Below are positions 1 to 64,000 of a stretch of DNA of 64,000 bases, piece after piece. The notes beneath the pieces were generated by a model. It made no database searches, was not told the origin of the DNA, and worked only from the letters and a program-made list of their open reading frames with translations. Numbering within the stretch: position 1 is the stretch's first letter; the number at the start of each line of letters is the position of its first letter. The stretch is from an uncultured Alphaproteobacteria bacterium (lineage in GTDB: Bacteria; Pseudomonadota; Alphaproteobacteria; GCA-2731375), in contig CATOSZ010000001.1 in assembly GCA_951812805.1 (NCBI GenBank), positions 1,054,001 through 1,118,000 of the forward strand, in the 5' to 3' direction. Made by a program: the position numbers and the translations under genes.

Positions 1-203
1 CCTACGACGAAGCATCCGCCCTCACCCGCCGCCAGCGGATCGTCGCCCGGCACGGCCCCTGGGGGAGCGCCGAGGAGGTCGCCGATACCATCCTCTATCT
101 CGCCTCGCCGCGCGCTATCTACGTCAACGGCGCGTCCCTGCTGGTCGACGGCGCCAACAAGCGGTCCTACACCCGCCTCCTTCGAGAGCAGGGTATGAAC
201 TAA
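1..203 (+). CDS. Short-chain dehydrogenase/reductase, C-terminal end (partial)
   Basis: The last 66 residues of a protein whose start lies left of the window. The reading frame begins at base 3 and ends at TAA 201-203. The segment has the usual end of an SDR fold: EEVADTILYLASPRAIYVNG followed by a conserved GASLLVDG stretch, which in classical SDRs forms the last beta strand and dimer contact. The catalytic Tyr-Lys and the Rossmann motif lie outside the window, so substrate and cofactor cannot be stated. Its stop codon overlaps the stop of the convergent deaminase gene at 200-203. Confidence 0.8.
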   Translation, partial: YDEASALTRRQRIVARHGPWGSAEEVADTILYLASPRAIYVNGASLLVDGANKRSYTRLLREQGMN

Positions 204-622
204 CCGCAGAGCCGCGGTGGACCACCGTCGGTGCCCGGGCGGCCGTGGTGGAGGCGATCGATGCCGGCCCAATAGGCCGCCGCCTCGCACATCGGACAGG
301 GCGGGGAGGAGGAATAGAGCACCGCACCCGAAAGGTCGCGGCCGAGGACGCGGGCGGCATCGCGGATCGCTTCCATCTCCGCATGCGCCGTCGGATCGCC
401 GCGCGTGATCACCCGGCTCGGCGCCTCGGCAACGACACTGCCCGCCTTCACGACGATCGCGCCGTATCCTCTATCTCCCGCGTCGAGCGCCCGCTGGCGC
501 ATCGCGAAAGCTCGCTCGATGAATTCGTCGGCCTCGCCGGCGTGCGTGGATGTCGACGCCAGGCCGAGGCCGATCCCGGCGAGTAGCGCGCGCCGGGAAG
601 GATTCTTGTCGTGGGGCCTCAT
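200..622 (-). CDS. Nucleoside/cytidine deaminase-like protein with Tat-type signal
   Basis: A 140-aa zinc deaminase of the CDA/TadA/guanine-deaminase fold. The zinc and proton-shuttle motif is TAHAEMEAI (His ligand, catalytic Glu) and the second motif is PPCPMC with two Cys ligands. The N-terminus has a twin-arginine-like sequence (PSRRALLAGIGLGLAST) suggesting export of a folded, metal-loaded enzyme to the periplasm, unusual for this fold. I chose the ATG at 620-622 because AGGAG (634-630) lies 7 bases upstream; the ATG at 638-640 has no such site. The chain ends about 25 residues after PCPMC, shorter than typical deaminases. The substrate is unknown; hydrolytic deamination of a free base or nucleoside is inferred from the family. 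Confidence 0.75.
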   Translation of the reverse strand: MRPHDKNPSRRALLAGIGLGLASTSTHAGEADEFIERAFAMRQRALDAGDRGYGAIVVKAGSVVAEAPSRVITRGDPTAHAEMEAIRDAARVLGRDLSGAVLYSSSPPCPMCEAAAYWAGIDRLHHGRPGTDGGPPRLCG

Positions 623-720
623 CGCAATGCTCCTATTCATCGGGACACTGCTGAAAGTATAGAGCCATTGGCACCTGACTCTGACAGCGGAACCGGGCCC
701 GGTAGCAGATGACGCGCTGG

Positions 721-2223
721 CTAGACGGCGAGCTTGGCGCCCTCGAACGATTCCAATAGCCGACCGATGGCGATGAGGGTCTGCCGGCCCTCGGCGGTGT
801 TCCGCGCCTTGACGGTCAGCGCTTCCATGAAGCCCGGCAGGCGGAGCAGGCTCTTTATCTTTTCCCGCACCAGATCACGTGCGCGGCCAGGCGTCGTTTC
901 GCCTTCCGTGCAAAGATCCATAAGGCGAACGGCACCATTCGCCGGGTCGCCCGCCGCGCGCACCATCCGCTCCAGCAGTTTGGTGCCGACCAGAACCTCG
1001 ACTGAGATATCGTCGAGCATCTCGCCCAGCTTCTCCTTGTCGACATCGGCCAGGCGTGAGGCTTTTACCCGTGCGGCAAGGGCGGCCAGGCGCCGGACGT
1101 GCTGCCGCGCGTCTTCGTCCGCGACGGCGAGGAAATCGGGTCGGTTCGCCGGCGTTTCGATGATCGGCCGCAGGTACTCTCCGTAAAGCTCCTTCGTCGG
1201 CCCTTCGATGATACCACCCTCGATGGCGAGCAGCGCCTCGAAGCGATCGAGGGCGTTCTCGGAATCGGCCAGCAAGCGGGCGATCGCCTCGGCATGCAAT
1301 TGGCGGCCGGCACGGGCACGGAACGCCTCGCTCATCGACAGCCCACCCCGCAGCCAGCCGTCGGCGTCGCGCAGTTCGTCCATCAGGCGTTCCTGGGCGG
1401 CGGCCTCGCTCGCCAGGTCGCCGCCGCACAAGGGCCGGTGGCCGCGCAGGGTTTGGGCGACCCGGCGCAGCACGGCATCCCGGCAATAGGGCATCCGCCC
1501 TGCCCCGATCCAGCGACGAAGCGCGTCGTAGCCGGCGGGTGCGTCGGCACGTTCCCAGGCATCGCCGCGCGCCAGCGCGATCAGACAGAGCAATGCGGTC
1601 AGCAGATCCGGATGCTCCCCCAGAATGCCCATCAGGGCGCCGGAATCATCGAGAAAGTCGGAAATCAGCTGATCGAGCAGGGGTGCGGTATCGTCGGGGG
1701 CGTGCGCCAGCCAGGCCAGCAACTGGCAGAGTTTTTCCCCAACGGACGCGATGCCGGCCAGCCGCGCGGCGATGGCGGCATTGAAGCAGTAGGCCGGCTC
1801 CGGGTCGTCGGCGACCCGTCGGGCGAGGTCGGCGAGATCGTCCCCTTCCAGTGTCGGCATACGCCCGGAGCGAGCGTCGGTGCGAACCTGCTTCAGGATC
1901 TGGTCGAAGAGCGAGAAGAGCGTGCGCATGCGCTGCTGCACGTCGCCCTTGCTCTCCTGCACTTGTGCGCGGGCGGCGCGTTGGACCGCGCCCTGCAGCA
2001 GGCTGCCGGCCCCTTCGAGGCGGGCGAGGTGCTCGGGCAGATGCAACAGCTCCGTCGGCGTGATCTTGTATTGTCCCAACCAGTCACTGATCAACCGGCG
2101 GATGGTCTGGCGCGCCCGCAGCCCATAGACCGCGTCCACGCGTTCGCAGACCGGACCGAAGTCTTCGGCAGCGACATCGCGGCTCGGCGCGACGGAAAGA
2201 TCAAAGCCTCTCGGAGTTGGCAC
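721..2223 (-). CDS. Hypothetical 500-aa helical protein next to the flagellar genes
   Basis: I do not recognise this protein. It starts at GTG 2223-2221 and reads through 500 residues, rich in Ala, Leu, Arg and Asp and apparently all-helical, with no signal peptide, membrane segment or clear catalytic motif. A stretch near the middle contains repeated Asp/Leu-rich helices, for example LLDQLISDFLDDSGALMGIL. It is transcribed in the same direction as motE, 75 bases downstream of it, so it may be the last gene of the fliL-fliM-DUF6468-motE operon and have a role in motility; that is inference from position only. Codon use matches its neighbours. Confidence 0.6.
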   Translation of the reverse strand: MPTPRGFDLSVAPSRDVAAEDFGPVCERVDAVYGLRARQTIRRLISDWLGQYKITPTELLHLPEHLARLEGAGSLLQGAVQRAARAQVQESKGDVQQRMRTLFSLFDQILKQVRTDARSGRMPTLEGDDLADLARRVADDPEPAYCFNAAIAARLAGIASVGEKLCQLLAWLAHAPDDTAPLLDQLISDFLDDSGALMGILGEHPDLLTALLCLIALARGDAWERADAPAGYDALRRWIGAGRMPYCRDAVLRRVAQTLRGHRPLCGGDLASEAAAQERLMDELRDADGWLRGGLSMSEAFRARAGRQLHAEAIARLLADSENALDRFEALLAIEGGIIEGPTKELYGEYLRPIIETPANRPDFLAVADEDARQHVRRLAALAARVKASRLADVDKEKLGEMLDDISVEVLVGTKLLERMVRAAGDPANGAVRLMDLCTEGETTPGRARDLVREKIKSLLRLPGFMEALTVKARNTAEGRQTLIAIGRLLESFEGAKLAV

Positions 2224-2298
2224 GTCCGGCCCCCGCGTGAAGATGGGAACGGAGGGTAGCTTGGCGCAAGCTTGTTAAATTTTTGAGAACGTCGATCT

Positions 2299-2976
2299 TC
2301 AACTTTCCGCATCCGGCAGGTGGGGCCGCTTCGCCAGATGCACGGTCAACTCCTTCGCCCGCGTCGGTGTCATCTTGGCCATGATCGCGGCCATGCGAGA
2401 CTCCTTCATCCGGCCCGTCACCTCCAGCAAAACCTCCATCTCCAGCTGGTCGAGGATGCGGGCGGCGTCCTTCGGCTTCATCGATTCGTAAACCTTCACC
2501 AGGCTCTTCAGCTTGGCCTCCCGCGCAGCGTCCTGCTTTTCGATCAACGCCTCGATGCTGGCTTCGATCTTTTTCAGCCGGGTGATCTTCTCGTCGATTC
2601 GCGTCTCCGTCGCCTTCAATACGCCTTCACGCGTCTCGAGTTCGCGACGATGCGTATCCAGCTTGGCTCTGCGTTGGGAAAGTGCTTGCAGGACGGCGAC
2701 CTCACTCGCGGACAGGGTGGCCGGGTCGATCCGGGTTTCATCCCGGGCGTCGGCGTCCGCTTTCTTCGTCGCCTCGGGCGCGGGTTTTGTCGCCGCCGGT
2801 TTGGCCTTGGCCGGCGTTTTGGCCGCCTCCGATTTGGCGACGGCGGGCGTGGCGCCGATGACTTCGAGGCCCTGCCAGACGTCGCCCAGGCGTAACAGGC
2901 ACGCGACGGCCAGCGTGATGATCAGTATCGGCAGCAAGCGCAATTGGGTCCGCACCGGCCTTCCCCCTATTTTCAA
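2299..2976 (-). CDS. motE: MotE-family flagellar motility protein
   Basis: A 225-aa membrane-anchored protein. Residues about 13-28 form an N-terminal hydrophobic segment, followed by a Lys/Ala/Pro-rich linker, a long coiled coil (about residues 85-160) and a C-terminal MgtE-N-like domain with the signature YESMKPKDAARILDQL. In rhizobia MotE is a periplasmic chaperone of MotC needed for motor function; here the same architecture sits at the end of a fliL-fliM cluster. Its ATG overlaps the stop of the DUF6468 gene by 4 bases (2973-2976), implying translational coupling. Function is from family and context; no MotC gene is seen in this window. Confidence 0.8.
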   Translation of the reverse strand: MKIGGRPVRTQLRLLPILIITLAVACLLRLGDVWQGLEVIGATPAVAKSEAAKTPAKAKPAATKPAPEATKKADADARDETRIDPATLSASEVAVLQALSQRRAKLDTHRRELETREGVLKATETRIDEKITRLKKIEASIEALIEKQDAAREAKLKSLVKVYESMKPKDAARILDQLEMEVLLEVTGRMKESRMAAIMAKMTPTRAKELTVHLAKRPHLPDAES

Positions 2977-3380
2977 CGCACCGCGCCGAGAGCGCGGCGC
3001 AACTCGCGTTCGGATTCCGACGGCCCGCTCGCCGCGGTCCCCGCCGGGGCACGTTCGCTCGGCACCAGGGACAAGCGGGTCGCCACCGCATCGGCGGACT
3101 CCGTCATCCGCCTGAGTTCGTCCGACAACTCCCGCCCCCGCGCCAGGCGCGTTTCCAGCTCCTGCCCGAGGCCGTCGCCGGCGCGGCGCAACTCGGCCAG
3201 GCTCGCAGCCGCCTTGCCGCTGGCCTGCTCCAGCTCCCGCGCGGCGGCGGCCATATCGCCGCGGGCGTCACGCAGCGAGGCAAGGCGCCGGTTCAAGCGC
3301 AGGCAATAGCCAATGGTGATCAACAGCAGCAGAACCATGGTGAGGTCGATCAACAGACGCGGCTCCAAACCCCAGATCAT
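2973..3380 (-). CDS. DUF6468-type small membrane protein of the flagellar operon
   Basis: A 135-aa protein beginning MIWGLEPRLLIDLTMVLLLL: one N-terminal transmembrane helix (about residues 9-26) followed by a coiled coil rich in Ala, Arg, Leu and Glu. The start at 3380 overlaps the fliM stop (ATGA, 3377-3380) and its own stop overlaps the motE start, so it is translated between two flagellar genes. Alphaproteobacteria commonly carry a protein of this shape between fliM and motE. Its exact job is unknown; location suggests a motor- or basal-body-associated accessory role. Confidence 0.7.
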   Translation of the reverse strand: MIWGLEPRLLIDLTMVLLLLITIGYCLRLNRRLASLRDARGDMAAAARELEQASGKAAASLAELRRAGDGLGQELETRLARGRELSDELRRMTESADAVATRLSLVPSERAPAGTAASGPSESERELRRALGAVR

Positions 3381-4522
3381 CGCAAGCGCTCCTCGACGCG
3401 AACGGCAATGTTCTGCCCCATGCGGCCCATGCGGCCGGTCATCAGCGGAATGCCGCCGCAGCGCAGTGAAATCGGCGAATCCGGTTTGCCGTTCAACATC
3501 AACGTCTCGCCGACCTCCAAGCCCATGACCTGCCGCAACGTCAATGTCTGGTCCTCCAGTACCGCCTCCAGATCCACGCTGGTCTGCCAAAGCTCGGTCG
3601 CCAGATGGCCTTCCCAGATCGAGTCCCGACCGAACTTCTCGCCCATGAACATTTGCAGCAACAGCTTGCGGATCGGCTCGAGCGTCGCGTAGGGCAGCAG
3701 CATTTCCAGCCGGCCGCCGCGGTCCTCCATGTCGATCCGCAGCTTGACCAGCACGGCCGCGTTGTTCGGCTGCGCGATGGTGGCGAAGCGAGGGTTGGTC
3801 TCCAGGCGGTCGAAGACGAAATTTACCGGGCTCAGAGGTTCGAACGCGGCGGAGATGTCTTCCAGTACGACTTCGACCATGCGGGAGACGAGATTGATCT
3901 CGATCGTCGTATAGGGCCGGCCCTCGATCCGCATCGCCGCGGTGCCGCGCCTGCCGCCGAGCAACACGTCGACGATCGAATAGATCAAGGAGCTGTCGAC
4001 CGTCAGCAGGCCGTAGTTGTCCCATTGCTCGGCCCGGAAGACGGACAGCATGGCCGGCAGGGGAATCGAATTCAGATAGTCCCCGAAGCGGATCGACGTG
4101 ATGTTGTCGAGCGAGACCTCGACGTTGTCCGAGGTGAAGTTGCGCAGCGACGTCGACATCATGCGGATCAGGCGGTCGAACACGACCTCCAGCATCGGCA
4201 GGCGTTCGTAGGAGACCAGCGCGCTGTTGATGATCGCCTGGATGCCGGTCCGGTCGCCGTCGTCGTCCTCGTCGGAATCGAAGCCCAAGAGGCTGTCGAT
4301 TTCGTCCTGGTTCAGGACCCGGCTGTTGCCGGCGCCGTCGAGCTCGCCCTCGTCCTCGTCGACCATCGCGGCCCATTCGGCCGCCATGTCCTCGTCGTTG
4401 TCGTTACCGCCGCCACCGCCGTCTCCGCCGAGATCGGCGCTATCGCCGTCCTCGGCCGCCATCATGGCTTCCCAGTCCGCCGCGGTCTGGGCGTCGTCGG
4501 GGGCTTCGTCGTCGTCGGCCAT
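3377..4522 (-). CDS. fliM: Flagellar motor switch protein FliM
   Basis: 381 residues. FliM is the middle layer of the flagellar C-ring; it binds phospho-CheY and sets rotation direction. The CheY-binding peptide LNQDEIDSLLGF is at residues 70-81, followed by the CheC-like middle domain and a C-terminal SpoA domain (about 295-378, with VMGLEVGETLMLN). Unlike enterobacterial FliM, where the peptide is at the very N-terminus, here a 65-residue acidic, Gly-rich extension precedes it. That extension contains two similar Trp motifs, AADWEAMMAAED (14-25) and MAAEWAAMVDED (46-57). It lies 16 bases after fliL and overlaps the next gene by 4 bases. Confidence 0.95.
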   Translation of the reverse strand: MADDDEAPDDAQTAADWEAMMAAEDGDSADLGGDGGGGGNDNDEDMAAEWAAMVDEDEGELDGAGNSRVLNQDEIDSLLGFDSDEDDDGDRTGIQAIINSALVSYERLPMLEVVFDRLIRMMSTSLRNFTSDNVEVSLDNITSIRFGDYLNSIPLPAMLSVFRAEQWDNYGLLTVDSSLIYSIVDVLLGGRRGTAAMRIEGRPYTTIEINLVSRMVEVVLEDISAAFEPLSPVNFVFDRLETNPRFATIAQPNNAAVLVKLRIDMEDRGGRLEMLLPYATLEPIRKLLLQMFMGEKFGRDSIWEGHLATELWQTSVDLEAVLEDQTLTLRQVMGLEVGETLMLNGKPDSPISLRCGGIPLMTGRMGRMGQNIAVRVEERLR

Positions 4523-4538
4523 TTCCGCGTCCCCCGCG

Positions 4539-5105
4539 CTACTGGACCAGCATTTCCTTGAACAGGATGTCGTTCACCTTCGGCGCGCCGGTCGCGGTAT
4601 GGATGCGCATCATCAGCTCCTCCTTCAACATCATTGGCCCGGCGGAGCCGTTCAGGTCCTCGATGCGCAGCTCGCGCAGATAGATCTGGAAATTGTCGAT
4701 GATGCGCGGCAGCACCGCCTCGACCCGCGAGACGTCGTCGCCGCTCGCCAGTTCCAAGGCCAGGCCGATCTTCAGATAGCTGTTGCGCTTGCCGCCGCTG
4801 TTCAGGTTCACCAGGATCTGCGGCAGGTCGTAGAAGACCAGTTCGTCCGACCTGGTGGCCGGCGCCGCCGTCGCATCGCCGTCGGTCTTGGCGGCCTCGG
4901 CGGTTTCGACGGCCGCCGTCTCGCTGTCGGCGACTTCGCTCTCCGCGGCCGGTCGCAGCAGGAAGTACCAGGCCGCGCCGCCCCCACCACCGCCCAACAA
5001 CAGCAGGGCCGGCAGGATATAGAGCAGGACCAGCTTCTTGCCGGAAAGCTTCTTCTTGCCCCCTTCGTCGCCAGCCCCCGGGGCGGTCGTCTCGGCGTCA
5101 CTCAT
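4539..5105 (-). CDS. fliL: Flagellar basal body-associated protein FliL
   Basis: 188 residues from the ATG at 5105. The N-terminus is cytoplasmic and Lys-rich (GGKKKLSGKK), then a transmembrane helix at about residues 27-48 with a Gly run, then an Ala/Glu-rich linker, then the periplasmic FliL domain (YDLPQILVNLNSGGKRNSYL and FKEMLVQ at the C-terminus). FliL is a stomatin-like ring around the stator that supports torque. A reading frame continues upstream to 5234, but the ATG at 5105 has a purine-rich AGGGA site 9 bases before it and gives the normal length. First gene of the fliL-fliM-DUF6468-motE operon, divergent from flgF. Confidence 0.92.
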   Translation of the reverse strand: MSDAETTAPGAGDEGGKKKLSGKKLVLLYILPALLLLGGGGGGAAWYFLLRPAAESEVADSETAAVETAEAAKTDGDATAAPATRSDELVFYDLPQILVNLNSGGKRNSYLKIGLALELASGDDVSRVEAVLPRIIDNFQIYLRELRIEDLNGSAGPMMLKEELMMRIHTATGAPKVNDILFKEMLVQ

Positions 5106-5284
5106 TGCGCTAATCCCTGCTTGTCCGCTCGCCGTCTCGTCACGCGCGAATCTACCGGTCGCTTGGTTAACAACCCCTTTCCGCCACGGGTCGAAACGAC
5201 CGGTCGGCAGAATTGACCGGGCCGTCGGCGACACCGACGGGGCGCCATCGCCCCTTACGCCCGGAAACCCGAGGTCGCGACGAC

Positions 5285-5300
5285 TGGCACGGACCCTGCA
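5285..5300 (+). promoter_or_regulatory. Sigma-54-type (-24/-12) promoter upstream of flgF
   Basis: TGGCACGGACCCTGCA at 5285-5300 matches the sigma-54 consensus TGGCACG-N4-TTGCA with one mismatch (C for the first T of TTGC). The invariant GG (5286-5287) and GC (5298-5299) have the required 10-base spacing. It lies about 46 bases upstream of the flgF start. In Caulobacter the hook/rod operons are sigma-54 and FlbD dependent, so the site fits late flagellar gene control; use in this organism is inferred. Confidence 0.65.
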
Positions 5301-5345
5301 ACATGCTCGTCGTCACTCTCGCCGGAGGCAGAAGGATCCCAGGCC

Positions 5346-6071
5346 ATGATGGACACGACCGGATACGTCGCCCTTTCCCGCCAGATGGCCCTGCGTCGCG
5401 AAATGGACGTGGTCGCCAACAACATCGCCAACGCCGAGACCACCGCCTTCAAGGCGCAGAAGATTCTGTTCTCGGAGTTTCTGGTGGAGCAGCCGGGCGC
5501 GACGCCCGATATTTCCTACGTGCAGGACCGCTCCGTCTTCCGCAACACCGCATCCGGCGCGTTGGAGCGGACAGGCGGCACCCTCGATTTCGCCATCGAG
5601 GGCGATGGCTACTTCGTCGTCGAGGCCCCCGAGGGCCGCCGTTATACCCGTAACGGCCGGTTCATCCTGAACGATGCGGGCGACTTGTCGACACGCGAAG
5701 GGCACCCGGTGCTCGACGTCGACAACCGCAAGATCAGCTTCGATCCGACCGCGCCCGGGTTCGAGATCTCCGGTGACGGCGTGATCTCGACGGCGGAGGG
5801 CCCGCTCGCCAGCATCGGCCTGGTGCGCTTCGAGAATACCCAGACGCTGGCGGCCGAGGGCGGCGGGCGGCACCGGAGCGAGGAAGAGCCGAAGCCGGTC
5901 GAGCAGCGCCGCATCCTGCGCGGCACCCTCGAAAGCTCCAATGTCGAACCGATCATCGAAATGACGCGGATGATCGAGATCTCCCGCAGCTATCAGTCCG
6001 CGCAGCGCATGATCGGCGATACCCACGACATGCAACGCCGAATGATCCGCAATCTCGGCCGCGTCGAGTAG
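5346..6071 (+). CDS. flgF: Flagellar basal-body rod protein FlgF
   Basis: 241 residues. A proximal rod protein of the flagellar axial structure, exported by the flagellar type III apparatus. It has the N-terminal rod signature ALRREMDVVANNIANAETTA (about residues 15-34), a central domain beginning GTLDFAIEGDGYFVVEAPEG, and the paired C-terminal rod/hook helix (SSNVEPIIEMTRMIEISRSY). Two Met codons at 5346 and 5349 are both possible starts. It is first in the flgF-flgG-flgA-flgH operon, preceded by a sigma-54-type promoter. Confidence 0.95.
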   Translation: MMDTTGYVALSRQMALRREMDVVANNIANAETTAFKAQKILFSEFLVEQPGATPDISYVQDRSVFRNTASGALERTGGTLDFAIEGDGYFVVEAPEGRRYTRNGRFILNDAGDLSTREGHPVLDVDNRKISFDPTAPGFEISGDGVISTAEGPLASIGLVRFENTQTLAAEGGGRHRSEEEPKPVEQRRILRGTLESSNVEPIIEMTRMIEISRSYQSAQRMIGDTHDMQRRMIRNLGRVE

Positions 6072-6106
6072 ACGCCCGCCCGCAACCTCGTCACGGAGTA
6101 CAGCCC

Positions 6107-6892
6107 ATGCGAAGTCTGTCGATCGCCGCCACCGGGATGCTCTCGCAGCAGCTCAATGTCGAGGTGATCTCGAACAATATCGCCAACATGAACACCACCG
6201 GCTTCAAGCGGCAGCGGGCCGAGTTTCAGGACCTGTTGTACCAGAACATGCGCCGCATCGGCGCGCAGTCGTCGGACGCCGGCAACATCATCCCGGCCGG
6301 CGTCCAGCTCGGTGTCGGCGTGATGACGGCCGCAGTCTACCGGCTCAGCGACCAGGGCACCTTGCAGAATACGGAGAATACCTTCGACCTGGCGGTGCAG
6401 GGTCGCGGCTACTTTCAGATCCAGCTGCCCTCCGGTCAGACGGCCTATACCCGCGCCGGTTCCTTCCAGGTGAGTTCGGACGGCCAGCTCGTCACCAACA
6501 ACGGCTTCGTCGTTCAGCCCGGCATCACGGTGCCGCAGGACGCCCTCGACATCACGATCAACGCCAGCGGCGAGGTGCAGGCGAGCATCGACGGCCAGGT
6601 CGCGCCCCAGGTCGTGGGGCAGCTGGAACTGGCGACATTCTTCAACGATGCGGGCCTGGAGGCGCGTGGCGACAATCTATTCGTCGAAACCGCAGCCTCC
6701 GGTGCCGCCAGCGTCGGCGTCCCCGGCGGCCCCGGCGTCGGCACCATCCTGCAAGGCTTCCTGGAGACGGCCAACGTCAACCCGGTGACCGAGATCACCA
6801 ATCTGATCCAGGCGCAGCGGGCCTACGAAATGAACTCCAAGGTCATCACGACGTCCGACGAGATGATGCGGACGATGAGCACGCTTCGCTAG
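6107..6892 (+). CDS. flgG: Flagellar distal rod protein FlgG
   Basis: 261 residues, the usual FlgG length. It contains the N-terminal rod motif QLNVEVISNNIANMNTTGFK, the FlgG-specific stretch TLQNTENTFDLAVQGRGYFQ, and the C-terminal helix ETANVNPVTEITNLIQAQRA ending with EMMRTMSTLR. FlgG forms the distal rod that passes through the P and L rings. A CGGAG site precedes the ATG. It lies 35 bases after flgF and 11 bases before flgA, consistent with one transcript. Confidence 0.97.
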   Translation: MRSLSIAATGMLSQQLNVEVISNNIANMNTTGFKRQRAEFQDLLYQNMRRIGAQSSDAGNIIPAGVQLGVGVMTAAVYRLSDQGTLQNTENTFDLAVQGRGYFQIQLPSGQTAYTRAGSFQVSSDGQLVTNNGFVVQPGITVPQDALDITINASGEVQASIDGQVAPQVVGQLELATFFNDAGLEARGDNLFVETAASGAASVGVPGGPGVGTILQGFLETANVNPVTEITNLIQAQRAYEMNSKVITTSDEMMRTMSTLR

Positions 6893-6903
6893 GAGGAACG
6901 ACG

Positions 6904-7623
6904 ATGATCGCACGCACACTCCTGGCTCTGGCTTTCGCCCTCGTCTGCGCCTTCACCTCGGCCGACGCGCGCCCTGCCGGCGACGACGGCGTCGGGGCCG
7001 CCCTCGCCCGGGCCCTCGAGGCCGCGGGCGTCGGCGAACGACTGCGGGTCGAAAGTCGCCAACGGGCGCAGCTTCGCCGGTTGGAGTCACTGGGGGGTAC
7101 CGGCTATGACGTCGAGATCGTCGACTTCGATCCGACGAGCCGGCGTTTCGCCGCCCTCGTCGGACCGTCCGATGGCGAGGACGGCGAACGTGTGCACCTC
7201 AGCGGGCGGGCCTACGAGATGATCGCCCTGCCGGTGTTGCGCCGTTCGGTGCCACGGGGTCGGGAATTGACGCGCGCCGATCTCGAATGGCGGGATTTCC
7301 GCCTCGACCGGATCGGCGCCGATGTCGTCGAAGGCAAAGACGACGTCGCCGGCATGGTCGCCGCGCGGCGCCTGGCCGCCGGTCGGCCGCTACGTGCCCG
7401 TGATCTCACCCGTGCCGTCATGGTCGCCAAGGGTGCCGTCGTCACGATGGTCCTCGATGTCCCGGGGATCAGCCTCGGTACCCTCGGTCGTGCGCTCCGC
7501 CCCGGTGCGGAAGGCGACCTGATCCCCGTCATGAACCTGCGCAGCAAGCGCACCGTCGAGGCCCGCGTCAGCGCGCCCGACCGGGTCCGCGTCCCCCGAC
7601 GGGCCGGCCTGGCGATCCGTTGA
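6904..7623 (+). CDS. flgA: Flagellar P-ring assembly chaperone FlgA
   Basis: 239 residues with a cleavable signal peptide (MIARTLLALAFALVCAFTSA, probable cleavage after ADA). FlgA is a periplasmic chaperone that helps FlgI polymerise into the P ring. The C-terminal half has the SAF/beta-clip domain typical of FlgA (VLRRSVPRGRELTRADLEWR and a region with AARRLAAGRPLRARDL). AGGAGG precedes the start. No flgI is found after flgH here, so the P-ring gene must be elsewhere. The end overlaps the frame leading into flgH. Confidence 0.9.
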   Translation: MIARTLLALAFALVCAFTSADARPAGDDGVGAALARALEAAGVGERLRVESRQRAQLRRLESLGGTGYDVEIVDFDPTSRRFAALVGPSDGEDGERVHLSGRAYEMIALPVLRRSVPRGRELTRADLEWRDFRLDRIGADVVEGKDDVAGMVAARRLAAGRPLRARDLTRAVMVAKGAVVTMVLDVPGISLGTLGRALRPGAEGDLIPVMNLRSKRTVEARVSAPDRVRVPRRAGLAIR

Positions 7624-7646
7624 CGCCCGAGGAAGGAGAAGCCCCT

Positions 7647-8396
7647 ATGCCCACGCGCCCGGCCACCATCGCCCTCGCCGCCCTGTTCCCCGTCCTGCTG
7701 AGCGGATGCAACGCCCTCGATCGGGTGAGCGACATCGGCTCACCGCCGAGCCTGAGTCACATCGAGAATCCGGTCGCGCGGGCGGACTATCGCCCGGTCA
7801 GCCTGCCGATGCCACGTGCCGAGCCCGCCGCCCGCCAGGCCAATTCCCTCTGGCGGGCCGGCGCGCGCGCCTTCTTCAAGGATCAGCGCGCGTCGCGCAT
7901 CGGCGACATCCTCACCGTCGATATCACGATCGAGGACGAGGCGACGATCGACAACGAAACGACCCGGACCCGGGCAGGTTCGGAAGACGCGGACGTCACC
8001 GCGCTGCTGGGTTTCGAGGGGACGCTCGCCAAGGTGCTGCCGCAGGGTTTTACACCCTCCAATGCGGCGAGCGTCGGCAGCAACTCGACTCATACCGGCA
8101 CCGGGTCGGTCAATCGCAGCGAAACCATCAAACTGAAGGTCGCGGCCATCGTTTCCCAGCTCCTGCCGAACGGAAACATGGTCATCACCGGCAGCCAGGA
8201 AGTTCGCGTCAATTTCGAGATGCGTATGCTGACCATCACCGGGGTCATCCGCCCGGAGGACATCAGCGCCACCAACACCATCATGCATAGCCAGATCGCC
8301 GAAGCCCGCATCGCCTACGGCGGGCGCGGACAAATCACCGACATGCAGCAGCCCCGCTATGGTCAGCAGCTATTCGACATCATCTTCCCGCTTTGA
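7647..8396 (+). CDS. flgH: Flagellar L-ring lipoprotein FlgH
   Basis: 249 residues. FlgH forms the outer-membrane L ring around the rod. The N-terminus is a lipoprotein signal with lipobox LLSGC. The body contains the FlgH signature region SLWRAGARAFFKDQRASRIG followed by DILTVDITI, and ends in RYGQQLFDIIFPL. I chose the ATG at 7647 because AAGGAG (7633-7638) lies 8 bases upstream and it places the signal peptide correctly; the frame is open from 7620 but that would add nine residues before the signal. Last flagellar gene of this operon. Confidence 0.95.
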   Translation: MPTRPATIALAALFPVLLSGCNALDRVSDIGSPPSLSHIENPVARADYRPVSLPMPRAEPAARQANSLWRAGARAFFKDQRASRIGDILTVDITIEDEATIDNETTRTRAGSEDADVTALLGFEGTLAKVLPQGFTPSNAASVGSNSTHTGTGSVNRSETIKLKVAAIVSQLLPNGNMVITGSQEVRVNFEMRMLTITGVIRPEDISATNTIMHSQIAEARIAYGGRGQITDMQQPRYGQQLFDIIFPL

Positions 8397-8425
8397 GGGT
8401 TGATTTGGCGGGATTCGTTTCGGTG

Positions 8426-8446
8426 TGTATTGTGACATCCAATACA
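8426..8446. repeat. Inverted repeat TGTATT-N9-AATACA
   Basis: TGTATT (8426-8431) and AATACA (8441-8446) are perfect complements separated by 9 bases, in the space between the convergent flgH and the small unknown gene. The same half-site words occur in the palindrome at 8961-8980 on the other side of that gene. It could be a regulator site or a weak bidirectional end-of-transcript hairpin; there is no U run. Confidence 0.4.
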
Positions 8447-8455
8447 TCGTGTGAG

Positions 8456-8839
8456 TTAGATCCGTCGATGGCAGGGGTGGAGGTCGTCGAGCGTGGCGCC
8501 CTGCAAGGCAATCACCCGAACCGAAGGCGCCACCTCCGCCACCACCAGTTCCGCCGCGTCGAGCAGGCGGCGGCCATCGGTGGATATACGGGTCACGCGA
8601 ATACCGTCGCCGACCTTCAGCCCACGCAGGCCATCGAAGTAGCCGATGGCACAGACTGTGCCCAGGGATCGCGTCGTGCGGTATCCCCAGCTATCAAAGA
8701 CAGCGCGTGCCGCCCGGTTATGCGCAACCAGTGCGATCGTCATCGGATCGAAGCGGAGCGGCAGTTCAAGCTTCTTTTCGTCCGAAGCGGTCGTGCCCGG
8801 CCGGGAAATGTCAGGGAGCCCACGCTTGCGATCGATCAT
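8456..8839 (-). CDS. Hypothetical protein, 127 aa
   Basis: I do not recognise this protein. From the ATG at 8839 (GAGG about 8 bases upstream) it gives 127 residues. The second half looks like a small beta-rich domain (LRGLKVGDGIRVTRISTDGR, then AAELVVAEVAPSVRVIALQ), reminiscent in pattern only of compact beta-barrel domains. No signal peptide, membrane segment or Cys cluster is seen. It faces flgH tail to tail and has its own promoter with a palindrome (8946-8980) and a long C-rich leader. Function unknown. Confidence 0.55.
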   Translation of the reverse strand: MIDRKRGLPDISRPGTTASDEKKLELPLRFDPMTIALVAHNRAARAVFDSWGYRTTRSLGTVCAIGYFDGLRGLKVGDGIRVTRISTDGRRLLDAAELVVAEVAPSVRVIALQGATLDDLHPCHRRI

Positions 8840-8880
8840 GACTTTTCCCTCGGTTCCGCCGGGTCGCCGGCCCGCCCGCC

Positions 8881-8900
8881 GGGGAGGGAGGGGGGTGGGG
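8881..8900 (+). other. G-quadruplex-forming run in the leader of the 127-aa gene
   Basis: The top strand reads GGGG-A-GGG-A-GGGGGG-T-GGGG: four G tracts with single-base loops, a canonical strong G4 pattern. It lies between the predicted minus-strand promoter and the start codon at 8839, so it is on the template strand for that gene. Effect on transcription is inference. Confidence 0.5.
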
Positions 8901-8945
8901 AGCGGACGGACCGGCTTGGTTCCGCCTCTTGCGAGACGTGAGGGA

Positions 8946-8974
8946 TAGATAACCCTACGAATTGTATTTGTCAA
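8946..8974 (-). promoter_or_regulatory. Probable promoter of the 127-aa gene
   Basis: On the minus strand a perfect -35 TTGACA (8974-8969) is followed after 17 bases by TATCTA (8951-8946), a weak -10. It is about 107 bases upstream of the start codon at 8839. The -35 box is embedded in the palindrome 8961-8980, so a protein bound there would compete with RNA polymerase. Confidence 0.5.
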
Positions 8975-8980
8975 TACAAT
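8961..8980. promoter_or_regulatory. Palindromic operator candidate ATTGTATT-N4-AATACAAT
   Basis: A perfect 8-base inverted repeat with a 4-base spacer (8961-8968 and 8973-8980) that covers the -35 box of the minus-strand promoter. Symmetry and position are typical of a dimeric repressor site. The regulator is unknown. Confidence 0.5.
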
Positions 8981-9100
8981 CTGTAATGTCTACGCGAGTG
9001 TGAGGCGCAAAAATCGCCTTGCAGAGGCGTCACCTGCCCGCCATAATCGTGGCCGATTGTCGCAGTAACGGACAAAGATCATCCCGCGCCCGTTTTTTTC

Positions 9101-9130
9101 TTGCATTTTTATTGCACCGCACCATATAAC
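9101..9130 (+). promoter_or_regulatory. Probable promoter of the 63-aa gene
   Basis: TTGCAT (9101-9106) and TATAAC (9125-9130) are separated by 18 bases, in an AT-rich patch with a T run just upstream (9092-9099). The start codon follows at 9165. Confidence 0.5.
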
Positions 9131-9164
9131 CCGGCGTCAGACATCACACAGAAGAGTCGGTACC

Positions 9165-9356
9165 ATGGAAGAGATCCGGACCGGCCGTGGCTGCCGGTGG
9201 CCCATGTGGCCCCACGCGTCCCGGCCTACGCACGAGTACTGCGGCCAACGCAAGGCGGGTGGTTCGTCCTACTGCGAGCAGCATAAGACGATGTCGATCC
9301 GCGACTTCGAGACCGAGCCGCGCCAGCCGTTCGTGCCGAACAAACAGGCGGCCTGA
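9165..9356 (+). CDS. 63-aa GcrA C-terminal-like zinc-motif protein
   Basis: A 63-residue protein with the pattern C-x-WP-x(n)-Y-CG-x(n)-YC-x2-H: Cys10 in GCRWPMWP, Cys27 in EYCGQ, Cys37 and His40 in SYCEQH. This matches the Cys/His motif at the C-terminus of GcrA, the cell-cycle regulator of alphaproteobacteria, but the N-terminal DNA-binding half of GcrA (usual length about 170 aa) is absent. It has its own promoter (9101-9130) and is followed by a terminator (9388-9417), so it appears to be a genuine single-gene unit. It may bind sigma-70 or another GcrA partner; that is inference. Confidence 0.65.
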   Translation: MEEIRTGRGCRWPMWPHASRPTHEYCGQRKAGGSSYCEQHKTMSIRDFETEPRQPFVPNKQAA

Positions 9357-9387
9357 CGCGCCACCCCACGGGTTTTGAATTTGATTG

Positions 9388-9417
9388 CCGGCCCTCGTCC
9401 CGCGGGGGCCGGTTTTC
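9388..9417 (+). terminator. Rho-independent terminator after the 63-aa gene
   Basis: CCGGCCC (9388-9394) pairs with GGGCCGG (9406-9412), 11-base loop, followed by TTTTCC. It lies 32 bases after the stop of the 63-aa gene and separates it from soxB. Confidence 0.75.
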
Positions 9418-9561
9418 CGTGTTTCGGATCACCGTCGGCCCCCTTACCGCCTCCATGTCGCCTCTGGACCGTCGAGCGTCGCATCGGCTGGTGCGCTCCG
9501 CGCAGAGCGGGCTATAAACGTGCGAGCGAACAAGGGGCGAGGCGGATCCGTCCGGGCACCG

Positions 9562-10812
9562 ATGACCAAGTATTCCCTTCTATCTTTGGTGCGGAACGCG
9601 GGCCGCGGCCATCGCGACTGGCGCGAGGCGTGGCGTAGCCCGGAGCCGAAGCCGAGCTACGATGCGCTGATCATCGGCGGCGGCGGGCACGGCCTGGCGA
9701 CGGCCTACTACCTGGCGAGCGAGCACGGCCTCACCAACATCGCCGTCCTCGAGAAGGGCTGGATCGGCGGCGGCAATACCGGGCGCAACACAACCATCAT
9801 TCGCTCCAACTATCTCGAAGACGCCTCCAGCCGGCTTTACGATCACGCGGTCGATTTGTGGGAGGGGTTGAGCCGGGAGCTCAACTTCAACGTCATGTTC
9901 TCCCAGCGCGGCGTCATGAACCTGGCGCACAACGAGCACGACGTGCGCGAGCTGCGCCGCCGCGTCCATGCCAATCAGCTGAACGGGGTCGATGCCGAAT
10001 GGCTCTGGCGGGACGAGGTGCAAGCCTTTTGCCCGGTCTTGAACTGCGATCCCGCGGCCCGCTATCCGATCCTGGGCGCGACCTTGCAGCGCCGCGCCGG
10101 CGTCGCGCGCCACGATGCCGTCGCCTGGGGCTATGCCCGCGGGGCCGACCGGCGCGGCGTCGATGTCGTCGAGAATTGCGAAGTGACCGGTTTCATCATC
10201 CGCAACGGCGAGGTCCGCGGCGTCGAGACCACGCGCGGCGAGATCCGCGCCCCCAAAATCGGAGTCGTCACGGCGGGTCATTCGAGTGTCATGGCCACGA
10301 TGGCCGGCCTGCGCCTGCCGATCGAGAGCCACCCGCTGCAGGCCCTGGTATCGGAGCCGATCAAGCCGATCCTCGACACCGTCGTCATGTCGAACGCAGT
10401 GCACGTCTACGTCAGCCAGTCCGACAAGGGCGAGCTGGTGATCGGCGCCGGCGCCGACCTCTACAACTCCTACGCCCAGCGCGGCAGCTTTCCCGTCATC
10501 GAGGAGACCGTTCGCGCGCTGGTCGAGCTGTTCCCGTTCACCAGCCGGCTTTCCATGCTGCGCAGCTGGGGCGGCATCGTCGACATCTGCCCCGACGCCA
10601 GCCCGATCATCTCGAAGACCCCGGTCCGGGGCCTGTACTTCAACTGCGGCTGGGGCACCGGCGGCTTCAAGGCGACGCCCGGTTCCGGCTGGGTCTTCGC
10701 CCACACCATGGCCCGGGACGAGCCGCATTCCCTGAACGCCCCCTTCACCATCGAGCGGTTCCATTCCGGCGCCCTGGTCGCCGAGCATGGCGCCGCGGCC
10801 GTAGCGCACTGA
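9562..10812 (+). CDS. soxB: Sarcosine oxidase beta subunit
   Basis: 416 residues. The beta subunit of heterotetrameric sarcosine oxidase carries covalent FMN and the oxidase active site that demethylates sarcosine to glycine. The FAD/NAD-type Rossmann motif is [19 protein letters not shown] (about residues 33-51). The typical [11 protein letters not shown] and [18 protein letters not shown] motifs are present; the second is close to the substrate site. I chose the ATG at 9562, which gives the usual SoxB length; the frame is open further upstream without a ribosome site. First gene of soxB-soxD-soxA-soxG, 10 bases before soxD. Confidence 0.95.
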
Positions 10813-10822
10813 GGACCGACGG

Positions 10823-11104
10823 ATGCTGCTGATCACCTGTCCCTGGTGCGGCGTGCGGGAGGAGCACGAGTTCGCCTGCGGGGGCGAAGCCCATATCGTC
10901 CGCCCGCTCGACAGCCACACCCTCGACGACGCGGAATGGGCCGACTACGTCTTCATGCGCCGCAATCCGAAAGGCGTGCAGTACGAGCGCTGGGTCCACA
11001 ACGATGGCTGCCGACGCTGGTTCAACATGGCGCGCCATACGGTGAGCCACGAAATCCTCGCGATCTACAAGGTCGGCGAACCAAAGCCGGAGTTCGAAGG
11101 TTGA
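10823..11104 (+). CDS. soxD: Sarcosine oxidase delta subunit
   Basis: 93 residues, the usual length. The small delta subunit binds zinc through the N-terminal CPWCG motif (LITCPWCGVREEHEF) and a conserved His and Cys (WVHNDGCRRWF). It bridges the alpha and beta subunits. Its TGA stop overlaps the TTG start of soxA (TTGA, 11101-11104), implying translational coupling. Confidence 0.95.
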   Translation: MLLITCPWCGVREEHEFACGGEAHIVRPLDSHTLDDAEWADYVFMRRNPKGVQYERWVHNDGCRRWFNMARHTVSHEILAIYKVGEPKPEFEG

Positions 11105-14100
11105 GCGGCCGCCTCAAGAGTGGCGGCGCCATCGACCGGGACGAGGTGCTGCGCTTTCATTTCGACGACCGGGAGTATTTCGGCCACCCGGGCGACACGC
11201 TCGCCTCCGCCCTGCTGGCCAACGGCGTCCGCCTGATGGGCCGCAGCTTCAAGTACCACCGCCCACGCGGCCTGCTCGCCGCCGGCGCAGAGGAGCCGAA
11301 CGCGCTGGTCCGCCTGCGCAGCGGCCGCGCCGCCGAGCCGAACCTCAGGGCGACGATGGTCGAGCTGTACGATGGCTTGGTCGCGGAGAGCCAGAACCGC
11401 TGGCCGACCCTGCGCTTCGATGTCGGCGAGGTGAATTCGCTCTTCGCGCCGCTGTTCCCGGCCGGCTTCTACTACAAGACCTTCATGTGGCCGGCCTCGG
11501 CCTGGAAACATTATGAATGGGCGATCCGCCGTTTCGCCGGTCTCGGGCGCGCGCCGGAACCGGGCGATCCCGACGTCTACGAGCATCGCCACGCCCATTG
11601 CGACGTCCTGGTGATCGGTGGCGGTCCGGCCGGACTGGCCGCGGCCCGGCGGGCGACCCGCGCCGGTGCCCGGGTGATCCTGGTCGACGAGGGCGCTGCG
11701 TTCGGCGGAAGCCTGCGCGGCAACGGCCAGGCCATCGACGATGCGCCGGGCCTCGACTGGGTCGCGGACGTCGTGGCGGATATCGAGGCGGCGGCGGATG
11801 CCGTCGCCCTGCCCCGTACCACGGCGATCGGCTATCACGACCACAACTACGTGACCCTGCTGGAACGGGTCGGCGACCACCTGCCCCGGCCAGAGAGCGG
11901 CCAGCCACGGCGGCGCCTGTGGAAGGTCCGGGCGCGCCGGGTCGTGCTGGCGACCGGCGCCATCGAACGGCCGATGGTCCTGGCGGACAACGACCGGCCG
12001 GGCGTCATGCTGGCAAGTGCGGTGCAGAGCTACCTGAACCGCCAGGCGGTGAAGGTCGGCGAGCGCGTCGCTATTACCACCAACAACGATTCCGCCTATG
12101 ACGTCGCCGTCCAGTTGAAGGCGGCCGGCGTCGCCGTGCCGGCGTTGATCGACCTGCGCGAGGAGGTGGCGCCGGCGCTGGCGGAGCGGCTCGCCGCCCA
12201 GGGCATCGAGTTGCTGCTCGCCCGGGCCGTCGTGCAGGTGCATGGCAAGTACGGCGTGAAGGGGGTCGACGTGATGCGCCTCGCCCCCGACGGCGAGCGG
12301 GTGAGCGGCGAGGTTCGGCGCCTCGATTGCGACGCTCTGGCGATGTCGGGCGGCTGGAATCCGACCGTGCACCTGTTTTCTCAGTCCGGCGGCCGCCTCG
12401 CCTTCGATGAAACACTGGGCGCCTTTCTGCCCGGCACGGGCGGCCAGCCCGCGGCCGTGGTCGGTGCCGCGGCCGGACGTTTCGACCTCGCCGCCTGCCT
12501 CGCGGATGGTGACGCCGCCGGCCTCGCCGCCCTGGAAGCGGCTGGCATCACCCGCAAGGGCCGCATGCCGCAAGGACCGGCGGCCGAGGCGTCGACGGCC
12601 GGCACACCGCCCCGCAACCTCTGGCAGGTTCCGACGGGCCCCGGCAAGGCCGCGACGGCCAAGCGTTTCGTCGATCTGCAGAACGATGTCACCGCGTCCG
12701 ACCTGGCGCTGGCGGCGCGGGAGGGCTACCGCTCGATCGAGCATGTGAAGCGCTACACCACCACGGGCATGGGCACGGACCAGGGCAAGACCTCGAACGT
12801 CAATGCCTTGGGAATCGTCGCCGGCACACTCGGCCAGGAAATCTCGGCCGTCGGCACGACGACCTTCCGCCCGCCCTACACACCCGCGACCTTCGGCGCC
12901 ATCGCCGGGCGGCATACGGGTCTGAACCTGGATCCGATTCGCCGCACACCGATGCAGGCCTGGCACGAAGCGCACGGCGCCGTGTTCGAGCCGGTCGGCC
13001 AGTGGCTGCGTCCGCGCTATTATCCGCGCGCCGGCGAAGACATGGCCGCTGCCGTCAACCGCGAGGTCAAGGCGACCCGCACCAGCCTCGGCCTGCTGGA
13101 TGCGACGACGCTCGGCAAGATCGACATCCAGGGCCAGGACGCGGCGGAGTTCCTGAACCGGATCTACACCAACGGTTGGAAACGTCTCGGCGTCGGTCGG
13201 TGTCGATACGGCCTGATGCTGCACGAGGACGGCATGGTCTTCGACGACGGCGTCACCGCCCGGCTCGGCGAGAACCACTTCCACATGACGACGACGTCGG
13301 GCAACGCCGGCGCCGTGCTGTCATGGCTCGAAAGCTGGTTGCAGACCGAGTGGCCGGAACTGAGAGTCTATTGCAACTCGGTCACCGAGCAATCGGCGGT
13401 CGCCGGCGTTTCCGGTCCCAACGCCAGATTGCTGATGGAAAGCCTCGGCGGCGACCTCGATTTCTCGCCCGAGGCCTTCCCTTTCATGACCTGGCAGGAC
13501 GGAACGCTCGCCGGCCTGCCGGCCCGCGTCTTCCGCGTGAGTTTCACGGGCGAATTGTCCTACGAGATCAACGTCGCAGCCAGCCTGGGCACCGCGCTTT
13601 GGGAAACCTTGATGCGCGCCGGTGCCGCCTGGGACATCACCCCCTTCGGCACGGAAGCCATGCATGTCTTGCGCGCCGAAGTCGGCTTCATCATCGTCGG
13701 GCAGGAGACCGACGGGACCGTCACGCCGATCGATCTCGGGCTGGAGGCGATGGTGAGCGGCGCCAAGGACTTCATCGGCAAGCGCAGCCTCGCCCGCGCC
13801 GATACCGCCCGCGGTAACCGTCGTCAGCTCGTCGGTCTGCTGCCGGAAGATCCCTACCTGGTGGTACCCGAAGGCGCGCAGATCGTGGAGCGTGCCGGCA
13901 TGGCGCCGCCCGTACCGATGATCGGCCATGTCACCTCGAGCTATTTCAGCCCCAATCTCGGCCAGGCTTTCGCCATGGCGCTGGTCGAGGGTGGCGGCGC
14001 GCGGCACGGTGAGACCGTCCAGGTTTGTTGGGACGGCCGCAGCGCGCCGGCCAAGCTATGCCCGCCCAAATTCCTCGACCCCGACGGGAGCCGCGCCCGT

Positions 14101-14106
14101 GCTTGA
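11101..14106 (+). CDS. soxA: Sarcosine oxidase alpha subunit
   Basis: 1001 residues from a TTG start that overlaps the soxD stop. The domains are, in order, a ferredoxin-like N-terminal domain (DREYFGHPGDTLASALLANG), a pyridine-nucleotide/FAD Rossmann region (DVLVIGGGPAGLAAARRA, about 170-187) that binds NAD, and a C-terminal folate-binding aminomethyltransferase (GcvT-like) domain from about residue 600. The latter accepts the methylene group from the beta subunit and makes 5,10-methylene-THF. No ATG gives a sensible length; the frame is open upstream inside soxD but the TTG reproduces the family length. The stop overlaps the soxG start. Confidence 0.95.
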   Translation: MSGRLKSGGAIDRDEVLRFHFDDREYFGHPGDTLASALLANGVRLMGRSFKYHRPRGLLAAGAEEPNALVRLRSGRAAEPNLRATMVELYDGLVAESQNRWPTLRFDVGEVNSLFAPLFPAGFYYKTFMWPASAWKHYEWAIRRFAGLGRAPEPGDPDVYEHRHAHCDVLVIGGGPAGLAAARRATRAGARVILVDEGAAFGGSLRGNGQAIDDAPGLDWVADVVADIEAAADAVALPRTTAIGYHDHNYVTLLERVGDHLPRPESGQPRRRLWKVRARRVVLATGAIERPMVLADNDRPGVMLASAVQSYLNRQAVKVGERVAITTNNDSAYDVAVQLKAAGVAVPALIDLREEVAPALAERLAAQGIELLLARAVVQVHGKYGVKGVDVMRLAPDGERVSGEVRRLDCDALAMSGGWNPTVHLFSQSGGRLAFDETLGAFLPGTGGQPAAVVGAAAGRFDLAACLADGDAAGLAALEAAGITRKGRMPQGPAAEASTAGTPPRNLWQVPTGPGKAATAKRFVDLQNDVTASDLALAAREGYRSIEHVKRYTTTGMGTDQGKTSNVNALGIVAGTLGQEISAVGTTTFRPPYTPATFGAIAGRHTGLNLDPIRRTPMQAWHEAHGAVFEPVGQWLRPRYYPRAGEDMAAAVNREVKATRTSLGLLDATTLGKIDIQGQDAAEFLNRIYTNGWKRLGVGRCRYGLMLHEDGMVFDDGVTARLGENHFHMTTTSGNAGAVLSWLESWLQTEWPELRVYCNSVTEQSAVAGVSGPNARLLMESLGGDLDFSPEAFPFMTWQDGTLAGLPARVFRVSFTGELSYEINVAASLGTALWETLMRAGAAWDITPFGTEAMHVLRAEVGFIIVGQETDGTVTPIDLGLEAMVSGAKDFIGKRSLARADTARGNRRQLVGLLPEDPYLVVPEGAQIVERAGMAPPVPMIGHVTSSYFSPNLGQAFAMALVEGGGARHGETVQVCWDGRSAPAKLCPPKFLDPDGSRARA

Positions 14107-14707
14107 CGCCCATCTGAGATTGAGCTCCCTCGCCCACCTCGGCCTCGCCGCGCGCTCGATCGAAGAGGCGGGCGACGCGGGCATCGCCCTCGGCGAAGTT
14201 CCGCGCCGGGTCGCGCTGACACTGCGTGGTGATGGCGAGGATGCGGCGTTCCTCGATGCGGTCGGCCGGGCCCTCGGCACGGCACCACCGCTCACCGCAA
14301 ACACGGTGGCGAGCCTGGAGGACGTGGTGATCCTGTGGCTCGGCCCCGACGAATGGCTGGTCAATGCCCCGGCGGCGCGCGAGGACGCGCTTCAGGCGTT
14401 GCGGAGTGCGCTCGGCGATCTGCATCACGCCGTCGCCGATGTGACGGAGAGCCGGACGGTCCTGCGGCTTAGCGGCGCAAGCGCCCGCGACCTGCTGGCG
14501 CAGGGCTGCTCCCTCGATTTCCACCCGAGCGTTTTCCAGCCCGGCATGTGTGCCGGCAGCCATCTGGCGCTCACCCATGTCACGATCCATCAGATCGCCG
14601 AGGATCCCGTCTACGAGATCCATGTCCATCGCAGCTTCGCCGATTATCTCTGGCGCTGGCTGGAGGCGGCGAGTGAGCCCTATGGTCTCGCCGTCGTCAC
14701 GGGCTAG
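14099..14707 (+). CDS. soxG: Sarcosine oxidase gamma subunit
   Basis: 202 residues starting at GTG 14099, inside the last codons of soxA. The gamma subunit is GcvT-like but without a folate site; it stabilises the tetramer. Family signs are LWLGPDEWLV, VTESRTVLRLSGASARDLLA and the C-terminal EIHVHRSFADYLWRWLE. This completes soxBDAG. No glyA, folD or purU gene follows, unlike many sox operons; instead the next gene is on the other strand and its stop overlaps the soxG stop (CTAG, 14704-14707). Confidence 0.92.
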   Translation: MLDAHLRLSSLAHLGLAARSIEEAGDAGIALGEVPRRVALTLRGDGEDAAFLDAVGRALGTAPPLTANTVASLEDVVILWLGPDEWLVNAPAAREDALQALRSALGDLHHAVADVTESRTVLRLSGASARDLLAQGCSLDFHPSVFQPGMCAGSHLALTHVTIHQIAEDPVYEIHVHRSFADYLWRWLEAASEPYGLAVVTG

Positions 14708-15852
14708 TTCCCGGCGACGATGGCGTCGAGATTGCGGGCGATCATGATCTTCTGCACCTCCGAGGTGCCCTCGTAGATCTGGTAGACGCGGACGTCGCGA
14801 TAGATCTTTTCCACCGGGAAGTCGTTGAGATACCCGGCACCGCCATGGATCTGGATGGCTTCGGAGGCGACCCGCTCGGCCATTTCGGAGGCGAAGAGCT
14901 TGGCCATCGAGGCTTCCGTCGCCGCCTCCTCGCCCGCGTCCCGCAAGCCCGCGGCATGCAGATAGAGCTGGCGTGCCGCCTCGATCTCCGTCGCCATGGC
15001 CGCGAGTTTGAAGGCGACGGCCTGGTGTTCGATGATGGGCCGGCCGAACGTCTCCCGCTCGCCCGCGTAGGCGTGCGCGGCTTCGAGCGCGGCACGGGCA
15101 CCGCCGACGGCTTGCGCGGCGACGCCGATCCGCCCGGCCGACAGATTGGCGAGTGCGATGGCGAGCCCGCGGCCAACGTCGCCCAGCAGGTCGCCATCGG
15201 GCACGAACATGTCCTCGAAGACGACCTGGACCGTGTCGTTGGTGCGGTGGCCGAGCTTTCGTTCCCGCGCGATCACCTTGTAGCCGGGGTTCGCCGTCGG
15301 CGTGACGAAGGTCGAGATGCCCTTCTTGCCCGCCGCCGGGTCGGTGACGGCGACGATCATCGCCAGTTCCGCCGTCGCACCACCGGTGATGAAGGCCTTG
15401 TGACCGTCGAGGCGCCAGCCGCCCTCGACCCGGCGCGCGCGGGTGCGGATCGCCGCGGCGTCGGAGCCGGTGTGCGGCTCCGTCAAATGGATGCAGCCGA
15501 ACCATTCCCCCGACGTGAGCCTGGTCAGGTAATCGGACTTTTGTTCCGGCGTGCCGTGCTGTTGGATCGCGGCGGCGACGGGCGAATTGTTCGCCGCCAT
15601 CATGTTGGAAAGCCCGCCGTCCGCCGCCGAAATCTCCTCCAGCGCCAGGGCATAGGCGACGAAGTCCGCACCCGCCCCGCCATATTCCGGCGAGACCATC
15701 ACGCCCATCAAGCCGGCCGCCGCCATCTCGCGCAGAACGGTGCGTGGTGCGGCCTCGTCCCGGTCCCAGGCCGCCGCGTTCGGCGCGATCACGCGCCGGG
15801 CAAAGGCACGCGCCGCATCGCGAATTTGTCGTTGCGTCTCGTTCGGTTGCAT
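14704..15852 (-). CDS. Acyl-CoA dehydrogenase
   Basis: 382 residues from the ATG at 15852 (purine-rich GGGGGAAG upstream); ATG 15867 is an alternative. A FAD-dependent enzyme that oxidises an acyl-CoA to the 2-enoyl-CoA. Motifs are IHLTEPHTGSDAAAI (FAD/substrate region), AGRIGVAAQAVGGARAALEA, the C-terminal IQIHGGAGYLNDFPVEKIYR and YEGTSEVQK with the catalytic Glu. The closest pattern is short/branched-chain or isovaleryl-CoA dehydrogenases; the substrate is not certain. It is convergent with soxG and divergent from the isomerase-like gene. Confidence 0.88.
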   Translation of the reverse strand: MQPNETQRQIRDAARAFARRVIAPNAAAWDRDEAAPRTVLREMAAAGLMGVMVSPEYGGAGADFVAYALALEEISAADGGLSNMMAANNSPVAAAIQQHGTPEQKSDYLTRLTSGEWFGCIHLTEPHTGSDAAAIRTRARRVEGGWRLDGHKAFITGGATAELAMIVAVTDPAAGKKGISTFVTPTANPGYKVIARERKLGHRTNDTVQVVFEDMFVPDGDLLGDVGRGLAIALANLSAGRIGVAAQAVGGARAALEAAHAYAGERETFGRPIIEHQAVAFKLAAMATEIEAARQLYLHAAGLRDAGEEAATEASMAKLFASEMAERVASEAIQIHGGAGYLNDFPVEKIYRDVRVYQIYEGTSEVQKIMIARNLDAIVAGN

Positions 15853-15910
15853 CGCTTCCCCCGGCATGGTTCCGTGACCGCCACCCGTTTCCGCAGGGAG
15901 CCATGTGGCC

Positions 15911-16588
15911 ATGACCCTCGACGTCGACCTCTACTACACGATGCGTTCGCCCTATTGCTATCTGGCGACGCCCGCGTTGGTCGCGCTCTGTGAGAGTCAT
16001 CGGGTCCATTTCAATTTGAAACCGGTCTATCCGCTGGCCGTCAGCGATCCGAGCTTCTTCGAGACGGTGAACCCACTCTGGCCGCCCTATATCGGACGCG
16101 ATACGCGCCGGATCGCCGAACGGCTCGGCATTCCCTTTCGCCGTCCGCGCCCGGACCCCATCGTCCAGGACATGGCGACGCGGGCCGTCGCCGCCGAGCA
16201 ACCCTATATCCAACGCATTACCCGGCTCGCCCAGGTCGCGGCCGAGTGCGTGCGCGGCCTGGACTACGTCGCCTCGGTCAGCGCGCTGTTGCACGACCCC
16301 GCGGTCGACGGCTGGAACGAGGGTGAGCATCTGGCCGACGCCGTCGCGCGGGCCGGCCTCGACCTCGCCGCCATGGATGCGGTCTGCGCGCGGGAGACGG
16401 GGCGCCTGGAGGCCGCGATCGCAAGGAACCGGGAAGACCAGCTGGCCGCCGGCCATTGGGGTGCCCCCCTCTTCGTGCACGACGGCGAGATCTTCTTCGG
16501 CCAGGACCGCATCGACGACCTGATCTGGCATCTGGAGAAAAATGGGCTCGAAGCGCGACCGGCATCCGAAACGAGGCCTGGTGAATGA
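15911..16588 (+). CDS. 2-hydroxychromene-2-carboxylate isomerase-like (DsbA-fold) protein
   Basis: 225 residues from ATG 15911; an in-frame GTG at 15905 would add two residues (AGGGAG at 15895-15900 suits either). The fold is thioredoxin/GST-kappa: YYTMRSPYCYLA near the N-terminus, with Ser-Pro in the place of the DsbA Cys pair, and the C-terminal GVPxFV-like stretch AGHWGAPLFVHDGEIFFGQD. Family members isomerise 2-hydroxychromene-2-carboxylate in naphthalene breakdown or act as glutathione transferases. No other naphthalene genes are here, so the substrate is open. It overlaps the next gene by 4 bases. Confidence 0.8.
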   Translation: MTLDVDLYYTMRSPYCYLATPALVALCESHRVHFNLKPVYPLAVSDPSFFETVNPLWPPYIGRDTRRIAERLGIPFRRPRPDPIVQDMATRAVAAEQPYIQRITRLAQVAAECVRGLDYVASVSALLHDPAVDGWNEGEHLADAVARAGLDLAAMDAVCARETGRLEAAIARNREDQLAAGHWGAPLFVHDGEIFFGQDRIDDLIWHLEKNGLEARPASETRPGE

Positions 16589-16848
16589 CCGCCCGTCTTC
16601 CGCGAGGATTCTTTCGGCTGGCCGTCACCCTGGCGGTGATCGGTGCGATCTATGCCGTCCTCGCCGTCACGGGCAGCGACATCGAGGCCTTCCTGCATTG
16701 GTTCGACTGGCTCTCCGCCGCGCCGGGACTGAGCGGGCTCACCCTGCTCATCCTCTCACCCTTTGTCGTGCTCGCGGCCCTCTTCACGGTTCACTGGGTC
16801 TATACGGGTTTCGTCGATACTCCCGAAGGCACGGACAGCCCGGAATAA
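16585..16848 (+). CDS. Small two-helix membrane protein
   Basis: 87 residues, starting 4 bases inside the previous stop. Two hydrophobic helices are clear: about residues 11-30 (LAVTLAVIGAIYAVLAVTG) and 50-75 (GLTLLILSPFVVLAALFTVH). There are no Cys or enzyme motifs. Function unknown; coupled translation suggests a link to the isomerase-like protein. Confidence 0.6.
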   Translation: MTARLPRGFFRLAVTLAVIGAIYAVLAVTGSDIEAFLHWFDWLSAAPGLSGLTLLILSPFVVLAALFTVHWVYTGFVDTPEGTDSPE

Positions 16849-16862
16849 GCGCCTCGAACGGC

Positions 16863-18743
16863 CTATGCATAGCGCCGCATGGCTTCGTACTCGGGCTCGC
16901 AGTTCGCATGTTCGGGCGCCGACACATGGCGGGGAAAGATCAGCTTCACGCGGGCCCCCTGCCCCGGCAGGCTTTCCGCCGAGGCGCAGCCCCCCGATTG
17001 ATGGACGAAGCCGTGCACCATCGAGAGGCCCATTCCATTGCCTTCGTCGACTTCCTTGGTCGTGAAGAAGGGCTCGAAGATATTCTCGAGGACGTCCGGA
17101 TCGATGCCGCGCCCGGTGTCCTCGGCCGAAATCACGACATAGTCGCCCATCGGCAGGCCCGCCGGCTGGAAGTGCGCGGTCTCGACCCGGAAGGTCAAGC
17201 GCCCGGGACCAGGCATCGCATCGCGGGCGTTGCTGGCGAGGTTGAGCAAGGCATCCGTGAGCTTCCCCCGGTCGACGAAGATGGTCCAGTCTTTACCGGC
17301 GGTTTCCACCACGACCTCCTGGTCGTTCTGCAGCACGGCGTCGAACATGACCGTCATGGCGCGGAGGATCCCGTTCACGTCTATCGCTTCGGAGCGCAGG
17401 TTCTGCTCCCGGCCGAACGAGAGAAGCTCGCTCGACAGCTGAGCGCCGCGTTTCGATGCCCGTTGCATGGAATTCAACAGGGCGTGCGACGAGGTGTCGA
17501 ATTCGGGAATGCGGCGCTTCAGCAACGAGGCATTGCCCATGACGACGGCCAGGATGTTGTTGAAATTATGCGCGATGCCGCCGGCGATCTTTCCCACAGT
17601 CCTGAGCTTTTCGGAATTCAGCAGATGGGCTTCCATCCGCTTCAGTTCCGTCATGTCGCGCACCGATACGATATAGGCATGGCGGCTGTCGGGATCGGGG
17701 TTTTCGTTCACGATGATGCTGAGGGGAACCTCGTTCCCATCGGCCCTCAGGCCGAGGCATTCCCGGGCGCTCCGGTTGGCGGCTTGGGGGCCGGCCGCCG
17801 CCTCGAAGAACGAGTCCATCTCGTCCCCGGCAAAGAGTATCGACGCCGGCTGGCCGATGACCTCACCGGCGCGACGGCCGAACGTCGACTCGGCGGACCG
17901 GTTGAAGGACCAAATCGCGCCATCGCGGCACACCGTCACCACCCCTTCGCCGACGTTCTGGAGAACTTCGACGGTCCGGCGGTTGCTGTCACGGGCCCGC
18001 TCGGCCCGACGCACACGATGCAGCAAGGCCGCGATGGTACACACCAGGAAGACGGCGAGCGCGATCATACCGGGCAGATAGCCGAAGGCATCAAGGCCCG
18101 ACAGAAAGGTGGGACGCGGCAGGCTGAGTTCGATCAACTGTACGCCCCGAACATCGCCGACCCGCCAGTCACTCTTGGCGATTGCCGGCTCGGCGTTGTG
18201 GCAGGACAGGCAAAAGTCCTTCATGACGATCGGCGTGCCGTAGACCAGTGACCGTCGTCCGTCCTTCTCGCGAAAGGTAAAAACCTCGCTTTGCCGACTT
18301 TCTCGCAATTCACGCAACAGCCCGTCGTCGATCGGATCGACGGCACGGCGAGCTTTTCGGGCCGGCCAAGGGGCGTCGCTGTGAAGGCGAAACTTGCCTT
18401 GGCCGATACCCAGGTCCGACTTCTCTCCAAGATCCAGCATGAGTGAATAGGGAAGCGGCAGCGACGTGTCCGTGACCTCGTCGGACGCCTTGAATTCGAT
18501 TCCCGCCCGCTTCGCCTTGGGTACGACGTCGTGCAGGTAATAGTCGGTGAACGACGAAAGGGCCTTCGCATAGGATCGCGCGGCCGCGGTCGCCGTATTG
18601 AATTGGGAGCGTTCCTGAATATTAATCGTTTGGTAGACAATGAAAGCTAACGTGGATGCGATCACCACGGACAGCAAACTGATCGGCGACGTCACAACGC
18701 TCCATACTCGTGACCCTATAGCGCGCATCATGAGTGTCCCCAT
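16863..18743 (-). CDS. Membrane sensor histidine kinase with c-type haem-binding motif
   Basis: 626 residues. Transmembrane helix 1 (about 17-38); periplasmic DUF3365/Tll0287-like sensor with a CXXCH haem motif (CLSCH, 178-182); transmembrane helix 2 (about 222-242); PAS domain (about 255-370); then the kinase core with H-box GGIAHNFNNILAV (His392), N-box LLNLASNARDAM, G1 DTGRGIDP and G2 GNGMGLSMVHG. The HisKA type and F-box FEPFFTTK resemble NtrB-like kinases. Expected to sense a gas or redox signal through haem and phosphorylate an unlinked response regulator; none lies next to it. A second start at 18731 has a better ribosome site. A CtrA box lies 90 bases upstream. Confidence 0.85.
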   Translation of the reverse strand: MGTLMMRAIGSRVWSVVTSPISLLSVVIASTLAFIVYQTINIQERSQFNTATAAARSYAKALSSFTDYYLHDVVPKAKRAGIEFKASDEVTDTSLPLPYSLMLDLGEKSDLGIGQGKFRLHSDAPWPARKARRAVDPIDDGLLRELRESRQSEVFTFREKDGRRSLVYGTPIVMKDFCLSCHNAEPAIAKSDWRVGDVRGVQLIELSLPRPTFLSGLDAFGYLPGMIALAVFLVCTIAALLHRVRRAERARDSNRRTVEVLQNVGEGVVTVCRDGAIWSFNRSAESTFGRRAGEVIGQPASILFAGDEMDSFFEAAAGPQAANRSARECLGLRADGNEVPLSIIVNENPDPDSRHAYIVSVRDMTELKRMEAHLLNSEKLRTVGKIAGGIAHNFNNILAVVMGNASLLKRRIPEFDTSSHALLNSMQRASKRGAQLSSELLSFGREQNLRSEAIDVNGILRAMTVMFDAVLQNDQEVVVETAGKDWTIFVDRGKLTDALLNLASNARDAMPGPGRLTFRVETAHFQPAGLPMGDYVVISAEDTGRGIDPDVLENIFEPFFTTKEVDEGNGMGLSMVHGFVHQSGGCASAESLPGQGARVKLIFPRHVSAPEHANCEPEYEAMRRYA

Positions 18744-18832
18744 CCCGATTTAGGGAAGGCGCCGCGACCGTCACCCCCAATCCGGTTCGCCATGGCCTTC
18801 CAAGGCCTGGAAACATTAGTAACTTATTGATG

Positions 18833-18847
18833 TTAAGAAACAGTTAA
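18833..18847. promoter_or_regulatory. CtrA-type box TTAA-N7-TTAA
   Basis: TTAA (18833-18836), seven bases, TTAA (18844-18847), followed by CCAT, giving TTAACCAT, the best half-site of CtrA. The site lies between the histidine kinase gene (start 18743, minus) and hyuB (start 18941, plus) and could control either. CtrA is the cell-cycle and flagellar master regulator of alphaproteobacteria; binding is inferred from the match only. Confidence 0.55.
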
Positions 18848-18940
18848 CCATCAGGAACCGGAGCGGCAGCCGAGAAAGCTTGTGAGGACCGGGCGGCGGG
18901 AGTAATGTTCGCGCCGCGTCACATAAGGAAGCGAGCCGAA

Positions 18941-20671
18941 ATGTCTGAGAATTCCGCCCTTTCCGAGATCCATATGCAGATCATGTGGAACCGCCTGATC
19001 GCCGTCGTCGAGGAACAGGCGCAGACCCTGATCCGTACCGCCTTCTCCAACACCGTGCGCGAGGCGGGCGACCTTTCGGCCGGCGTGTTCGATCTCGGCG
19101 GTCGCATGCTGGCCCAGGCCGTGACCGGCACGCCGGGCCACGTCAACGCCATGGCGGCCTCGGTCAACTTCTTCCTGGAGAAGTATCCCGCTTCGGTGAT
19201 GAAGCCGGGCGACGTCTACATCACGAACGACCCCTGGAAGGGCACCGGCCACCTGCACGACCTGACCGTGGTGACGCCGACCTTCAAGGACGGCGAAATC
19301 GTCGCCATCTTCGCCTGCACCAGCCATGTGGTCGACGTCGGCGGCCTGGGCTTCGGTCCCGACGGACGGCAGGTCTTCGAGGAAGGCCTCTATATCCCGA
19401 TCATTCCCCTCGCCACGGAGGGGGTGATGAACGAGACGCTGATGGAAATGGTGCGCTGGAATGTGCGCGAGCCGGTGCAGGTCGAAGGCGATATCTACTC
19501 GCTCGCGGCCTGCAACGACATCGGCAGCCGCCGGCTGGTCGAGATGATGACCGAGTTCGAACTCGATTCAATCGACGAGTTGGGTGAGCACGTCATCGAG
19601 AATTCGCGACGCGCCATGCTGGAGGAAATCGCCAAGCTGCCGAAAGGCACCTACGAGAACCAGATGCGGATCGACGGCTACAACGACCAGATCGATCTGG
19701 TCGCGACCCTGACTATCGCCGACGACGGCATCGACATCGACTTCACCGGCACCTCCGGCATCTCGGAATACGGCATCAACGTACCGATCACCTACACGGA
19801 GGCCTATGCCTCCTTCGGCGTGCGCTGTGTCATCGGCTCGACCGTTCCGAACAACGCCGGTTCCCTCGGCCCGGTTCGGGTGACCGCGCCCGAAGGCTCG
19901 CTGCTGAACGCCCCCTTCCCCTGCGCCGTCGCCGCACGGCACGCCATCGGCCAGATGCTGCCCGATGTGATGCTCGGCTGCCTGCACAAGGCGGTCGACG
20001 GGATCGCACCGGCGGAAGGCACCTCGTGCCTGTGGAACCCGGTGCTCTATGGCGGCCACGGCGTCGCCGGCAAGGTCGAGGGCGAGGCCTCGATCTTCAC
20101 CGTGACGCTGTTCCACAACGGCGGCACCGGCGCGCGTCCCAGCAAGGACGGCCTGTCTGCCACCGCCTTCCCCTCGGGCGTGCGCAACACGCCGGTCGAG
20201 ATCAACGAGGCGATCAGCCCGATCGTCATCTGGGAGAAGGAATACCGGACCGACAGTGGCGGCGCCGGCGAGCATCGCGGCGGCCTCGGCCAGGTCATGC
20301 GCATCACCAACAAGGAGGACGCGCCCTTCGTCATGTCCTCCATGTTCGACCGGGTCGGCCATCCCGCACGCGGCCTCAAGGGCGGCGGTGACGGGCTTGC
20401 CGGCCGGGTCTACCAGACCCCGCCCGTGGGTGAGGTCATCGAGATGAAGGCCAAGGGCCGCCAGCGGGTGGCGGAGCGCAACGAGCTCACCATGGCGATG
20501 CCGGGCGGCGGCGGCTATGGCGATCCCAAACAGCGCGACGCGGAGAAGGTCGCCCTCGACGTGCGTGACGGTCTGGTGAGCGTCGAAGCCGCGCTCGCGG
20601 ACTATGGCGTCGTGCTCGCGGCCGACGGCGCGGTGAACGGCGAGGCGACACGGCAGGCCCGCGGCGTCTGA
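18941..20671 (+). CDS. hyuB: Hydantoinase B/oxoprolinase-family protein (orphan HyuB)
   Basis: 576 residues from the ATG at 18941. It matches the HyuB family throughout: an N-terminal IMWNRLIAVVEEQAQTLIRT, GDVYITNDPWKGTGHLHDLT in the first third, and the C-terminal MPGGGGYGDP. HyuB is one subunit of ATP-dependent N-methylhydantoinase, 5-oxoprolinase and acetone carboxylase-type enzymes and normally works with HyuA, usually adjacent. No HyuA is present in the window: the gene upstream is the histidine kinase and downstream is nnrS. The reaction therefore cannot be named. Confidence 0.88.
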   Translation: MSENSALSEIHMQIMWNRLIAVVEEQAQTLIRTAFSNTVREAGDLSAGVFDLGGRMLAQAVTGTPGHVNAMAASVNFFLEKYPASVMKPGDVYITNDPWKGTGHLHDLTVVTPTFKDGEIVAIFACTSHVVDVGGLGFGPDGRQVFEEGLYIPIIPLATEGVMNETLMEMVRWNVREPVQVEGDIYSLAACNDIGSRRLVEMMTEFELDSIDELGEHVIENSRRAMLEEIAKLPKGTYENQMRIDGYNDQIDLVATLTIADDGIDIDFTGTSGISEYGINVPITYTEAYASFGVRCVIGSTVPNNAGSLGPVRVTAPEGSLLNAPFPCAVAARHAIGQMLPDVMLGCLHKAVDGIAPAEGTSCLWNPVLYGGHGVAGKVEGEASIFTVTLFHNGGTGARPSKDGLSATAFPSGVRNTPVEINEAISPIVIWEKEYRTDSGGAGEHRGGLGQVMRITNKEDAPFVMSSMFDRVGHPARGLKGGGDGLAGRVYQTPPVGEVIEMKAKGRQRVAERNELTMAMPGGGGYGDPKQRDAEKVALDVRDGLVSVEAALADYGVVLAADGAVNGEATRQARGV

Positions 20672-20676
20672 TCCAC

Positions 20677-21831
20677 GTGGCGGGCGGCGCGGCTTTGTTT
20701 CGCCAGGGCTTCCGGCCGTTTTTTCTCGGCGCCGGGCTGTGGAGCTTCATAGCCCTCGCCCTGTGGCTGGCGGCGCTCGCCGGCGGGATTGAGCTTCGAA
20801 GCGCCTTCGATCCCGTCATCTGGCACGCCCATGAAATGCTGTTCGGCTACGCCGGCGCCGTCATCGCCGGCTTTCTGTTGACGGCGATTCCGAACTGGAC
20901 CGGGCGGTTGCCGCTGTCCGGCGCGCCGCTCGCCACCCTTGCCGCACTCTGGCTCGCCGGCCGGCTGGCCGTCGCGACATCCGATCTCATCGGTGCCGCC
21001 GTCGCGGCGCTGCTCGACCTCGCCTTTCCGGCGGCCTTGCTGGCCGTCGTGCTGCGCGAGATCCTCGCGGCGCGCAACTGGCGCAACCTGGCGATGCCGG
21101 TCGCGCTTGGGTTCCTGCTCGTCGCCAACGCGCTTACCCATCTCGACGTGCTGGGCCTGGTTGCGAGCGGCGGTTTCGGGCTCCGTCTCGGGCTTGTCGT
21201 CGTCATTCTGCTGATCTGCCTGATCGGGGGGCGCATCATTCCGAGCTTCACGCGCAACTGGCTGGTCAAACAGGGCGCCAGCACTCTGCCCGCGGCCTTC
21301 GGCGGTTTCGACAAGGCGGCCCTGCTGGTGAGCGTCGTCGCCCTGCTCGCCTGGCTGCTGCATTCTCACGGGCTCGCCACCGCCGCCCTGCTGCTGCTGG
21401 CCGCGGTCGTCAACTTCGCCCGCCTCTATCGCTGGCAGGGCCTGCAAACCGGATCGCAATCCCTGGTCTGGAGCCTGCACCTGGGCTTCCTCTGGGTCCC
21501 GGTGGGTTTAGCGCTGCTCGGCCTCGCCGCCTTGCCCACGATCGACGTCGCGGAAACGGCCGGCCTGCACGCACTCACCGCCGGGGCGGTCGGCGCGATG
21601 ACGCTCGCGGTGATGACGCGGGCGAGCCTCGGCCACAGCGGGCGCGGCCTCAGCGCCGATGTGCCGACCACGGTGATCTATGTGCTCGTCGCCATCGCCG
21701 CCCTCACCCGGACGGTCGCCCCCCTGGCGACCGGGCTGTTCGAAGCCCTGCTCTGGACATCGGGCATCGCCTGGCTCGCCGCCTACGGCCTCTTCACCCT
21801 GCACTACGGTCGCATCCTGCTCGCCCGTTGA
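20677..21831 (+). CDS. nnrS: NnrS family membrane protein
   Basis: 384 residues starting at GTG 20677, six bases after hyuB. A polytopic haem/copper membrane protein of about twelve helices. Signatures are FRPFFLGAGLW, the haem-ligand region WHAHEMLFGYAGAVIAGFLL, and TAIPNWTGR. NnrS protects metabolism against nitric oxide stress in Vibrio and was first found linked to denitrification in Rhodobacter. No denitrification gene is nearby; the haem-sensor kinase two genes upstream is a notable neighbour. Confidence 0.9.
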   Translation: MAGGAALFRQGFRPFFLGAGLWSFIALALWLAALAGGIELRSAFDPVIWHAHEMLFGYAGAVIAGFLLTAIPNWTGRLPLSGAPLATLAALWLAGRLAVATSDLIGAAVAALLDLAFPAALLAVVLREILAARNWRNLAMPVALGFLLVANALTHLDVLGLVASGGFGLRLGLVVVILLICLIGGRIIPSFTRNWLVKQGASTLPAAFGGFDKAALLVSVVALLAWLLHSHGLATAALLLLAAVVNFARLYRWQGLQTGSQSLVWSLHLGFLWVPVGLALLGLAALPTIDVAETAGLHALTAGAVGAMTLAVMTRASLGHSGRGLSADVPTTVIYVLVAIAALTRTVAPLATGLFEALLWTSGIAWLAAYGLFTLHYGRILLAR

Positions 21832-21845
21832 ACGGCGGGAACGAT

Positions 21846-22502
21846 TCAACAAAGCCGTTCCGCCAGGCCCGCCATGTCGGCGAAGACGGCTTCCGCCCCC
21901 TCCCCCGCCAGCCGTGCGCCGTGCCCGGGCGTACAGTGCGTGCCGCCGGTGAAGCCCAGGACCCGCATGCCCGCCGCGACGCCCGCCTGGACGCCGGCAA
22001 CGCTGTCCTCGACGACGAGGCAGTCGGCGGGTGCGGCGCCCATCCGCTCGGCGGCCAGCAGGAACAGGTCCGGCGCGGGCTTGCCGTGTTCGACCATGCG
22101 CCCAGAGAAGATGGCGTCGGCCAGGCGATGATGCAGGTCCACCAGGGTCAAGGCCTGGTGCAGCCAATCGGGGTCGGAGCTGGAGGCGACGCAGCGCGGT
22201 GTCGCGAGGCGGTCCAGCAGCTCGTGCGTGCCGGCGACGGCGCGCAGTTCGGCATCGAAACAGGCGCGGATTTCGGCCCTGATGGCATCCTTGTGGTCGC
22301 GGAGAATCTCGACGCCGAATTCGTCGGTGATGATCCGGTACATGTCCCGCGCCCTGACCCCGGTGAAGCGGCGGGAGACCTCGGCCTCCGACATCTCGAT
22401 CCCCAGCCGCCGAAGCCCGCGCGTCTCCACCCGGCAGGCGATGATCTCGCTGTCGATCAGCACGCCGTCGCAATCGAAGATGACCAGGGCGGTGCTGCTC
22501 AT
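21846..22502 (-). CDS. HAD-superfamily phosphatase (beta-phosphoglucomutase-like)
   Basis: 218 residues from the ATG at 22502, which overlaps the stop of the upstream dehydrogenase (ATGA). HAD motif I is FDCDGVLIDSE with nucleophile Asp, motif II is ASSSD, motif III is the Lys of HGKPAPD, and motif IV is VVEDSVAGVQAG. The cap type and the C-terminal AGMRVLGFTGGTH fit subfamily IA sugar-phosphate phosphatases or phosphoglucomutases. The physiological substrate is unknown; coupling to an LDH2-type dehydrogenase suggests a shared catabolic route. Confidence 0.88.
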   Translation of the reverse strand: MSSTALVIFDCDGVLIDSEIIACRVETRGLRRLGIEMSEAEVSRRFTGVRARDMYRIITDEFGVEILRDHKDAIRAEIRACFDAELRAVAGTHELLDRLATPRCVASSSDPDWLHQALTLVDLHHRLADAIFSGRMVEHGKPAPDLFLLAAERMGAAPADCLVVEDSVAGVQAGVAAGMRVLGFTGGTHCTPGHGARLAGEGAEAVFADMAGLAERLC

Positions 22503-23512
22503 GCTTCGATCCCGAGCTTGGCCGCGGCGGCGACGATACCAGCCCACACGCCGTCGGAGATCACGATGCCGTCGGCCGCGGCCGCGGCGGCCAGCACCGT
22601 CTCCCGTTCGCCCGGCAGGATGACCTTGTCGACGCCCGCCGCCGGGGTCGAACCGCGCACCTCGTCGACGAAGCCTTCGGCCCGCCGGCGATACTCCGCC
22701 ATCGGCTGGAAGGCATCCGCGCGAACCAGGATCATCAGCCAGTTGTATTCGACGCAGTCGCCCAGCATGGCGTCGCCCATCAGCTCCGCCAGGATGCCGA
22801 GCCCGCTGCCCTTGGGTCCCGCCGCCGGCAGCAGGGCGCCGCCATTGAAATAAACCTCCGCGTCGCGCGTCGGATTGCCGTCGCGGTCGATCGCCGAATC
22901 GGGCGGCAGCGGCTCCCCGTTGGCGCGGGCCACGGCCGCCTTGCCGTTGGCGATGGTCGAAATGGCAAAGTCCGCGACGACCGGATCGTCGGGCCGGCCC
23001 GGCAGGCCGATGGTGTAGGGATTGGTGCTCATCACCGGCTGGATGCCGCCGAAGGGCACGACGTTGCCCCACGACCGCCTGCCGCCGCCGCCGAAGCTGA
23101 GCGCCAGGAAGCCCGCCGCCGTCGCCTGCTCGACATAGGCGCCCATCCGCCCGGAATGACCGCAGTTGACGATGCCGGCCGCCGCCAGGCCGCGCGTCCC
23201 CGCCCGCTCGATCAGCGCCTCGGTCGCCCGTGCCATGGCAACAATGCCGATGCCGCGCCGTCCATCGACGCGCAGCAGGCCATCATGCACCGCCTCTATC
23301 CCCGGCTCGGCCGCGGGATCTATGACGTCGCGGCGCACCTCGTCGAGGTAGGAGGCCAGGCGATTGACGCCGTGGCTCGCCACCCCCTTCATCTCGGCAT
23401 CGACCAGATGACGGGCGACGATGTCGGCGTTGGCGGCGGAGAAGCCGCCGGCGGCCAGGCAATCGCGAAGCAACGCGATCAGCGCGCCGGGTTCCTTGGG
23501 CTCGGTGGGCAT
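22499..23512 (-). CDS. Malate/L-lactate/ureidoglycolate dehydrogenase family (LDH2) oxidoreductase
   Basis: 337 residues. An NAD(P)-dependent 2-hydroxyacid dehydrogenase with the LDH2 fold (not Rossmann). Conserved features include VASHGVNRLASYLDEV with the catalytic His near residue 56, VNCGHSGRMGAYVEQAT, and the NAD-binding PKGSGLGILAELM. Members act on malate, lactate, sulfolactate, ureidoglycolate or 2,3-diketogulonate. The substrate is not decided by sequence here. It is translationally coupled to the HAD phosphatase gene. Confidence 0.88.
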   Translation of the reverse strand: MPTEPKEPGALIALLRDCLAAGGFSAANADIVARHLVDAEMKGVASHGVNRLASYLDEVRRDVIDPAAEPGIEAVHDGLLRVDGRRGIGIVAMARATEALIERAGTRGLAAAGIVNCGHSGRMGAYVEQATAAGFLALSFGGGGRRSWGNVVPFGGIQPVMSTNPYTIGLPGRPDDPVVADFAISTIANGKAAVARANGEPLPPDSAIDRDGNPTRDAEVYFNGGALLPAAGPKGSGLGILAELMGDAMLGDCVEYNWLMILVRADAFQPMAEYRRRAEGFVDEVRGSTPAAGVDKVILPGERETVLAAAAAADGIVISDGVWAGIVAAAAKLGIEA

Positions 23513-23548
23513 GGCGTGGACCTCGGGACAGCGGGAACGGCTTAGGGC

Positions 23549-24094
23549 TCAGGGCTCCAGTTCGGTGTCCCAATATAGATAATCCCGCCAGCTTTCGTGC
23601 AGGAAGTTCGGCGGGAAGCCGCGGCCGCGCTCGTTCAGCTCGAACACCGTCGGCCGATGCGGCGTGTAGCGGGGATGCATGCCCGCCTGGCGCGGCGTCT
23701 TGCCGCCCTTGCGCAGGTTGCAGGGCGCGCAGGCCGAGGTGACGTTCTCCCACGTCGTCCGCCCGCCCTGGCTGCGCGGCACGACATGGTCGAAGGTCAG
23801 GTCGTGCGTCGCGCCGCAGTACTGGCATTCGAAACGGTCGCGCAGAAACAGGTTGAAGCGGGTGAAGGCGGGATACTTGGCGGGCTTCACATAGGTCTTC
23901 AGCGCCACGACGCTCGGCAAACGCATCTCGAAGCTGGGCGAGCGGATATAGCGATCATATTCCGAGATCACGTTGACCCGATCCAGGAACACCGCCTTGA
24001 CCACTTCCTGCCAATGCCAGAGCGACAAGGGGAAATAGCTGAGTGGCCGGTAATCCGCATTCAAGACCAGTGCGGGACTGGCTTCCGCCGACAT
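23549..24094 (-). CDS. HNH endonuclease family protein
   Basis: 181 residues. A C-terminal HNH nuclease domain with two zinc-type Cys pairs: FECQYCGATHDLTFDHVVPR and CAPCNLRKGGKTP, with His-Asn/His catalytic positions in DHVVPRSQGG and WENVTSAC. The N-terminal part (ALVLNADYRPLSYFPLSLWH) is typical of a chromosomal HNH family widespread in alphaproteobacteria, not of phage or restriction systems. No methyltransferase or phage gene is adjacent. Role unknown, possibly DNA repair. Confidence 0.85.
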   Translation of the reverse strand: MSAEASPALVLNADYRPLSYFPLSLWHWQEVVKAVFLDRVNVISEYDRYIRSPSFEMRLPSVVALKTYVKPAKYPAFTRFNLFLRDRFECQYCGATHDLTFDHVVPRSQGGRTTWENVTSACAPCNLRKGGKTPRQAGMHPRYTPHRPTVFELNERGRGFPPNFLHESWRDYLYWDTELEP

Positions 24095-24223
24095 GATCCT
24101 CTTACGCCCTCGTCCTTCTCACCGTGCCGGCCCGGGTGTGATGGGCCCGCTGGGGCCGAAGCATAAGCCGGTGATTTGCGAGAAACAACATAGGCGCCGG
24201 GCGTCGACCCGGTTGCACAAGAT

Positions 24224-25408
24224 CTATGCGCCGCCGGCAAAGGGGTTGAGGATCGCGACCCCCTTCTCCAGCAGGCCGCGGGCGACGACGGTACGATGGA
24301 TTTCGCTGGTACCGTCGAAGATCCGCATGACGCGGCAATCCCGGGCGATCCGCTCGATCGGCAGGTCCTTGGAAAAGCCCATGCCGCCGTGCATTTGCAG
24401 CGCCCGATCGGCGACCCGGCCGACCAGTTCGGCGGCCTGTACCTTGACCATGGAGACCTTCTCCCGCGCCTCCAGGCCGAGGTCCAGCTCCCGTGCCGCG
24501 TTCAATACAAGCAGCCGGGTCTGGGCGATTTCCATGGCCGAATCGGCGAGCAGCGCCTGCATCATCTGAAAGTCGCCGATCGGCCGGCCAAACTGCCGGC
24601 GCTCCCGCGCCTGGGTCACCATCATGTCGAGCAGCCGGGTCGCCATGCCGACCGCGCGGGCGCCGATGTGGGCCAGGCGAATGCGCCCGATGGTGTCGAG
24701 CACGAGGCGCAATCCCCGTCCCTCCCCACCCAACAAGCATTGGCCGTCGAGTGCGACGTCGTCGAAGAACAGCTCGACATGGCTGGTCCCGCGCAGGCCC
24801 ATCATCGGCTGGTCCCGCCCGACGGTGAAGCCGGCGAGGCCCTTGTCCACCAGGAAGAGGGAGATCCCCCGCGCACCGGCATCCGGGTCGGTGACGGCGG
24901 AGACGACGAAGAAATCGGAAAAGGCGCCGTCGCTGACGAACTGCTTGTGGCCGTTGAGCCGCCAGCCGTCACCGTCACGCAACGCCCGGGTCTGGATGCC
25001 GGCGGCGTCCGAGCCGGCGCCGGGCTCGGTGATGGCGATGGAATAGACCCGCTCCCCCAGGATCGAGGGCAGCAGCCAGCGTTCGTGTTGTGCCGCGTCG
25101 CCCGCCAGCAGGACCTCGTAGACGTTGCCGAAGGCGCGGCGGATGAGGATGTCCTTGGTCGTCCCCGCGACCTCCTCCACCAGGCAGAGCTGCACGGCGT
25201 CGAGCCCGCCGCCGCCGAGATCGACCGGCATGTTCATGGCAAAGAGGCCGAGGTCCCGTGATTTCGCCAGCAGCGCCGTCGCCACCGCCGGGTCGAGCCG
25301 GCCGCTCGCCTCGACCTCTTCCTCCAGGGGGCGTAGCTCAGCCTCGACGAAGCGGCGCACGGTCTCGACCAGCAGGCGGGTTTCTTCGTCGGGCGTGAAA
25401 TCGATCAT
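24224..25408 (-). CDS. Acyl-CoA dehydrogenase
   Basis: 394 residues. Motifs are ITEPGAGSDAAGIQTRA (FAD contact), WRLNGHKQFVSDG, LQMHGGMGFSKDLPIERIAR and FDGTSEIHRTVVARGLL near the C-terminus. The YEGTSE-type motif reads FDGTSE. It is paralogous to the enzyme at 14704-15852 but clearly distinct. Substrate unknown. Divergent from the hydratase-like gene at 25476 with a short shared upstream region of 67 bases. Confidence 0.88.
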   Translation of the reverse strand: MIDFTPDEETRLLVETVRRFVEAELRPLEEEVEASGRLDPAVATALLAKSRDLGLFAMNMPVDLGGGGLDAVQLCLVEEVAGTTKDILIRRAFGNVYEVLLAGDAAQHERWLLPSILGERVYSIAITEPGAGSDAAGIQTRALRDGDGWRLNGHKQFVSDGAFSDFFVVSAVTDPDAGARGISLFLVDKGLAGFTVGRDQPMMGLRGTSHVELFFDDVALDGQCLLGGEGRGLRLVLDTIGRIRLAHIGARAVGMATRLLDMMVTQARERRQFGRPIGDFQMMQALLADSAMEIAQTRLLVLNAARELDLGLEAREKVSMVKVQAAELVGRVADRALQMHGGMGFSKDLPIERIARDCRVMRIFDGTSEIHRTVVARGLLEKGVAILNPFAGGA

Positions 25409-25475
25409 GGCGCCCCGTCTTCCCGTTTGTCCCGGGCGATGTCAAGCTGGCCGCGGCGGTGAAGAGGAGGCGGCG

Positions 25476-26273
25476 ATGCGGGCGGACGAGTTGAAACGGG
25501 CCGGCGAGATGCTGGGTCGGGCCTGGCGGGCCTCGACCCCCCTGGAGGCGTTCCCCGACGCCTTGCGCGCGCGGAGCCGGGACGAGGCCTATGTCGTGCA
25601 GGACGCCATGGCCGCGGTGATCGACGAGCCGGTGCTCGGCTGGAAGCTCGGCGCGACCAGCCCGGTGATGCGCGAGCTCGCCGGCCACGACGGCGCCATC
25701 ATCGGGCGGATCTTCGATTCGACCGCCGATTGCTCGCCCGCCCGCCTGCCCGCCCGGCGCTATCCGAACGCCCGCGCCGAATGCGAGTTCGCCTTCCGCC
25801 TGCTCGACGACCTGCCGGCCCGCGACGGCGGCTACACGGCGGAGGCGCTATCGCAGGTCGCCACGCTGCACCTCGCCACCGAGATCATCGGCAACCGCTA
25901 TCCGCGCACCGATGAGTTCGCCCGGCCCACGACCAACGACGAGATCGCCGACAACGGCGCCGGCATCGGCTTCGTCTTCGGCCCGGAAGTCCGGCACTGG
26001 CGCGAGGTCGACCTTTCCAACCTGGTCATCGACATCCGCGTCGACGGCGGGCCGTCGGGCGAGAATTTTCTCGGCGACGGCCGCTGCCCCCCGATCCAAT
26101 CCCTGGTTCAGGCGACGGAGATCCTCGGCGCGCGCGGCATCAACCTCGCGACCAACCAGTATGTTTCGACCGGTGCTGCGACCAACCCCCTGCCCGTCAC
26201 CGACCGCTCTACCGTCGTCGCGATCTTTGCCGATCTCGGGGCAATCGAGATTACCTTCGATCCCGAGCTCTGA
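25476..26273 (+). CDS. 2-keto-4-pentenoate hydratase/FAH-family protein
   Basis: 265 residues from the ATG at 25476, with GAGGAGG ending 5 bases upstream. It matches the MhpD/DmpH hydratase and decarboxylase family in meta-cleavage routes: VLGWKLGATSPVMRELAGHD near the N-terminus, NARAECEFAFRLLDDLP with the metal-binding Glu residues, and LATNQYVSTGAATNPLPV near the C-terminus. The family adds water to 2-oxopent-4-enoate or decarboxylates 4-oxalocrotonate. No complete meta-cleavage cluster is present, so the exact substrate is unclear. Confidence 0.82.
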   Translation: MRADELKRAGEMLGRAWRASTPLEAFPDALRARSRDEAYVVQDAMAAVIDEPVLGWKLGATSPVMRELAGHDGAIIGRIFDSTADCSPARLPARRYPNARAECEFAFRLLDDLPARDGGYTAEALSQVATLHLATEIIGNRYPRTDEFARPTTNDEIADNGAGIGFVFGPEVRHWREVDLSNLVIDIRVDGGPSGENFLGDGRCPPIQSLVQATEILGARGINLATNQYVSTGAATNPLPVTDRSTVVAIFADLGAIEITFDPEL

Positions 26274-26286
26274 CGCGCAGAACCGC

Positions 26287-27504
26287 TTACCAGGCGGTTT
26301 TCAACAGGCCGATCACATCGTCGACGGAGGTGACCGGGCGCGGATTGGTCGCCACGATCAGGTCTTCCAGGGCGTCCTTGGCGATCGCCTCGAAATCCGC
26401 CTCGCTCACGCCGTCGACATCGCGCAACCGCGTCGGCAGACCCAGATTCGTCACGAAACCGGTCATCGTCTTCTGCGCTGCCTCCGCCGCCACTTCGGCA
26501 CTCATGTTAGAGGTCTCGACCCCCATGGCGCCGGCCATCCAGGCCTGCTGTTCCGCCGTGTGGGAGCGGTTGAAGCCCATGGTGTGGTGCAGCATCACGC
26601 AGGAGGTGATGCCGTGCGGCACGTCGCAGCGCGCGCCGAGCTGATGGCCGATGCCGTGGCTCAGCCCCAGCGAGACGCTGCCCAGGCCGAACACGGACAG
26701 CCAGGACGCCACCTGGCACTGCACCCGCGCCACCAGGTCGCTCGGGTCGTCCTTGCACTGCGGCAGGTAGGTGAACAGCATGTCGAGCCCGCGGATCGCC
26801 AGCGCGTCGGTGAACGGCTGCGCCAGCCCGGAATAGATCGCCTCGACACAATGATCGACCGCGCGCATGCCGGTCGACAGCCACAGCCAGTCGGGCGTCG
26901 CCAGGGTAAGCTCGGGATCGAGGATCACCGCCTTCGCCGTGATCTTCTTGTCGGCGTAGAGGTCCTTGACCTTGCGCACCTCGTCGGTGACGCCGACGAA
27001 ATAGGTGAACTCGCCCGCCGACAGCGTGGTCGGAATGGCAATGAGCGGGACGCAGTCGCCGGTGACCGGCGGGATCTCGATCTGGTCCGGGTATTGGAAC
27101 TTGATCCGCGCCTTGTCGAAGCCTTCGGCCGTGGTGATGTCCTGGGCCAGCGCGACCATCACCGCCTTCGCCGTATCGTTCGGGCTGCCGCCGCCGAAAC
27201 AGATGAGCCCGTCGACATCGTGCTCGCGGGCCATCTCGGCGGCGCGCAGGACCCCCTGCCGGGGCACATGCTGGATGCTCTCTGCGAACACGGCGGCGGT
27301 ACGCCCGCCCGTCGCGGCCTTCACCTTGTCGACCAGATCGGTCTTGTTCGCCAGCGTATTGCCGGTGATGATCAGCGCGCGCTCGATGCCGTGCATCTCC
27401 AGCGTCGGGCCAAGTTTCTCCAGACTGCCGGCGCCGAAGTGGACGTCGTCCAGCGGCAGCGACGTGAATGCGCCGTTCAGGTCGCGTTTCGGTAGTTCAA
27501 ACAT
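26287..27504 (-). CDS. Iron-containing alcohol dehydrogenase
   Basis: 405 residues. Group III alcohol dehydrogenase: NAD site in ICFGGGSPNDTAKAVMV (GGGSxxDxAK), then PTTLSAGEFTYF, and the metal-binding region VDHCVEAIYSGLAQPFTDAL, GLSHGIGHQLGARCDVPHGI with the three conserved His. I chose the ATG at 27504 because GAGG lies 6 bases upstream. Substrate could be maleylacetate, lactaldehyde or a primary alcohol. It follows livG by about 155 bases on the same strand, so a shared transcript with the liv genes is possible. Confidence 0.88.
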   Translation of the reverse strand: MFELPKRDLNGAFTSLPLDDVHFGAGSLEKLGPTLEMHGIERALIITGNTLANKTDLVDKVKAATGGRTAAVFAESIQHVPRQGVLRAAEMAREHDVDGLICFGGGSPNDTAKAVMVALAQDITTAEGFDKARIKFQYPDQIEIPPVTGDCVPLIAIPTTLSAGEFTYFVGVTDEVRKVKDLYADKKITAKAVILDPELTLATPDWLWLSTGMRAVDHCVEAIYSGLAQPFTDALAIRGLDMLFTYLPQCKDDPSDLVARVQCQVASWLSVFGLGSVSLGLSHGIGHQLGARCDVPHGITSCVMLHHTMGFNRSHTAEQQAWMAGAMGVETSNMSAEVAAEAAQKTMTGFVTNLGLPTRLRDVDGVSEADFEAIAKDALEDLIVATNPRPVTSVDDVIGLLKTAW

Positions 27505-27659
27505 TGCCATCCTCACAAGTACAGCGGTCCCCAAATCCGACCCTACGGACGCCGACGACACGAGTGCCGACCTCCCCCGGATGACCGCCTGTTTCCGCCA
27601 TGATGGTAATCGTTCGGCCGCGCGCGGACAATTTCACCGCGGATCGGCCGGTCGCGTCC

Positions 27660-28460
27660 TCACGCCTGCATGGCCTGGCGGACTTCCTCGTCGTCCATTT
27701 CCTGGCCGAGATAGGCCTCGACGACGGCGGGGTCGTCCTTGACTTCGGTCGGGCTGCCCTCGCCGATTTTCTCGCCGTGGTCCAAAACGGTGACCCGGTC
27801 GCAGGTGTCCATCACCACCTTCAGGATGTGCTCGACGATCAACAGGGTCAGGCCGTAACGGTCCTTCAGCGCCATGACGATCGACAGCAGGTTGTCGACG
27901 TTGACCGGCGAGAGGCCGGCCGCCGGCTCGTCCAGCATCAACAGCTTCGGCCGTGTCGCCATCGCGCGACCCAGCGCCAGCAGCCGGCGCTGGCCGCCCG
28001 ATAGCTCAGCCGCGGGCATGTCGGCATATTCGGCGAGGCCGATGATCTCCAGCAGTTCCGACATCTCCTCAGTGATCCGGGCATCGATACGCCGGGTCCG
28101 CGGGCTGTTCACCAGGGTGCCGAGCAGGCTGTAGGGCACATGGGTGTGATAGCCGACCATGACGTTCTGCAGCACCGTCATCTCGGAGAACAGGCGCAGC
28201 AGCTGGAACGTCCGCGCCATGCCGAGCTTGGCGATGGCGTGCGGCGGGGACTTGGTGACGTCGGTCCCGGCGAAGGTGATGCTGCTGCCGGGATCCGGCG
28301 GATAGACACCCGAGACCAGGTTGAAGAAGGTCGACTTGCCGGACCCGTTCGGGCCGATCAGGCCATGGATCGTGCCCGCCTCGACGTCGATGTCGAGGTC
28401 GTGGATGGCCCGCAGTCCGCCGAATGACTTGGAGAGACGGCGGGTCTCAAGCAGCGCCAT
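27660..28460 (-). CDS. livG: Branched-chain amino acid-type ABC transporter ATP-binding protein LivG
   Basis: 266 residues. Walker A GLIGPNGSGKST, signature LSGGQRR, Walker B KLLMLDEPAAGLS and the LivG-specific Q-loop and long insert (RTFQLLRLFSEMTVLQNVMV). Together with LivF it energises the LivHM permease. The start overlaps the end of livM by 14 bases. Substrate in this operon is unknown; members transport branched-chain amino acids, urea, amides or aromatic acids. Confidence 0.93.
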   Translation of the reverse strand: MALLETRRLSKSFGGLRAIHDLDIDVEAGTIHGLIGPNGSGKSTFFNLVSGVYPPDPGSSITFAGTDVTKSPPHAIAKLGMARTFQLLRLFSEMTVLQNVMVGYHTHVPYSLLGTLVNSPRTRRIDARITEEMSELLEIIGLAEYADMPAAELSGGQRRLLALGRAMATRPKLLMLDEPAAGLSPVNVDNLLSIVMALKDRYGLTLLIVEHILKVVMDTCDRVTVLDHGEKIGEGSPTEVKDDPAVVEAYLGQEMDDEEVRQAMQA

Positions 28461-29484
28461 CGGACTTCTCCTCGCGCAGCTTGACGAAGCGTTTGGTCAC
28501 CAGATAGCGGTCGATGACGCCGCCGATGCCCTGTGGCATGAAGACCACCAGCAGCACCATGATGAGGCCGAAGGTGAGCGGCTGGATATGATAAAACTCC
28601 AGCGTGTTGTCGTAGATGATGTAGACGATGATAGCGCCGATGACGCCGCCCCAGATGTGGCCGATCCCGCCCATCACCACCATCAACAACAGGGTGACCA
28701 TTTCGATGATGGTGAAGTTGTTGTGGTGGATGAAGCCGGGCGGCATATGGGCGAACAGCGCGCCGGCGGCGCCGGCATAGAGCGCGCTGATGACGAAGGC
28801 CAGCAGCTTGTTGGCCGGCACGTTGATGCCGTGGACGGAGGCGGCGATGACATCCTCGCGGATCGCCATGAAGGCGCGCCCGGTGGCCGAGCGCAGGATC
28901 GAGAACGAGAGATAGATCCCGATCATCGCCGCCGTCATCACCAGGTAGTAGTACTTCTGGAAATCGTCGAAGACGAAGCTGCCGACCTGTGGCGGCGGAA
29001 TCAGCATGATGCCGGTGGACGAGCCGAGCGCCGGCGTCACCGCGATCATGATGCGCACGCTTTCACCCAGGCCCAGCGTGGCAAGTGCCAAATAGGCCCC
29101 CTCCAACCGCACGGAGGGCAGGCCGATGATGATCCCGGCGAGGCCGGTGACCACGACGGCGGCCGGCATCGCCGCCCAGAACGGCCAGCCGTAGTTGATC
29201 GCCAGCAGCGACGAGGTCACCGCCCCGATGGCGTAGAGCCCGATATGGCCCACCGTCACCTGGCCGCAGAAGCCCTTGACGATGTTCAGGCCGACGGAGA
29301 GCAGGATGAAAATTAAGATCCGGTTTGTCAGATAAATGTAATAGTCGTTGCCGGTGGCGGAGAGAATCTCCGGCAGCGGCAGCAAAAAGACATAGGCCAC
29401 CAGCCAGGGCACGATGCGATGAATTCGCGCGAGCGCCTGGAAGAAGTCCACGAGTCCCCGAAACGGTGCGAGGAGGAGGTTCAT
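28447..29484 (-). CDS. livM: Branched-chain amino acid-type ABC transporter permease LivM
   Basis: 345 residues, about nine transmembrane helices. The conserved LivM features are LTNRILIFILLSVGLNIVKG, GFCGQVTVGHIGLYAIGAV and the EAA-like loop region around FMAIREDVIAASVHGINV. It pairs with LivH to form the membrane channel. A strong stem-loop separates it from livK upstream. Confidence 0.92.
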   Translation of the reverse strand: MNLLLAPFRGLVDFFQALARIHRIVPWLVAYVFLLPLPEILSATGNDYYIYLTNRILIFILLSVGLNIVKGFCGQVTVGHIGLYAIGAVTSSLLAINYGWPFWAAMPAAVVVTGLAGIIIGLPSVRLEGAYLALATLGLGESVRIMIAVTPALGSSTGIMLIPPPQVGSFVFDDFQKYYYLVMTAAMIGIYLSFSILRSATGRAFMAIREDVIAASVHGINVPANKLLAFVISALYAGAAGALFAHMPPGFIHHNNFTIIEMVTLLLMVVMGGIGHIWGGVIGAIIVYIIYDNTLEFYHIQPLTFGLIMVLLVVFMPQGIGGVIDRYLVTKRFVKLREEKSDGAA

Positions 29485-29520
29485 GGGCCGGTGACTCCGC
29501 TTTTCTTTTGCGACGAAAGC

Positions 29521-29551
29521 CGGGACGGCGGCAGCGCCTGCCGCCGTCCCG
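29521..29551 (-). other. 14-bp perfect hairpin between livK and livM
   Basis: CGGGACGGCGGCAG (29521-29534), loop CGC, and the exact complement (29538-29551). It lies just after the livK stop codon on the minus strand and 37 bases before the livM start. No T run follows, so it is not a classical terminator. Such hairpins often protect the 3' end of binding-protein mRNA and raise its amount above that of the permease; that role is inferred. Confidence 0.6.
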
Positions 29552-29565
29552 AAACGCCTCGTTAC

Positions 29566-30774
29566 TTACTTGAGGCCGAAGTCGACGGGCATGGTAACGC
29601 GGGCCAGCACCTCGGTGACGTAGTCCTTGCCGCCCTTGGTGTAGGCGATCAGCACCGCGGTCCGGTTGCCGTCGCGGCATTGCGGCGTCGCCTCGGCGCA
29701 GAAGCTGATCGGGCCGCTGGCCAGGCCCTGGTAACCCTTGACGTTGGCGATGGCGTCGCGGATCGCCGTGCGGTCGGCCGCCAGGTTGGCGCTGTCGAGT
29801 TTCAGGTCGGCATTACCAAGCGCGATTTCGACGATGCGAACCAGGTCGTAGGCCTGGCTAAAGTCGTGGTCCGGCGCATGGATGCCGTAGCGCTGGCGCA
29901 CCATCTCGTTGAACAGGCGTGCGATCGGCCGGTCGTCCGCCGCTGCATAGGCCGCCGTGAAGAAGACGCCCTTTGCGGCGTCACCGGCGATCGCCGGCAC
30001 CGGCGAGTTGGAGGCGGAGGAGGAACCGATGCGGTTCACGCTCGCCGGAATGCCGGCTTCGTAGGACTGCACCAGGGCCCGCGCCATGGTCTCGGCCAGC
30101 GCCGCGATCATGATGCCGTCGACACCCGCCGACTTGATCTTCTGCATGTGGGTGCGGAAGTCGACCTCTTTCTCCTGCACCTGGGCGACATAGGCCGCTT
30201 CGGCACCGAACTGCGACTTCATCTGCGCCTGCATCGCTTCGCAGTCGTTCTGCGAGGCGGCGTCGGCGGCACAGAGATAGGCGATCTTCTTGCCGATGTT
30301 CTCGCCGACATACTTGGCGTTGACGCCCGCGTAATAACGGCCCGACACCGGCACGCGGAAGACCCAGGCACTGCCCTTCTGGGTGATCTTCTCGTTGGTC
30401 GAATGCGGGATGATCTGCGGCACCTTGGTCTTCGCCGTGACGTCGACGATCGGCAGCGAGACGGAGGAGCAGGTGGAACCGACCAACAGATGGATCTTCT
30501 CCTGGAAGATCAGCTTGTTGGCGTTGGCGACGCCCTTGTCCGACTTGCACTCGTCGTTGAGCAGGGTGACGTCCAACGTATGGCCGTTGATGCCGCCCGC
30601 CTTGTTGATCATGTCGAACTCGTCGACCACCATCTGGCCATATTTCTGGCCGTTCTCGCTGACCATCCGCATGGTCACGCCGATGCGGATTTCGCCCGCC
30701 AGTGCCGTGGCCGCGAGACCAGTCACGAGACCGGCCGCCAGCAGCGCGGTAATCCCCTTGGTTGTCGTCGTCAT
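29566..30774 (-). CDS. livK: ABC transporter substrate-binding protein (LivJ/K type)
   Basis: 402 residues with a signal peptide (MTTTTKGITALLAAGLVTGL, cleavage near ALA-GEI). Mature protein begins EIRIGVTMRMVSENGQKYGQ, a Peripla_BP_6 fold that binds the ligand between two lobes. Contains GSTCSSVSLPIVDVTAKTKV in the first lobe. The Ser-Thr pattern is like amino acid- or amide-binding members but does not decide the ligand. Lies in the middle of the liv operon between livH and livM. Confidence 0.9.
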   Translation of the reverse strand: MTTTTKGITALLAAGLVTGLAATALAGEIRIGVTMRMVSENGQKYGQMVVDEFDMINKAGGINGHTLDVTLLNDECKSDKGVANANKLIFQEKIHLLVGSTCSSVSLPIVDVTAKTKVPQIIPHSTNEKITQKGSAWVFRVPVSGRYYAGVNAKYVGENIGKKIAYLCAADAASQNDCEAMQAQMKSQFGAEAAYVAQVQEKEVDFRTHMQKIKSAGVDGIMIAALAETMARALVQSYEAGIPASVNRIGSSSASNSPVPAIAGDAAKGVFFTAAYAAADDRPIARLFNEMVRQRYGIHAPDHDFSQAYDLVRIVEIALGNADLKLDSANLAADRTAIRDAIANVKGYQGLASGPISFCAEATPQCRDGNRTAVLIAYTKGGKDYVTEVLARVTMPVDFGLK

Positions 30775-30833
30775 CTTGTGGATCCTCCCTTGATGAATTG
30801 CGACATGGTTAAAATGCCCTGCCCCCGCCCGCC

Positions 30834-31736
30834 TCAGGCCTTGACCCGCACCTCGACCCCGAAAAGGCCGGAGGGGCGGACCATCAGCACCAGGATGAGC
30901 AGGAGAAAGGCGTAGATGTCCTTGTGGTTGGGCGAGATGTAGGCCGCGCCCAGGTTCTCGAAGATGCCGACCAGCAGGCCGCCGACGATGGCGCCCGGCA
31001 GGCTGCCGAAGCCGCCGACCACGGCGGCGGCGAAAGCCTTCATCAGCATGAGGTAGCCCATCTCGACCTGCACGGACTGCATCGGTCCGATCAGCACGCC
31101 TGCCGCCGCGGCCAACGCGCAGGCGAGGCCAAAGATCAGGCTGATCATCAGCGGCACGTTGATGCCCATGAGGAAGGCGATGTCCTTGTTCGCCGCCACC
31201 GCGCGCACCGCCAGGCCGATCTTGGTCTTCTTCAGGAAGAAGTGCAGCACCGCCATCAACAACAGGGCGATGACGGCGGTCAGGCCGTAGCTCTTGGGCA
31301 GCGAGATGTCGCCGAACTGGAACGGCTCACCGAGGTCGACAGGGAATGGCTCGGCATCGGCGCCCCAGCTGAGATAGGCGATGTTCTGCAGCACCACCGA
31401 CATGCCGAAACCGCAGATGATCATGCCCATGCCGGCGACCGTATAGCCACCGCCCGCCCGGGTCAGCCGCCGGTAGAACACCCGTTCGATGACGATGCCC
31501 AGCAGGCCGGTGCAGACCATCGCCGAGAGGATCGCCAGCGGATAGGGCACGCCCATGTGCTCGGAGAACACCAGGCCGAAGAAGGCGCCGAACATGTAGA
31601 TCTCGCCGTGGGCGAAATGGACGATGTCGAGGCCCGAATAAATCAACGAAATGCCGAGCGCGACGATGCCGTAGACGACGCCGATCGTCAGCCCGAACAG
31701 GATGAAGGCGAAGAGGGAGGTGAAGTCGAAATCCAT
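30834..31736 (-). CDS. livH: Branched-chain amino acid-type ABC transporter permease LivH
   Basis: 300 residues from the ATG at 31736. About eight transmembrane helices with the LivH signatures ALGISLIYSGLDIVHFAHGE and AVAANKDIAFLMGINV (EAA loop) and FAAAVVGGFGSLPGAIVGG near the C-terminus. The frame is open upstream into livF but the ATG at 31736 gives normal LivH length and N-terminus. Follows livF by 19 bases. Confidence 0.93.
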   Translation of the reverse strand: MDFDFTSLFAFILFGLTIGVVYGIVALGISLIYSGLDIVHFAHGEIYMFGAFFGLVFSEHMGVPYPLAILSAMVCTGLLGIVIERVFYRRLTRAGGGYTVAGMGMIICGFGMSVVLQNIAYLSWGADAEPFPVDLGEPFQFGDISLPKSYGLTAVIALLLMAVLHFFLKKTKIGLAVRAVAANKDIAFLMGINVPLMISLIFGLACALAAAAGVLIGPMQSVQVEMGYLMLMKAFAAAVVGGFGSLPGAIVGGLLVGIFENLGAAYISPNHKDIYAFLLLILVLMVRPSGLFGVEVRVKA

Positions 31737-31755
31737 CGCGCGTCCCCGCCCGGCC

Positions 31756-32493
31756 TCAGGACATATACTCGCGCGAGGAATCCGCCACCGTCCCGCCGAG
31801 GAAGGACATCTTGACGTTTTCGTCGTGCATGAGGTCGTCGGCGTCACCCTCGATCAGGATGCGGCCGTCGCGAATGATGTAGGCGTAGCTCGCCAGGATC
31901 AGCGCCATACGGACGTTCTGTTCGACTACCAGGATGGTGACGCCCGAACGCGCGATACGGTTGATGTTGGCGAAGATGTCGAGCACGACCTTGGGCGCCA
32001 GCGCCGCGCTCGGCTCGTCCAGCAGCATCATCTTCGGCGCCGCCATCAGGCCGCGGCCAATCACCAGCATTTGCACCTCACCGCCCGAGAGGGTGCCGGC
32101 CAGCTGGCGGCGGCGTTCCTTCAGCACCGGGAAGTAGTCATAGACCCGTTCCAGATCGCGGGCGACGCCCGGCTTGTCGCTGCGGGTGAAGGCGCCCACC
32201 TTCAGGTTCTCCTCCACGGTCATGGACGGGTAGGAGTCCTTGCCCTGGGTGACCTGGATCAGGCCACGGCGGACGATCTGATCGGGGGCCTTGTTGTCGA
32301 TCCGCTCACCGTTGAATTCGATTTGGCCGTTCCAGACCCGGATCAGGCCGGAAACCGCCCGCAACATGGTGGACTTGCCGGTGCCGTTGCCGCCCAGCAG
32401 GGCGACGATACGGCCTTGCGGCACCTCCATGTCGAGGCCGCGCAGGATCTGGACGCGGCCGTAGCCGGTCTCGAGCCCTGTCACTTTCAGCAC
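31756..32493 (-). CDS. livF: Branched-chain amino acid-type ABC transporter ATP-binding protein LivF
   Basis: 245 residues starting at GTG 32493, with GGGAGGGG 7 bases upstream. Walker A LLGGNGTGKST, signature LSGGEVQM, Walker B KMMLLDEPSAAL and the H-loop region VTILVVEQNVRMAL. First gene of livF-H-K-M-G on the minus strand. Its upstream region is shared with the divergent panE-like gene. Confidence 0.92.
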   Translation of the reverse strand: MLKVTGLETGYGRVQILRGLDMEVPQGRIVALLGGNGTGKSTMLRAVSGLIRVWNGQIEFNGERIDNKAPDQIVRRGLIQVTQGKDSYPSMTVEENLKVGAFTRSDKPGVARDLERVYDYFPVLKERRRQLAGTLSGGEVQMLVIGRGLMAAPKMMLLDEPSAALAPKVVLDIFANINRIARSGVTILVVEQNVRMALILASYAYIIRDGRILIEGDADDLMHDENVKMSFLGGTVADSSREYMS

Positions 32494-32629
32494 GCCGGGA
32501 CCCCTCCCCCAATCCGCCTTTATGGTTGGGCGGTGATCCAACCTAGGGGTCGCCACCGGGGAACGCAACCTCGACTTTGCCGAGGCCAGAGGCCACGATG
32601 GCGCCGTTGAACGGGAAGGAGTCGCGCGC

Positions 32630-33575
32630 ATGGCCAACACCGACAAACCGCGGGTCGTCGTCATCGGCGCGGGCGCCATGGGCAGCCTGTTCGGCGGCAT
32701 GTTGGCCGAGGGGGGGGTTGAACGTCACCCTGCTGGATGTCGATGCGGACCATGTCGCGCGGATCAAGGACCAGGGGCTGCGGCTGGTCGGCGTCGGCGG
32801 CGACCGGACCATCCAGCTGCCCGCGACCGTTGATCCAGGCGCGGCCGGGCGGGCCGACGTCGTGCTGGTGCAGTGCAAGGCCCCGGCGACCCGGGCCGCC
32901 GTGGCGGCGGCGAAGGACGCCGTCTTCGGCCCGGACACGGTCGCCGTCAGCTTCCAGAACGGCCTCGGCAACGAGGAGATCATCGCCGAGGTCGTCGGCC
33001 CGGAGAACGTCCTCGGCGGCCTGACCGCGCAAGGGGCGACCAAGGAAGGCCCGGGCCTGGTGCGCAATTTCGGCGACCTGCCGACCTATGTCGGCGAGCT
33101 GGACGGCGGCCTTTCGAAGCGCGCCGTCGCCATCGCCGAGGCCTTCACCGCCGCCGGCCTGGAGACGCACGCCAGTGCGGATATCCGCCGCGACATGTGG
33201 AAGAAGCTGCTGGCCAACGTCTGGCTCAGCTGTGCCTCGGGCGCCACCAATCTGAACGCCCGCCAGATCATGGCCATTCCCGAACTGGCCGAGGTCTGCT
33301 TCGGCGCGCTCGACGAGGCGGCCACCGTCGCCCGGGCCGCCGGCATCGGGCTGAGCGAGGCGGAGACTCGCGAGACCGTCGCCAAGATCCAGGGCGCGGG
33401 CGGCACAGGCGACGCCAAATCAAGTCTTTGCACCGACCTCCTCAACCAAAGACCGAGCGAAGTCGACCATATCAACGGCGCCATCGTCCGCATGGGCCGC
33501 GAGCTCGGCGTGCCGACGCCGATCAACGCGACCATGGCGGCGATCGTGAAGGGCTTGCAGTCGCACTACCTGTGA
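32630..33575 (+). pseudogene. panE: 2-dehydropantoate 2-reductase-like gene with a frameshift in a G8 run
   Basis: The first 29 codons from ATG 32630 give a perfect NAD(P) Rossmann start (RVVVIGAGAMGSLFGGMLAE). The frame then breaks in a run of eight G at 32710-32717; deleting one G restores AEGG-LNVTLLDVDADHVAR and an open frame to 33575 (about 314 aa in total). The rest matches ApbA/PanE: NGLGNEEII, catalytic Lys in RRDMWKKLLANVWLS, and a C-terminal DHINGAIVRMGRELGVPTP. The enzyme reduces ketopantoate in CoA synthesis or a similar 2-oxoacid. The lesion may be real, phase-variable or a sequencing error. Transcribed toward glnS. Confidence 0.85.
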
Positions 33576-33614
33576 GGCATGAGGCGGGTCGGAAGAGCGG
33601 GGCGAGGCATTTCG

Positions 33615-35285
<1,671 letters not shown>

Positions 35286-35363
35286 CCGCAGCCATCACTA
35301 ATTTTCATGCGTATTACCGGTTTTATCTTTCTCTCTTAGATTTATCGACCCATCGTCCAACTC

Positions 35364-35391
35364 TTGAAATTTGCGCCGTTTAGACTAATAT
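35364..35391 (+). promoter_or_regulatory. Strong sigma-70-type promoter of the BI-1 gene
   Basis: TTGAAA (35364-35369) and TAATAT (35386-35391) with a 16-base spacer, in an AT-rich patch unlike its GC-rich surroundings, 45 bases upstream of the start codon at 35436. Confidence 0.65.
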
Positions 35392-35400
35392 TCGGCGCAA
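35371..35400. promoter_or_regulatory. Operator-like inverted repeat TTGCGCCG-N14-CGGCGCAA around the -10 box
   Basis: Two perfect complementary 8-base arms (35371-35378 and 35393-35400) enclose the -10 box of the promoter. The dyad centre lies just 5' of TAATAT. A dimeric repressor bound here would block open complex formation. No regulator gene is adjacent. Confidence 0.55.
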
Positions 35401-35435
35401 CGTAACACGTCGAACAACCTGGGGATTCGAACGAC

Positions 35436-36155
35436 ATGGCACTTGATCCACGACAGGCGAGCGCGGGCTTCGGGGCGCGGGCTCGGTCCGCGGAGGTTGA
35501 CGCGGGCCTCCGGGCCTACATGCTGAAGGTCTACAATTACATGACCGTCGGTCTGTTGCTGACCGGCGCGGTGGCCTTCTACATCTCGACGTCGGAGACG
35601 CTAGCCCATCTCTTCCACTCGACGCCGCTGCATTGGGTGGTCATCTTCGCCCCCCTCGGCATGGTGTTCTTCCTGAGCGCGCGGGTCCACAAGCTGTCCG
35701 TGGGCGCCGCCCAGGCGAGTTTCTGGATCTTCGCGGCCCTGATGGGCGCCTCGCTCTCCTGGGTCTTCCTGGTCTACACGGGCGAGAGCGTCTTCCGCGT
35801 CTTTCTCTACACCGCTGCCGGCTTCGGCGGGTTGAGCCTGTTCGGCTACACGACGAAGAAGGACCTCGGCCCGATCGGTGCCTTCTGCATCATGGGTCTG
35901 ATCGGCATCATCGTGGCGATGGTCATCAACATCTTCGTCGGCTCCTCCGGCATGGCCTGGATCATCTCGGTCCTCGGCGTGCTGATTTTCGCCGGGCTCA
36001 CCGCCTACGACACGCAGAAGATCAAGGAAAACTACTATGCCGCCGACGGCCAGGCGGTCATGACCAAGAAGGCGATCATGGGGGCCCTCACCCTCTACCT
36101 CGACTTCATCAACATGTTCATGTTCCTGCTGCATCTCTTCGGCAACCGCGAATAG
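35436..36155 (+). CDS. Bax inhibitor-1/YccA family membrane protein
   Basis: 239 residues with seven transmembrane helices, starting MALDPRQASAGFGARARSAE. BI-1 proteins are pH-sensitive Ca2+ leak channels; YccA also restrains the FtsH protease. The conserved C-terminal part GALTLYLDFINMFMFLLHLF and the Asp pair region (TAYDTQKIKENYY) are present. Single-gene unit with a strong promoter, dyad and terminator of its own. Confidence 0.9.
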   Translation: MALDPRQASAGFGARARSAEVDAGLRAYMLKVYNYMTVGLLLTGAVAFYISTSETLAHLFHSTPLHWVVIFAPLGMVFFLSARVHKLSVGAAQASFWIFAALMGASLSWVFLVYTGESVFRVFLYTAAGFGGLSLFGYTTKKDLGPIGAFCIMGLIGIIVAMVINIFVGSSGMAWIISVLGVLIFAGLTAYDTQKIKENYYAADGQAVMTKKAIMGALTLYLDFINMFMFLLHLFGNRE

Positions 36156-36181
36156 ACGTTTCGCGACGGCACGACGGAACA

Positions 36182-36211
36182 CGCCCGGTGGTTCGCCACC
36201 GGGCGTTTTTT
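36182..36211 (+). terminator. Rho-independent terminator after the BI-1 gene
   Basis: A perfect 10-bp stem CGCCCGGTGG (36182-36191)/CCACCGGGCG (36196-36205) with a TTCG tetraloop, followed by six T. It starts 27 bases after the stop codon. Confidence 0.92.
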
Positions 36212-36269
36212 ATGCCCAGGTCTGCTAATCTCGACTCCCCTTAACGACCGCAAGTATCGAGGTCCCGCC

Positions 36270-37736
36270 ATGCGCATCGTCATGGCCATGATGAAGCACG
36301 AAACCAACACCTTCTCGCCGGTACCGACACCCTGGTCCCGGTTCGAGGAATGGGGTGCGCATCGGGGCCCCGATGTCGTCGAGGTCTATGAAAAGACCAA
36401 CATGACGCTCGGCGCCTATATCCGCCTGGCCCGCGCCGCCGGGGCCGAGATCGTCAGCCCGATCGCCGCCGAGGCGATGCCTTCGGGGCCCGTCGCGGCC
36501 GAGGCCTACGACCTGATGAGCGACGCGATCCTCGATGCGGTCGCCGGCGGGACCGACGCCATCATGCTGGACCTGCACGGCGCCATGGTGGCGGAGACGA
36601 CGGACGACGGCGAAGGCACCCTGCTGGCGCGCATTCGGCAGATCGCGCCGACGACGCCGATCTGCGTGACCTGCGACCTGCATTGCAACCTGACCGAAGC
36701 CATGGTCGCCAATTGCGACGCCCTCATCGGCTACAAGACCTATCCCCATGTCGACATGTTCGAGGTCGGCACCCGGGTCGGCGAAATCCTGTTCGCCATG
36801 CTGCGCGGCGAGTGTCGCCCGGTGATGTCCTGGGGCCAGGTGCCGATGCTCTCACAGACGCTCCGCCAGGGCACCGACGACGAGCCCTTCGCCGGCCTGA
36901 TCGCGACGGCCCGGGCGGGCGAGGTGCTGGCGGCGACCGTCTTCGGCGGCTTCGCGCTGGCCGATATCGCGCACGCCGGCGCCTCCGCCGTCACCATCAC
37001 CGATGGCAATGCCCACGCCGCCGAGACAGTGCGCGACCGCCTGCTGGAACAGCTCTGGCAGGCGCGGGAGGAGCACGTCTATCGCCATCGCCCGCTGGTC
37101 GAAAGTGTGGCCCAGGCGAAGGAGATCGAGGACGGCCCGGTCCTGCTGCTGGACCATGCCGACAATGTCGGCTCCGGCGGCACCCAGGACGTGATGATGG
37201 TCCTGGCGGAAGTCATCCGTCAGGGGCTGGCGGACGTCGCGGTCGGCGCCATCCGCGATCCCGCCGCCGTCCAGGCCATGGCCGCGGCCGGGATCGGCCG
37301 GACGGTGACCCTCGAGCTCGGCGGGCGGACCCGGATGCCGGCGCTCGGCCTGGAGGGTCGCCCCCTCACCGTCACCGGCAAGGTCAAGGTCCTGACCGAC
37401 GGCGAGTGGATCGTGCGCGGGCCGATGTACAACGGCCTGAAGGTCTCCCTCGGCCCGACCGCGGTGCTGGACACGGGCGCCATCGAGATCGTCATCGTCT
37501 CCCACCATCACGAGCCCTGGGATCTCGGCATCTTCACCTCGGTCGGCATCGATCCCCGCCACAAGCGCTATCTGCTGTTGAAGTCGCGCATCCACTACCG
37601 CGCCGGCTTCGCGCCGATCGCCAAGGCGACGCTGACGCTCGACGGCGAAGGGGTGACCACCTCCGACAATACCCAGCTGGACTACAAGAACGTGCGCCGG
37701 CCGATCTTCCCCCTCGACCGGCGGAACGAGCCGTAA
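36270..37736 (+). CDS. M81 family peptidase (MlrC-like)
   Basis: 488 residues, the usual MlrC length, with GAGG 8 bases before the ATG. Conserved features are MKHETNTFSPVPT at the N-terminus, IMLDLHGAMVAE, VTCDLHCNLTEAMV with metal-ligand residues, YKTYPHVDMFEVG and DHADNVGSGG. MlrC is the third peptidase of microcystin breakdown; most homologues outside that pathway have unknown substrates. No mlrA or mlrB genes are here. Confidence 0.88.
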   Translation: MRIVMAMMKHETNTFSPVPTPWSRFEEWGAHRGPDVVEVYEKTNMTLGAYIRLARAAGAEIVSPIAAEAMPSGPVAAEAYDLMSDAILDAVAGGTDAIMLDLHGAMVAETTDDGEGTLLARIRQIAPTTPICVTCDLHCNLTEAMVANCDALIGYKTYPHVDMFEVGTRVGEILFAMLRGECRPVMSWGQVPMLSQTLRQGTDDEPFAGLIATARAGEVLAATVFGGFALADIAHAGASAVTITDGNAHAAETVRDRLLEQLWQAREEHVYRHRPLVESVAQAKEIEDGPVLLLDHADNVGSGGTQDVMMVLAEVIRQGLADVAVGAIRDPAAVQAMAAAGIGRTVTLELGGRTRMPALGLEGRPLTVTGKVKVLTDGEWIVRGPMYNGLKVSLGPTAVLDTGAIEIVIVSHHHEPWDLGIFTSVGIDPRHKRYLLLKSRIHYRAGFAPIAKATLTLDGEGVTTSDNTQLDYKNVRRPIFPLDRRNEP

Positions 37737-37755
37737 CGCGCCGGGGCCGCGGGCC

Positions 37756-38685
37756 ATGGCGCGCAATCGCCTGCAATCGGCACTGCTGATCGCCGCCATG
37801 ATGGCGCTGGTGGCGGCTTGCGTATGGTCGCTCTGGGGGCCGGCGGGAATTCCCTGGGCGATCGCCGGCGTGGTGCTCGCCCTGCTCTTCGCGCCGCGGA
37901 TCCCGGTTCGTCTGGTGCTGGCGATGTATCGCGCGCGGGTCCTGGATCCGGCCCGCTTTCCCGAACTCCATCGCATCCAGCACGAACTCGCCCGCCGCGC
38001 CGGCCTGGCGGCGATGCCCGCGCTGTTCTGGGTGCCGAGCGCCGTGCCCAACGCCTTCGCCGTCGGCACACGGCACCGGGCGGTGATCGCCCTCTCCGAC
38101 GGCCTGCTGCGCGGCCTGGATCGACGGGAACTGGTCGGCGTCCTGGCGCATGAAACCAGCCATGTCGCCAACAACGACCTGGCGGTCATGACCTTCGCCG
38201 ACCTGTTGAGCCGGATCAGCGCCCTGCTCTCCCACGTCGGCGTGCTGTTGGGCGTCATGAACCTGTTCCTCGCCGTGGCGGGCCGGCAGGCGGTGCCGTG
38301 GCTGGCGGTCTTCCTGTTGGTCCTGGCGCCCATGGCGATGAGCCTGCTGCAACTCGCGCTTTCCCGTGCGCGGGAATTCGATGCCGACCGGCGCGCCGCC
38401 GAACTGACGCTCGATCCCCGCGGGCTGGCGAGCGCGCTCGGCAAGATGGCCAGGTTCGAAGCCTGGGCCTGGCACCGCCTGCTGCTGCCGGGACAGCGCA
38501 GTCCGAGCCCCTCCCTCCTGCGCAGCCATCCGCCGACGGCCGAGCGGATCCGCCGCCTGATCGCCCTGCCGACGGGCCAGGCCCCGCACCGGTTGGCACC
38601 GGCGGGCGGCGCGGCCGAGCTGCCGGCCGGCTATCGGCGGATCGAGCGACGACCACGCTGGCGCTGGCCGGGCGTCTGGTACTGA
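37756..38685 (+). CDS. M48 family (HtpX-like) membrane zinc metalloprotease
   Basis: 309 residues. Two N-terminal hydrophobic helices (about 8-25 and 32-52), the zinc motif HETSH in VGVLAHETSHVANND, two more helices (about 150-200), and the third zinc ligand Glu in REFDADRRAAEL. HtpX degrades misfolded membrane proteins. The C-terminus after SHPPTAERIRRL is short and Arg-rich. Starts 19 bases after the MlrC-like gene. Confidence 0.87.
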   Translation: MARNRLQSALLIAAMMALVAACVWSLWGPAGIPWAIAGVVLALLFAPRIPVRLVLAMYRARVLDPARFPELHRIQHELARRAGLAAMPALFWVPSAVPNAFAVGTRHRAVIALSDGLLRGLDRRELVGVLAHETSHVANNDLAVMTFADLLSRISALLSHVGVLLGVMNLFLAVAGRQAVPWLAVFLLVLAPMAMSLLQLALSRAREFDADRRAAELTLDPRGLASALGKMARFEAWAWHRLLLPGQRSPSPSLLRSHPPTAERIRRLIALPTGQAPHRLAPAGGAAELPAGYRRIERRPRWRWPGVWY

Positions 38686-38763
38686 GCCCATGCGGTTGCC
38701 CGGCCGCGGCAAATCGGCGAAAACCAACGCCCGCCCTATCGCAAACCAGGATCGACGCGCCCC

Positions 38764-39876
38764 ATGACCAGCCAGCTCTTCACGCCCCTCTCCCTCCGCG
38801 AGGTCGAACTCGCCAACCGTGTCGTCGTGGCACCGATGTGCCAGTACCAGGCGATCGACGGTGCCGCGCAGGACTGGCACCTGATGAACCTCGGCCAGTA
38901 TGCGATGGGGGCGGCCGGTCTGGTCTTTACGGAGGCGACCCACGTCACGCCCGAGGGACGGATTACGCCGTGCTGTCTCGGCCTGTGGTCGGACGAGACG
39001 GAGGCGGCGTTGGCCCGCGTCGTCGACTTCTGCCGCGAACACGGCGCCGCCGCACTCGGCATCCAGCTGGCGCACGCCGGCCGCAAGGCGTCGTGCCATC
39101 CGCCGTTGCTGGGCGGCAAGCCGCTCGGCCCGGGCGACGGCGCCTGGCAAACCATCGGCCCCTCGGCCCAACCCTATGACGACGGCTGGCATACGCCCGA
39201 GGAAATGAGCGCGGCGCAAATCGCCGGGGTCAAGGCCGCCTTCGTGGACGCGACCCGGCGCTCCGCCCGCCTCGGCCTCGACGTGGTCGAGATCCACGGC
39301 GCACACGGCTATCTGATTTCGGAATTCCTCTCCCCGCTTTCCAACCGGCGCGGCGACGACTACGGCGGCAGCCGCGGGAACCGCATGCGCCTGCTGCTCG
39401 AGGTGTTCGAGGCGGTGCGCGCGGCCTGGCCCGCGGACAAGCCCCTCGGCGTGCGCATCTCGGCCAGCGAGTGGGTCGAGGGCGGCTGGGATATCGAAGA
39501 CAGCGTCGTCCTGGCGCATGAGCTGAAGGCGCTGGCCTGCGACTTCATCGACGTCTCGTCCGGCGGCAACAATCCCGGGCAGAAGATCCAGTTTCGCCCC
39601 GGCTACCAGGTGCCGTTCGCCGAACGCATCCGAGCCGAGACCGGCATCGCCACCATGGCCGTCGGCATGATCACCGAGCCGGCACAGGCGGAGGAGATCG
39701 TCGCCGGCGGCAAGGCCGACATGGTGGCGCTGGCCCGGGGCATGATGTTCAACCCACGTTGGGCCTGGCACGCGGCCGAGGCGTTGGGTGCCGATACGCC
39801 CTATGCCGAGGGTTACGCCCGCTGCCACCCGGCCCGCTGGCCACAGGCCTTCGCGAGCCGTCAGGCCGCGGAATAG
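38764..39876 (+). CDS. NADH:flavin oxidoreductase/Old Yellow Enzyme (YqjM type)
   Basis: 370 residues. FMN-dependent TIM barrel: N-terminal [29 protein letters not shown] with the regulatory Cys of thermophilic-like OYEs, [29 protein letters not shown] with the catalytic His pair, and [10 protein letters not shown]. Reduces activated C=C bonds at the cost of NAD(P)H. Followed 21 bases later by a CoA transferase. Confidence 0.92.
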
Positions 39877-39897
39877 AGACAAGGGAGACACGCTGCG

Positions 39898-41058
39898 ATG
39901 AAACTCGAAGGCCTCAAGGTTCTCGACCTTTCGATGTTCCTGCCCGGTCCACTGCTCACGCAGATGCTGGGCGACCACGGTGCCGACGTCATCAAGCTGG
40001 AGCCGCTCGGCGAGGGGGAACCGAACCGCGTCATCGGCGCCGCGCGCGACGGCGTCACCGTGTTTTTCGCCAACACCCATCGCGGCAAGCGCAGCCTGAC
40101 GCTGAACCTGAAGACCGCGGAGGGGCACGCCGCCTTCTTGAAGCTCGTGGCCGAAATGGACGTCATGATCGAGGCCTTCCGCCCCGGCGTCGCCAAGCGC
40201 CTCGGCATCGACTACGACAGCGTCAAGGCGGTCAACCCGGCGATCGTCTACGCCTCGATCTCCGCCTTCGGGCAGACCGGTCCCTATGTCGACCGCCCGG
40301 CACACGACGCGGCGACGGAGGCCTATGCCGGCATCCTCAGCGTCAACCTCGGACAGGACGACAAACCCTGGCTGCCGGCGATCGCCAACGCCGACATGCT
40401 GTCCTCGATGATCACCCTCTCGGGCGTGATGATGGCGCTCTACCGTCGCCAGCAGACCGGCGAGGGCGATTTCGTCGACGTCGCGATGATGGATTCCGTG
40501 CTGGCCTGCATGCCCAACAACCTCGGCCCGCCCATGGCGGAAAAGCGGCAGCCGATCGCGAAGGACGAGCGGTCGTGGGGCGGCAACGCCATGTACCGGA
40601 TCTACGAGACGGCCGATGGCGAATGGATCGTTCTCGGCGGGGCCGAGATCAAGTTCGCGACCAACGTCCTGACCAAGCTCGGCCGGCCGGACCTGATCGA
40701 CCTCTGCAAGTTGCCGCCCGGCCCCGGGCAATATCCGGTGCGCGACTTCTTCATCGAGACCTTCAAGACCAAGACCCAGGCGGAATGGATCGACTGGTTC
40801 GACGGCATGGACGCCTGCTTCGCGCCGGTCCAGACCTTGCGCCAGGGCCTCGACGATCCGCAGACGCGGGCCCGCGAGATGGTGCTGGAGGACGACCGCG
40901 GCTGGGAACACGTCGGCATCCCGATCAAGTTCACCAACGAGCCGGGCAAGGTGGTCTTCGACCTGCCCGAACACGGCCAGCACACGCGGGAAATCCTGGA
41001 AGGCCTCGGCTACGACGCGGGCGAGATCGCGCGGATGAAACAGGCGGGCGTGTTCTGA
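39898..41058 (+). CDS. CaiB/BaiF family CoA transferase
   Basis: 386 residues. Class III CoA transferase: GLKVLDLSMFLPGPLLTQML, GADVIKLEPLGEGEP, THRGKRSLTLNLKTAEG, and the catalytic Asp in the RPAHDAATEAYAG region. Transfers CoA between a donor thioester and a carboxylic acid. GDFVDVAMMDSVLA is typical. Substrate unknown. Probably cotranscribed with the OYE gene. Confidence 0.92.
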   Translation: MKLEGLKVLDLSMFLPGPLLTQMLGDHGADVIKLEPLGEGEPNRVIGAARDGVTVFFANTHRGKRSLTLNLKTAEGHAAFLKLVAEMDVMIEAFRPGVAKRLGIDYDSVKAVNPAIVYASISAFGQTGPYVDRPAHDAATEAYAGILSVNLGQDDKPWLPAIANADMLSSMITLSGVMMALYRRQQTGEGDFVDVAMMDSVLACMPNNLGPPMAEKRQPIAKDERSWGGNAMYRIYETADGEWIVLGGAEIKFATNVLTKLGRPDLIDLCKLPPGPGQYPVRDFFIETFKTKTQAEWIDWFDGMDACFAPVQTLRQGLDDPQTRAREMVLEDDRGWEHVGIPIKFTNEPGKVVFDLPEHGQHTREILEGLGYDAGEIARMKQAGVF

Positions 41059-41065
41059 GACGACC

Positions 41066-42298
41066 TCAGCCGTCGAGATAGGCGGCCAGGTGCTCGCTCA
41101 AGTCGTCGGCGTCGTCGGCGGCACCGTCGATCAGGGCCGACTTGCGGCGGCGCAGGAACTGCATGCCCATGAGGTAGAGACCCGGTGACGAGGTCACGCC
41201 TCCCTCGTGGCAGATGCGACCCTTGCGGTCGAGGACGTCGACCTCCAGCCACGAGAGGTCGGGCCGGTAGCCGGTACACCAGAGCACGGTGCCGATGCCG
41301 GCCTCCGCCAGCTTCAGGGTCAGGGGCGGTTTCTCCGGCACCCGCGTCGAGTCCAAGCGATGCGATGGCTCAACGTCCGCGTCGGCACCGACTTCGGCTG
41401 CCCATTCGTCGAAGCTGTTCAGCAGCCGGTTCATCTTCAGGTCCGAGAGCGCACACTGATTCAGCAGCGAGCCCGAGAATTGCGCCTTGCCGTCCACCAG
41501 GCCGGCGAAGCGGCCGACCAACGCAACGCCGATATCGGTCACGGCGTTGAGGTCCAGGGTCGAGCCGTCGTCCGTGCCGGTGAGCTGGAACGACGGTACC
41601 CGGCGGGCCCGGTTGATGTCGTCCATCTCGTCCCAGCGTTCGTCGTGCACGCCGGCATTGTCCATCCACCACATGAGGTCGCGACCCCGGTAAGTCCGGG
41701 GAACGCGGATATGCTCCCCCACCGCCAGGGTCACCGGACGGCCGGACTTGTGGATTTCGTAGCCGAGTTGCGTGCCGGTCGCCGAGGCGCCGACGACGAG
41801 GACGCCACCCGCCGGCAACTGGTCGGGATTGCGGTAGTCGAAGGAATGCACGCTGGCGATGCCGTCCGGCAGGGCGTCCGCCACCTTGGGTACGTTCGCA
41901 AGGTTGCAGGCCCCGCTCGCCAGCACGACGCTACGGGCGCGCCATTCACCCCGGTCCGTGGTGACGAGATAATCCTCGTCGTCGCGGCGGATCGAGGTGA
42001 CGGTAGTCCGTGTTTCCACCGGGGCCGAGATCACCTCGGCGTATCTCTGGAGAAACGCGACGGTTTGCGTCATGTCGCGGAACCCGTCGGGGTCGTCTCC
42101 CTCGTAGCCGAAGCCCGGCAGGCGGCTCTGCCAGTTGGGCGTCAGCAGACGGAGGGAATCCCAGCGTTCGGTCCGCCAGGAATTGGCGACCTCGCCCCGC
42201 TCCAGAACGACGTGATCTATGCCGCGGACGGCGAGGCACCGGCTCATCGCGAGCCCGGCATGCCCCGCCCCGACCACGACCGTTGTGGTGGTGGGAAT
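41066..42298 (-). CDS. Flavin-containing monooxygenase/NAD(P)-FAD oxidoreductase, probable ATT start
   Basis: About 410 residues. FAD motif VVVGAGHAGLAMSRCL at the very N-terminus, second NADPH motif VLVVGASATGTQLGYEI, and C-terminal LWCTGYRPDLSWL typical of YhhL/CzcO-like FMOs. The first standard codon, GTG 42277, would delete the first beta strand of the FAD fold. The frame upstream to its stop contains no ATG, GTG or TTG. ATT at 42298 has GGGGGAG 6 bases before it and gives MPTTTTVVVGAGHAG, a normal N-terminus, so I favour it. It lies 33 bases after the OsmC gene. Confidence 0.82.
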   Translation of the reverse strand: MPTTTTVVVGAGHAGLAMSRCLAVRGIDHVVLERGEVANSWRTERWDSLRLLTPNWQSRLPGFGYEGDDPDGFRDMTQTVAFLQRYAEVISAPVETRTTVTSIRRDDEDYLVTTDRGEWRARSVVLASGACNLANVPKVADALPDGIASVHSFDYRNPDQLPAGGVLVVGASATGTQLGYEIHKSGRPVTLAVGEHIRVPRTYRGRDLMWWMDNAGVHDERWDEMDDINRARRVPSFQLTGTDDGSTLDLNAVTDIGVALVGRFAGLVDGKAQFSGSLLNQCALSDLKMNRLLNSFDEWAAEVGADADVEPSHRLDSTRVPEKPPLTLKLAEAGIGTVLWCTGYRPDLSWLEVDVLDRKGRICHEGGVTSSPGLYLMGMQFLRRRKSALIDGAADDADDLSEHLAAYLDG

Positions 42299-42331
42299 GG
42301 TACGCTCCCCCGTTGTAACGACGTTGCGGGT

Positions 42332-42886
42332 CTATTTGACCTCGACCGTCACGGCCGTGGGATTGGTGACGATGTCGTAAACGGCGGACCGCTTCTGCGA
42401 CTGGGCGACCAGCGCCTCGATATCGTCGCGCCCGGCGTCGGCGTCGATCTCGTAGGTGACCTTGATGCCGTCGAAGCCGTTGCGCACCTCGTCGTCGATG
42501 CCGAGGATGCCCTGGATATCCATGTCGCCCTCGATCGTCGCCTTGACCGATTTCAACTGAATGTCGCGATACTGGGCAATCGCCGCCACGCCCGCCGTCA
42601 GGCAACTGGCGAGGCCGACGAGGACGTATTCGACCGGCGTTGCGCCCAAATCTTCGGAGGCGAAAATCTCCGGGTGGTCGGCATCGAAGGCGAAGGTCTT
42701 GGAGCGCTTCTGCTCCTCACCCAAACCGAAGAAACCCTCGACCGTCGAATGGCTGTGTGTGCCGTTCTTCCATTCGCACGAGGCGCGCCAGTTGAACTGC
42801 GCGGCCTGCGGCGCCTCGGTCAGCGCCTCGCGCGCGGCGACCAGAGCATCGGCATTCACACCATTGTTGACTGTTGCTTCCGACAT
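42332..42886 (-). CDS. OsmC family protein
   Basis: 184 residues from the ATG at 42886 with GGGAGAGGG upstream. OsmC/Ohr fold; the first Cys region is VEYVLVGLASCLTAGVAAIA. The Arg and Glu positions of peroxidases are only partly conserved, and the typical second Cys of Ohr is not evident, so peroxidase activity is not assured. Precedes the monooxygenase gene on the same strand. Confidence 0.83.
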   Translation of the reverse strand: MSEATVNNGVNADALVAAREALTEAPQAAQFNWRASCEWKNGTHSHSTVEGFFGLGEEQKRSKTFAFDADHPEIFASEDLGATPVEYVLVGLASCLTAGVAAIAQYRDIQLKSVKATIEGDMDIQGILGIDDEVRNGFDGIKVTYEIDADAGRDDIEALVAQSQKRSAVYDIVTNPTAVTVEVK

Positions 42887-42932
42887 TGTCCCTCTCCCCA
42901 TTCATGATTACGAAAAACTTTCGTGTCCAAAG

Positions 42933-42960
42933 GATATATGGGACCCCCGGGTCAATTCAA
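42933..42960 (-). promoter_or_regulatory. Probable promoter of the OsmC gene
   Basis: On the minus strand TTGAAT (42960-42955), a 16-base spacer and TATATC (42938-42933), about 47 bases before the ATG at 42886. Confidence 0.4.
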
Positions 42961-42988
42961 TGACGCCGTGAGTGAAAATGCCGGCCGG

Positions 42989-44734
42989 CTAGTTGATGGC
43001 GGCAAGACCGCCGTTGGCGACCCGGGCTCGGTAGCTCGACATGAAGGCCTCCAAATCGCCGACACCGGCGATGGCGCTGGCGAGCTGGCGGAACTCGGTT
43101 TCGTTGGGCCGGGTGACGTGGGTGAGCATGCGGAAGGTCTCCGCGTGTTCGCCCTTTGCCATGCTCGGGCCGAAGCGTTTCGCCACCGCCGCCAGGCCGC
43201 GCCGGTCGTGGTTCATGTAGAGGGCCACCGCGAGTTTTACGACATGGACCCGGTCCGCCGGTGAGAGCGTGCCCTCCCCCGCCGGCTGGCCACGCACCAG
43301 CTGACCGGTCATGCGGGCGACCTCCCGCCAGTCGCGGGCCTGCCAGGCGACATCCGCCCGCAGCATGGCGGCCTGGTCGCTGGTGTCGTCCTCGAGCAGG
43401 GCGAGCGCATCGACCGGGCGGTTCAGATCCGAGAGCGCGCGGGCTTCCAGCAAGCGCCGTTCCCGGCCGATGCCCTCCGGCAGGCCCTGGGTCCGGGTGT
43501 TCCGCAGCGCCTCCAGGGCATCGTGCGGGCGGCGATCGAGCAGATAGATCAGCGCCAGCCGCGTCGCGACCTGGGCCCGCTTCCGCCCCTTCAGACGACG
43601 GCTGACCTGGCCTTCCAGCAACCGGGCGGCGCGGTCCAGCAGATCGACTTCGACCATGCGATCGGCCAGGCGACGGATCATCTCGTCCCCCTTGTCGCCG
43701 ACCGGGGTCAGCTCCTGATAGTCGTAATAGAGGGCCAGGGCTTTGACCGGCGGCAACTTGTCGGCCTTGCCATCATGAAACAACTCCACGAAGACCTCGC
43801 CCATCCGCCGCGCAATGCCCTTCGCCTCGGGACGATCTGAAAAATTGCTCACCAGGCGGCGCATCATGGCGAGGCCGCCGGCGAAGTCGTCGTTGGCCAG
43901 ACGCAACTCGACGAGCTTCTCCAGCAGCGCCATTTCGTAGCCGTCACCGCGCCAGGCATGCACCAGGCGGGCAAGGTGGTCGTGCGCCTCCTGGTCGGTG
44001 ATCTGGCCGAGCTGGCGCCGGACGTCGGTCGTCGCCATTTCGGCCCGCAGCCGCGCGCGCCGCTCCCCGCTGGCGATCGCGCTCTCGAAATGGGCGAGCG
44101 CGAGATCAGGCTCGTCCTCCAGCATCTTGGCCCGCCCGCGCAGATAGGTGAGCCATGCCGTCTGACTTGCCGTCAGGGCCACGCCGTCGAGCAGTTCCTC
44201 GGCCGTATGGAAACTGTCCAGGTCCGCCAGGCGAATCGTCGTCTCCGCCCATTCCAGCAGCAACCGAGCCCGCCAACCGTCCGGCAGCAGGGTCGCCATC
44301 ACCGCGACCTCGGCGAACAGTTCATGCGCCTTATCGCTCCGCCCGGCCCGACTGTGCAGGGCGGCCCGCCACAGGTTGGCATCGGGATAGCGGGAAAGAT
44401 CGCTTTGCATCAGATCGTCGGCGGCCCGGTCGTCGTGGCGCTGCAGCAGATGCGCGGCGCCGCGCATGGCCCGAAACGCGGGATCGATCGAGGCGGCCTC
44501 GTCGTCGCGCTCGATCAGGCGCAGCAAGGCCTGGGTTTCCGGCACCTGTCCGTTGGCGAACAGAAACCGCGCGAGCGCCCAGCGCGCGGTATTGCGGGCG
44601 GCCCGCGGCGCCCGGGCGATGGCGCGGCGCAGCTTGCGTCGGCTGTCCTGGAAGCTCTTGCCCGGGCCTTCGCGCCAATCGGCGATCCTGAGCAACGGCT
44701 CCCCCAACGCGGCAAGGGACCCCACCCCCTTGGC
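42989..44734 (-). pseudogene. C-terminal part of the AMIN/TPR motility protein, cut by an IS
   Basis: About 580 residues of helical repeats of the TPR/solenoid type (for example RARLLLEWAETTIRLADLDS and WLTYLRGRAKMLEDEPDLAL), ending at the natural stop 42989. It is the 3' part of the gene that begins at 47819. Removing bases 44735-45953 (IS plus one duplication copy) joins SDPAAAKG to VGSLAALGEPLL in frame. A GTG at 44725 could in principle start a truncated product, but no ribosome site is visible. The stop lies about 100 bases upstream of the OsmC gene. Confidence 0.88.
44725..44734. repeat. Target site duplication of the IS, left copy
   Basis: CCCCCTTGGC immediately outside the left end of the element, identical to 45944-45953. 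Ten bases fits the 8-10 base duplication of the ISAs1 family. Confidence 0.93.
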
Positions 44735-45943
44735 CAGGGGAATCGCATTTGGAATTGCCTTGACGTGCGTGTTTGATCTTGAGGTATTGGCGCGAATCGA
44801 TTCTACCCGGTCTTTTCACGGGTGGAGGTTGCGATGGAAGGCTTTCTGGAGTGCTTTGAGGGTCTCGAGGATCCGCGGACTGGCAATGCCGGGCGTCACG
44901 ATCTGCTGGAGATCTTGACGATCGCCCTGTGCACGGTCCTCTCGGGCGGTCAGACGGCGGTCGACATGGCGATCTTCGCGCGTGAAAAGGAGGCGTTCCT
45001 GCGGGAATTTCTCGTACTCGAACATGGCGTGCCGAGCCACGACACCTTCAGCCGGGTGTTCCGGTTGCTGGATCCGGAGGCGTTCGGCGCCTGCTTCCAG
45101 CGCTTCATGGCGCGCTTTTCCGAGACCTGCCAAGGGGTCATTGCGATCGACGGCAAGGTGGTGCGGCGATCCTACGACAAGGCGAGCGGCACGTCGGCGC
45201 TGCATATGGTCTCGGCCTGGGGCTGTGATCAGCGGCTGGTGTTGGGGCAAGTCGCCACCGACGCCAAGTCCAACGAGATCACCGCCGTGCCGAAGCTGTT
45301 GAAACTATTGAGCCTCGAGGGGACGATCGTGACCGTGGACGCCCTCAATTGCCAGCGCGCCATCGCCAGCCAGATTATCGAGCAGGGGGGTGACTACGCC
45401 CTGGCGTTGAAGGGCAATCAAGGCACGCTGCATGACGACGTGAGAACCTTCCTCGACGATCCGAAAGCCGAAGCGACCACCACCGACACCACGGTCGATG
45501 GCGATCATGGCCGCATCGAGACCCGTGCCGCTCTCGTCTCCAGCCACGTCGAGTGGCTGCAAGAGCGCCATCATTGGCCGGGCCTGAAGGCGGTCGCCAA
45601 AGTCACCCGGACCCGCGAGTGCGCGGAGAAGACGTCGAGCGAAACCGCCTACTACCTGCTCAGCCAGCCGCTCGACGCCGAGCGCTTCAATCCCGTTGCC
45701 CGGGCGCACTGGGGGGTCGAAAACCGCCTGCACTGGTGCCTCGATGTCCAAATGAACGAAGACCAAGACAGAACCCGCAAGGACAATGGACCGCACAATC
45801 TCGCCGTCCTGCGCCACATGGCGCTCAATGTCATGCGAAAGGATCCACGAAAAGACTCGCTGCGCGCCAAGTTCAAAATCGCCGCTTGGAACAACGACTA
45901 TCTCCTGTCACTCCTCGGCAAATTCTGAAATGCGATTGCCCTG
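44735..45943 (+). mobile_element. ISAs1-family insertion sequence, complete, 1209 bp
   Basis: Bounded by terminal inverted repeats CAGGGGAATCGCATTT (44735-44750) and its near-complement at 45928-45943 (CAGGGCAATCGCATTT read inward, 15 of 16 identical), with an exact 10-bp duplication outside. It carries one intact transposase gene and no cargo. The flanking gene has no other damage and the duplication copies are identical, so insertion is likely recent. Confidence 0.95.
44834..45928 (+). CDS. ISAs1 family transposase
   Basis: 364 residues from the ATG at 44834 (GGAGG 5 bases upstream). DDE transposase: first Asp in VIAIDGKVVRRSYD, second in GTIVTVDALNCQRAIA, Glu in HWGVENRLHWCLDVQMNED. The N-terminal part DPRTGNAGRHDLLEILTIAL is typical of the family. 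The frame is uninterrupted and the TGA ends at the inner edge of the right inverted repeat. It catalyses cut-and-paste movement of the element. Confidence 0.95.
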   Translation: MEGFLECFEGLEDPRTGNAGRHDLLEILTIALCTVLSGGQTAVDMAIFAREKEAFLREFLVLEHGVPSHDTFSRVFRLLDPEAFGACFQRFMARFSETCQGVIAIDGKVVRRSYDKASGTSALHMVSAWGCDQRLVLGQVATDAKSNEITAVPKLLKLLSLEGTIVTVDALNCQRAIASQIIEQGGDYALALKGNQGTLHDDVRTFLDDPKAEATTTDTTVDGDHGRIETRAALVSSHVEWLQERHHWPGLKAVAKVTRTRECAEKTSSETAYYLLSQPLDAERFNPVARAHWGVENRLHWCLDVQMNEDQDRTRKDNGPHNLAVLRHMALNVMRKDPRKDSLRAKFKIAAWNNDYLLSLLGKF

Positions 45944-45953
45944 CCCCCTTGGC
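45944..45953. repeat. Target site duplication of the IS, right copy
   Basis: CCCCCTTGGC directly after the right terminal repeat, identical to 44725-44734. Confidence 0.93.
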
Positions 45954-47819
45954 CGCGGCAGGATCGGACAGGGTCAGGCCGCCCGCCTTCGTCACGGCCA
46001 CGCCGTTGCGCAGTGCCGCAACGGCAATCTCGTCGGACTTCGGCTTCACCGCGACGCCCTGGATCGAGGCCAGTACGGTGAATTCGGCAAACTCGCGCGT
46101 GCGCGGCACGCCATACTCCGAGGGCAGCACCGGCACCGTATAGAACAGCTCGCCGGTGTCCGGATCGTGCACCGGAACCCGCTTGCCGGTATCGATGACG
46201 GGCAAAAAGACCCGCGCGCCGCCCGCCGCCTTCATTTGCCGGACGGTGGCGATCGCCCGCTTGGGCGGCCGCCGCTCGCGCTGCGTCGCCAGAAACCAGA
46301 TCGGACCCTCGCGCCGGAGGCCGGCGGTCAGGCCGTCGCGCAGCCGCAGACGCAGAATGGTCGCGCCCGAATAACGCAGTTGCTCAATTCGCTGCAACGG
46401 ACCGTCTCGCGCGGCCAGGCCGGCCAGGTCCGGCTGATCGTGCCGGTCGAACACGAGCCAGACGTCGTCGCGCCAGGCATAGGCCGCCGCCGCGACGGGC
46501 ACCGGCCATTGGAAGCGCATGTCCATCCCCTCCCCCGTCTCGGCCAGGCGGATCGACAGTCCGTTCGGATTGCCGACGACGACGGCTTTCGGTCTATCGC
46601 CGGCCGTGGCGGCCGCCGGGGTCGCTGCCTCATCCACCGTCGGGCCCGGCGCGGAGGGCGATCGTGGCGTCTTGCCGGTGGCGCCCACGCCGTCGCGGTG
46701 CAGACGCATCGGCTTGCCGGTCGCCGGCGCCCGTCGACTTTCGCTCGGCGCCACGACGGAGATCTTGACCCGGGTTTCGGAGAGCTCCTTGGCGATCTGG
46801 TCCCGCGCCTCGTAGAGGGCCGCCAGTTCAGGATCCGAGGCTTGGGCTGCTGGCTTTGTTGGCGGGGCCGTTGGCCGTTTTGGACCTGCGGGCCGGCTCG
46901 ATTTTTTCGGTGCGGACGACACCGCCGGTGCCGCCTTGGGCGCCGGGGCCGGGCGGGCCGGCTCGGCGGCGACGGGGGCCGCTTCGACCCGCTTCGGTCC
47001 CGCGTCGCTCGCCAGTTTGCGCCGAACGGGTGCCGGCTTTTCCGGAGCGGGTTTGGCGGGCGCCGGCTTGGCGATCTCCGTCGGCTTCGGCGCGGGCGGA
47101 GACGGCTTCGGCTTGCCGGTCGTCTTCGGCGCCGCGGCGGTGCGCGATATGTCGACGACGACGCGTCGATCCTCGACCCGGAAATGACGTGCCTCAGCCG
47201 CCCGGGTCAGCTCGATGCTGACCACGGTTTCCCCGCCCTCCACCGACGCACGGACATCGCGGACCAGGGGCAGGCCGGTTCGCCGCACCTGGCCGAGATC
47301 CAAATTCGCCGGCGCGGCGAACCGGGCCTCGATCCGTTTGCCCTCCTGGCGAAAGCGATAGTCGACCTTGCGCGGCCAATCGAAGACCAGGCGCTCGAAG
47401 GCCGCGTGCTCGCCGGCCCGCACCGACACTTTCGGCACATCCGCGGGCGTTGCCTGTGCCCCTCGGGGCCGCAAGTCGTAGACGACCGAGGTGCCGGAGA
47501 GGAAGGTCGTCGTCGTCACGGGCTGGGCCAGCGAAAGACGGACACCAAGCCCGTCCGCCGTCGCCCGCGCCGTCTTCACGTAGGCGCGTAGACGACGGGG
47601 CAGCCGGTCGTAGCTCGCCTCGATCTTTCGCTCGAACCGGATGACCAGACTATCGCCTGATTGTTCGACGCGATGCGTCACCGGCGCCTTCCAATCGAAG
47701 ACGATGCGGGCGAAATCGGCATGCAGGCCCGTGCGCACCGTGACCGGCTCCGCCCACGCCGGCGCTGCCATTGTGACGAAGGCGGCCAATGCCGTGCCTA
47801 TCGTGAACTTTCTAACCAT
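45944..47819 (-). pseudogene. N-terminal part of the AMIN/TPR motility protein, cut by an IS
   Basis: About 625 residues from ATG 47819, whose codons overlap the stop of the MotB-like gene. Signal peptide VRKFTIGTALAAFVTMAAPA, then two AMIN-like repeats (HADFARIVFDWKAPVTHRV and HAAFERLVFDWPRKVDYRF), a long Pro/Ala/Lys-rich linker (about 240-345), a coiled coil, and a third beta repeat region. AMIN domains bind peptidoglycan or envelope complexes. With the 3' part the intact protein would be about 1203 aa. In related bacteria such large proteins follow motB-like genes, so an envelope-side motor role is inferred. Now truncated, unless it is still made as a fragment. Confidence 0.88.
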
Positions 47820-48540
47820 TGCCGTCCCCCTCCATCGGGGCATCGCGAAGCACCACCAGATCGACGCGGGCGCCGAGCCGCAAGCGACGGTGGGCCTCGA
47901 TCCGGGGTGAGATTTCGTAGAACCGTCCGGCGCCGAGGCCGGCGGCGCGCAGGTTGAGGAGCCGTCCTTCGGCCGCGATCACGTCGGCGACCGCCAGGGC
48001 GCGGGCGAGTGTGAGGCGCCAGAGCGCGCCTTCGTCCCCGTCGTCGCCCCGCGGCACGCCGTGGCCTTCGACCTCGACCTGATTGCCGATGAAGCGCAGC
48101 GCGCCGGCCAGCAGCAGGACGGAATGGCGCGCGTCCGACGCGAGTTCGGCGCTGGCGGGGCGGAACATCCGGTCGCCCGGCAACGACAGCACCAGGCGAT
48201 CGTCCAGCCGCTGTAGCACCGCGTCCCCCAGCAACGGATCGGCTCGCAGCTTCTCGCTCAGCACCGCCTCCAAATAGCCGAGTTCGACCGCGCCGACGCG
48301 GTGCGCGTGCTCGGCTTGCGGCTCTTGCACCAGGCGCACCTCCCGCCATTCCTCGCGCGGGCTCAACCGGTCGGTCATCGCCTCGACCAGGCTTTCCCAG
48401 GCATCCAGGCGGATCTGCGACATCGAGAAGACGAGCACGAAGAACGTCAGCATCAAGGCCAGCAAATCGGAGAAGGTCACCAGCCAGGCGTCCCGGGCGC
48501 CGGGATCGGGTTCACGCTCGGGCGGGGGGACCGGCATCAT
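47812..48540 (-). CDS. MotB-like flagellar motor protein (OmpA-type)
   Basis: 242 residues. N-terminal stator helix DAWLVTFSDLLALMLTFFVL with the MotB-type Asp in the membrane, followed by VFSMSQI, a plug-like region, then an OmpA-like peptidoglycan-binding domain (LRFIGNQVEVEGHGVPRGDD and LALAVADVIAA-type helix). It overlaps the 226-aa gene upstream and the large AMIN/TPR gene downstream. No motA-like gene is in the window, so it may pair with another channel protein or serve as an accessory stator factor. Confidence 0.82.
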   Translation of the reverse strand: MMPVPPPEREPDPGARDAWLVTFSDLLALMLTFFVLVFSMSQIRLDAWESLVEAMTDRLSPREEWREVRLVQEPQAEHAHRVGAVELGYLEAVLSEKLRADPLLGDAVLQRLDDRLVLSLPGDRMFRPASAELASDARHSVLLLAGALRFIGNQVEVEGHGVPRGDDGDEGALWRLTLARALAVADVIAAEGRLLNLRAAGLGAGRFYEISPRIEAHRRLRLGARVDLVVLRDAPMEGDGNG

Positions 48541-49217
48541 GGCGCCAACCCGCCGAAATCAAGGATCGCATCGCCGAGCGGGCGATCGAAGAAGGTCAGC
48601 CGCGCATGGCCGATCGGCGCCTCACCGAGGGCGAGACGGATCGACGAGGCCGGCACGCCCTGGGCCCGCAGGCTGGTCGCAAAGGCGGCGAGACGGTCCA
48701 TCAGGAAGCGGCGCTCGGGCGCCCGCTCGCGGCCGAGATCGGGTCCGGCCCCCAGGCGGAGCTCGACTTCGAAGCGGCGGCCCGCCTCGTCCCGGGTCAG
48801 GTTGTCCGCCATGGCGGCGAGGATGTCGACGGTGCGCGAATGCATCTCGGCGCGCGACCAGCGGAACAGGTAGCTCGCCGGCACCGCCGCCTCCAACACC
48901 GCGCCGGCGCGCGTCAACTCGGTCGTCTTCAGAGGGACGCTCGGCTCGAACATGCCCTCCAGCCCCTCCTGGAAACTGGCACCGCTGGTGAACAGGCCCG
49001 CGCGCGTGCCGGCGGCGGTATGGTCGCTCGGCGTGTCGCGCCCCGAACTGAAGGTGGCCGCCACGCTGCCCACGGCCATTTCCACGCGAAGCTGCTCGAC
49101 GCTCGAGAGGGCGTTCAACAGGATGAAGAAACCCAGCATCAGCAGAAAGATCGAGAGGAAGACGATCACGTTCGGATCGCGCCGCCTGGCCGCCGGAGTG
49201 TTCGCCGGCTGGTCCAT
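48537..49217 (-). CDS. Second MotB-like single-span membrane protein
   Basis: 226 residues. One N-terminal helix (VIVFLSIFLLMLGFFILLNA, about 18-37) and a periplasmic domain with weak OmpA-like pattern near the C-terminus (LRAQGVPASSIRLALGEAPI). It lacks the membrane Asp typical of MotB, so it cannot conduct protons by itself. It lies 6 bases after cheZ and overlaps the next gene by 4 bases; a heteromeric partner of the 242-aa MotB-like protein is likely. Confidence 0.7.
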   Translation of the reverse strand: MDQPANTPAARRRDPNVIVFLSIFLLMLGFFILLNALSSVEQLRVEMAVGSVAATFSSGRDTPSDHTAAGTRAGLFTSGASFQEGLEGMFEPSVPLKTTELTRAGAVLEAAVPASYLFRWSRAEMHSRTVDILAAMADNLTRDEAGRRFEVELRLGAGPDLGRERAPERRFLMDRLAAFATSLRAQGVPASSIRLALGEAPIGHARLTFFDRPLGDAILDFGGLAP

Positions 49218-49223
49218 CGGAAC

Positions 49224-49865
49224 TCAGTCGAAACTCGCCAGAAGGGCGTCGATGTCGTCCTGATTGTTGGCGGCATCGGGCATCGAGGGGCCGTTCAACA
49301 GGCCGCCGTCTTCACCATCCGCGACGTCCTCGACGGCGGCGCGCGGCGACGTGCCCTCACTGACATCGGCGAGGTTGGCCAGTTTGTCCTCGATGGTCTT
49401 CAGGAGGTTGACGACCTTGGAAATTCGTTGCCCGGTGATGTCCTGAAAGCTCGAGGCCTCGTAGATCCGCGTCGCCAAACCCCGGATCACATCACCGCGC
49501 GCAACATCGCCTTCTTCCTCGACGAGGGCCTCCAACGATTCGGCGACATCGAGGATGGTGTCCGTTGCGTCCGCCGTGGCGTTCACGACCTCGTCCAACT
49601 CATCGGACGCGGGGCGGATCTGCTCCTGGCGAATGCGGTCGGGCTGGATCGAGGCGATCTCGGCCCGGGTGATGCGAATGAAGTCGACCAGCTCCGACAA
49701 CTCGTCGTGCAGCTTCAGGTCGGCGAGATTGATGTCCCCCTCGATCGAGGTCATCAGGCAATGGACGACGTCGGCGACATCGTCCAGGGAAACGGCCCCG
49801 CCGTTCGCCTCGCGCAACGCCTCGACATTGCGCAGAAAGCCATCCGCATTACCCGCGATATTCAT
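49224..49865 (-). CDS. cheZ: CheZ-type chemotaxis phosphatase
   Basis: 213 residues. The central helix hairpin has the CheZ active-site motif EASSFQDITGQRISKVVNLL with the catalytic Gln. The C-terminal end NNQDDIDALLASFD is the CheY-P-docking peptide and is strikingly like the FliM peptide LNQDEIDSLLGF in this window. It dephosphorylates CheY-P to reset motor direction. First gene of the cheZ-MotB-like-AMIN/TPR operon. Confidence 0.88.
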   Translation of the reverse strand: MNIAGNADGFLRNVEALREANGGAVSLDDVADVVHCLMTSIEGDINLADLKLHDELSELVDFIRITRAEIASIQPDRIRQEQIRPASDELDEVVNATADATDTILDVAESLEALVEEEGDVARGDVIRGLATRIYEASSFQDITGQRISKVVNLLKTIEDKLANLADVSEGTSPRAAVEDVADGEDGGLLNGPSMPDAANNQDDIDALLASFD

Positions 49866-49942
49866 GTCCCACCACCCGTTTCGCCTTTGAATTCAGGCGC
49901 CCGGCACTCGGCCAAGCTCGGCAAAGTTTACCGGGAGAACGG

Positions 49943-49957
49943 TTAACCGGCGGTAAA
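49943..49957. promoter_or_regulatory. CtrA-like half-site pair upstream of cheZ
   Basis: TTAA (49943-49946), seven bases, then TAAA (49954-49957): the CtrA spacing with one mismatch in the second half. 78 bases upstream of the cheZ start. A tentative call. Confidence 0.3.
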
Positions 49958-49979
49958 TGCGGAGTGTGAGAAACGCGGG

Positions 49980-50867
49980 CTAGATCCCGAGGCGGGCCTG
50001 GATCGCCGTGCGGAAACGGGTGATGACGTCAATATGGGCCTGGGCGCCGCGCCGGCCGGCACGCATGCCGTCGATCGAGACATGGCTGCAGCCGAGTTCG
50101 ATCAGGCCCGCGGCCTCCGCCGCCCAGTCCTCGGGCTCCCGCTCACCGGTCATCACCCAGGCCTCGATCGGGAAATCGGCCGGATCGCGGCCGGCCTCCT
50201 CCAGGTAGCGATGCATGGTGGCGACAATCTCCGAGTTGCGCGGATCGCCGCGATCGAGATCGGCGAGCCAGCCGTCCCCCAGCGCCGCGATACGCCGCAA
50301 CACCGGGTCCGCGCCGCCGCCGAACCAGACCGGAATCGTCCCGCCGACCGGCAGGGGTTTGATGCCGGCATCGGTGATGGTGTGCCAACGCCCGGAATAG
50401 CTGACGCTCTCCCCCGACCAGAGCGCGCGCATGACCTCGACCTGTTCGGCCGACCGCCGGCCACGATCGCGAAAATTCTCGCCGAGCGCCTCGTACTCGG
50501 CCTCGTTCCAGCCGATGCCGACGCCCAGACGGAACCGGCCACCACTCAACACGTTGAGGGCGGCGGCTTGTTTGGCGACGAGCGCAGTCTGGCGCTGGGG
50601 CAAGATGAGGACCGCGGTCGCGAACTCGATCCGCGTCGTCACCGCGGCCAGGTGCGAGAACAGCACGAAGGGCTCGTGGAAATCATCGGCGCTGGAGAAC
50701 GGACCGCTCCAGCCCGGACGGCTCGCCGGATTGGCGCCCAGCACATGCTCGAAGGCGAGCATGTGGTCGTAACCGAGCCCCTCCGCCGTCTGGGCATAGT
50801 CGCGGATCGCGATCGGATCCGTGCCGATCTCGGTCTGGGGAAAGATCACGCCGAGCTCGGTGGCCAT
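49980..50867 (-). CDS. LLM class flavin-dependent oxidoreductase
   Basis: 295 residues. Luciferase-like TIM barrel with the F420/FMN-type pattern of the TIGR03619 group: ATELGVIFPQTEIGTDPIAI, AFEHVLGANPASRPGW, KQAAALNVLSGGRFRLGVGI and GWNEAEYEALGENF. Alphaproteobacteria usually use FMNH2 or F420 in these enzymes. Substrate unknown. Followed on the same strand by the proteins described above (cheZ group is upstream on the coordinate scale but separately transcribed). Confidence 0.88.
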   Translation of the reverse strand: MATELGVIFPQTEIGTDPIAIRDYAQTAEGLGYDHMLAFEHVLGANPASRPGWSGPFSSADDFHEPFVLFSHLAAVTTRIEFATAVLILPQRQTALVAKQAAALNVLSGGRFRLGVGIGWNEAEYEALGENFRDRGRRSAEQVEVMRALWSGESVSYSGRWHTITDAGIKPLPVGGTIPVWFGGGADPVLRRIAALGDGWLADLDRGDPRNSEIVATMHRYLEEAGRDPADFPIEAWVMTGEREPEDWAAEAAGLIELGCSHVSIDGMRAGRRGAQAHIDVITRFRTAIQARLGI

Positions 50868-50903
50868 TCTCGCCTCCTCGGGGTTCGACGGCCGGGTCGG
50901 CCG

Positions 50904-51218
50904 TCAGCTGGAATCGGCCCGCGCCTTCGTCGCCATCAAGGCTTCGTGCACGTCGGCCGGCTTTGCCGTCTTGTCGAAAACCAGGGAGAGATCGACCGTC
51001 TTTTCCGCAACCGCCTTGGCCAGGGTCGCGGCATCCTTTGCCGGCATCGCCTTCAGCGTGCCCTGAAAATCGTCGCGTTGGCGCTGGTGCAACTCGGCAT
51101 CGAACAGCAGGGCCGAAGCGAAACGCGAAAGGGCGCGGCGCTCGGTGATGCTTTTCCAATACAGGCGGACGAAGTACAGCAGGTAGATGACCACCATGAC
51201 ATAGACGAAATTTTCCAA
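50904..51218 (-). CDS. Small membrane-anchored protein, TTG start
   Basis: 104 residues beginning at TTG 51218, with GGAGG 7 bases upstream, giving MENFVYVMVVIYLLYFVRLY: an N-terminal helix (about 3-20), then a soluble, Lys/Ala-rich helical part with ALLFDAELHQRQRDDFQGTL. A longer frame up to 51320 lacks a ribosome site and would add an Arg-rich tail. I do not recognise a family. It lies 36 bases before the LLM oxidoreductase gene. Confidence 0.55.
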   Translation of the reverse strand: MENFVYVMVVIYLLYFVRLYWKSITERRALSRFASALLFDAELHQRQRDDFQGTLKAMPAKDAATLAKAVAEKTVDLSLVFDKTAKPADVHEALMATKARADSS

Positions 51219-51347
51219 CGCTCGACCTCCGCTTCCCCCATCCCAGGCGCCCGCCGGTCCTCGACGTCGGTGGCGCCATGGCCTTCGGCGCATGATGTCC
51301 ACTCTGACGACGCCTCGCAAGACCCCCTCCCCCGCTTTTCAGGCCCG

Positions 51348-52376
51348 TCAGGCACCGGGCCAGGTATCGCTCAAGCGATAACCGCCGGGCCAGGGATCGG
51401 ACGGATCGAGCAATAATTGATGCGTACCCGTAATCCAGGCCCGCCCTGAGATCGAAGGCCGGATCGCCGGGCGCCCGCCGACGTTCGCCAGCGCCTCGAT
51501 CCGGCAGTCGAAACGCGAATCGATGAGGGAACGGCCGATAAACGGCTCTCCTTCCGCCAACTCCCCCCTGGCGTGAAGGACCGCCATGCGGGCCGAGCAA
51601 CCGGTACCGCAGGGCGAGCGGTCGATTTTGCCGGGTTCGATGGCGACGGCGTTTCGGCCGCTGGCGATGCCGTCTTCCCGGACGAGCGGGCCGGCGACCT
51701 GGCAGAACGAGAAATGGGCCCAGTCCGGTTGTTCGGGGTGGGAAAATCCCAGCTGCTGGTTCGCCGCCGCCGTGATGCGGACACCCAGCTCAGCAATCTC
51801 GCGCGCCTCCGACGGGCGGAGTTCGAAGCCGAGACGGGCCGCGTCGACGATGACGAAGCTGTCGCCGCCATAGGCGGTATCGACGGTGATCGTGCCGAGG
51901 CCCGCGACCTCGAGCGGGGCGTCGAGCCGGTCGACGAAGGAGGCGACGTTGGTGAGCCGCACGGCCTCGACCCGGCCCTGCCGGCAGCGGGCGACGACCT
52001 CGACCAAACCGCCCGGCGGCTCCAACAGGAGACGGGTCTCTGGCTCCGTCATCTCGACGATGCCGGTTTCCAGTAACACCGTGGCGACGCAAATGCCGTT
52101 CGAGCCGGACATCGGCGGATTGTGCGCCGGCTCCATGATGATCCAGCCCATGGCGGCGCGCGGATCTACGGGTGGCACCAGCAGGTTGACATGGCGGAAG
52201 ACGCCGCCGCGCGGCTCGTTCAGCACAAAGTTCCGCAACGTCTCGTCCTCGGCGAGGGCTCGTGACTGCGCCCACACGCTCGCGCCCGGCGGCGGTGCAA
52301 CGCCGCCGACGATGACGTCGCCGACTTCGCCTTCCGCGTGGCAGGAAACGACGTGAACGGTTTTCGACGATCGCAT
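51348..52376 (-). CDS. Proline racemase superfamily enzyme with Ser/Cys active-site pair
   Basis: 342 residues. Two active-site regions: [12 protein letters not shown], with Ser where proline racemase has Cys, and [13 protein letters not shown], with the second Cys. Family members with Cys/Cys are proline racemases or 4-hydroxyproline epimerases; Cys/Thr pairs are trans-3-hydroxyproline dehydratases; Ser/Cys pairs occur in a group reported to act as hydroxyproline epimerases or dehydratases. The sequence therefore excludes ordinary proline racemase but does not settle the reaction. No hydroxyproline genes are adjacent. Confidence 0.85.
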
Positions 52377-52446
52377 GGCTGGCTCCCCTTCCCGGCGCCC
52401 CGGCCGTTAACACACCTGCCGGCCGCTCTCGGTTAGACTACACGCC

Positions 52447-53190
52447 ATGACACGCGTAGCGATCTACAGCGACCTGCATCTTGAGTTCGAGGATTGGGCC
52501 CCGCCCGCCCTCGACGTCGATCTCGTCGTCCTGGCGGGCGACATCCACACGGGCACCCAGGGCGTCCTTTGGGCCAAGCGCGCGTTCTCCGCGCCGGTCA
52601 TCTATGTCCCGGGCAACCATGAGTTCTATGGCCACGAGCTCGATCGCCTGCCGGCGGAGCTGCGTCTGGCCGCGGGCGACAGCCATGTCCATGTGCTGGA
52701 CGGGGAACGGATCGAATGCGCCGGCCTGACGGTCGCGGGCGTCACGCTCTGGACCGACTTCGATGGTGAGGATCCGGCGGTGTTGGACATGTCGCGCCGG
52801 GCGATGGCGGACTACGAGCTCATTACCCTCGCCGACCAGGACCGCCGCGCCTTGCCGGGGGACATGCTGGCGCTGCATCACCGGGGCCGGGAATGGCTCG
52901 CCGGCCTGCCGCCCTGCGACATCGTCGTCACCCATCACGCGCCGAGCCATCGCTCCGTCAGTCCCCGGTTCCAGGGACATTTCCTGAACGGCGCCTTCGC
53001 CTCCGATCTCGATTCCTTGATTCTGGCGATGGCCCCATCGCTCTGGATCCACGGTCATATGCATGACGCCCGCGATTACGAGGTCGGTGGGACCCGCGTC
53101 GTCTGCAATCCGCGCGGCTATCCCCGCGAGCAGGGCGACTTCGACGAGGTGCTGGTGATCGATATTCCTTCTCCCGGTGGCGGGCAATAA
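52447..53190 (+). CDS. Metallophosphoesterase
   Basis: 247 residues. All calcineurin-type metal motifs are present: SDLHLE (residues about 8-13), LAGDIHTG, PGNHEFYGH, VTHHAPSH and HGHMHDARDY. The two-metal site hydrolyses phosphomono- or diesters. Similar compact proteins act on cyclic nucleotides or related small substrates; which one is not decided here. Divergent from the proline racemase-family gene; 41 bases before the stress protein gene. Confidence 0.9.
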   Translation: MTRVAIYSDLHLEFEDWAPPALDVDLVVLAGDIHTGTQGVLWAKRAFSAPVIYVPGNHEFYGHELDRLPAELRLAAGDSHVHVLDGERIECAGLTVAGVTLWTDFDGEDPAVLDMSRRAMADYELITLADQDRRALPGDMLALHHRGREWLAGLPPCDIVVTHHAPSHRSVSPRFQGHFLNGAFASDLDSLILAMAPSLWIHGHMHDARDYEVGGTRVVCNPRGYPREQGDFDEVLVIDIPSPGGGQ

Positions 53191-53231
53191 ATCCTCGATT
53201 AAGGCAGTAACATCATCGGGAGGCTTTCATC

Positions 53232-54098
53232 ATGTCGATACGATTGATCCTATGCGCTCTCGCCGGCGGCAGCGGCGACGCGGGCGCCATCACGGCGGGA
53301 CTGCGCGTCGCGCAACGCTTCGATGCCCACCTCAGGGCGGTCCACGTCACGGGCGGGCTGACGGACCATCTACCCCATGTCGATGAAAGCATGTCCCAGC
53401 GCCAGATCGCGCGCGAATTCGAAGCCATGACGGCGCGACGCAACGCCGCCGGAATCCAGGCGGAGACCAGCTTTCGCGAGGCCTGCGAGAGGACGGGCGT
53501 CCCGCTCCGCGATGCGCCCAGCGGCGCGACAGGGGCTACCGCCTCGTGGCGCGGCCTGGAGGGACGTCCCGAGGTCGTGGTGAGCGAGTTCGCCCGCACC
53601 CACGATCTCGTCGTGATGAGCGCCTTGGACCGTCACGACGTCGTGCCCGGACGCGACCTGGTCGAGGGCGCCTTGTTCGGCGCCGGGCGGCCGGTGCTGG
53701 TGGTGCCCGAAACCGTGCCCGACAGCCTCGGCGAGCGGGTCTTCATCGGCTGGAATCGCAGTGCCCAGTCGGCCCGGGCGGTGGCCGGCGGCATGGCGCT
53801 GATCGAGGCGGGCAAGCATGTCACCATCGCCTATGTCGACACCGGCGCGAAGGCGGGACCGGGCCCGGAAGACCTGGTCGAGGCCCTGCGCTGGCACGGC
53901 GTCGAGGCCAACATCCAACCCATTGCGGCGGAAGGCGGGCCGGTGCACGAGTTGCTGATTTCCCGCGCCATCGACGACGATTCGGATCTGATGATCGTGG
54001 GCGCCTATTCCCATAGCCGGCTGCGCGAGATCGTGATGGGGGGCGTCACCCGCAATATCCTGAACCACCCCCGGCTCGCCACCCTGATGGTCCATTGA
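53232..54098 (+). CDS. Universal stress protein, two-domain
   Basis: 288 residues made of two Usp-type halves. The C-terminal half has the ATP-binding pattern (LMIVGAYSHSRLREIVMGGV, TRNILNHPRLATLMVH). The N-terminal half is degenerate. The GGGAGG site lies 8 bases upstream. It is usually a stress- or starvation-response protein; the choline dehydrogenase gene follows 78 bases later. Confidence 0.88.
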   Translation: MSIRLILCALAGGSGDAGAITAGLRVAQRFDAHLRAVHVTGGLTDHLPHVDESMSQRQIAREFEAMTARRNAAGIQAETSFREACERTGVPLRDAPSGATGATASWRGLEGRPEVVVSEFARTHDLVVMSALDRHDVVPGRDLVEGALFGAGRPVLVVPETVPDSLGERVFIGWNRSAQSARAVAGGMALIEAGKHVTIAYVDTGAKAGPGPEDLVEALRWHGVEANIQPIAAEGGPVHELLISRAIDDDSDLMIVGAYSHSRLREIVMGGVTRNILNHPRLATLMVH

Positions 54099-54099
54099 T

Positions 54100-54125
54100 C
54101 GCCGGCGCCGTTGCGGGCGCCGGCG
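54100..54125 (+). terminator. GC hairpin after the stress protein gene (no T run)
   Basis: CGCCGGCGCC (54100-54109), 6-base loop, GGCGCCGGCG (54116-54125), directly after the stop. No T tract follows, so it could pause, protect or weakly terminate transcription. Confidence 0.4.
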
Positions 54126-54176
54126 GAACGCCGTAAAGCGGTAGCCGTCAACGTCCGGGAGGGGCCCAGCCGCGCC

Positions 54177-55859
54177 ATGGCGCTCGCAGCCGACTACATC
54201 ATCGTCGGCGCCGGTTCGGCCGGCGCCGCGCTCGCCCACAGGCTCTCCGAGGATGGGCGCAACCGGGTGCTGGTCGTGGAGTATGGCGGCAGCGACGCCG
54301 GGCCGTTCATCCAGATGCCGGCCGCGCTCAGCTACCCGATGAACATGGCGCGCTACGATTGGGGCTATGTCACCGAGCCCGAGCCCCATCTCGGCGGGCG
54401 CCGCCTCGCCTGTCCGCGCGGCAAGGTGATCGGCGGCTCGTCCTCGATCAACGGCATGGTCTATGTGCGGGGCCACGCCCGGGACTACGATCACTGGGAA
54501 GCGTCCGGCGCTCGTGGCTGGGGCCATGGCGACGTCCTGCCCTACTTCAAACGGATGGAGCATTGGCACGACGACGGCGGCGACGATGTCGCCGGCCGGG
54601 CCGACCCGTCCAGGCGCGGGCATGACGGGCCGCTGCACGTTAAGCGGGGGCCCCGCGACAATCCGCTGCATCGGGCGTTCATTACCGCCGGCGCCGAGGC
54701 GGGCTACGGCCTCACCGCCGACTACAACGGGGCCCGCCAGGAAGGCTTCGGCCCGATGGAGATGACGGTGTGGCGCGGGCGGCGCTGGTCCGCCGCCAAC
54801 GCCTACCTGAAGCCGGCGCTGCGGCGCGAGAATTGTGCTCTGGTTCGGGCCCGCGCGCGCCGCGTCCTGTTCGAGGGCCGCCGCGCCGTCGGGGTCGAGA
54901 TCGAGCGCGACCTCCGGATCGAGGTCGCCCAGGCCCGGGCCGAGGTGATCCTGGCGGCGAGCTCGATCAACTCACCGACCCTGTTGAAGCTATCGGGCGT
55001 CGGCCCGGGCGACGAACTTGCGGCACATGGCATCGACGTCCAGGCGAACCGCGCCGGCGTCGGCGAGAACCTGCAGGACCACCTCGAACTCTACCTGCAG
55101 TACACTTGCCGCAGGCCGATCACCCTCTATCGTCATTGGAACTGGTTCTCCAAGCTGCTGATCGGCGCCCGCTGGACATTTTTCAAGAGCGGTCTCGGCG
55201 CCTCCAACCAGTTCGAGAGCGCGGCCTTCATCCGCTCGCGCGCCGGCGTCGAGTATCCCGATATCCAGTATCATTTCCTGCCCATCGCCGTGCGCTACGA
55301 CGGACAGGCGGCAGCCGAAGGCCACGGCTTTCAGGCCCATGTCGGGCCCATGCGCTCGGCGAGCCGGGGCCATGTCCGTCTCGCCTCGCCAGATCCGGCG
55401 GCGGCGCCCCGGATCCAGTTCAACTACATGTCGAAGCCTCAGGACTGGGAGGATTTTCGCCGCTGTATCGCACTCACCCGTGAGATCTTCGCCCAGCCCG
55501 CCTTCGCCGACTATGTCGGACGCGAGATCACCCCCGGCGACGGCGTTACGGACGAGGCCGGCCTCGACGCGTTCATCCGAGATCATGTCGAAAGCGCCTA
55601 CCATCCCTGCGGGACCTGTCGCATGGGCGCGGCGGACGACCCGGGCGCCGTGGTCGATCCCGAGTGTCGGGTGATCGGTGTCGAGGGCCTGCGCGTCGCC
55701 GACAGCTCGATATTTCCCCGAATCACCAACGGTAATTTAAACGCGCCCTCGATCATGACCGGTGAAAAAGCGAGCGACCTGATCCTCGGGCGACCCCCGT
55801 TGCCGGCGAGCAACGAGGCGCCCTGGATCCACCCCCAGTGGCCCGATCGGCAACGTTAG
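54177..55859 (+). CDS. betA: Choline dehydrogenase/GMC oxidoreductase
   Basis: 560 residues. GMC family: FAD motif [20 protein letters not shown] at the N-terminus, second FAD region [20 protein letters not shown], and the C-terminal active site [19 protein letters not shown] with a His and the Asn/His region [14 protein letters not shown]. BetA oxidises choline to betaine aldehyde. The position with soxBDAG in the same window suggests choline and betaine use. The substrate could also be another alcohol. The frame is open 66 bases further upstream. Confidence 0.88.
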
Positions 55860-55971
55860 GGCCCGGGAAAGGAAACCGCTGTAGGCTCGAGGCCGGGACC
55901 GCGCCACGTTCCGGTGTAGGCAGAACCGAAACCGCGCGCTATCCTCCACCCGATCGTCCGCGATCCAGTGC

Positions 55972-58467
55972 ATGCCACGGGACCCCATGATGGACACACC
56001 TCGCCCGAGTAACGACGCCGCCGCCGAAACACCCGAGCCAGCGCCGCAGAAGCGTGGACCGAAGCTGCGCCTGCGGGCCCGCAACGCGGGTCCGGAAGCC
56101 GCGCCTGCGCCCGACGGTGCCGCGCCCGAGGCGGCCGTGAAGGAACCGACGTTGGAAGCGCCGGCGTCGGCGGTACCGCCCGCCGGCGAAAACGAGGAGG
56201 CCGCCGCGGCCCCGCCCGAGCCGCGCTGGGAGTTGCCGAGCTCCGCCCTCCGGCAGGAGGCGGCGGACCCCCTGCTCGGCTGCCTGCTCGCCGTGACGAA
56301 ACACTTCGGGCGGCCGAGCACGCCGCAATCGCTCATCAGCGGCCTGCCGCTGGAGGGCAACCGGCTGACGCCGGCCCTCTTCCTGCGCGCCGCCGACCGG
56401 GCCGATCTCAGCTCACGCATCGTCAAACGTCGGTTGAGCGCGCTGCCGGAATACGTGCTGCCGGTGATCTTGTTGTTGAAGGGCCGGACAGCCTGCGTAC
56501 TGTTCAAGCGGGTCGGCCGCGACAAGGCGGAAGTGCTGTTCCCCGAAACCGGCGACGGCAGTGAGGTCATCGATCTCGACGTCCTTAACGCACGCTACGA
56601 CGGCCACGCCATCTTCCTGCGCCCGCGCTACCATTACAGTCAGGTCCAGCGCGAGGTTTTGCTCGGCCGCGGGCGAAGCTGGTTCTGGGGCACGCTCGCG
56701 CGCTTCTGGAAGACCTATCTTGGCGTGATGGTGGCCGCCGCCTTCATCAATCTGCTGGCGCTCGCCTCCCCCCTCTTCGTCATGAACGTCTACGACCGGG
56801 TGGTACCCAACCAGGCGAAGGAGACACTGACGGTCCTGGTCATCGGCATCGGATTGATCTTCGTCTTCGACTTCATGCTGCGATGGCTACGCTCCCACTT
56901 CGTCGACAATGCGGGCAAGCGGGCCGACGTCTTGATGTCGAGCAAGATCTTCCACCAGGTGCTCGGCATCACGATGCAGTCGCGCCCCGGATCCTCCGGT
57001 GCCTTCGCCAACCAGCTGCGCGACTTCGAATGGCTGCGCGAGTTCTTCACCTCGGCCACCGTCGTCGCACTGATCGACCTGCCGTTCCTGTTCGTCTTCG
57101 TTGCCGTCATCTACATGATCGCCGGCCCGGTCGCCTATATCCCGGCAATCGCCGTGCCGGTAGTGATCATCATCGGCCTGGTGCTGCAAATCCCGCTACG
57201 CAGCGCGGTGCGCCAGGCGACGGCGGAAGGCTCGCAGAAGCACGGCGTGATGATCGAGACCATCGCCGCGCTCGATACGGTCAAGAGCCTGGGGGCCGAA
57301 GGCCGCATGCAGCGGGAGTGGGAGAAATACGTCGGCACCTCGGCCAATACGGGCATGCGGGTGCGCAATCTCTCCGGCCTCGGCGTCAACGTGACCCAGC
57401 TGATCCAGCACTTCGTCACCGTCGCCGTCGTCGCCTTCGGCGTCTATTTGATCGCCGACAACGAACTCACCATCGGCGGGCTCATCGCCTGCACGATTCT
57501 GACCGGGCGATGCATGGCGCCGCTCAGCCAGATCGCCAATATCCTCTCCCGCCTGCATCAGTCGATCGCCGCCTTGAAGGCGCTCAACCAGATCATGCGC
57601 ATGCCGGTGGAACGGCCCGAGGATGCCCGCTACCTGAGCCGCGATACCATCGAGGGCTCGATCGCCTTCGAGAACGTCTCCTTCAGCTATCCCGAAGCGG
57701 AAGTGCCGGCCCTGCGCGACGTCTCCTTCAAGATCGAGCCCGGCGAAAAGGTCGCGATCATCGGCCCGGTCGGTTCCGGCAAGTCGACGATCTCGCGGCT
57801 TTTGATGAAGCTGTACGAGCCGGACAGCGGCGCGGTCCTGGTCGACGGCACGGACGTTCGGCAGATCGATCCGAGCGACATCCGCAAGTCGCTCGGCGTG
57901 CTGCTGCAGGACGTCATTCTGTTCCACGGCAGTGTCCGCGACAACATCGCGATGGCGACGCCGCATGCCGACGACGACATGATCCTGCGCGCCGCCAACC
58001 TCGCCGGCGTGCACGAGTTCATCTCACAGCAGCCCGCCGGCTACGACCTCGTCGTCGGCGAGCGGGGACAGACGCTGTCCGGTGGACAGCGCCAATGCAT
58101 CGCGCTCGCCCGGTCCCTCCTGCCCGACCCGCCGGTCGTGGTCCTGGACGAGCCGACGAGCATGATGGACATGCCGGCGGAGAACGCCTTCAAGCAGCGC
58201 ATGCGGGACTATCTCTCCGGCAAGACCCTGGTGCTGGTGACCCACCGGCCTTCGCTGCTGGACCTGGTCGACCGGGTGATCGTCATCTCGCGCGGCCGTG
58301 TCGTCGCCGACGGTCCGCGCGACGAGGTGTTGAAAAAAGGCCGAAGCAACGCCAAACGCCAGGCCGCCCAGGAGCAACCCGCTGCGGCGACGCCGCCTGG
58401 GTCCGGGGCCGCCGCGACGGTGCAACGCCCGCAGGCCCCGGCGGCGACGCCGGCGCCGGGCGAATAG
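55972..58467 (+). CDS. Type I secretion ABC transporter/ATPase (LapB-like)
   Basis: 831 residues. An Ala/Pro-rich leader (about 1-90), then a degenerate C39 peptidase-like domain (DPLLGCLLAVTKHFG) without a working catalytic triad, six transmembrane helices (about 245-520), and the nucleotide-binding domain: Walker A IIGPVGSGKST, signature LSGGQRQ, Walker B VVVLDEPTSMMD. The TIGR03375/LapB group exports large surface adhesins or RTX proteins. Start codons at 55987 and 55990 are alternatives. Followed by the adaptor, a LapG-like protein and an HD-GYP-type protein. No outer-membrane TolC-like gene nor adhesin substrate is in the window. Confidence 0.92.
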   Translation: MPRDPMMDTPRPSNDAAAETPEPAPQKRGPKLRLRARNAGPEAAPAPDGAAPEAAVKEPTLEAPASAVPPAGENEEAAAAPPEPRWELPSSALRQEAADPLLGCLLAVTKHFGRPSTPQSLISGLPLEGNRLTPALFLRAADRADLSSRIVKRRLSALPEYVLPVILLLKGRTACVLFKRVGRDKAEVLFPETGDGSEVIDLDVLNARYDGHAIFLRPRYHYSQVQREVLLGRGRSWFWGTLARFWKTYLGVMVAAAFINLLALASPLFVMNVYDRVVPNQAKETLTVLVIGIGLIFVFDFMLRWLRSHFVDNAGKRADVLMSSKIFHQVLGITMQSRPGSSGAFANQLRDFEWLREFFTSATVVALIDLPFLFVFVAVIYMIAGPVAYIPAIAVPVVIIIGLVLQIPLRSAVRQATAEGSQKHGVMIETIAALDTVKSLGAEGRMQREWEKYVGTSANTGMRVRNLSGLGVNVTQLIQHFVTVAVVAFGVYLIADNELTIGGLIACTILTGRCMAPLSQIANILSRLHQSIAALKALNQIMRMPVERPEDARYLSRDTIEGSIAFENVSFSYPEAEVPALRDVSFKIEPGEKVAIIGPVGSGKSTISRLLMKLYEPDSGAVLVDGTDVRQIDPSDIRKSLGVLLQDVILFHGSVRDNIAMATPHADDDMILRAANLAGVHEFISQQPAGYDLVVGERGQTLSGGQRQCIALARSLLPDPPVVVLDEPTSMMDMPAENAFKQRMRDYLSGKTLVLVTHRPSLLDLVDRVIVISRGRVVADGPRDEVLKKGRSNAKRQAAQEQPAAATPPGSGAAATVQRPQAPAATPAPGE

Positions 58468-58482
58468 GGCCGGAGGGCGACC

Positions 58483-59808
58483 ATGGCACGCAGACGGGAT
58501 TGGCACGACGCGCAGTTCGCCTCCGAGGTCGAGAACTCGATGGTGCAGGGGCCGAACCCGACCCTCTATACCGTCTTCATCCTGGTCATCTGCCTACTGG
58601 TCGCCGCCTTCTTCTGGGCCTATGCGGCGGAGGTCGACGAAGTCACGCGGGGCGAAGGCCGCATCATCCCCTCTTCCAAGACGCAAATCGTACAGAACCT
58701 CGAGGGTGGCATCCTGAAGGAAGTGTTCGTCCAGGACGGCGACACGGTGAAGGAAGGCACCGTTCTGCTACGAATCGACGACACGGGCGCCGCCTCCAGC
58801 TACGGCGAATTGAAGGCCGGCCGCTTTGCCCTGATGGGCCGGGTCGCCCGCCTGATCGCCCAGGCCGAAAACAAGCCCCTGCAGTTCCCGCCCGAGCTGA
58901 TGGCCGAGGCCCGCGTCATCGCGGTCAACGAAGAACAGCTGTTCAACGCCAGCGAAAGCGCGCTGCAGTCGCAGATCCAGATCCTTCGGGTGCAGGCTGA
59001 CCAGCGCAAGCAGGAGCTGGCGGAGCTCTACGGCAAGATCTCCAAGTTCAAGACGAGCCTGAAGCTCGCCAACGACGAGTTGAAGCTGACCGAGCCGCTG
59101 GCCAAGAAGGGCATCGTGCCGGCGATCGACCTCATCCGGATCAAGCGTCAGGTCGCCGACCTCGCGGGCGAGTTGAAGACGACGCAGCTGGCGGTGCCGC
59201 GTGCCAAGTCGGCCGAGCAGGAAGCCCATCGGCGGATCGAGGAGAAGTTCAACACGCGGCGCACCGAGTCGCTGACCGAGTTGAACCAGGCGCGCGCGGA
59301 ATTGGCCCAGCTGGAGGAGACGATCGGCGCGGCGCGCGACCGGGTCGTGCGCACCGACGTCGTCTCGCCGGTGAACGGCATCATCAAGGAGTTGAAGGTT
59401 CGAACCCTCGGCGGTGTCATCAAGCCCGGCATGGACCTCGTCGAGATCGTGCCGGTCGACGACTCGCTTCTGGTCGAAGCCAAGATCCGTCCCGCCGACA
59501 TCGCCTTCCTCAGCCTCGACCAGGTCGCGACGGTGAAGCTCACCGCCTACGATTTCTCGATCTACGGCGGCCTGGACGGCCGGTTGGAGCGGATCAGCGA
59601 CGACACCATCACCGACGAGGAGGGGGAAGCCTTCTATCACGTCATCATCCGCACCGATCAAAACTTCCTGGAGCGGGGTGAGGAGCGCCTGCCGATCATC
59701 CCCGGCATGGTTGCCAGCGTCGACGTGCTGACCGGTCGCAAGACCATCCTCGACTATCTGTTGAAGCCCATCCTCAAGGCGCGGAACAACGCGTTGAGCG
59801 AACGGTGA
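58483..59808 (+). CDS. HlyD-family type I secretion adaptor (LapC-like)
   Basis: 441 residues. One N-terminal transmembrane helix (TVFILVICLLVAAFFWAYAA, about 28-47), lipoyl/barrel-sandwich halves (IVQNLEGGILKEVFVQDGD and VRTDVVSPVNGIIKELKV), and a long coiled-coil hairpin between them (about 140-290). It links the inner-membrane transporter to the outer-membrane channel. Its stop overlaps the GTG start of the next gene (GTGA, 59805-59808). Confidence 0.93.
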   Translation: MARRRDWHDAQFASEVENSMVQGPNPTLYTVFILVICLLVAAFFWAYAAEVDEVTRGEGRIIPSSKTQIVQNLEGGILKEVFVQDGDTVKEGTVLLRIDDTGAASSYGELKAGRFALMGRVARLIAQAENKPLQFPPELMAEARVIAVNEEQLFNASESALQSQIQILRVQADQRKQELAELYGKISKFKTSLKLANDELKLTEPLAKKGIVPAIDLIRIKRQVADLAGELKTTQLAVPRAKSAEQEAHRRIEEKFNTRRTESLTELNQARAELAQLEETIGAARDRVVRTDVVSPVNGIIKELKVRTLGGVIKPGMDLVEIVPVDDSLLVEAKIRPADIAFLSLDQVATVKLTAYDFSIYGGLDGRLERISDDTITDEEGEAFYHVIIRTDQNFLERGEERLPIIPGMVASVDVLTGRKTILDYLLKPILKARNNALSER

Positions 59809-60491
59809 GAGCGGCTCGAAAATACCTCGCGGGACTGCTGTTCCCGCTGCTGGTGGCGACGACGGCTTATGGCGCGAGCGGACAGGCCTCGGCGCCGGTG
59901 GGCATATTCGGCTACATCGAATTCGCCTCCGACAATCTCGCCGCCCTGCCCGTCTGGCGCGACGCCCTTTCCAGAATTGCGGTAGATCGGGAACGGGGCC
60001 GGGCTTGCGACGCCGATGCCGCACGTTGCACGGGCATGATCGTCACCGTGTGGCGCGCCAAAGTGCAGGAACTTTCGGGCCTAGAGCTGGAACGTCAGTT
60101 GGCCGAGGTGAACCGCTATGCCAATGGCCAGGGGAAGGCGGCGAGGCCCGCCGGCGGGGAAGCCATCGAACGCTGGGCCGGACCGATCGAGTTCCTCGAA
60201 CAAGGCGGCGGGGCAGAGGCGTTCGCCATCTTGAAATTCGCGACCCTGCGCGAGCTCGGCATTGCGAACGAAGCCCTGCGGATTACCATCGTCTACGACA
60301 CGCTGCGCAACCGGCGCCATGCCGTCGTCGTCGTTCGTCACGGCACGGGCTTTCGGGTACTCGATACCTGGAGTGATGCGGTGCTCGACGTGGAACGACT
60401 GAAATACTACGTGCCGCTCTATTCGGTGAACGAAACGACGCGCTGGGCGCACGTCGTCAACCGGCCGCTCGGCCGTGACAAGGCGAAGTAG
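59805..60491 (+). CDS. LapG-family (BTLCP) protein lacking the catalytic cysteine
   Basis: 228 residues with a signal peptide (LAGLLFPLLVATTAYGASG). It matches bacterial transglutaminase-like cysteine proteinases of the LapG type: early CxnC pair (CDADAARC), VNRYANG, GPIEFLEQ, ILKFATLRELGIANE, RHAVVVVRHG with His172 and VLDTW with Asp187. In active LapG the sequence before ILK/IAK is GDCEDYA; here it is GGGAEAFA, so Cys and the Ca2+-binding Asp are absent. LapG normally clips large adhesins in the periplasm. It starts inside the adaptor gene's stop, so it is coupled to the secretion system. Confidence 0.85.
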   Translation: MRAARKYLAGLLFPLLVATTAYGASGQASAPVGIFGYIEFASDNLAALPVWRDALSRIAVDRERGRACDADAARCTGMIVTVWRAKVQELSGLELERQLAEVNRYANGQGKAARPAGGEAIERWAGPIEFLEQGGGAEAFAILKFATLRELGIANEALRITIVYDTLRNRRHAVVVVRHGTGFRVLDTWSDAVLDVERLKYYVPLYSVNETTRWAHVVNRPLGRDKAK

Positions 60492-60493
60492 AC

Positions 60494-62584
60494 ATGTCGG
60501 AGTCGAACGTCCCCACCACCGCCCTCGAGATGTTGAGCGTTCCCACCCTGCGGTCCGAACGGGCCGGCGGAATGCGCATTCTGGCGCTGGCCACATTGTT
60601 CGTCCTGGTCGTGTTGTGCATCGGCATAATTTTCCTCGAGTTTTCGGTGCGGGACGAGGAGGCGGGCCTGCTCGCCAGCACGAGCGATCGCCTCCAGGTT
60701 TCGGCGACGGGCCGGGCCGAGGTTCTCTCCGAATGGCTTAAGGGCCGGCTGGAGCTGGCCGAGCCGATCGCGAACAACGATCTCTATCTCCTGTTCGCGA
60801 CGGAAGTCGATCTCGCCGGGGCGGCGGCTGTGGCGGCCGGGCCGCTCGGCGCGCAGCTGCCCTATATGCAGGCCGGCCTCGCCGCCTTTCAGCGGCAAAC
60901 GGGCCTCACGGGCGCCTATCTCGCCAACGCGGAAGGCGTGGTCTACGCCAACGGCCCCGACGCACCGAGCCTCGATGACGCGCAGCGGGCGGCGGTAAAG
61001 GCCATGTTCCCGAAGAGCGAGGCGCGCATTCTGCCGCTGCGCCAGGCCGGCGACGAGCTCGTCCTCGATCTGCTGGTCCCGCTCCGCCCGGCACAGGCAG
61101 CCTCCGAGGCGCAGGCGGAGCGGACCGTCGGTGTCCTCGTCATGTCGATCCCGGCCGATGCCAGGCTGAGGAGCGCCCTGGCACGCAGCGCGCTCGCCAA
61201 CCAGGGGGAACGGGCACACCTCCTCCAACTCGCGGGTTCTCGCTACAGCGTCGTTCGGCCCGGCGCGACGCCCGGGCTGACGCCGTCCAGCCTGCCCGCG
61301 GGCGAAGCGCCGCGTGCCATCCGCTTCGGCACGCGAAGCGGTCTCGACAATTCCTCGGAGCATCTCTCCGTCGGCGTCGTCGTCGCCGGCGCGCCCTGGG
61401 TCGTCCTGGAGGAGATTTCCAAGGCGGACGCGCTGGAACCGCTCGGCGGCCACCGGCTGTTCGGCGGCTTGATCGTGCTGCTCTCGACCATCGGCTTCGC
61501 CGCCGCGGCGCTGGCCTTCTGGTGGCGCCAGGGCAGCGAGAACAACCGGGCGTTGGCCCAGCAGTATCACGAGCTCGCCGGCCGCCTGCAGACCCAGCGG
61601 CAACTGCTCGACGCCATCAACGGCTCGATCCAGGAGCACATCACCGTCAAGGACGCCGAGGCCAAGTATATCTACGCCAACCCGGCGTTCGCCCGTGCCG
61701 TCGGCCTGCCGGTCGACTCGCTCGTCGGCCTGACCGACCGGGCGCTGTTCCAGAGCGACGAGGCCGAACAACTCGCCACAGAGGACGCGGAAATCATCGC
61801 CGGCGGCGAGGTCGCGGCGCAGATCGTCGCCCTCGACGTCGCCGGAGCCGAGCGGCAGTTCCAGCTTTCCAAGCGCCCCTTCCTCGACGACGAAGACCGG
61901 CGGGTGGGCATCGTCGCCGTCGCCCGCGACATCACCGACATGCTGGAGGCCCAGCGCCTTCGCGAAACCGCGGTGATGAACACCATTCACGCCCTGTCGA
62001 ACACGATCGAAGCGGTCGATCCCTATCTCTCCGGCCATTCCCGCAAGCTCGAAGCGGTGGCCAGCGCCATGGGCCGGGGCCTCGGCCTTTCCGATGCCGA
62101 GGTCGCCACGCTGGAGATCGCCGCCAACCTCTCGCAGATCGGCAAGCTCTCGGTGCCGGCGGAACTGCTGACCAAGTCCGGCCGCCTGAGCGAGGCCGAA
62201 AAGCTGGAGATCCAGGCCCATATCCATCACGCGGACGCCATCCTCGGCGACCTCGACTTCGGCCTGCCGGTACGCGACGTGATGCTGCAGATGCACGAAC
62301 GGCTCGACGGCAGCGGCTATCCGAACGGCCTCGCGGCGGAGCAGATCGACCTCTCGGGCCGCATCCTGGGCGTGGCCGACGTCTTCGTCGCCCGTACCAA
62401 TCCCCGCAGCTACCGTGACGGCGCCCGGCCGGAGGACGTGCTCGACATCTTGCGCAAGAACCTCACGCGCTATGACGAGCGGGTCATCGACGCCCTGGAA
62501 CAGCATCTTGCCCAGGCTGCCAGCCCCAGCCCCGCCCCCGCCGGGACCGACGACGGCGACAACAGCAACGACGGCGGCGGCTGA
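60494..62584 (+). CDS. Membrane PAS/HD-GYP-domain protein with lost HD dyad
   Basis: 696 residues. Transmembrane helix 1 (about 30-50), periplasmic sensor domain (about 55-315), transmembrane helix 2 (about 322-344), PAS domain (about 370-485), then an HD-GYP-type domain (505-665). The GYP motif HERLDGSGYPNGL is intact, but the HDIGK motif reads SQIGK (Ser547-Gln548) and the His pair before ERLDG reads Met-His, so c-di-GMP hydrolysis is unlikely. It lies 2 bases after the LapG-like gene, the place LapD takes in other systems, and may bind rather than cut c-di-GMP. Confidence 0.85.
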   Translation: MSESNVPTTALEMLSVPTLRSERAGGMRILALATLFVLVVLCIGIIFLEFSVRDEEAGLLASTSDRLQVSATGRAEVLSEWLKGRLELAEPIANNDLYLLFATEVDLAGAAAVAAGPLGAQLPYMQAGLAAFQRQTGLTGAYLANAEGVVYANGPDAPSLDDAQRAAVKAMFPKSEARILPLRQAGDELVLDLLVPLRPAQAASEAQAERTVGVLVMSIPADARLRSALARSALANQGERAHLLQLAGSRYSVVRPGATPGLTPSSLPAGEAPRAIRFGTRSGLDNSSEHLSVGVVVAGAPWVVLEEISKADALEPLGGHRLFGGLIVLLSTIGFAAAALAFWWRQGSENNRALAQQYHELAGRLQTQRQLLDAINGSIQEHITVKDAEAKYIYANPAFARAVGLPVDSLVGLTDRALFQSDEAEQLATEDAEIIAGGEVAAQIVALDVAGAERQFQLSKRPFLDDEDRRVGIVAVARDITDMLEAQRLRETAVMNTIHALSNTIEAVDPYLSGHSRKLEAVASAMGRGLGLSDAEVATLEIAANLSQIGKLSVPAELLTKSGRLSEAEKLEIQAHIHHADAILGDLDFGLPVRDVMLQMHERLDGSGYPNGLAAEQIDLSGRILGVADVFVARTNPRSYRDGARPEDVLDILRKNLTRYDERVIDALEQHLAQAASPSPAPAGTDDGDNSNDGGG

Positions 62585-62587
62585 CGC

Positions 62588-63799
62588 GTGTCCCTCATCG
62601 CCAACATGACCGGCCTGCCGGCGCGGGCCCAGGCGCCCATGCTGCTGATCGGCATCGGCCATGGCGGTACGCACCTTGTGACCGCGACCTTTCTGATCCT
62701 GCTCCCCTTCATCAAGGAGGAGCTGGGCCTGAGCTACTTCCAGGCCGGCCTGCTGGTCACGATCTTCCACGCGGCCTCCTTCCTCGCCAACCTGGTGAGC
62801 GGCATGGTCGTCGACATGCTCGGCCGGCGCGTCCTCTTCCAGATCTCCGCCCTGATGGTGGGGGCGTTCGGCCTGGTCGGCTTCGGTCACGCGGGCGGCT
62901 TCCTCTCCCTCGCCTTGCTGATCGCGCTGATCGGCGCGGCCAACAATCTCTGGCATCCGGCGGCGATTTCCTACATCTCGAACCGGTTTCCCGACAATCG
63001 GGGCTATGCGCTTTCGATCCATGCGCTCGGCGCCAACCTCGGCGATGCGATCGCACCGCTGCTGGCGGGCAGTCTGTTGCTGGCGTTGACCTGGCGCGCG
63101 ACGGCGGCCATTTCGGCGATGCCCTCGCTGCTGCTGGCGCTATTGCTGTTGGCGGTTCTGCGGCCGACCGGCGCCAAGAGCGAGGAGCGCCCGGGCCTCG
63201 CCGCCGGTGACTATCTCGCCGGCCTGAAGCGGGTCGTCACCACCCCCTCGGTTCTGCTGCTCTGCTGCATGGCCGGCGTGCGGAGCCTCGGACAAAGCGG
63301 CATCCGCACCTTCCTGCCGCTTTATCTGGTGCAGGTCATGGCGATGGGCCCTGCGCTCTATGGTGCAACGCTGTTCGCCATGCAGATGGGCGGTGTCGTG
63401 GCCGCGCCGATCGCCGGCATCTGGTCGGACCGCATCGGCCGCCGTCCCGTGGTGCTGGCCGGTCTCGGGCTCTCGACGGTCGCACTGCTGCTGCTGACCC
63501 TGATCGGCGACCCCGTGCTGTTCATCGCCGGTGTCTCCCTGCTCGGCTTCGCCCTCTTCGCCGTGCGGCCGGTCATGCAGGGCTGGATGATGGACCTGAC
63601 GCCGCCGGCGCTTGGCGGTTCGGCCACCAGCCTGATGTTCGGCGTACAGACCCTGTTCTCCGTCACCGTACCGGCGGTGGGCGGGCTGATTGCCGACGCC
63701 TGGGGCCTGATCGTCGTGTTCTACTGTCTGGGCGCCACCATGTGCCTCGCCAATCTGCTCGGCTACTTCCTGCCCAAGGACGAGCCGCGCGCGGCCTGA
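62588..63799 (+). CDS. MFS transporter
   Basis: 403 residues starting at GTG 62588, 3 bases after the HD-GYP-type gene. Twelve predicted transmembrane helices with the MFS motif A-like loop DMLGRRVLFQ between helices 2 and 3 and its repeat WSDRIGRRPVVLAG in the second half. The pattern is like fosmidomycin-resistance/Fsr-type MFS members (GHGGTHLVTATFLILLPFIK). Substrate unknown. Close spacing suggests it could be in the secretion operon. Confidence 0.88.
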   Translation: MSLIANMTGLPARAQAPMLLIGIGHGGTHLVTATFLILLPFIKEELGLSYFQAGLLVTIFHAASFLANLVSGMVVDMLGRRVLFQISALMVGAFGLVGFGHAGGFLSLALLIALIGAANNLWHPAAISYISNRFPDNRGYALSIHALGANLGDAIAPLLAGSLLLALTWRATAAISAMPSLLLALLLLAVLRPTGAKSEERPGLAAGDYLAGLKRVVTTPSVLLLCCMAGVRSLGQSGIRTFLPLYLVQVMAMGPALYGATLFAMQMGGVVAAPIAGIWSDRIGRRPVVLAGLGLSTVALLLLTLIGDPVLFIAGVSLLGFALFAVRPVMQGWMMDLTPPALGGSATSLMFGVQTLFSVTVPAVGGLIADAWGLIVVFYCLGATMCLANLLGYFLPKDEPRAA

Positions 63800-63803
63800 G
63801 CCT

Positions 63804-64000
63804 TCAGAACGGGCGCCGCATTTCCCGCATGGTCGACCAGTCCGGCATGGTGGAACCGCCATAGCCCCGCTGCGCGAGCGAGGCGGTGCGAATTTCGCCC
63901 GCCTCGATGCGAAGCCGCGCGCCCGTCCCCGCCGACCGGTAGAGATCGGGGTGCGCGGCGAGAAAAGCGCCCGCCTCGGCCTCGGAGGCATCGGCGAAAC
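63804..64000 (-). CDS. C-terminal end of an unrecognised protein (partial)
   Basis: The last 64 residues of a gene that enters from the right and ends at TGA 63806-63804. It contains HPDLYRSAGTGARLRIEAGE, then RTASLAQRGYGGSTMPDWST and MREMRRPF at the end. I do not recognise the family from this fragment. It is convergent with the MFS gene, with 4 bases between the stops. Confidence 0.6.
   Translation of the reverse strand, partial: FADASEAEAGAFLAAHPDLYRSAGTGARLRIEAGEIRTASLAQRGYGGSTMPDWSTMREMRRPF

Follow-up and report, generated by a model that had tools for sequence, protein, structure and literature searches.

A stand-alone gene for a protein of 63 amino acids, which corresponds to the C-terminal domain of GcrA and lacks its DNA-binding domain, was identified in the genome of an uncultured alphaproteobacterium, with a putative PhaR-type operator in its promoter (Table 1). 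GcrA is the sigma-70 cofactor by which alphaproteobacteria read DNA methylation in the cell cycle. The preferred reading, held at a probability of about one half, is that the short protein is a ligand of sigma-70 region 2 controlled by polyhydroxybutyrate (PHB) status, derepressed on sequestration of PhaR and probably competing with GcrA. If so, a free sigma-docking module of GcrA has been retained under selection and brought under the control of PhaR, the repressor linked to PHB granules. This would provide a direct molecular link from carbon reserves to the transcription or growth programme, and a stand-alone anti-GcrA or sigma-remodelling factor with the amount of stored polymer as its input. 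The window referred to below is the whole stretch of DNA analysed (64,000 nucleotides).

Table 1. Features of the short gene and its flanks (window coordinates)
Feature	Position	Strand	Basis
Putative -35, TTGCAT	9101-9106	+	Sequence; fixed distance of TTG to operator in relatives
Putative PhaR-type operator, TGCACCGCACCA	9113-9124	+	Exact match to published consensus TGCRNYGCASMA
Alternative -10, ATATAA	9124-9129	+	17-nt spacer, overlaps operator
Putative -10, TATAAC	9125-9130	+	18-nt spacer, abuts operator
CDS, 63-aa stand-alone protein resembling the GcrA sigma-interacting domain	9165-9356	+	Residues 8-48 correspond to GcrA C-terminal module
C10 codon	9192-9194	+	First of four invariant Cys/His in 25 rows including GcrA domains
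C26 codon	9240-9242	+	Invariant Cys/His
C37 codon	9273-9275	+	Invariant Cys/His
H40 codon	9282-9284	+	Invariant Cys/His
C-terminal Ala-Ala, possible ClpXP-type degron	9348-9353	+	23/23 family members
Likely intrinsic terminator	9387-9417	+	12-bp hairpin (9387-9413), then TTTT

Domain identity and predicted structure

The ORF consists of 63 codons, with an ATG start and a TGA stop, and its translation is MEEIRTGRGCRWPMWPHASRPTHEYCGQRKAGGSSYCEQHKTMSIRDFETEPRQPFVPNKQAA. The matching residues of this protein align with positions 109-148 of 155 of the Pfam GcrA family PF07750 (E 1.9e-6; 28.8 bits, gathering threshold 26.9), and the N-terminal DNA-binding part of this profile is unmatched. A review of GcrA (PMC7403470) assigns binding of methylated DNA to residues 1-45 and binding of sigma region 2 to residues 108-173. 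As the match falls in the GcrA C-terminus, to which sigma-70 region 2 binding maps in Caulobacter, the protein keeps only the sigma-docking part. Each of the 24 rows of the family alignment A2, of which one is a duplicate, reaches E <= 0.01 with PF07750, and many short-family relatives in the genome scan score under the gathering threshold. The same profile also exceeds its cut-off in a control genome, that of the archaeon Sulfolobus acidocaldarius. Comparison of A2 with an alignment of 11 full GcrAs (A3) using hhalign gave 96.8% (E 2.1e-10) over 40 columns, all within the C-terminus of GcrA. With the NCBIfam GcrA equivalog NF050816, the protein scores 17.9 bits, below the 280-bit cut-off; the full-length GcrA of the same genome also falls under it (132.2 bits), so this cut-off is not diagnostic here. 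A weak match to a PHROGs entry with no function, phrog_16311, was also seen (E 0.054).

That the protein is the GcrA C-terminal domain alone, without the DNA-binding domain, is thus well supported. The preliminary description had proposed exactly this, and an absence of significant similarity to GcrA profiles would have spoken against it; the profile search gave a significant match. Its alternative, an unrelated zinc ribbon, is ruled out, with GcrA the sole Pfam family reported and hhalign in agreement.

The nearest solved chain to the short protein is 5yix_B (E 0.04-0.05), in which the domain of GcrA is seen in complex with domain 2 of sigma-70. A first AlphaFold2 model, built from A2, was poor (mean pLDDT 67): among PDB chains 5yix_B came closest (E 5.4), none reached Z >= 2, and this comparison was discarded as too weak. 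A second model, for which GcrA domains were added to the alignment, had a pLDDT of 72 and ranked 5yix_B first (E 0.14, probability 0.96; Z 3.8 and rmsd 2.6 for 41 residues), followed by 7ye1_G. This weak structural match agrees with the sequence match, though it is not independent of it because of the GcrA rows in the alignment. VIA-align listed no third family for either model, and absence from that list excludes nothing.

The core C-x-W-P / C-G / Y-C-x-x-H is retained in register with GcrA. An alignment of 25 rows, made up of 13 members of the short family, 11 GcrA domains and a further, independent short protein, shows no variation at C10, W12, P13, C26, G27, Y36, C37 and H40. The zinc motif of the preliminary description stands to this extent, as four invariant Cys/His positions, whereas the metal itself is putative. 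The loop after WP reads M-W-x-H plus an extra residue in the short family and I/L-G-D/H-P in GcrA, and the AYQ end of GcrA is replaced by SIR. Since loop and end differ, the surface facing sigma region 2 may have changed. Furthermore, a C-terminal tail with the motif F-x-P...AA is private to the short family.

Distribution, conservation and the cell cycle circuit

Using the A2 profile, orthologues of about equal length were found in 14 of the 15 genomes of the order and in 7 of 385 genomes sampled across the class, a scan in which the 16 best candidates were scored per genome. Among 61 genomes (the window's own and 60 relatives), the short protein occurs in the window's family and one further family at 57-71% identity; matches at <=41% identity were C-termini of longer proteins, mostly GcrAs. 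A scan of genome contigs gave no match with the window's protein as single query and 22 loci with the alignment as query, all in metagenome-assembled genomes (MAGs) with titles naming Alphaproteobacteria, Rhodospirillaceae, Proteobacteria or Sneathiellales. Together with the window's own, these represent 23 distinct proteins of 62-67 residues (the window protein was entered twice in A2, and the L054 row in A2 and A4 is one residue short at the C-terminus). Since a single genus-level group contributes ten of these loci, the 23 do not amount to as many independent events.

Residues shared by all 23 are M1, G9, C10, W12, P13, W15, H17, P21, H23, Y25, C26, G27, Y36, C37, H40, R46, F56, P58 and A62. 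Fourteen of the 23 sequences entered the dN/dS analysis, with a median of 0.086 over 45 pairs from ten loci of one genus; third codon positions take 60% of all pairwise differences among the 14. The short proteins are a conserved family of their own under purifying selection. A chance ORF or pseudogene is ruled out by this selection and by the order-wide orthologues, and the 63-residue gene of the preliminary description is real. That the same locus is a non-functional remnant of gcrA, decayed or truncated, as the separate full gcrA of this genome could suggest, is extremely improbable given 23 distinct sequences of near-uniform length, the low dN/dS and the fixed layout of promoter and operator.

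In CtrA, Ala-Ala at the C-terminus is required for ClpXP, a point that carries no weight for the reading below. In the short family, the residue preceding the terminal Ala-Ala varies (K, L, I, Q, N); of 155 long ORFs from these loci, 6 have an Ala-Ala terminus. Among the E. coli ClpXP C-motif-1 ends given in a review (PMC9775585) are LAA, NAA, PAA and EAA, and it is a reasonable inference that the Ala-Ala of the short family serves as a ClpXP degron.

No confirmed relative of the short protein was found on viral contigs (A2 scan) and none on plasmids; the one weak phage match was the 'GcrA' of Pam5, a longer protein (495-bp CDS). A phage or plasmid gene was rejected within the scope of these scans.

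Other C-terminal-only matches were sought with PF07750 in 142 genomes, a scan used solely for this purpose. L112 (1914-2084, + strand) encodes a GcrA-C-like ORF of 56 aa; the alphaproteobacterial genome concerned possesses a full GcrA as well. In L113 (1801-1995, - strand), close to a groEL-like gene, a 64-aa ORF contains a GcrA-C-like Cys/His module in which the Trp is missing, and its tail, IRVEPVFPTR, resembles the EPRQxFxPRK motif of the short family. L029 (G004:C330; 232-aa frame), L114, L115 and L117 are longer and carry a GcrA-C-like Cys/His module without an obvious GcrA DNA-binding domain; L029 adjoins a repressor-like ORF and is presumably phage-derived. The 160 bp ahead of L112 and of L029 contain no PhaR-type 12-mer. 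Over the 300 bp preceding the match, L112, L113, L115, L116 and L117 lack a PhaR core site, and L114 has one, 34 bp before the match and inside its own open frame. Given L112, stand-alone copies of the GcrA C-terminal module may have more than one origin.

The preliminary description saw a possible modulator of the GcrA/sigma-70/CcrM circuit in the protein and suggested a search for a full gcrA elsewhere, which was found in the window's genome (G000:C3), as was one RAMA-domain gene of CcrM type. Carrier counts cover 22 genomes, that of L052 being left out. Full GcrA, with both halves, was identified in 19 of them and was not found in G405, G407 and G411; RAMA was found in 21. G407 has PhaR and RAMA, and it shares its contig with G015, a genome of 98% completeness. 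As the short protein persists where GcrA was not found, antagonising GcrA may not be its sole role: the three carriers are evidence against a role so limited, bearing in mind that MAGs can lack genes.

This persistence would also suit a co-activator resembling Crl. Instead of blocking GcrA, it would bind sigma-70 region 2, make no contact with DNA and aid holoenzyme assembly or open complex formation at certain promoters during carbon storage. Crl itself activates through sigma region 2 without DNA contacts (PMC6917491, PMC7403470). The short protein has no sequence link to Crl, however, and GcrA activates by way of an additional DNA-contacting domain (PMC6917491), which the short protein lacks. 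Such a role is rated somewhat unlikely.

Promoter, PhaR-type operator and genomic context

The TTG of the putative -35, which reads TTGACA in about half of the relatives, starts 12 nt ahead of the operator in 21 of the 23 loci and 11-13 nt ahead in all of them, and an AT-rich -10 comes straight after the operator throughout. The promoter claimed by the preliminary description is therefore upheld by comparison, whereas a consensus scan for sigma-70 sites between 8900 and 9600 returned 0. Its terminator is likewise plausible. For a 69-nt stretch with the hairpin, the folding energy is -30.4 kcal/mol (z -2.05), and 200 shuffles gave 6 that were equally good, yet a consensus terminator scan did not list this hairpin on the + strand.

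What the preliminary description overlooked is the regulatory input: each relative has a PhaR-type operator within its promoter. The pattern TGCRNYGCANMA is present within 150 bp upstream of the start codon in 23/23 loci, compared to 15 of 8,817 random 150-bp stretches (drawn from the same 23 sources, each gene's neighbourhood left out) and 8 of 9,200 shuffles. The strict form TGCRNYGCASMA occurs in seven loci, the window included, and the operator is found in every clade of the family. According to PMC6201568 this consensus derives from footprints on Bradyrhizobium diazoefficiens phasin promoters and from six further promoters. A similar palindrome is described for Sinorhizobium meliloti, where sequestration of PhaR by PHB reportedly lifts the repression of genes for phasin and depolymerase (PMC12542648). 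The identity of the site as a PhaR-type operator is well supported as a prediction from these comparisons. A second exact site in the window (32866-32877, minus strand) lies inside an ORF; since two sites fit chance expectation (0.83 expected; at least two in 20 of 100 shuffles), it was set aside. Control of the promoter through GANTC was set aside, as this motif occurs up to 150 bp upstream in 19/23 loci with no common position.

The genome as a whole (7.42 Mb) contains TGCRNYGCANMATAT exactly twice and the reversed pattern zero times. One copy is that of the short-gene promoter, and the other lies 1.6 kb from phaR, flanked by a thiolase gene of the acetyl-CoA acetyltransferase family on one side and a PHA-synthase-like gene on the other. 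The phaR gene of this genome was identified with PF07879 (E 6.4e-31) and TIGR01848 (150 bits, cut-off 109.45). It was detected in 16 of the 22 carrier genomes. Fragmented MAGs account for several of the other six. G408, also among the six, is the counterpart of G003, and there the palindromes are present at the phasin locus L070. The phasin gene of the window's genome has two full palindromes and a third, degenerate one between TTGACT and ATATAT, its promoter reading TTGACT...CGCAACGCAATATAT, so that the degenerate palindrome sits in the -35/-10 spacer as in the short-gene promoter. In a survey of the window's genome and 20 relatives (21 in all), TGCRNYGCA was present once or more in the 450 bp preceding the domain at 18 of 22 phasin-domain loci.

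Because its operator is common to the short gene, phasin and PHB genes, PhaR is the most economical candidate for the regulator, and the short gene is grouped with the phasin and PHB genes on this basis. The same shared operator could speak for a repurposed domain, a small Cys3His metal-binding protein that would have lost sigma-70 binding and act in PHB metabolism, for example on the granule or on an enzyme. The loop and tail unlike those of GcrA point the same way, as do weak matches of three family members to a CCCH zinc-finger family. The core, however, is kept in register with GcrA, and a phasin-type hydrophobic or amphipathic stretch is absent by eye; repurposing is considered unlikely.

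The short gene of the window has flgH upstream and soxB downstream. Neighbours differ among clades, and a conserved operon is ruled out as a general explanation. One ORF cluster, which we take to be benzoate-CoA ligase, is located within about 1.7 kb on either strand in 16/23 loci from two distant clades (L034-L043, L048-L051, L053, L054). A flagellar rod-like ORF lies upstream of the short gene in L048, L049, L051, L052 and L053, and flagellar basal-body genes at 5.3-8.4 kb precede it in the window, possibly by coincidence. Between flgH and the short gene, a 172-aa ORF (8456-8974, - strand) has no NCBIfam match.

Proposed mechanism and relation to known systems

For the preferred reading, a sigma-70 region 2 ligand governed by PHB status, four steps are proposed. 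PhaR would very likely repress the promoter when PHB is lacking and be sequestered by growing PHB granules, which would release the gene; repression is expected because the operator is wedged between -35 and -10, as in the phasin promoter. The protein so released would, with a lesser but still favourable likelihood, bind sigma-70 region 2 of the RNA polymerase holoenzyme. It might then occupy the docking site of GcrA, and polymerase would not be brought to methylated promoters. The outcome would be a damping of GcrA/CcrM-dependent cell cycle transcription, or a general shift in promoter choice, during carbon storage; antagonism of GcrA at this step is put forward tentatively. Lastly, the conserved Ala-Ala might let ClpXP clear the protein once PHB is consumed and PhaR represses again, a step viewed with similar reserve.

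Competition with GcrA, raised in the preliminary description, is a plausible hypothesis. It is favoured because a docking part without a DNA-binding part resembles a natural dominant-negative, and because the promoter ties the protein to carbon storage, when a slowed cell cycle programme makes sense. The complete switch from carbon storage to cell cycle, in which PHB titrates PhaR and the free GcrA module shuts methylation-dependent GcrA transcription until its removal by ClpXP, is doubtful when taken as a whole.

In a literature search mostly confined to papers outside subscription and judged partly by title, no GcrA-PHB link and no stand-alone GcrA C-terminal protein was encountered. The GcrA domain family and the PhaR operator are each known; their combination in a stand-alone gene seems undescribed within this limited search.

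Among known systems, Crl, the E. coli activator that acts on sigma-S region 2, may be likened to the short protein as a small binder of sigma region 2 without DNA contact; no sequence relation between the two is evident, and the short protein would be expected on the primary sigma and not on sigma-S. The small ORFs L112 and L113, as well as L029, L114, L115 and L117, likewise have a GcrA-C-like module and no obvious GcrA DNA-binding domain. Phasins coat PHB granules, and the phasin genes of the PhaR regulon share with the short gene PhaR-type palindromes in the promoter, whereas the short protein has no phasin domain and its gene a single operator, compared to two or three in most phasin promoters. 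GcrA of Caulobacter crescentus (PF07750; 5YIX, 7YE1) has the same order of C-x-W-P ... C-G ... Y-C-x-x-H. The short protein differs from it in lacking the N-terminal DNA-binding domain and linker, in its extra loop residue, in its private tail ending in AA and in the PhaR-type operator of its promoter.

Follow-up and report, generated by a model that had tools for sequence, protein, structure and literature searches.

A DvhG/LapG-like protein without its catalytic cysteine in an alphaproteobacterial type I secretion operon

The window, a stretch of 64,000 nucleotides from an uncultured Alphaproteobacteria bacterium, carries near its right end four plus-strand genes for type I secretion and its apparent control. 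These genes, and the sites of interest in the third of them, are as follows.

55972–58467, +, type I secretion ABC transporter with a C39-like N-terminal domain, LssB/LapB type (TIGR03375, 1.4e-287, above cut-off; Pfam ABC_tran, ABC_membrane and a sub-threshold Peptidase_C39)
58483–59808, +, HlyD-family periplasmic adaptor, LapC-like (TIGR01843, 1.4e-119, above cut-off)
59805–60491, +, DvhG/LapG-like open reading frame, catalytic Cys absent (PF06035, 2.7e-12; AlphaFold2)
60135–60137, +, Lys111; Tyr in 39 of 39 Cys-bearing relatives and in 0 of 16 Cys-less ones (alignment)
60204–60224, +, GGGAEAF in place of (S/G)GDCED(Y/F), beginning at residue 134
60318–60320, +, His172, triad position, kept
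60363–60365, +, Asp187, triad position, kept
60494–62584, +, DvhD-type receptor with dCache, PAS and degenerate HD-GYP domains (phmmer 9rc0 1.6e-64, 9rbz 1.4e-45, dCache 9rc2 1e-22)

Elsewhere in the window there are a DDE transposase gene (44822–45928; DDE_Tnp_1 and the associated N-terminal domain) and, on the minus strand, adjoining MotB-like and CheZ-family genes (47812–49865). An Rfam search of positions 54000–64000 found no RNA family.

The LapG-like reading frame starts at a GTG, its first 4 bases overlapping the HlyD stop, and it encodes 228 amino acids with a signal-peptide-like N-terminus. It matches PF06035 (BTLCP, Peptidase_C93) at 47.2 bits against a gathering score of 27, and Legionella LapG (4fgo) at 9e-12; its score for the NCBIfam LapG equivalog NF045674 (54.7 bits) is below the cut-off of 320. 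An AlphaFold2 model built from 44 aligned sequences has a mean pLDDT of 87, and its predicted fold is that of LapG (4fgq, Z 18.0, rmsd 3.1 over 157 residues). The structure search with this model gave nothing pointing to a function beyond the LapG fold, and Rad4/XPC were among the structural neighbors. The Rad4 and XPC proteins contain transglutaminase folds that have no catalytic role, and although they belong to an unrelated pathway they are a precedent for such a fold being kept as a binding module.

Active enzymes of this family have Asp-Cys-Glu-Asp where residues 136–139 of the window protein are Gly-Ala-Glu-Ala. The nucleophile is thus replaced by Ala137 and two Ca2+-binding aspartates by Gly136 and Ala139, leaving Gly136-x-Glu138-Ala139 in place of the acidic Ca2+ site Asp-x-Glu-Asp, with the acidic ligand Glu138 kept. 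The earlier note, made from the sequence alone, had described a LapG-family protein that lacks the Cys and Ca2+-binding Asp, with GGGAEAF at the motif and His172 and Asp187 in place, and this description is correct, with the one refinement that of the acidic Ca2+ ligands only the two Asp are gone (the motif runs from residue 134 at base 60204, and the two triad residues start at 60318 and 60363). More broadly, the protein departs from six of the 31 columns that are invariant in 30 intact homologs, by Y111K, D114R, D136G, C137A, D139A and L175V. Three separate codons of the motif differ within an open frame, the rest of the alignment is collinear and no more than six of the 31 invariant columns have changed, so the altered motif is not a matter of chance or of a simple sequencing error.

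The gene downstream of the LapG-like frame encodes a receptor of 696 amino acids with PAS and HD-GYP domains, whose best DvhD match is the PAS/HD-GYP structure 9rc0. The DvhDG system has so far been characterised in Desulfovibrio, whose DvhD acts as a receptor for c-di-GMP without hydrolysing it and carries SQ where the HD dyad would stand (PMC13090378). In a motif alignment the window receptor likewise has SQ for the HD dyad and Met for the first His of the double His; its segments ANLSQIGK and QMHERLDGSGYP represent the degenerate dyad and the lost double His. The HD dyad is missing in every aligned receptor homolog, and most have SQ. By our own mapping of the published numbering (PMC13090378), six of eight c-di-GMP-binding positions match in the window receptor, while the position of M646 is Arg and that of E668 is Asn in the window copy and most relatives; the DvhD ligand positions are equally kept in groups with Cys-less and with Cys-bearing partners. 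LapD would be expected downstream, but the gene found there matches the DvhD structures 9rc0, 9rbz and 9rc2 and shares the SQ of DvhD, a point that the earlier note had not seen; this makes the locus a DvhDG operon of an alphaproteobacterium and not a LapDG operon. A search of the window's genome with LapD_MoxY_N gave no match above threshold, but the control genomes were equally without a match, so this result was not counted as absence of LapD. The order ABC transporter, HlyD, DvhG, DvhD is the same in nearly all homologous loci that are covered by their contig.

The likeness to DvhG/DvhD of D. vulgaris (PMC13090378) extends to a BTLCP gene beside a dCache-PAS-HD-GYP receptor with the SQ dyad, to type I secretion and probably to retention-domain adhesins with [T/A/P]AAG sites. 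However, D. vulgaris DvhG is an active Ca2+-dependent cysteine protease with a membrane anchor, whereas the window protein has lost the Cys and two Ca2+-binding Asp and has a signal-peptide-like N-terminus. With LapG/LapD of Pseudomonas and Legionella it shares the LapG fold (4fgo/4fgq, Z about 18), the His and Asp positions and an LssB-type secretion system, but it has no catalytic Cys, and its partner is built on HD-GYP where LapD is built on GGDEF-EAL.

A scan of genome contigs for homologs yielded 34 loci, and 14 genomes in a sample of 385 alphaproteobacterial genomes have close matches. Some relatives carry GDCEDY and others are Cys-less, and across the Cys-less clade the Cys is replaced by Ser, Thr, Ala or Gly. 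The motif is SGDSEDF in three loci (L016, L017 and L020), GGDSEDF in Sneathiella, GGGSRDF in L023 and L053, TGGSENF in L022, SGDTVDA in L026 and RGGGLAA in genome G547, and GGGAEAF was found in the window copy alone among the sampled relatives; the expectation that GGGAEAF would be conserved in the clade was thus not borne out. In G547 the entire active site of the DvhG homolog is gone (L136, G547:C1:649000-666000), with Thr for the His and Ser for the Asp of the triad in addition to RGGGLAA, and the gene still lies between HlyD-type and DvhD-type genes. Retention of His and Asp, which had been taken as the mark of a conserved pseudoenzyme, is therefore not such a mark on its own. The 2.0 Mb genome G193 contains two DvhG-DvhD loci (L077 and L076), one with an intact DGDCEDY and one with SGDDEDF, in which Cys has become Asp; the latter is an independent loss of Cys, and Tyr111 is kept in it. 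A truncated PF06035 fragment with GGDEEDY, Glu standing for Cys, lies beside a transposase reading frame at L003 (G000:C4:325697-325891). Searches at the levels of genus, family and order (15 genomes for the order) found no homolog closer to the window protein; its closest relatives are 41–46% identical.

In a DvhG tree built without the active-site columns, the 16 Cys-less rows counted (G193 was left out) form one clade with support 96/96. The partner ABC, HlyD and DvhD genes recover the same clade with SH-aLRT 100, and this is 99 after removal of G547 and four long-branched rows. All 16 sampled homologs nearest to the window protein lack the Cys, and the main outcome that the earlier note had named as refuting, sister species that all carry DCED, did not occur among them. 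The absence of the Cys is common to a clade and is not the peculiarity of a lone mutant, and the pseudoenzyme reading holds at the level of the clade. This is read most simply as one loss of Cys in an ancestor, after which the position was filled in different ways. In the DvhG tree the row closest to the window protein is G547, but both are long branches and their joining is not certain.

Many of these genomes have another BTLCP, which bears the Cys and in Sneathiella is of the HvyA type. The Caulobacter HvyA belongs to the same family, PF06035, but it is an active protein with a role in capsule control, and its gene is not part of a type I secretion operon (PMC4241560). A Cys-bearing HvyA-type BTLCP gene lies near the operon in seven of seven Sneathiella loci with enough upstream sequence (in one, L069, a TolC-like outer membrane protein gene lies between the two), and in G547 a Cys-bearing BTLCP is found a few kilobases from the operon. 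In G395 and in the window's genome there is one on a separate contig (L148 and C3:1639370, respectively). Most genomes of the Cys-less clade have a second BTLCP, and it was not seen in some of the metagenome-assembled ones. Three of seven genomes with an intact DvhG have one as well, and since the numbers are too small and some of the assemblies too incomplete, we do not claim an association between a dead DvhG and a second BTLCP.

The presumed targets were sought in 22 genomes with a profile of the N-terminal retention-like domain, and 18 of them have adhesin candidates. In ten proteins of other than FecR type from Cys-less genomes, the LapG site is PAAG in eight (for example FDPGAVAPAAG and FNPDLVAPAAG, of the type DPxxVAPAAG), AAAG in one and TAVG in one. 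The last two are both from the window's genome (DPEAVAAAAG in L123 and DPNAVDTAVG in L122). With PAAG in 8/10 and AAAG in 1/10, the cleavage motif is generally kept in the clade even though the dedicated protease is dead. In the window's genome neither of the two adhesin genes with the canonical site region is whole: in one an IS66-type transposase gene is inserted, beyond which lies a 2054-amino-acid adhesin body with Big_9/cadherin-like repeats, and the other is broken by an IS21-like element, so the window copy may have lost its targets. The broken genes with retention-like N-termini are L122 and L123/L135 (G000:C1, about 564 kb and 1511–1523 kb). Two giant reading frames of 2381 and 5566 amino acids in the same genome are uninterrupted and have a related N-terminus, with GWAQAAG before a FecR domain. 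These RTX/FecR giants (L126 and L127, on G000:C1 and C3) are 96.7% identical over their N-terminal 970 bases, a recent duplication of an adhesin head, and one of them adjoins a TolC-like gene.

On balance, these comparisons make it probable that the window gene encodes a LapG-type periplasmic protease of the DvhG branch which is catalytically dead and is retained as a non-proteolytic component. It might be argued that the clade has been converted to serine (or threonine) proteases and that activity was lost secondarily in just the window copy and G547, since Ser or Thr occupies the nucleophile position in most of the clade, the surrounding Asp, Glu, Asp, His and Asp persist in Sneathiella and the adhesin cleavage motifs are retained. 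This seems improbable to us. Tyr111 is present in every Cys-bearing protein aligned (30 DvhG-type proteins and nine orphan BTLCPs) and is lost throughout the clade, its replacements being Glu, His, Lys, Gln, Ala, Asn, Phe, Ile and Met, and this speaks against a serine-protease activity of the Ser forms. The homologous HvyA is non-functional as C192S and as C192A (PMC4241560), acidic Ca2+ positions are lost also in L023, L053 and L022, and conversion could not apply to Ala137 of the window copy. That the window protein still cuts by means of an unusual nucleophile supplied from elsewhere is very improbable; His172 and Asp187 are kept in an intact fold, but the position is occupied by Ala, its surroundings showed no new Cys or Ser that is invariant, and changes of Cys to Ala abolish activity in HvyA and in DvhG, where C317A and D316A/E318A are both inactive (PMC13090378). 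A literature search for inactive LapG or BTLCP pseudoproteases found no description of one among the papers covered.

A different possibility is that the window copy is becoming a pseudogene, proteolysis having been lost in an ancestor and the leftover gene being kept only with its operon. The interruption of both canonical target adhesins in its genome is in keeping with this, as are its loss of further Ca2+ ligands relative to the Ser-type relatives, its long branch, the degeneration of the whole active site in G547 and a GC3 of 0.77 (0.88–0.90 in the neighboring genes), which is at the low edge of the range of its relatives. Nevertheless, we hold decay to be the less likely reading, though it is the main rival for this copy. 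The gene retains an open frame, its signal-peptide-like N-terminus and its 4-base overlap with HlyD, two giant adhesins whose N-terminal domain is related are still uninterrupted in the genome, and the window protein matches all 24 columns that are invariant in the other 15 Cys-less proteins. Even at a divergence of about 40% identity, members of the clade encode the protein at full length, and the Cys-less and intact groups have similar mean column entropies (1.52 and 1.62, respectively); only nine of the columns that the intact group conserves have been lost from the dead group, most of them close to the active site. The proposal that the rest of the protein is under purifying selection finds support among clade members, where the Cys-less pair L067/L023 has a dN/dS of about 0.14 (0.09–0.24 in intact DvhG pairs), but not for the window copy itself, which has no relative closer than 41–46% identity. 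In other Sneathiella pairs dN is 0.27–0.36 and dS is saturated, and the values of 0.57–0.64 for L016/L017/L020 were set aside, HlyD in the same pairs giving 0.54–0.71. Three of the six departures of the window protein fall in the six catalytic or Ca2+ columns defined in the literature (hypergeometric about 0.07, our own estimate), which is suggestive but weak evidence that relaxation is confined to the active site.

If the dead DvhG is indeed a retained, non-proteolytic component, it would be kept for binding, either to the retention domain or cleavage region of the adhesin, to the dCache domain of DvhD, or to both. DvhG of D. vulgaris is the docking site of the retention domain, and the modelled contact with DvhD overlaps the path of the substrate (PMC13090378). 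A dead DvhG could then act as a non-catalytic adaptor or shield, c-di-GMP would control access to the adhesin and not cutting by DvhG itself, and in genomes with a second BTLCP that bears the Cys, the cutting would fall to that protein. We offer only tentatively, as a possibility that may well prove wrong, the fuller scheme in which DvhG of this alphaproteobacterial clade is a pseudoprotease that shields or clamps the cleavage site of the adhesin under a dead HD-GYP receptor, with cutting passed to a neighboring HvyA-type BTLCP. The kept cleavage motifs could also reflect cutting by some other protease, with no role for the dead DvhG, and the window copy may have lost its adhesin targets.

In the Lap and Dvh systems described so far, adhesion is under the control of c-di-GMP, which restrains a protease. 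If the receptor, the secretion genes and the cleavage motif are kept here around a dead protease, this would show that the same wiring can operate through binding alone or through a substitute protease. The Ser, Thr, Ala and Gly found at the nucleophile position are a natural set of variants for separating binding from cutting in LapG-type proteins, and the DvhD-type receptor, in an arrangement where both enzymatic-looking partners are inactive, is extended to many alphaproteobacterial lineages.
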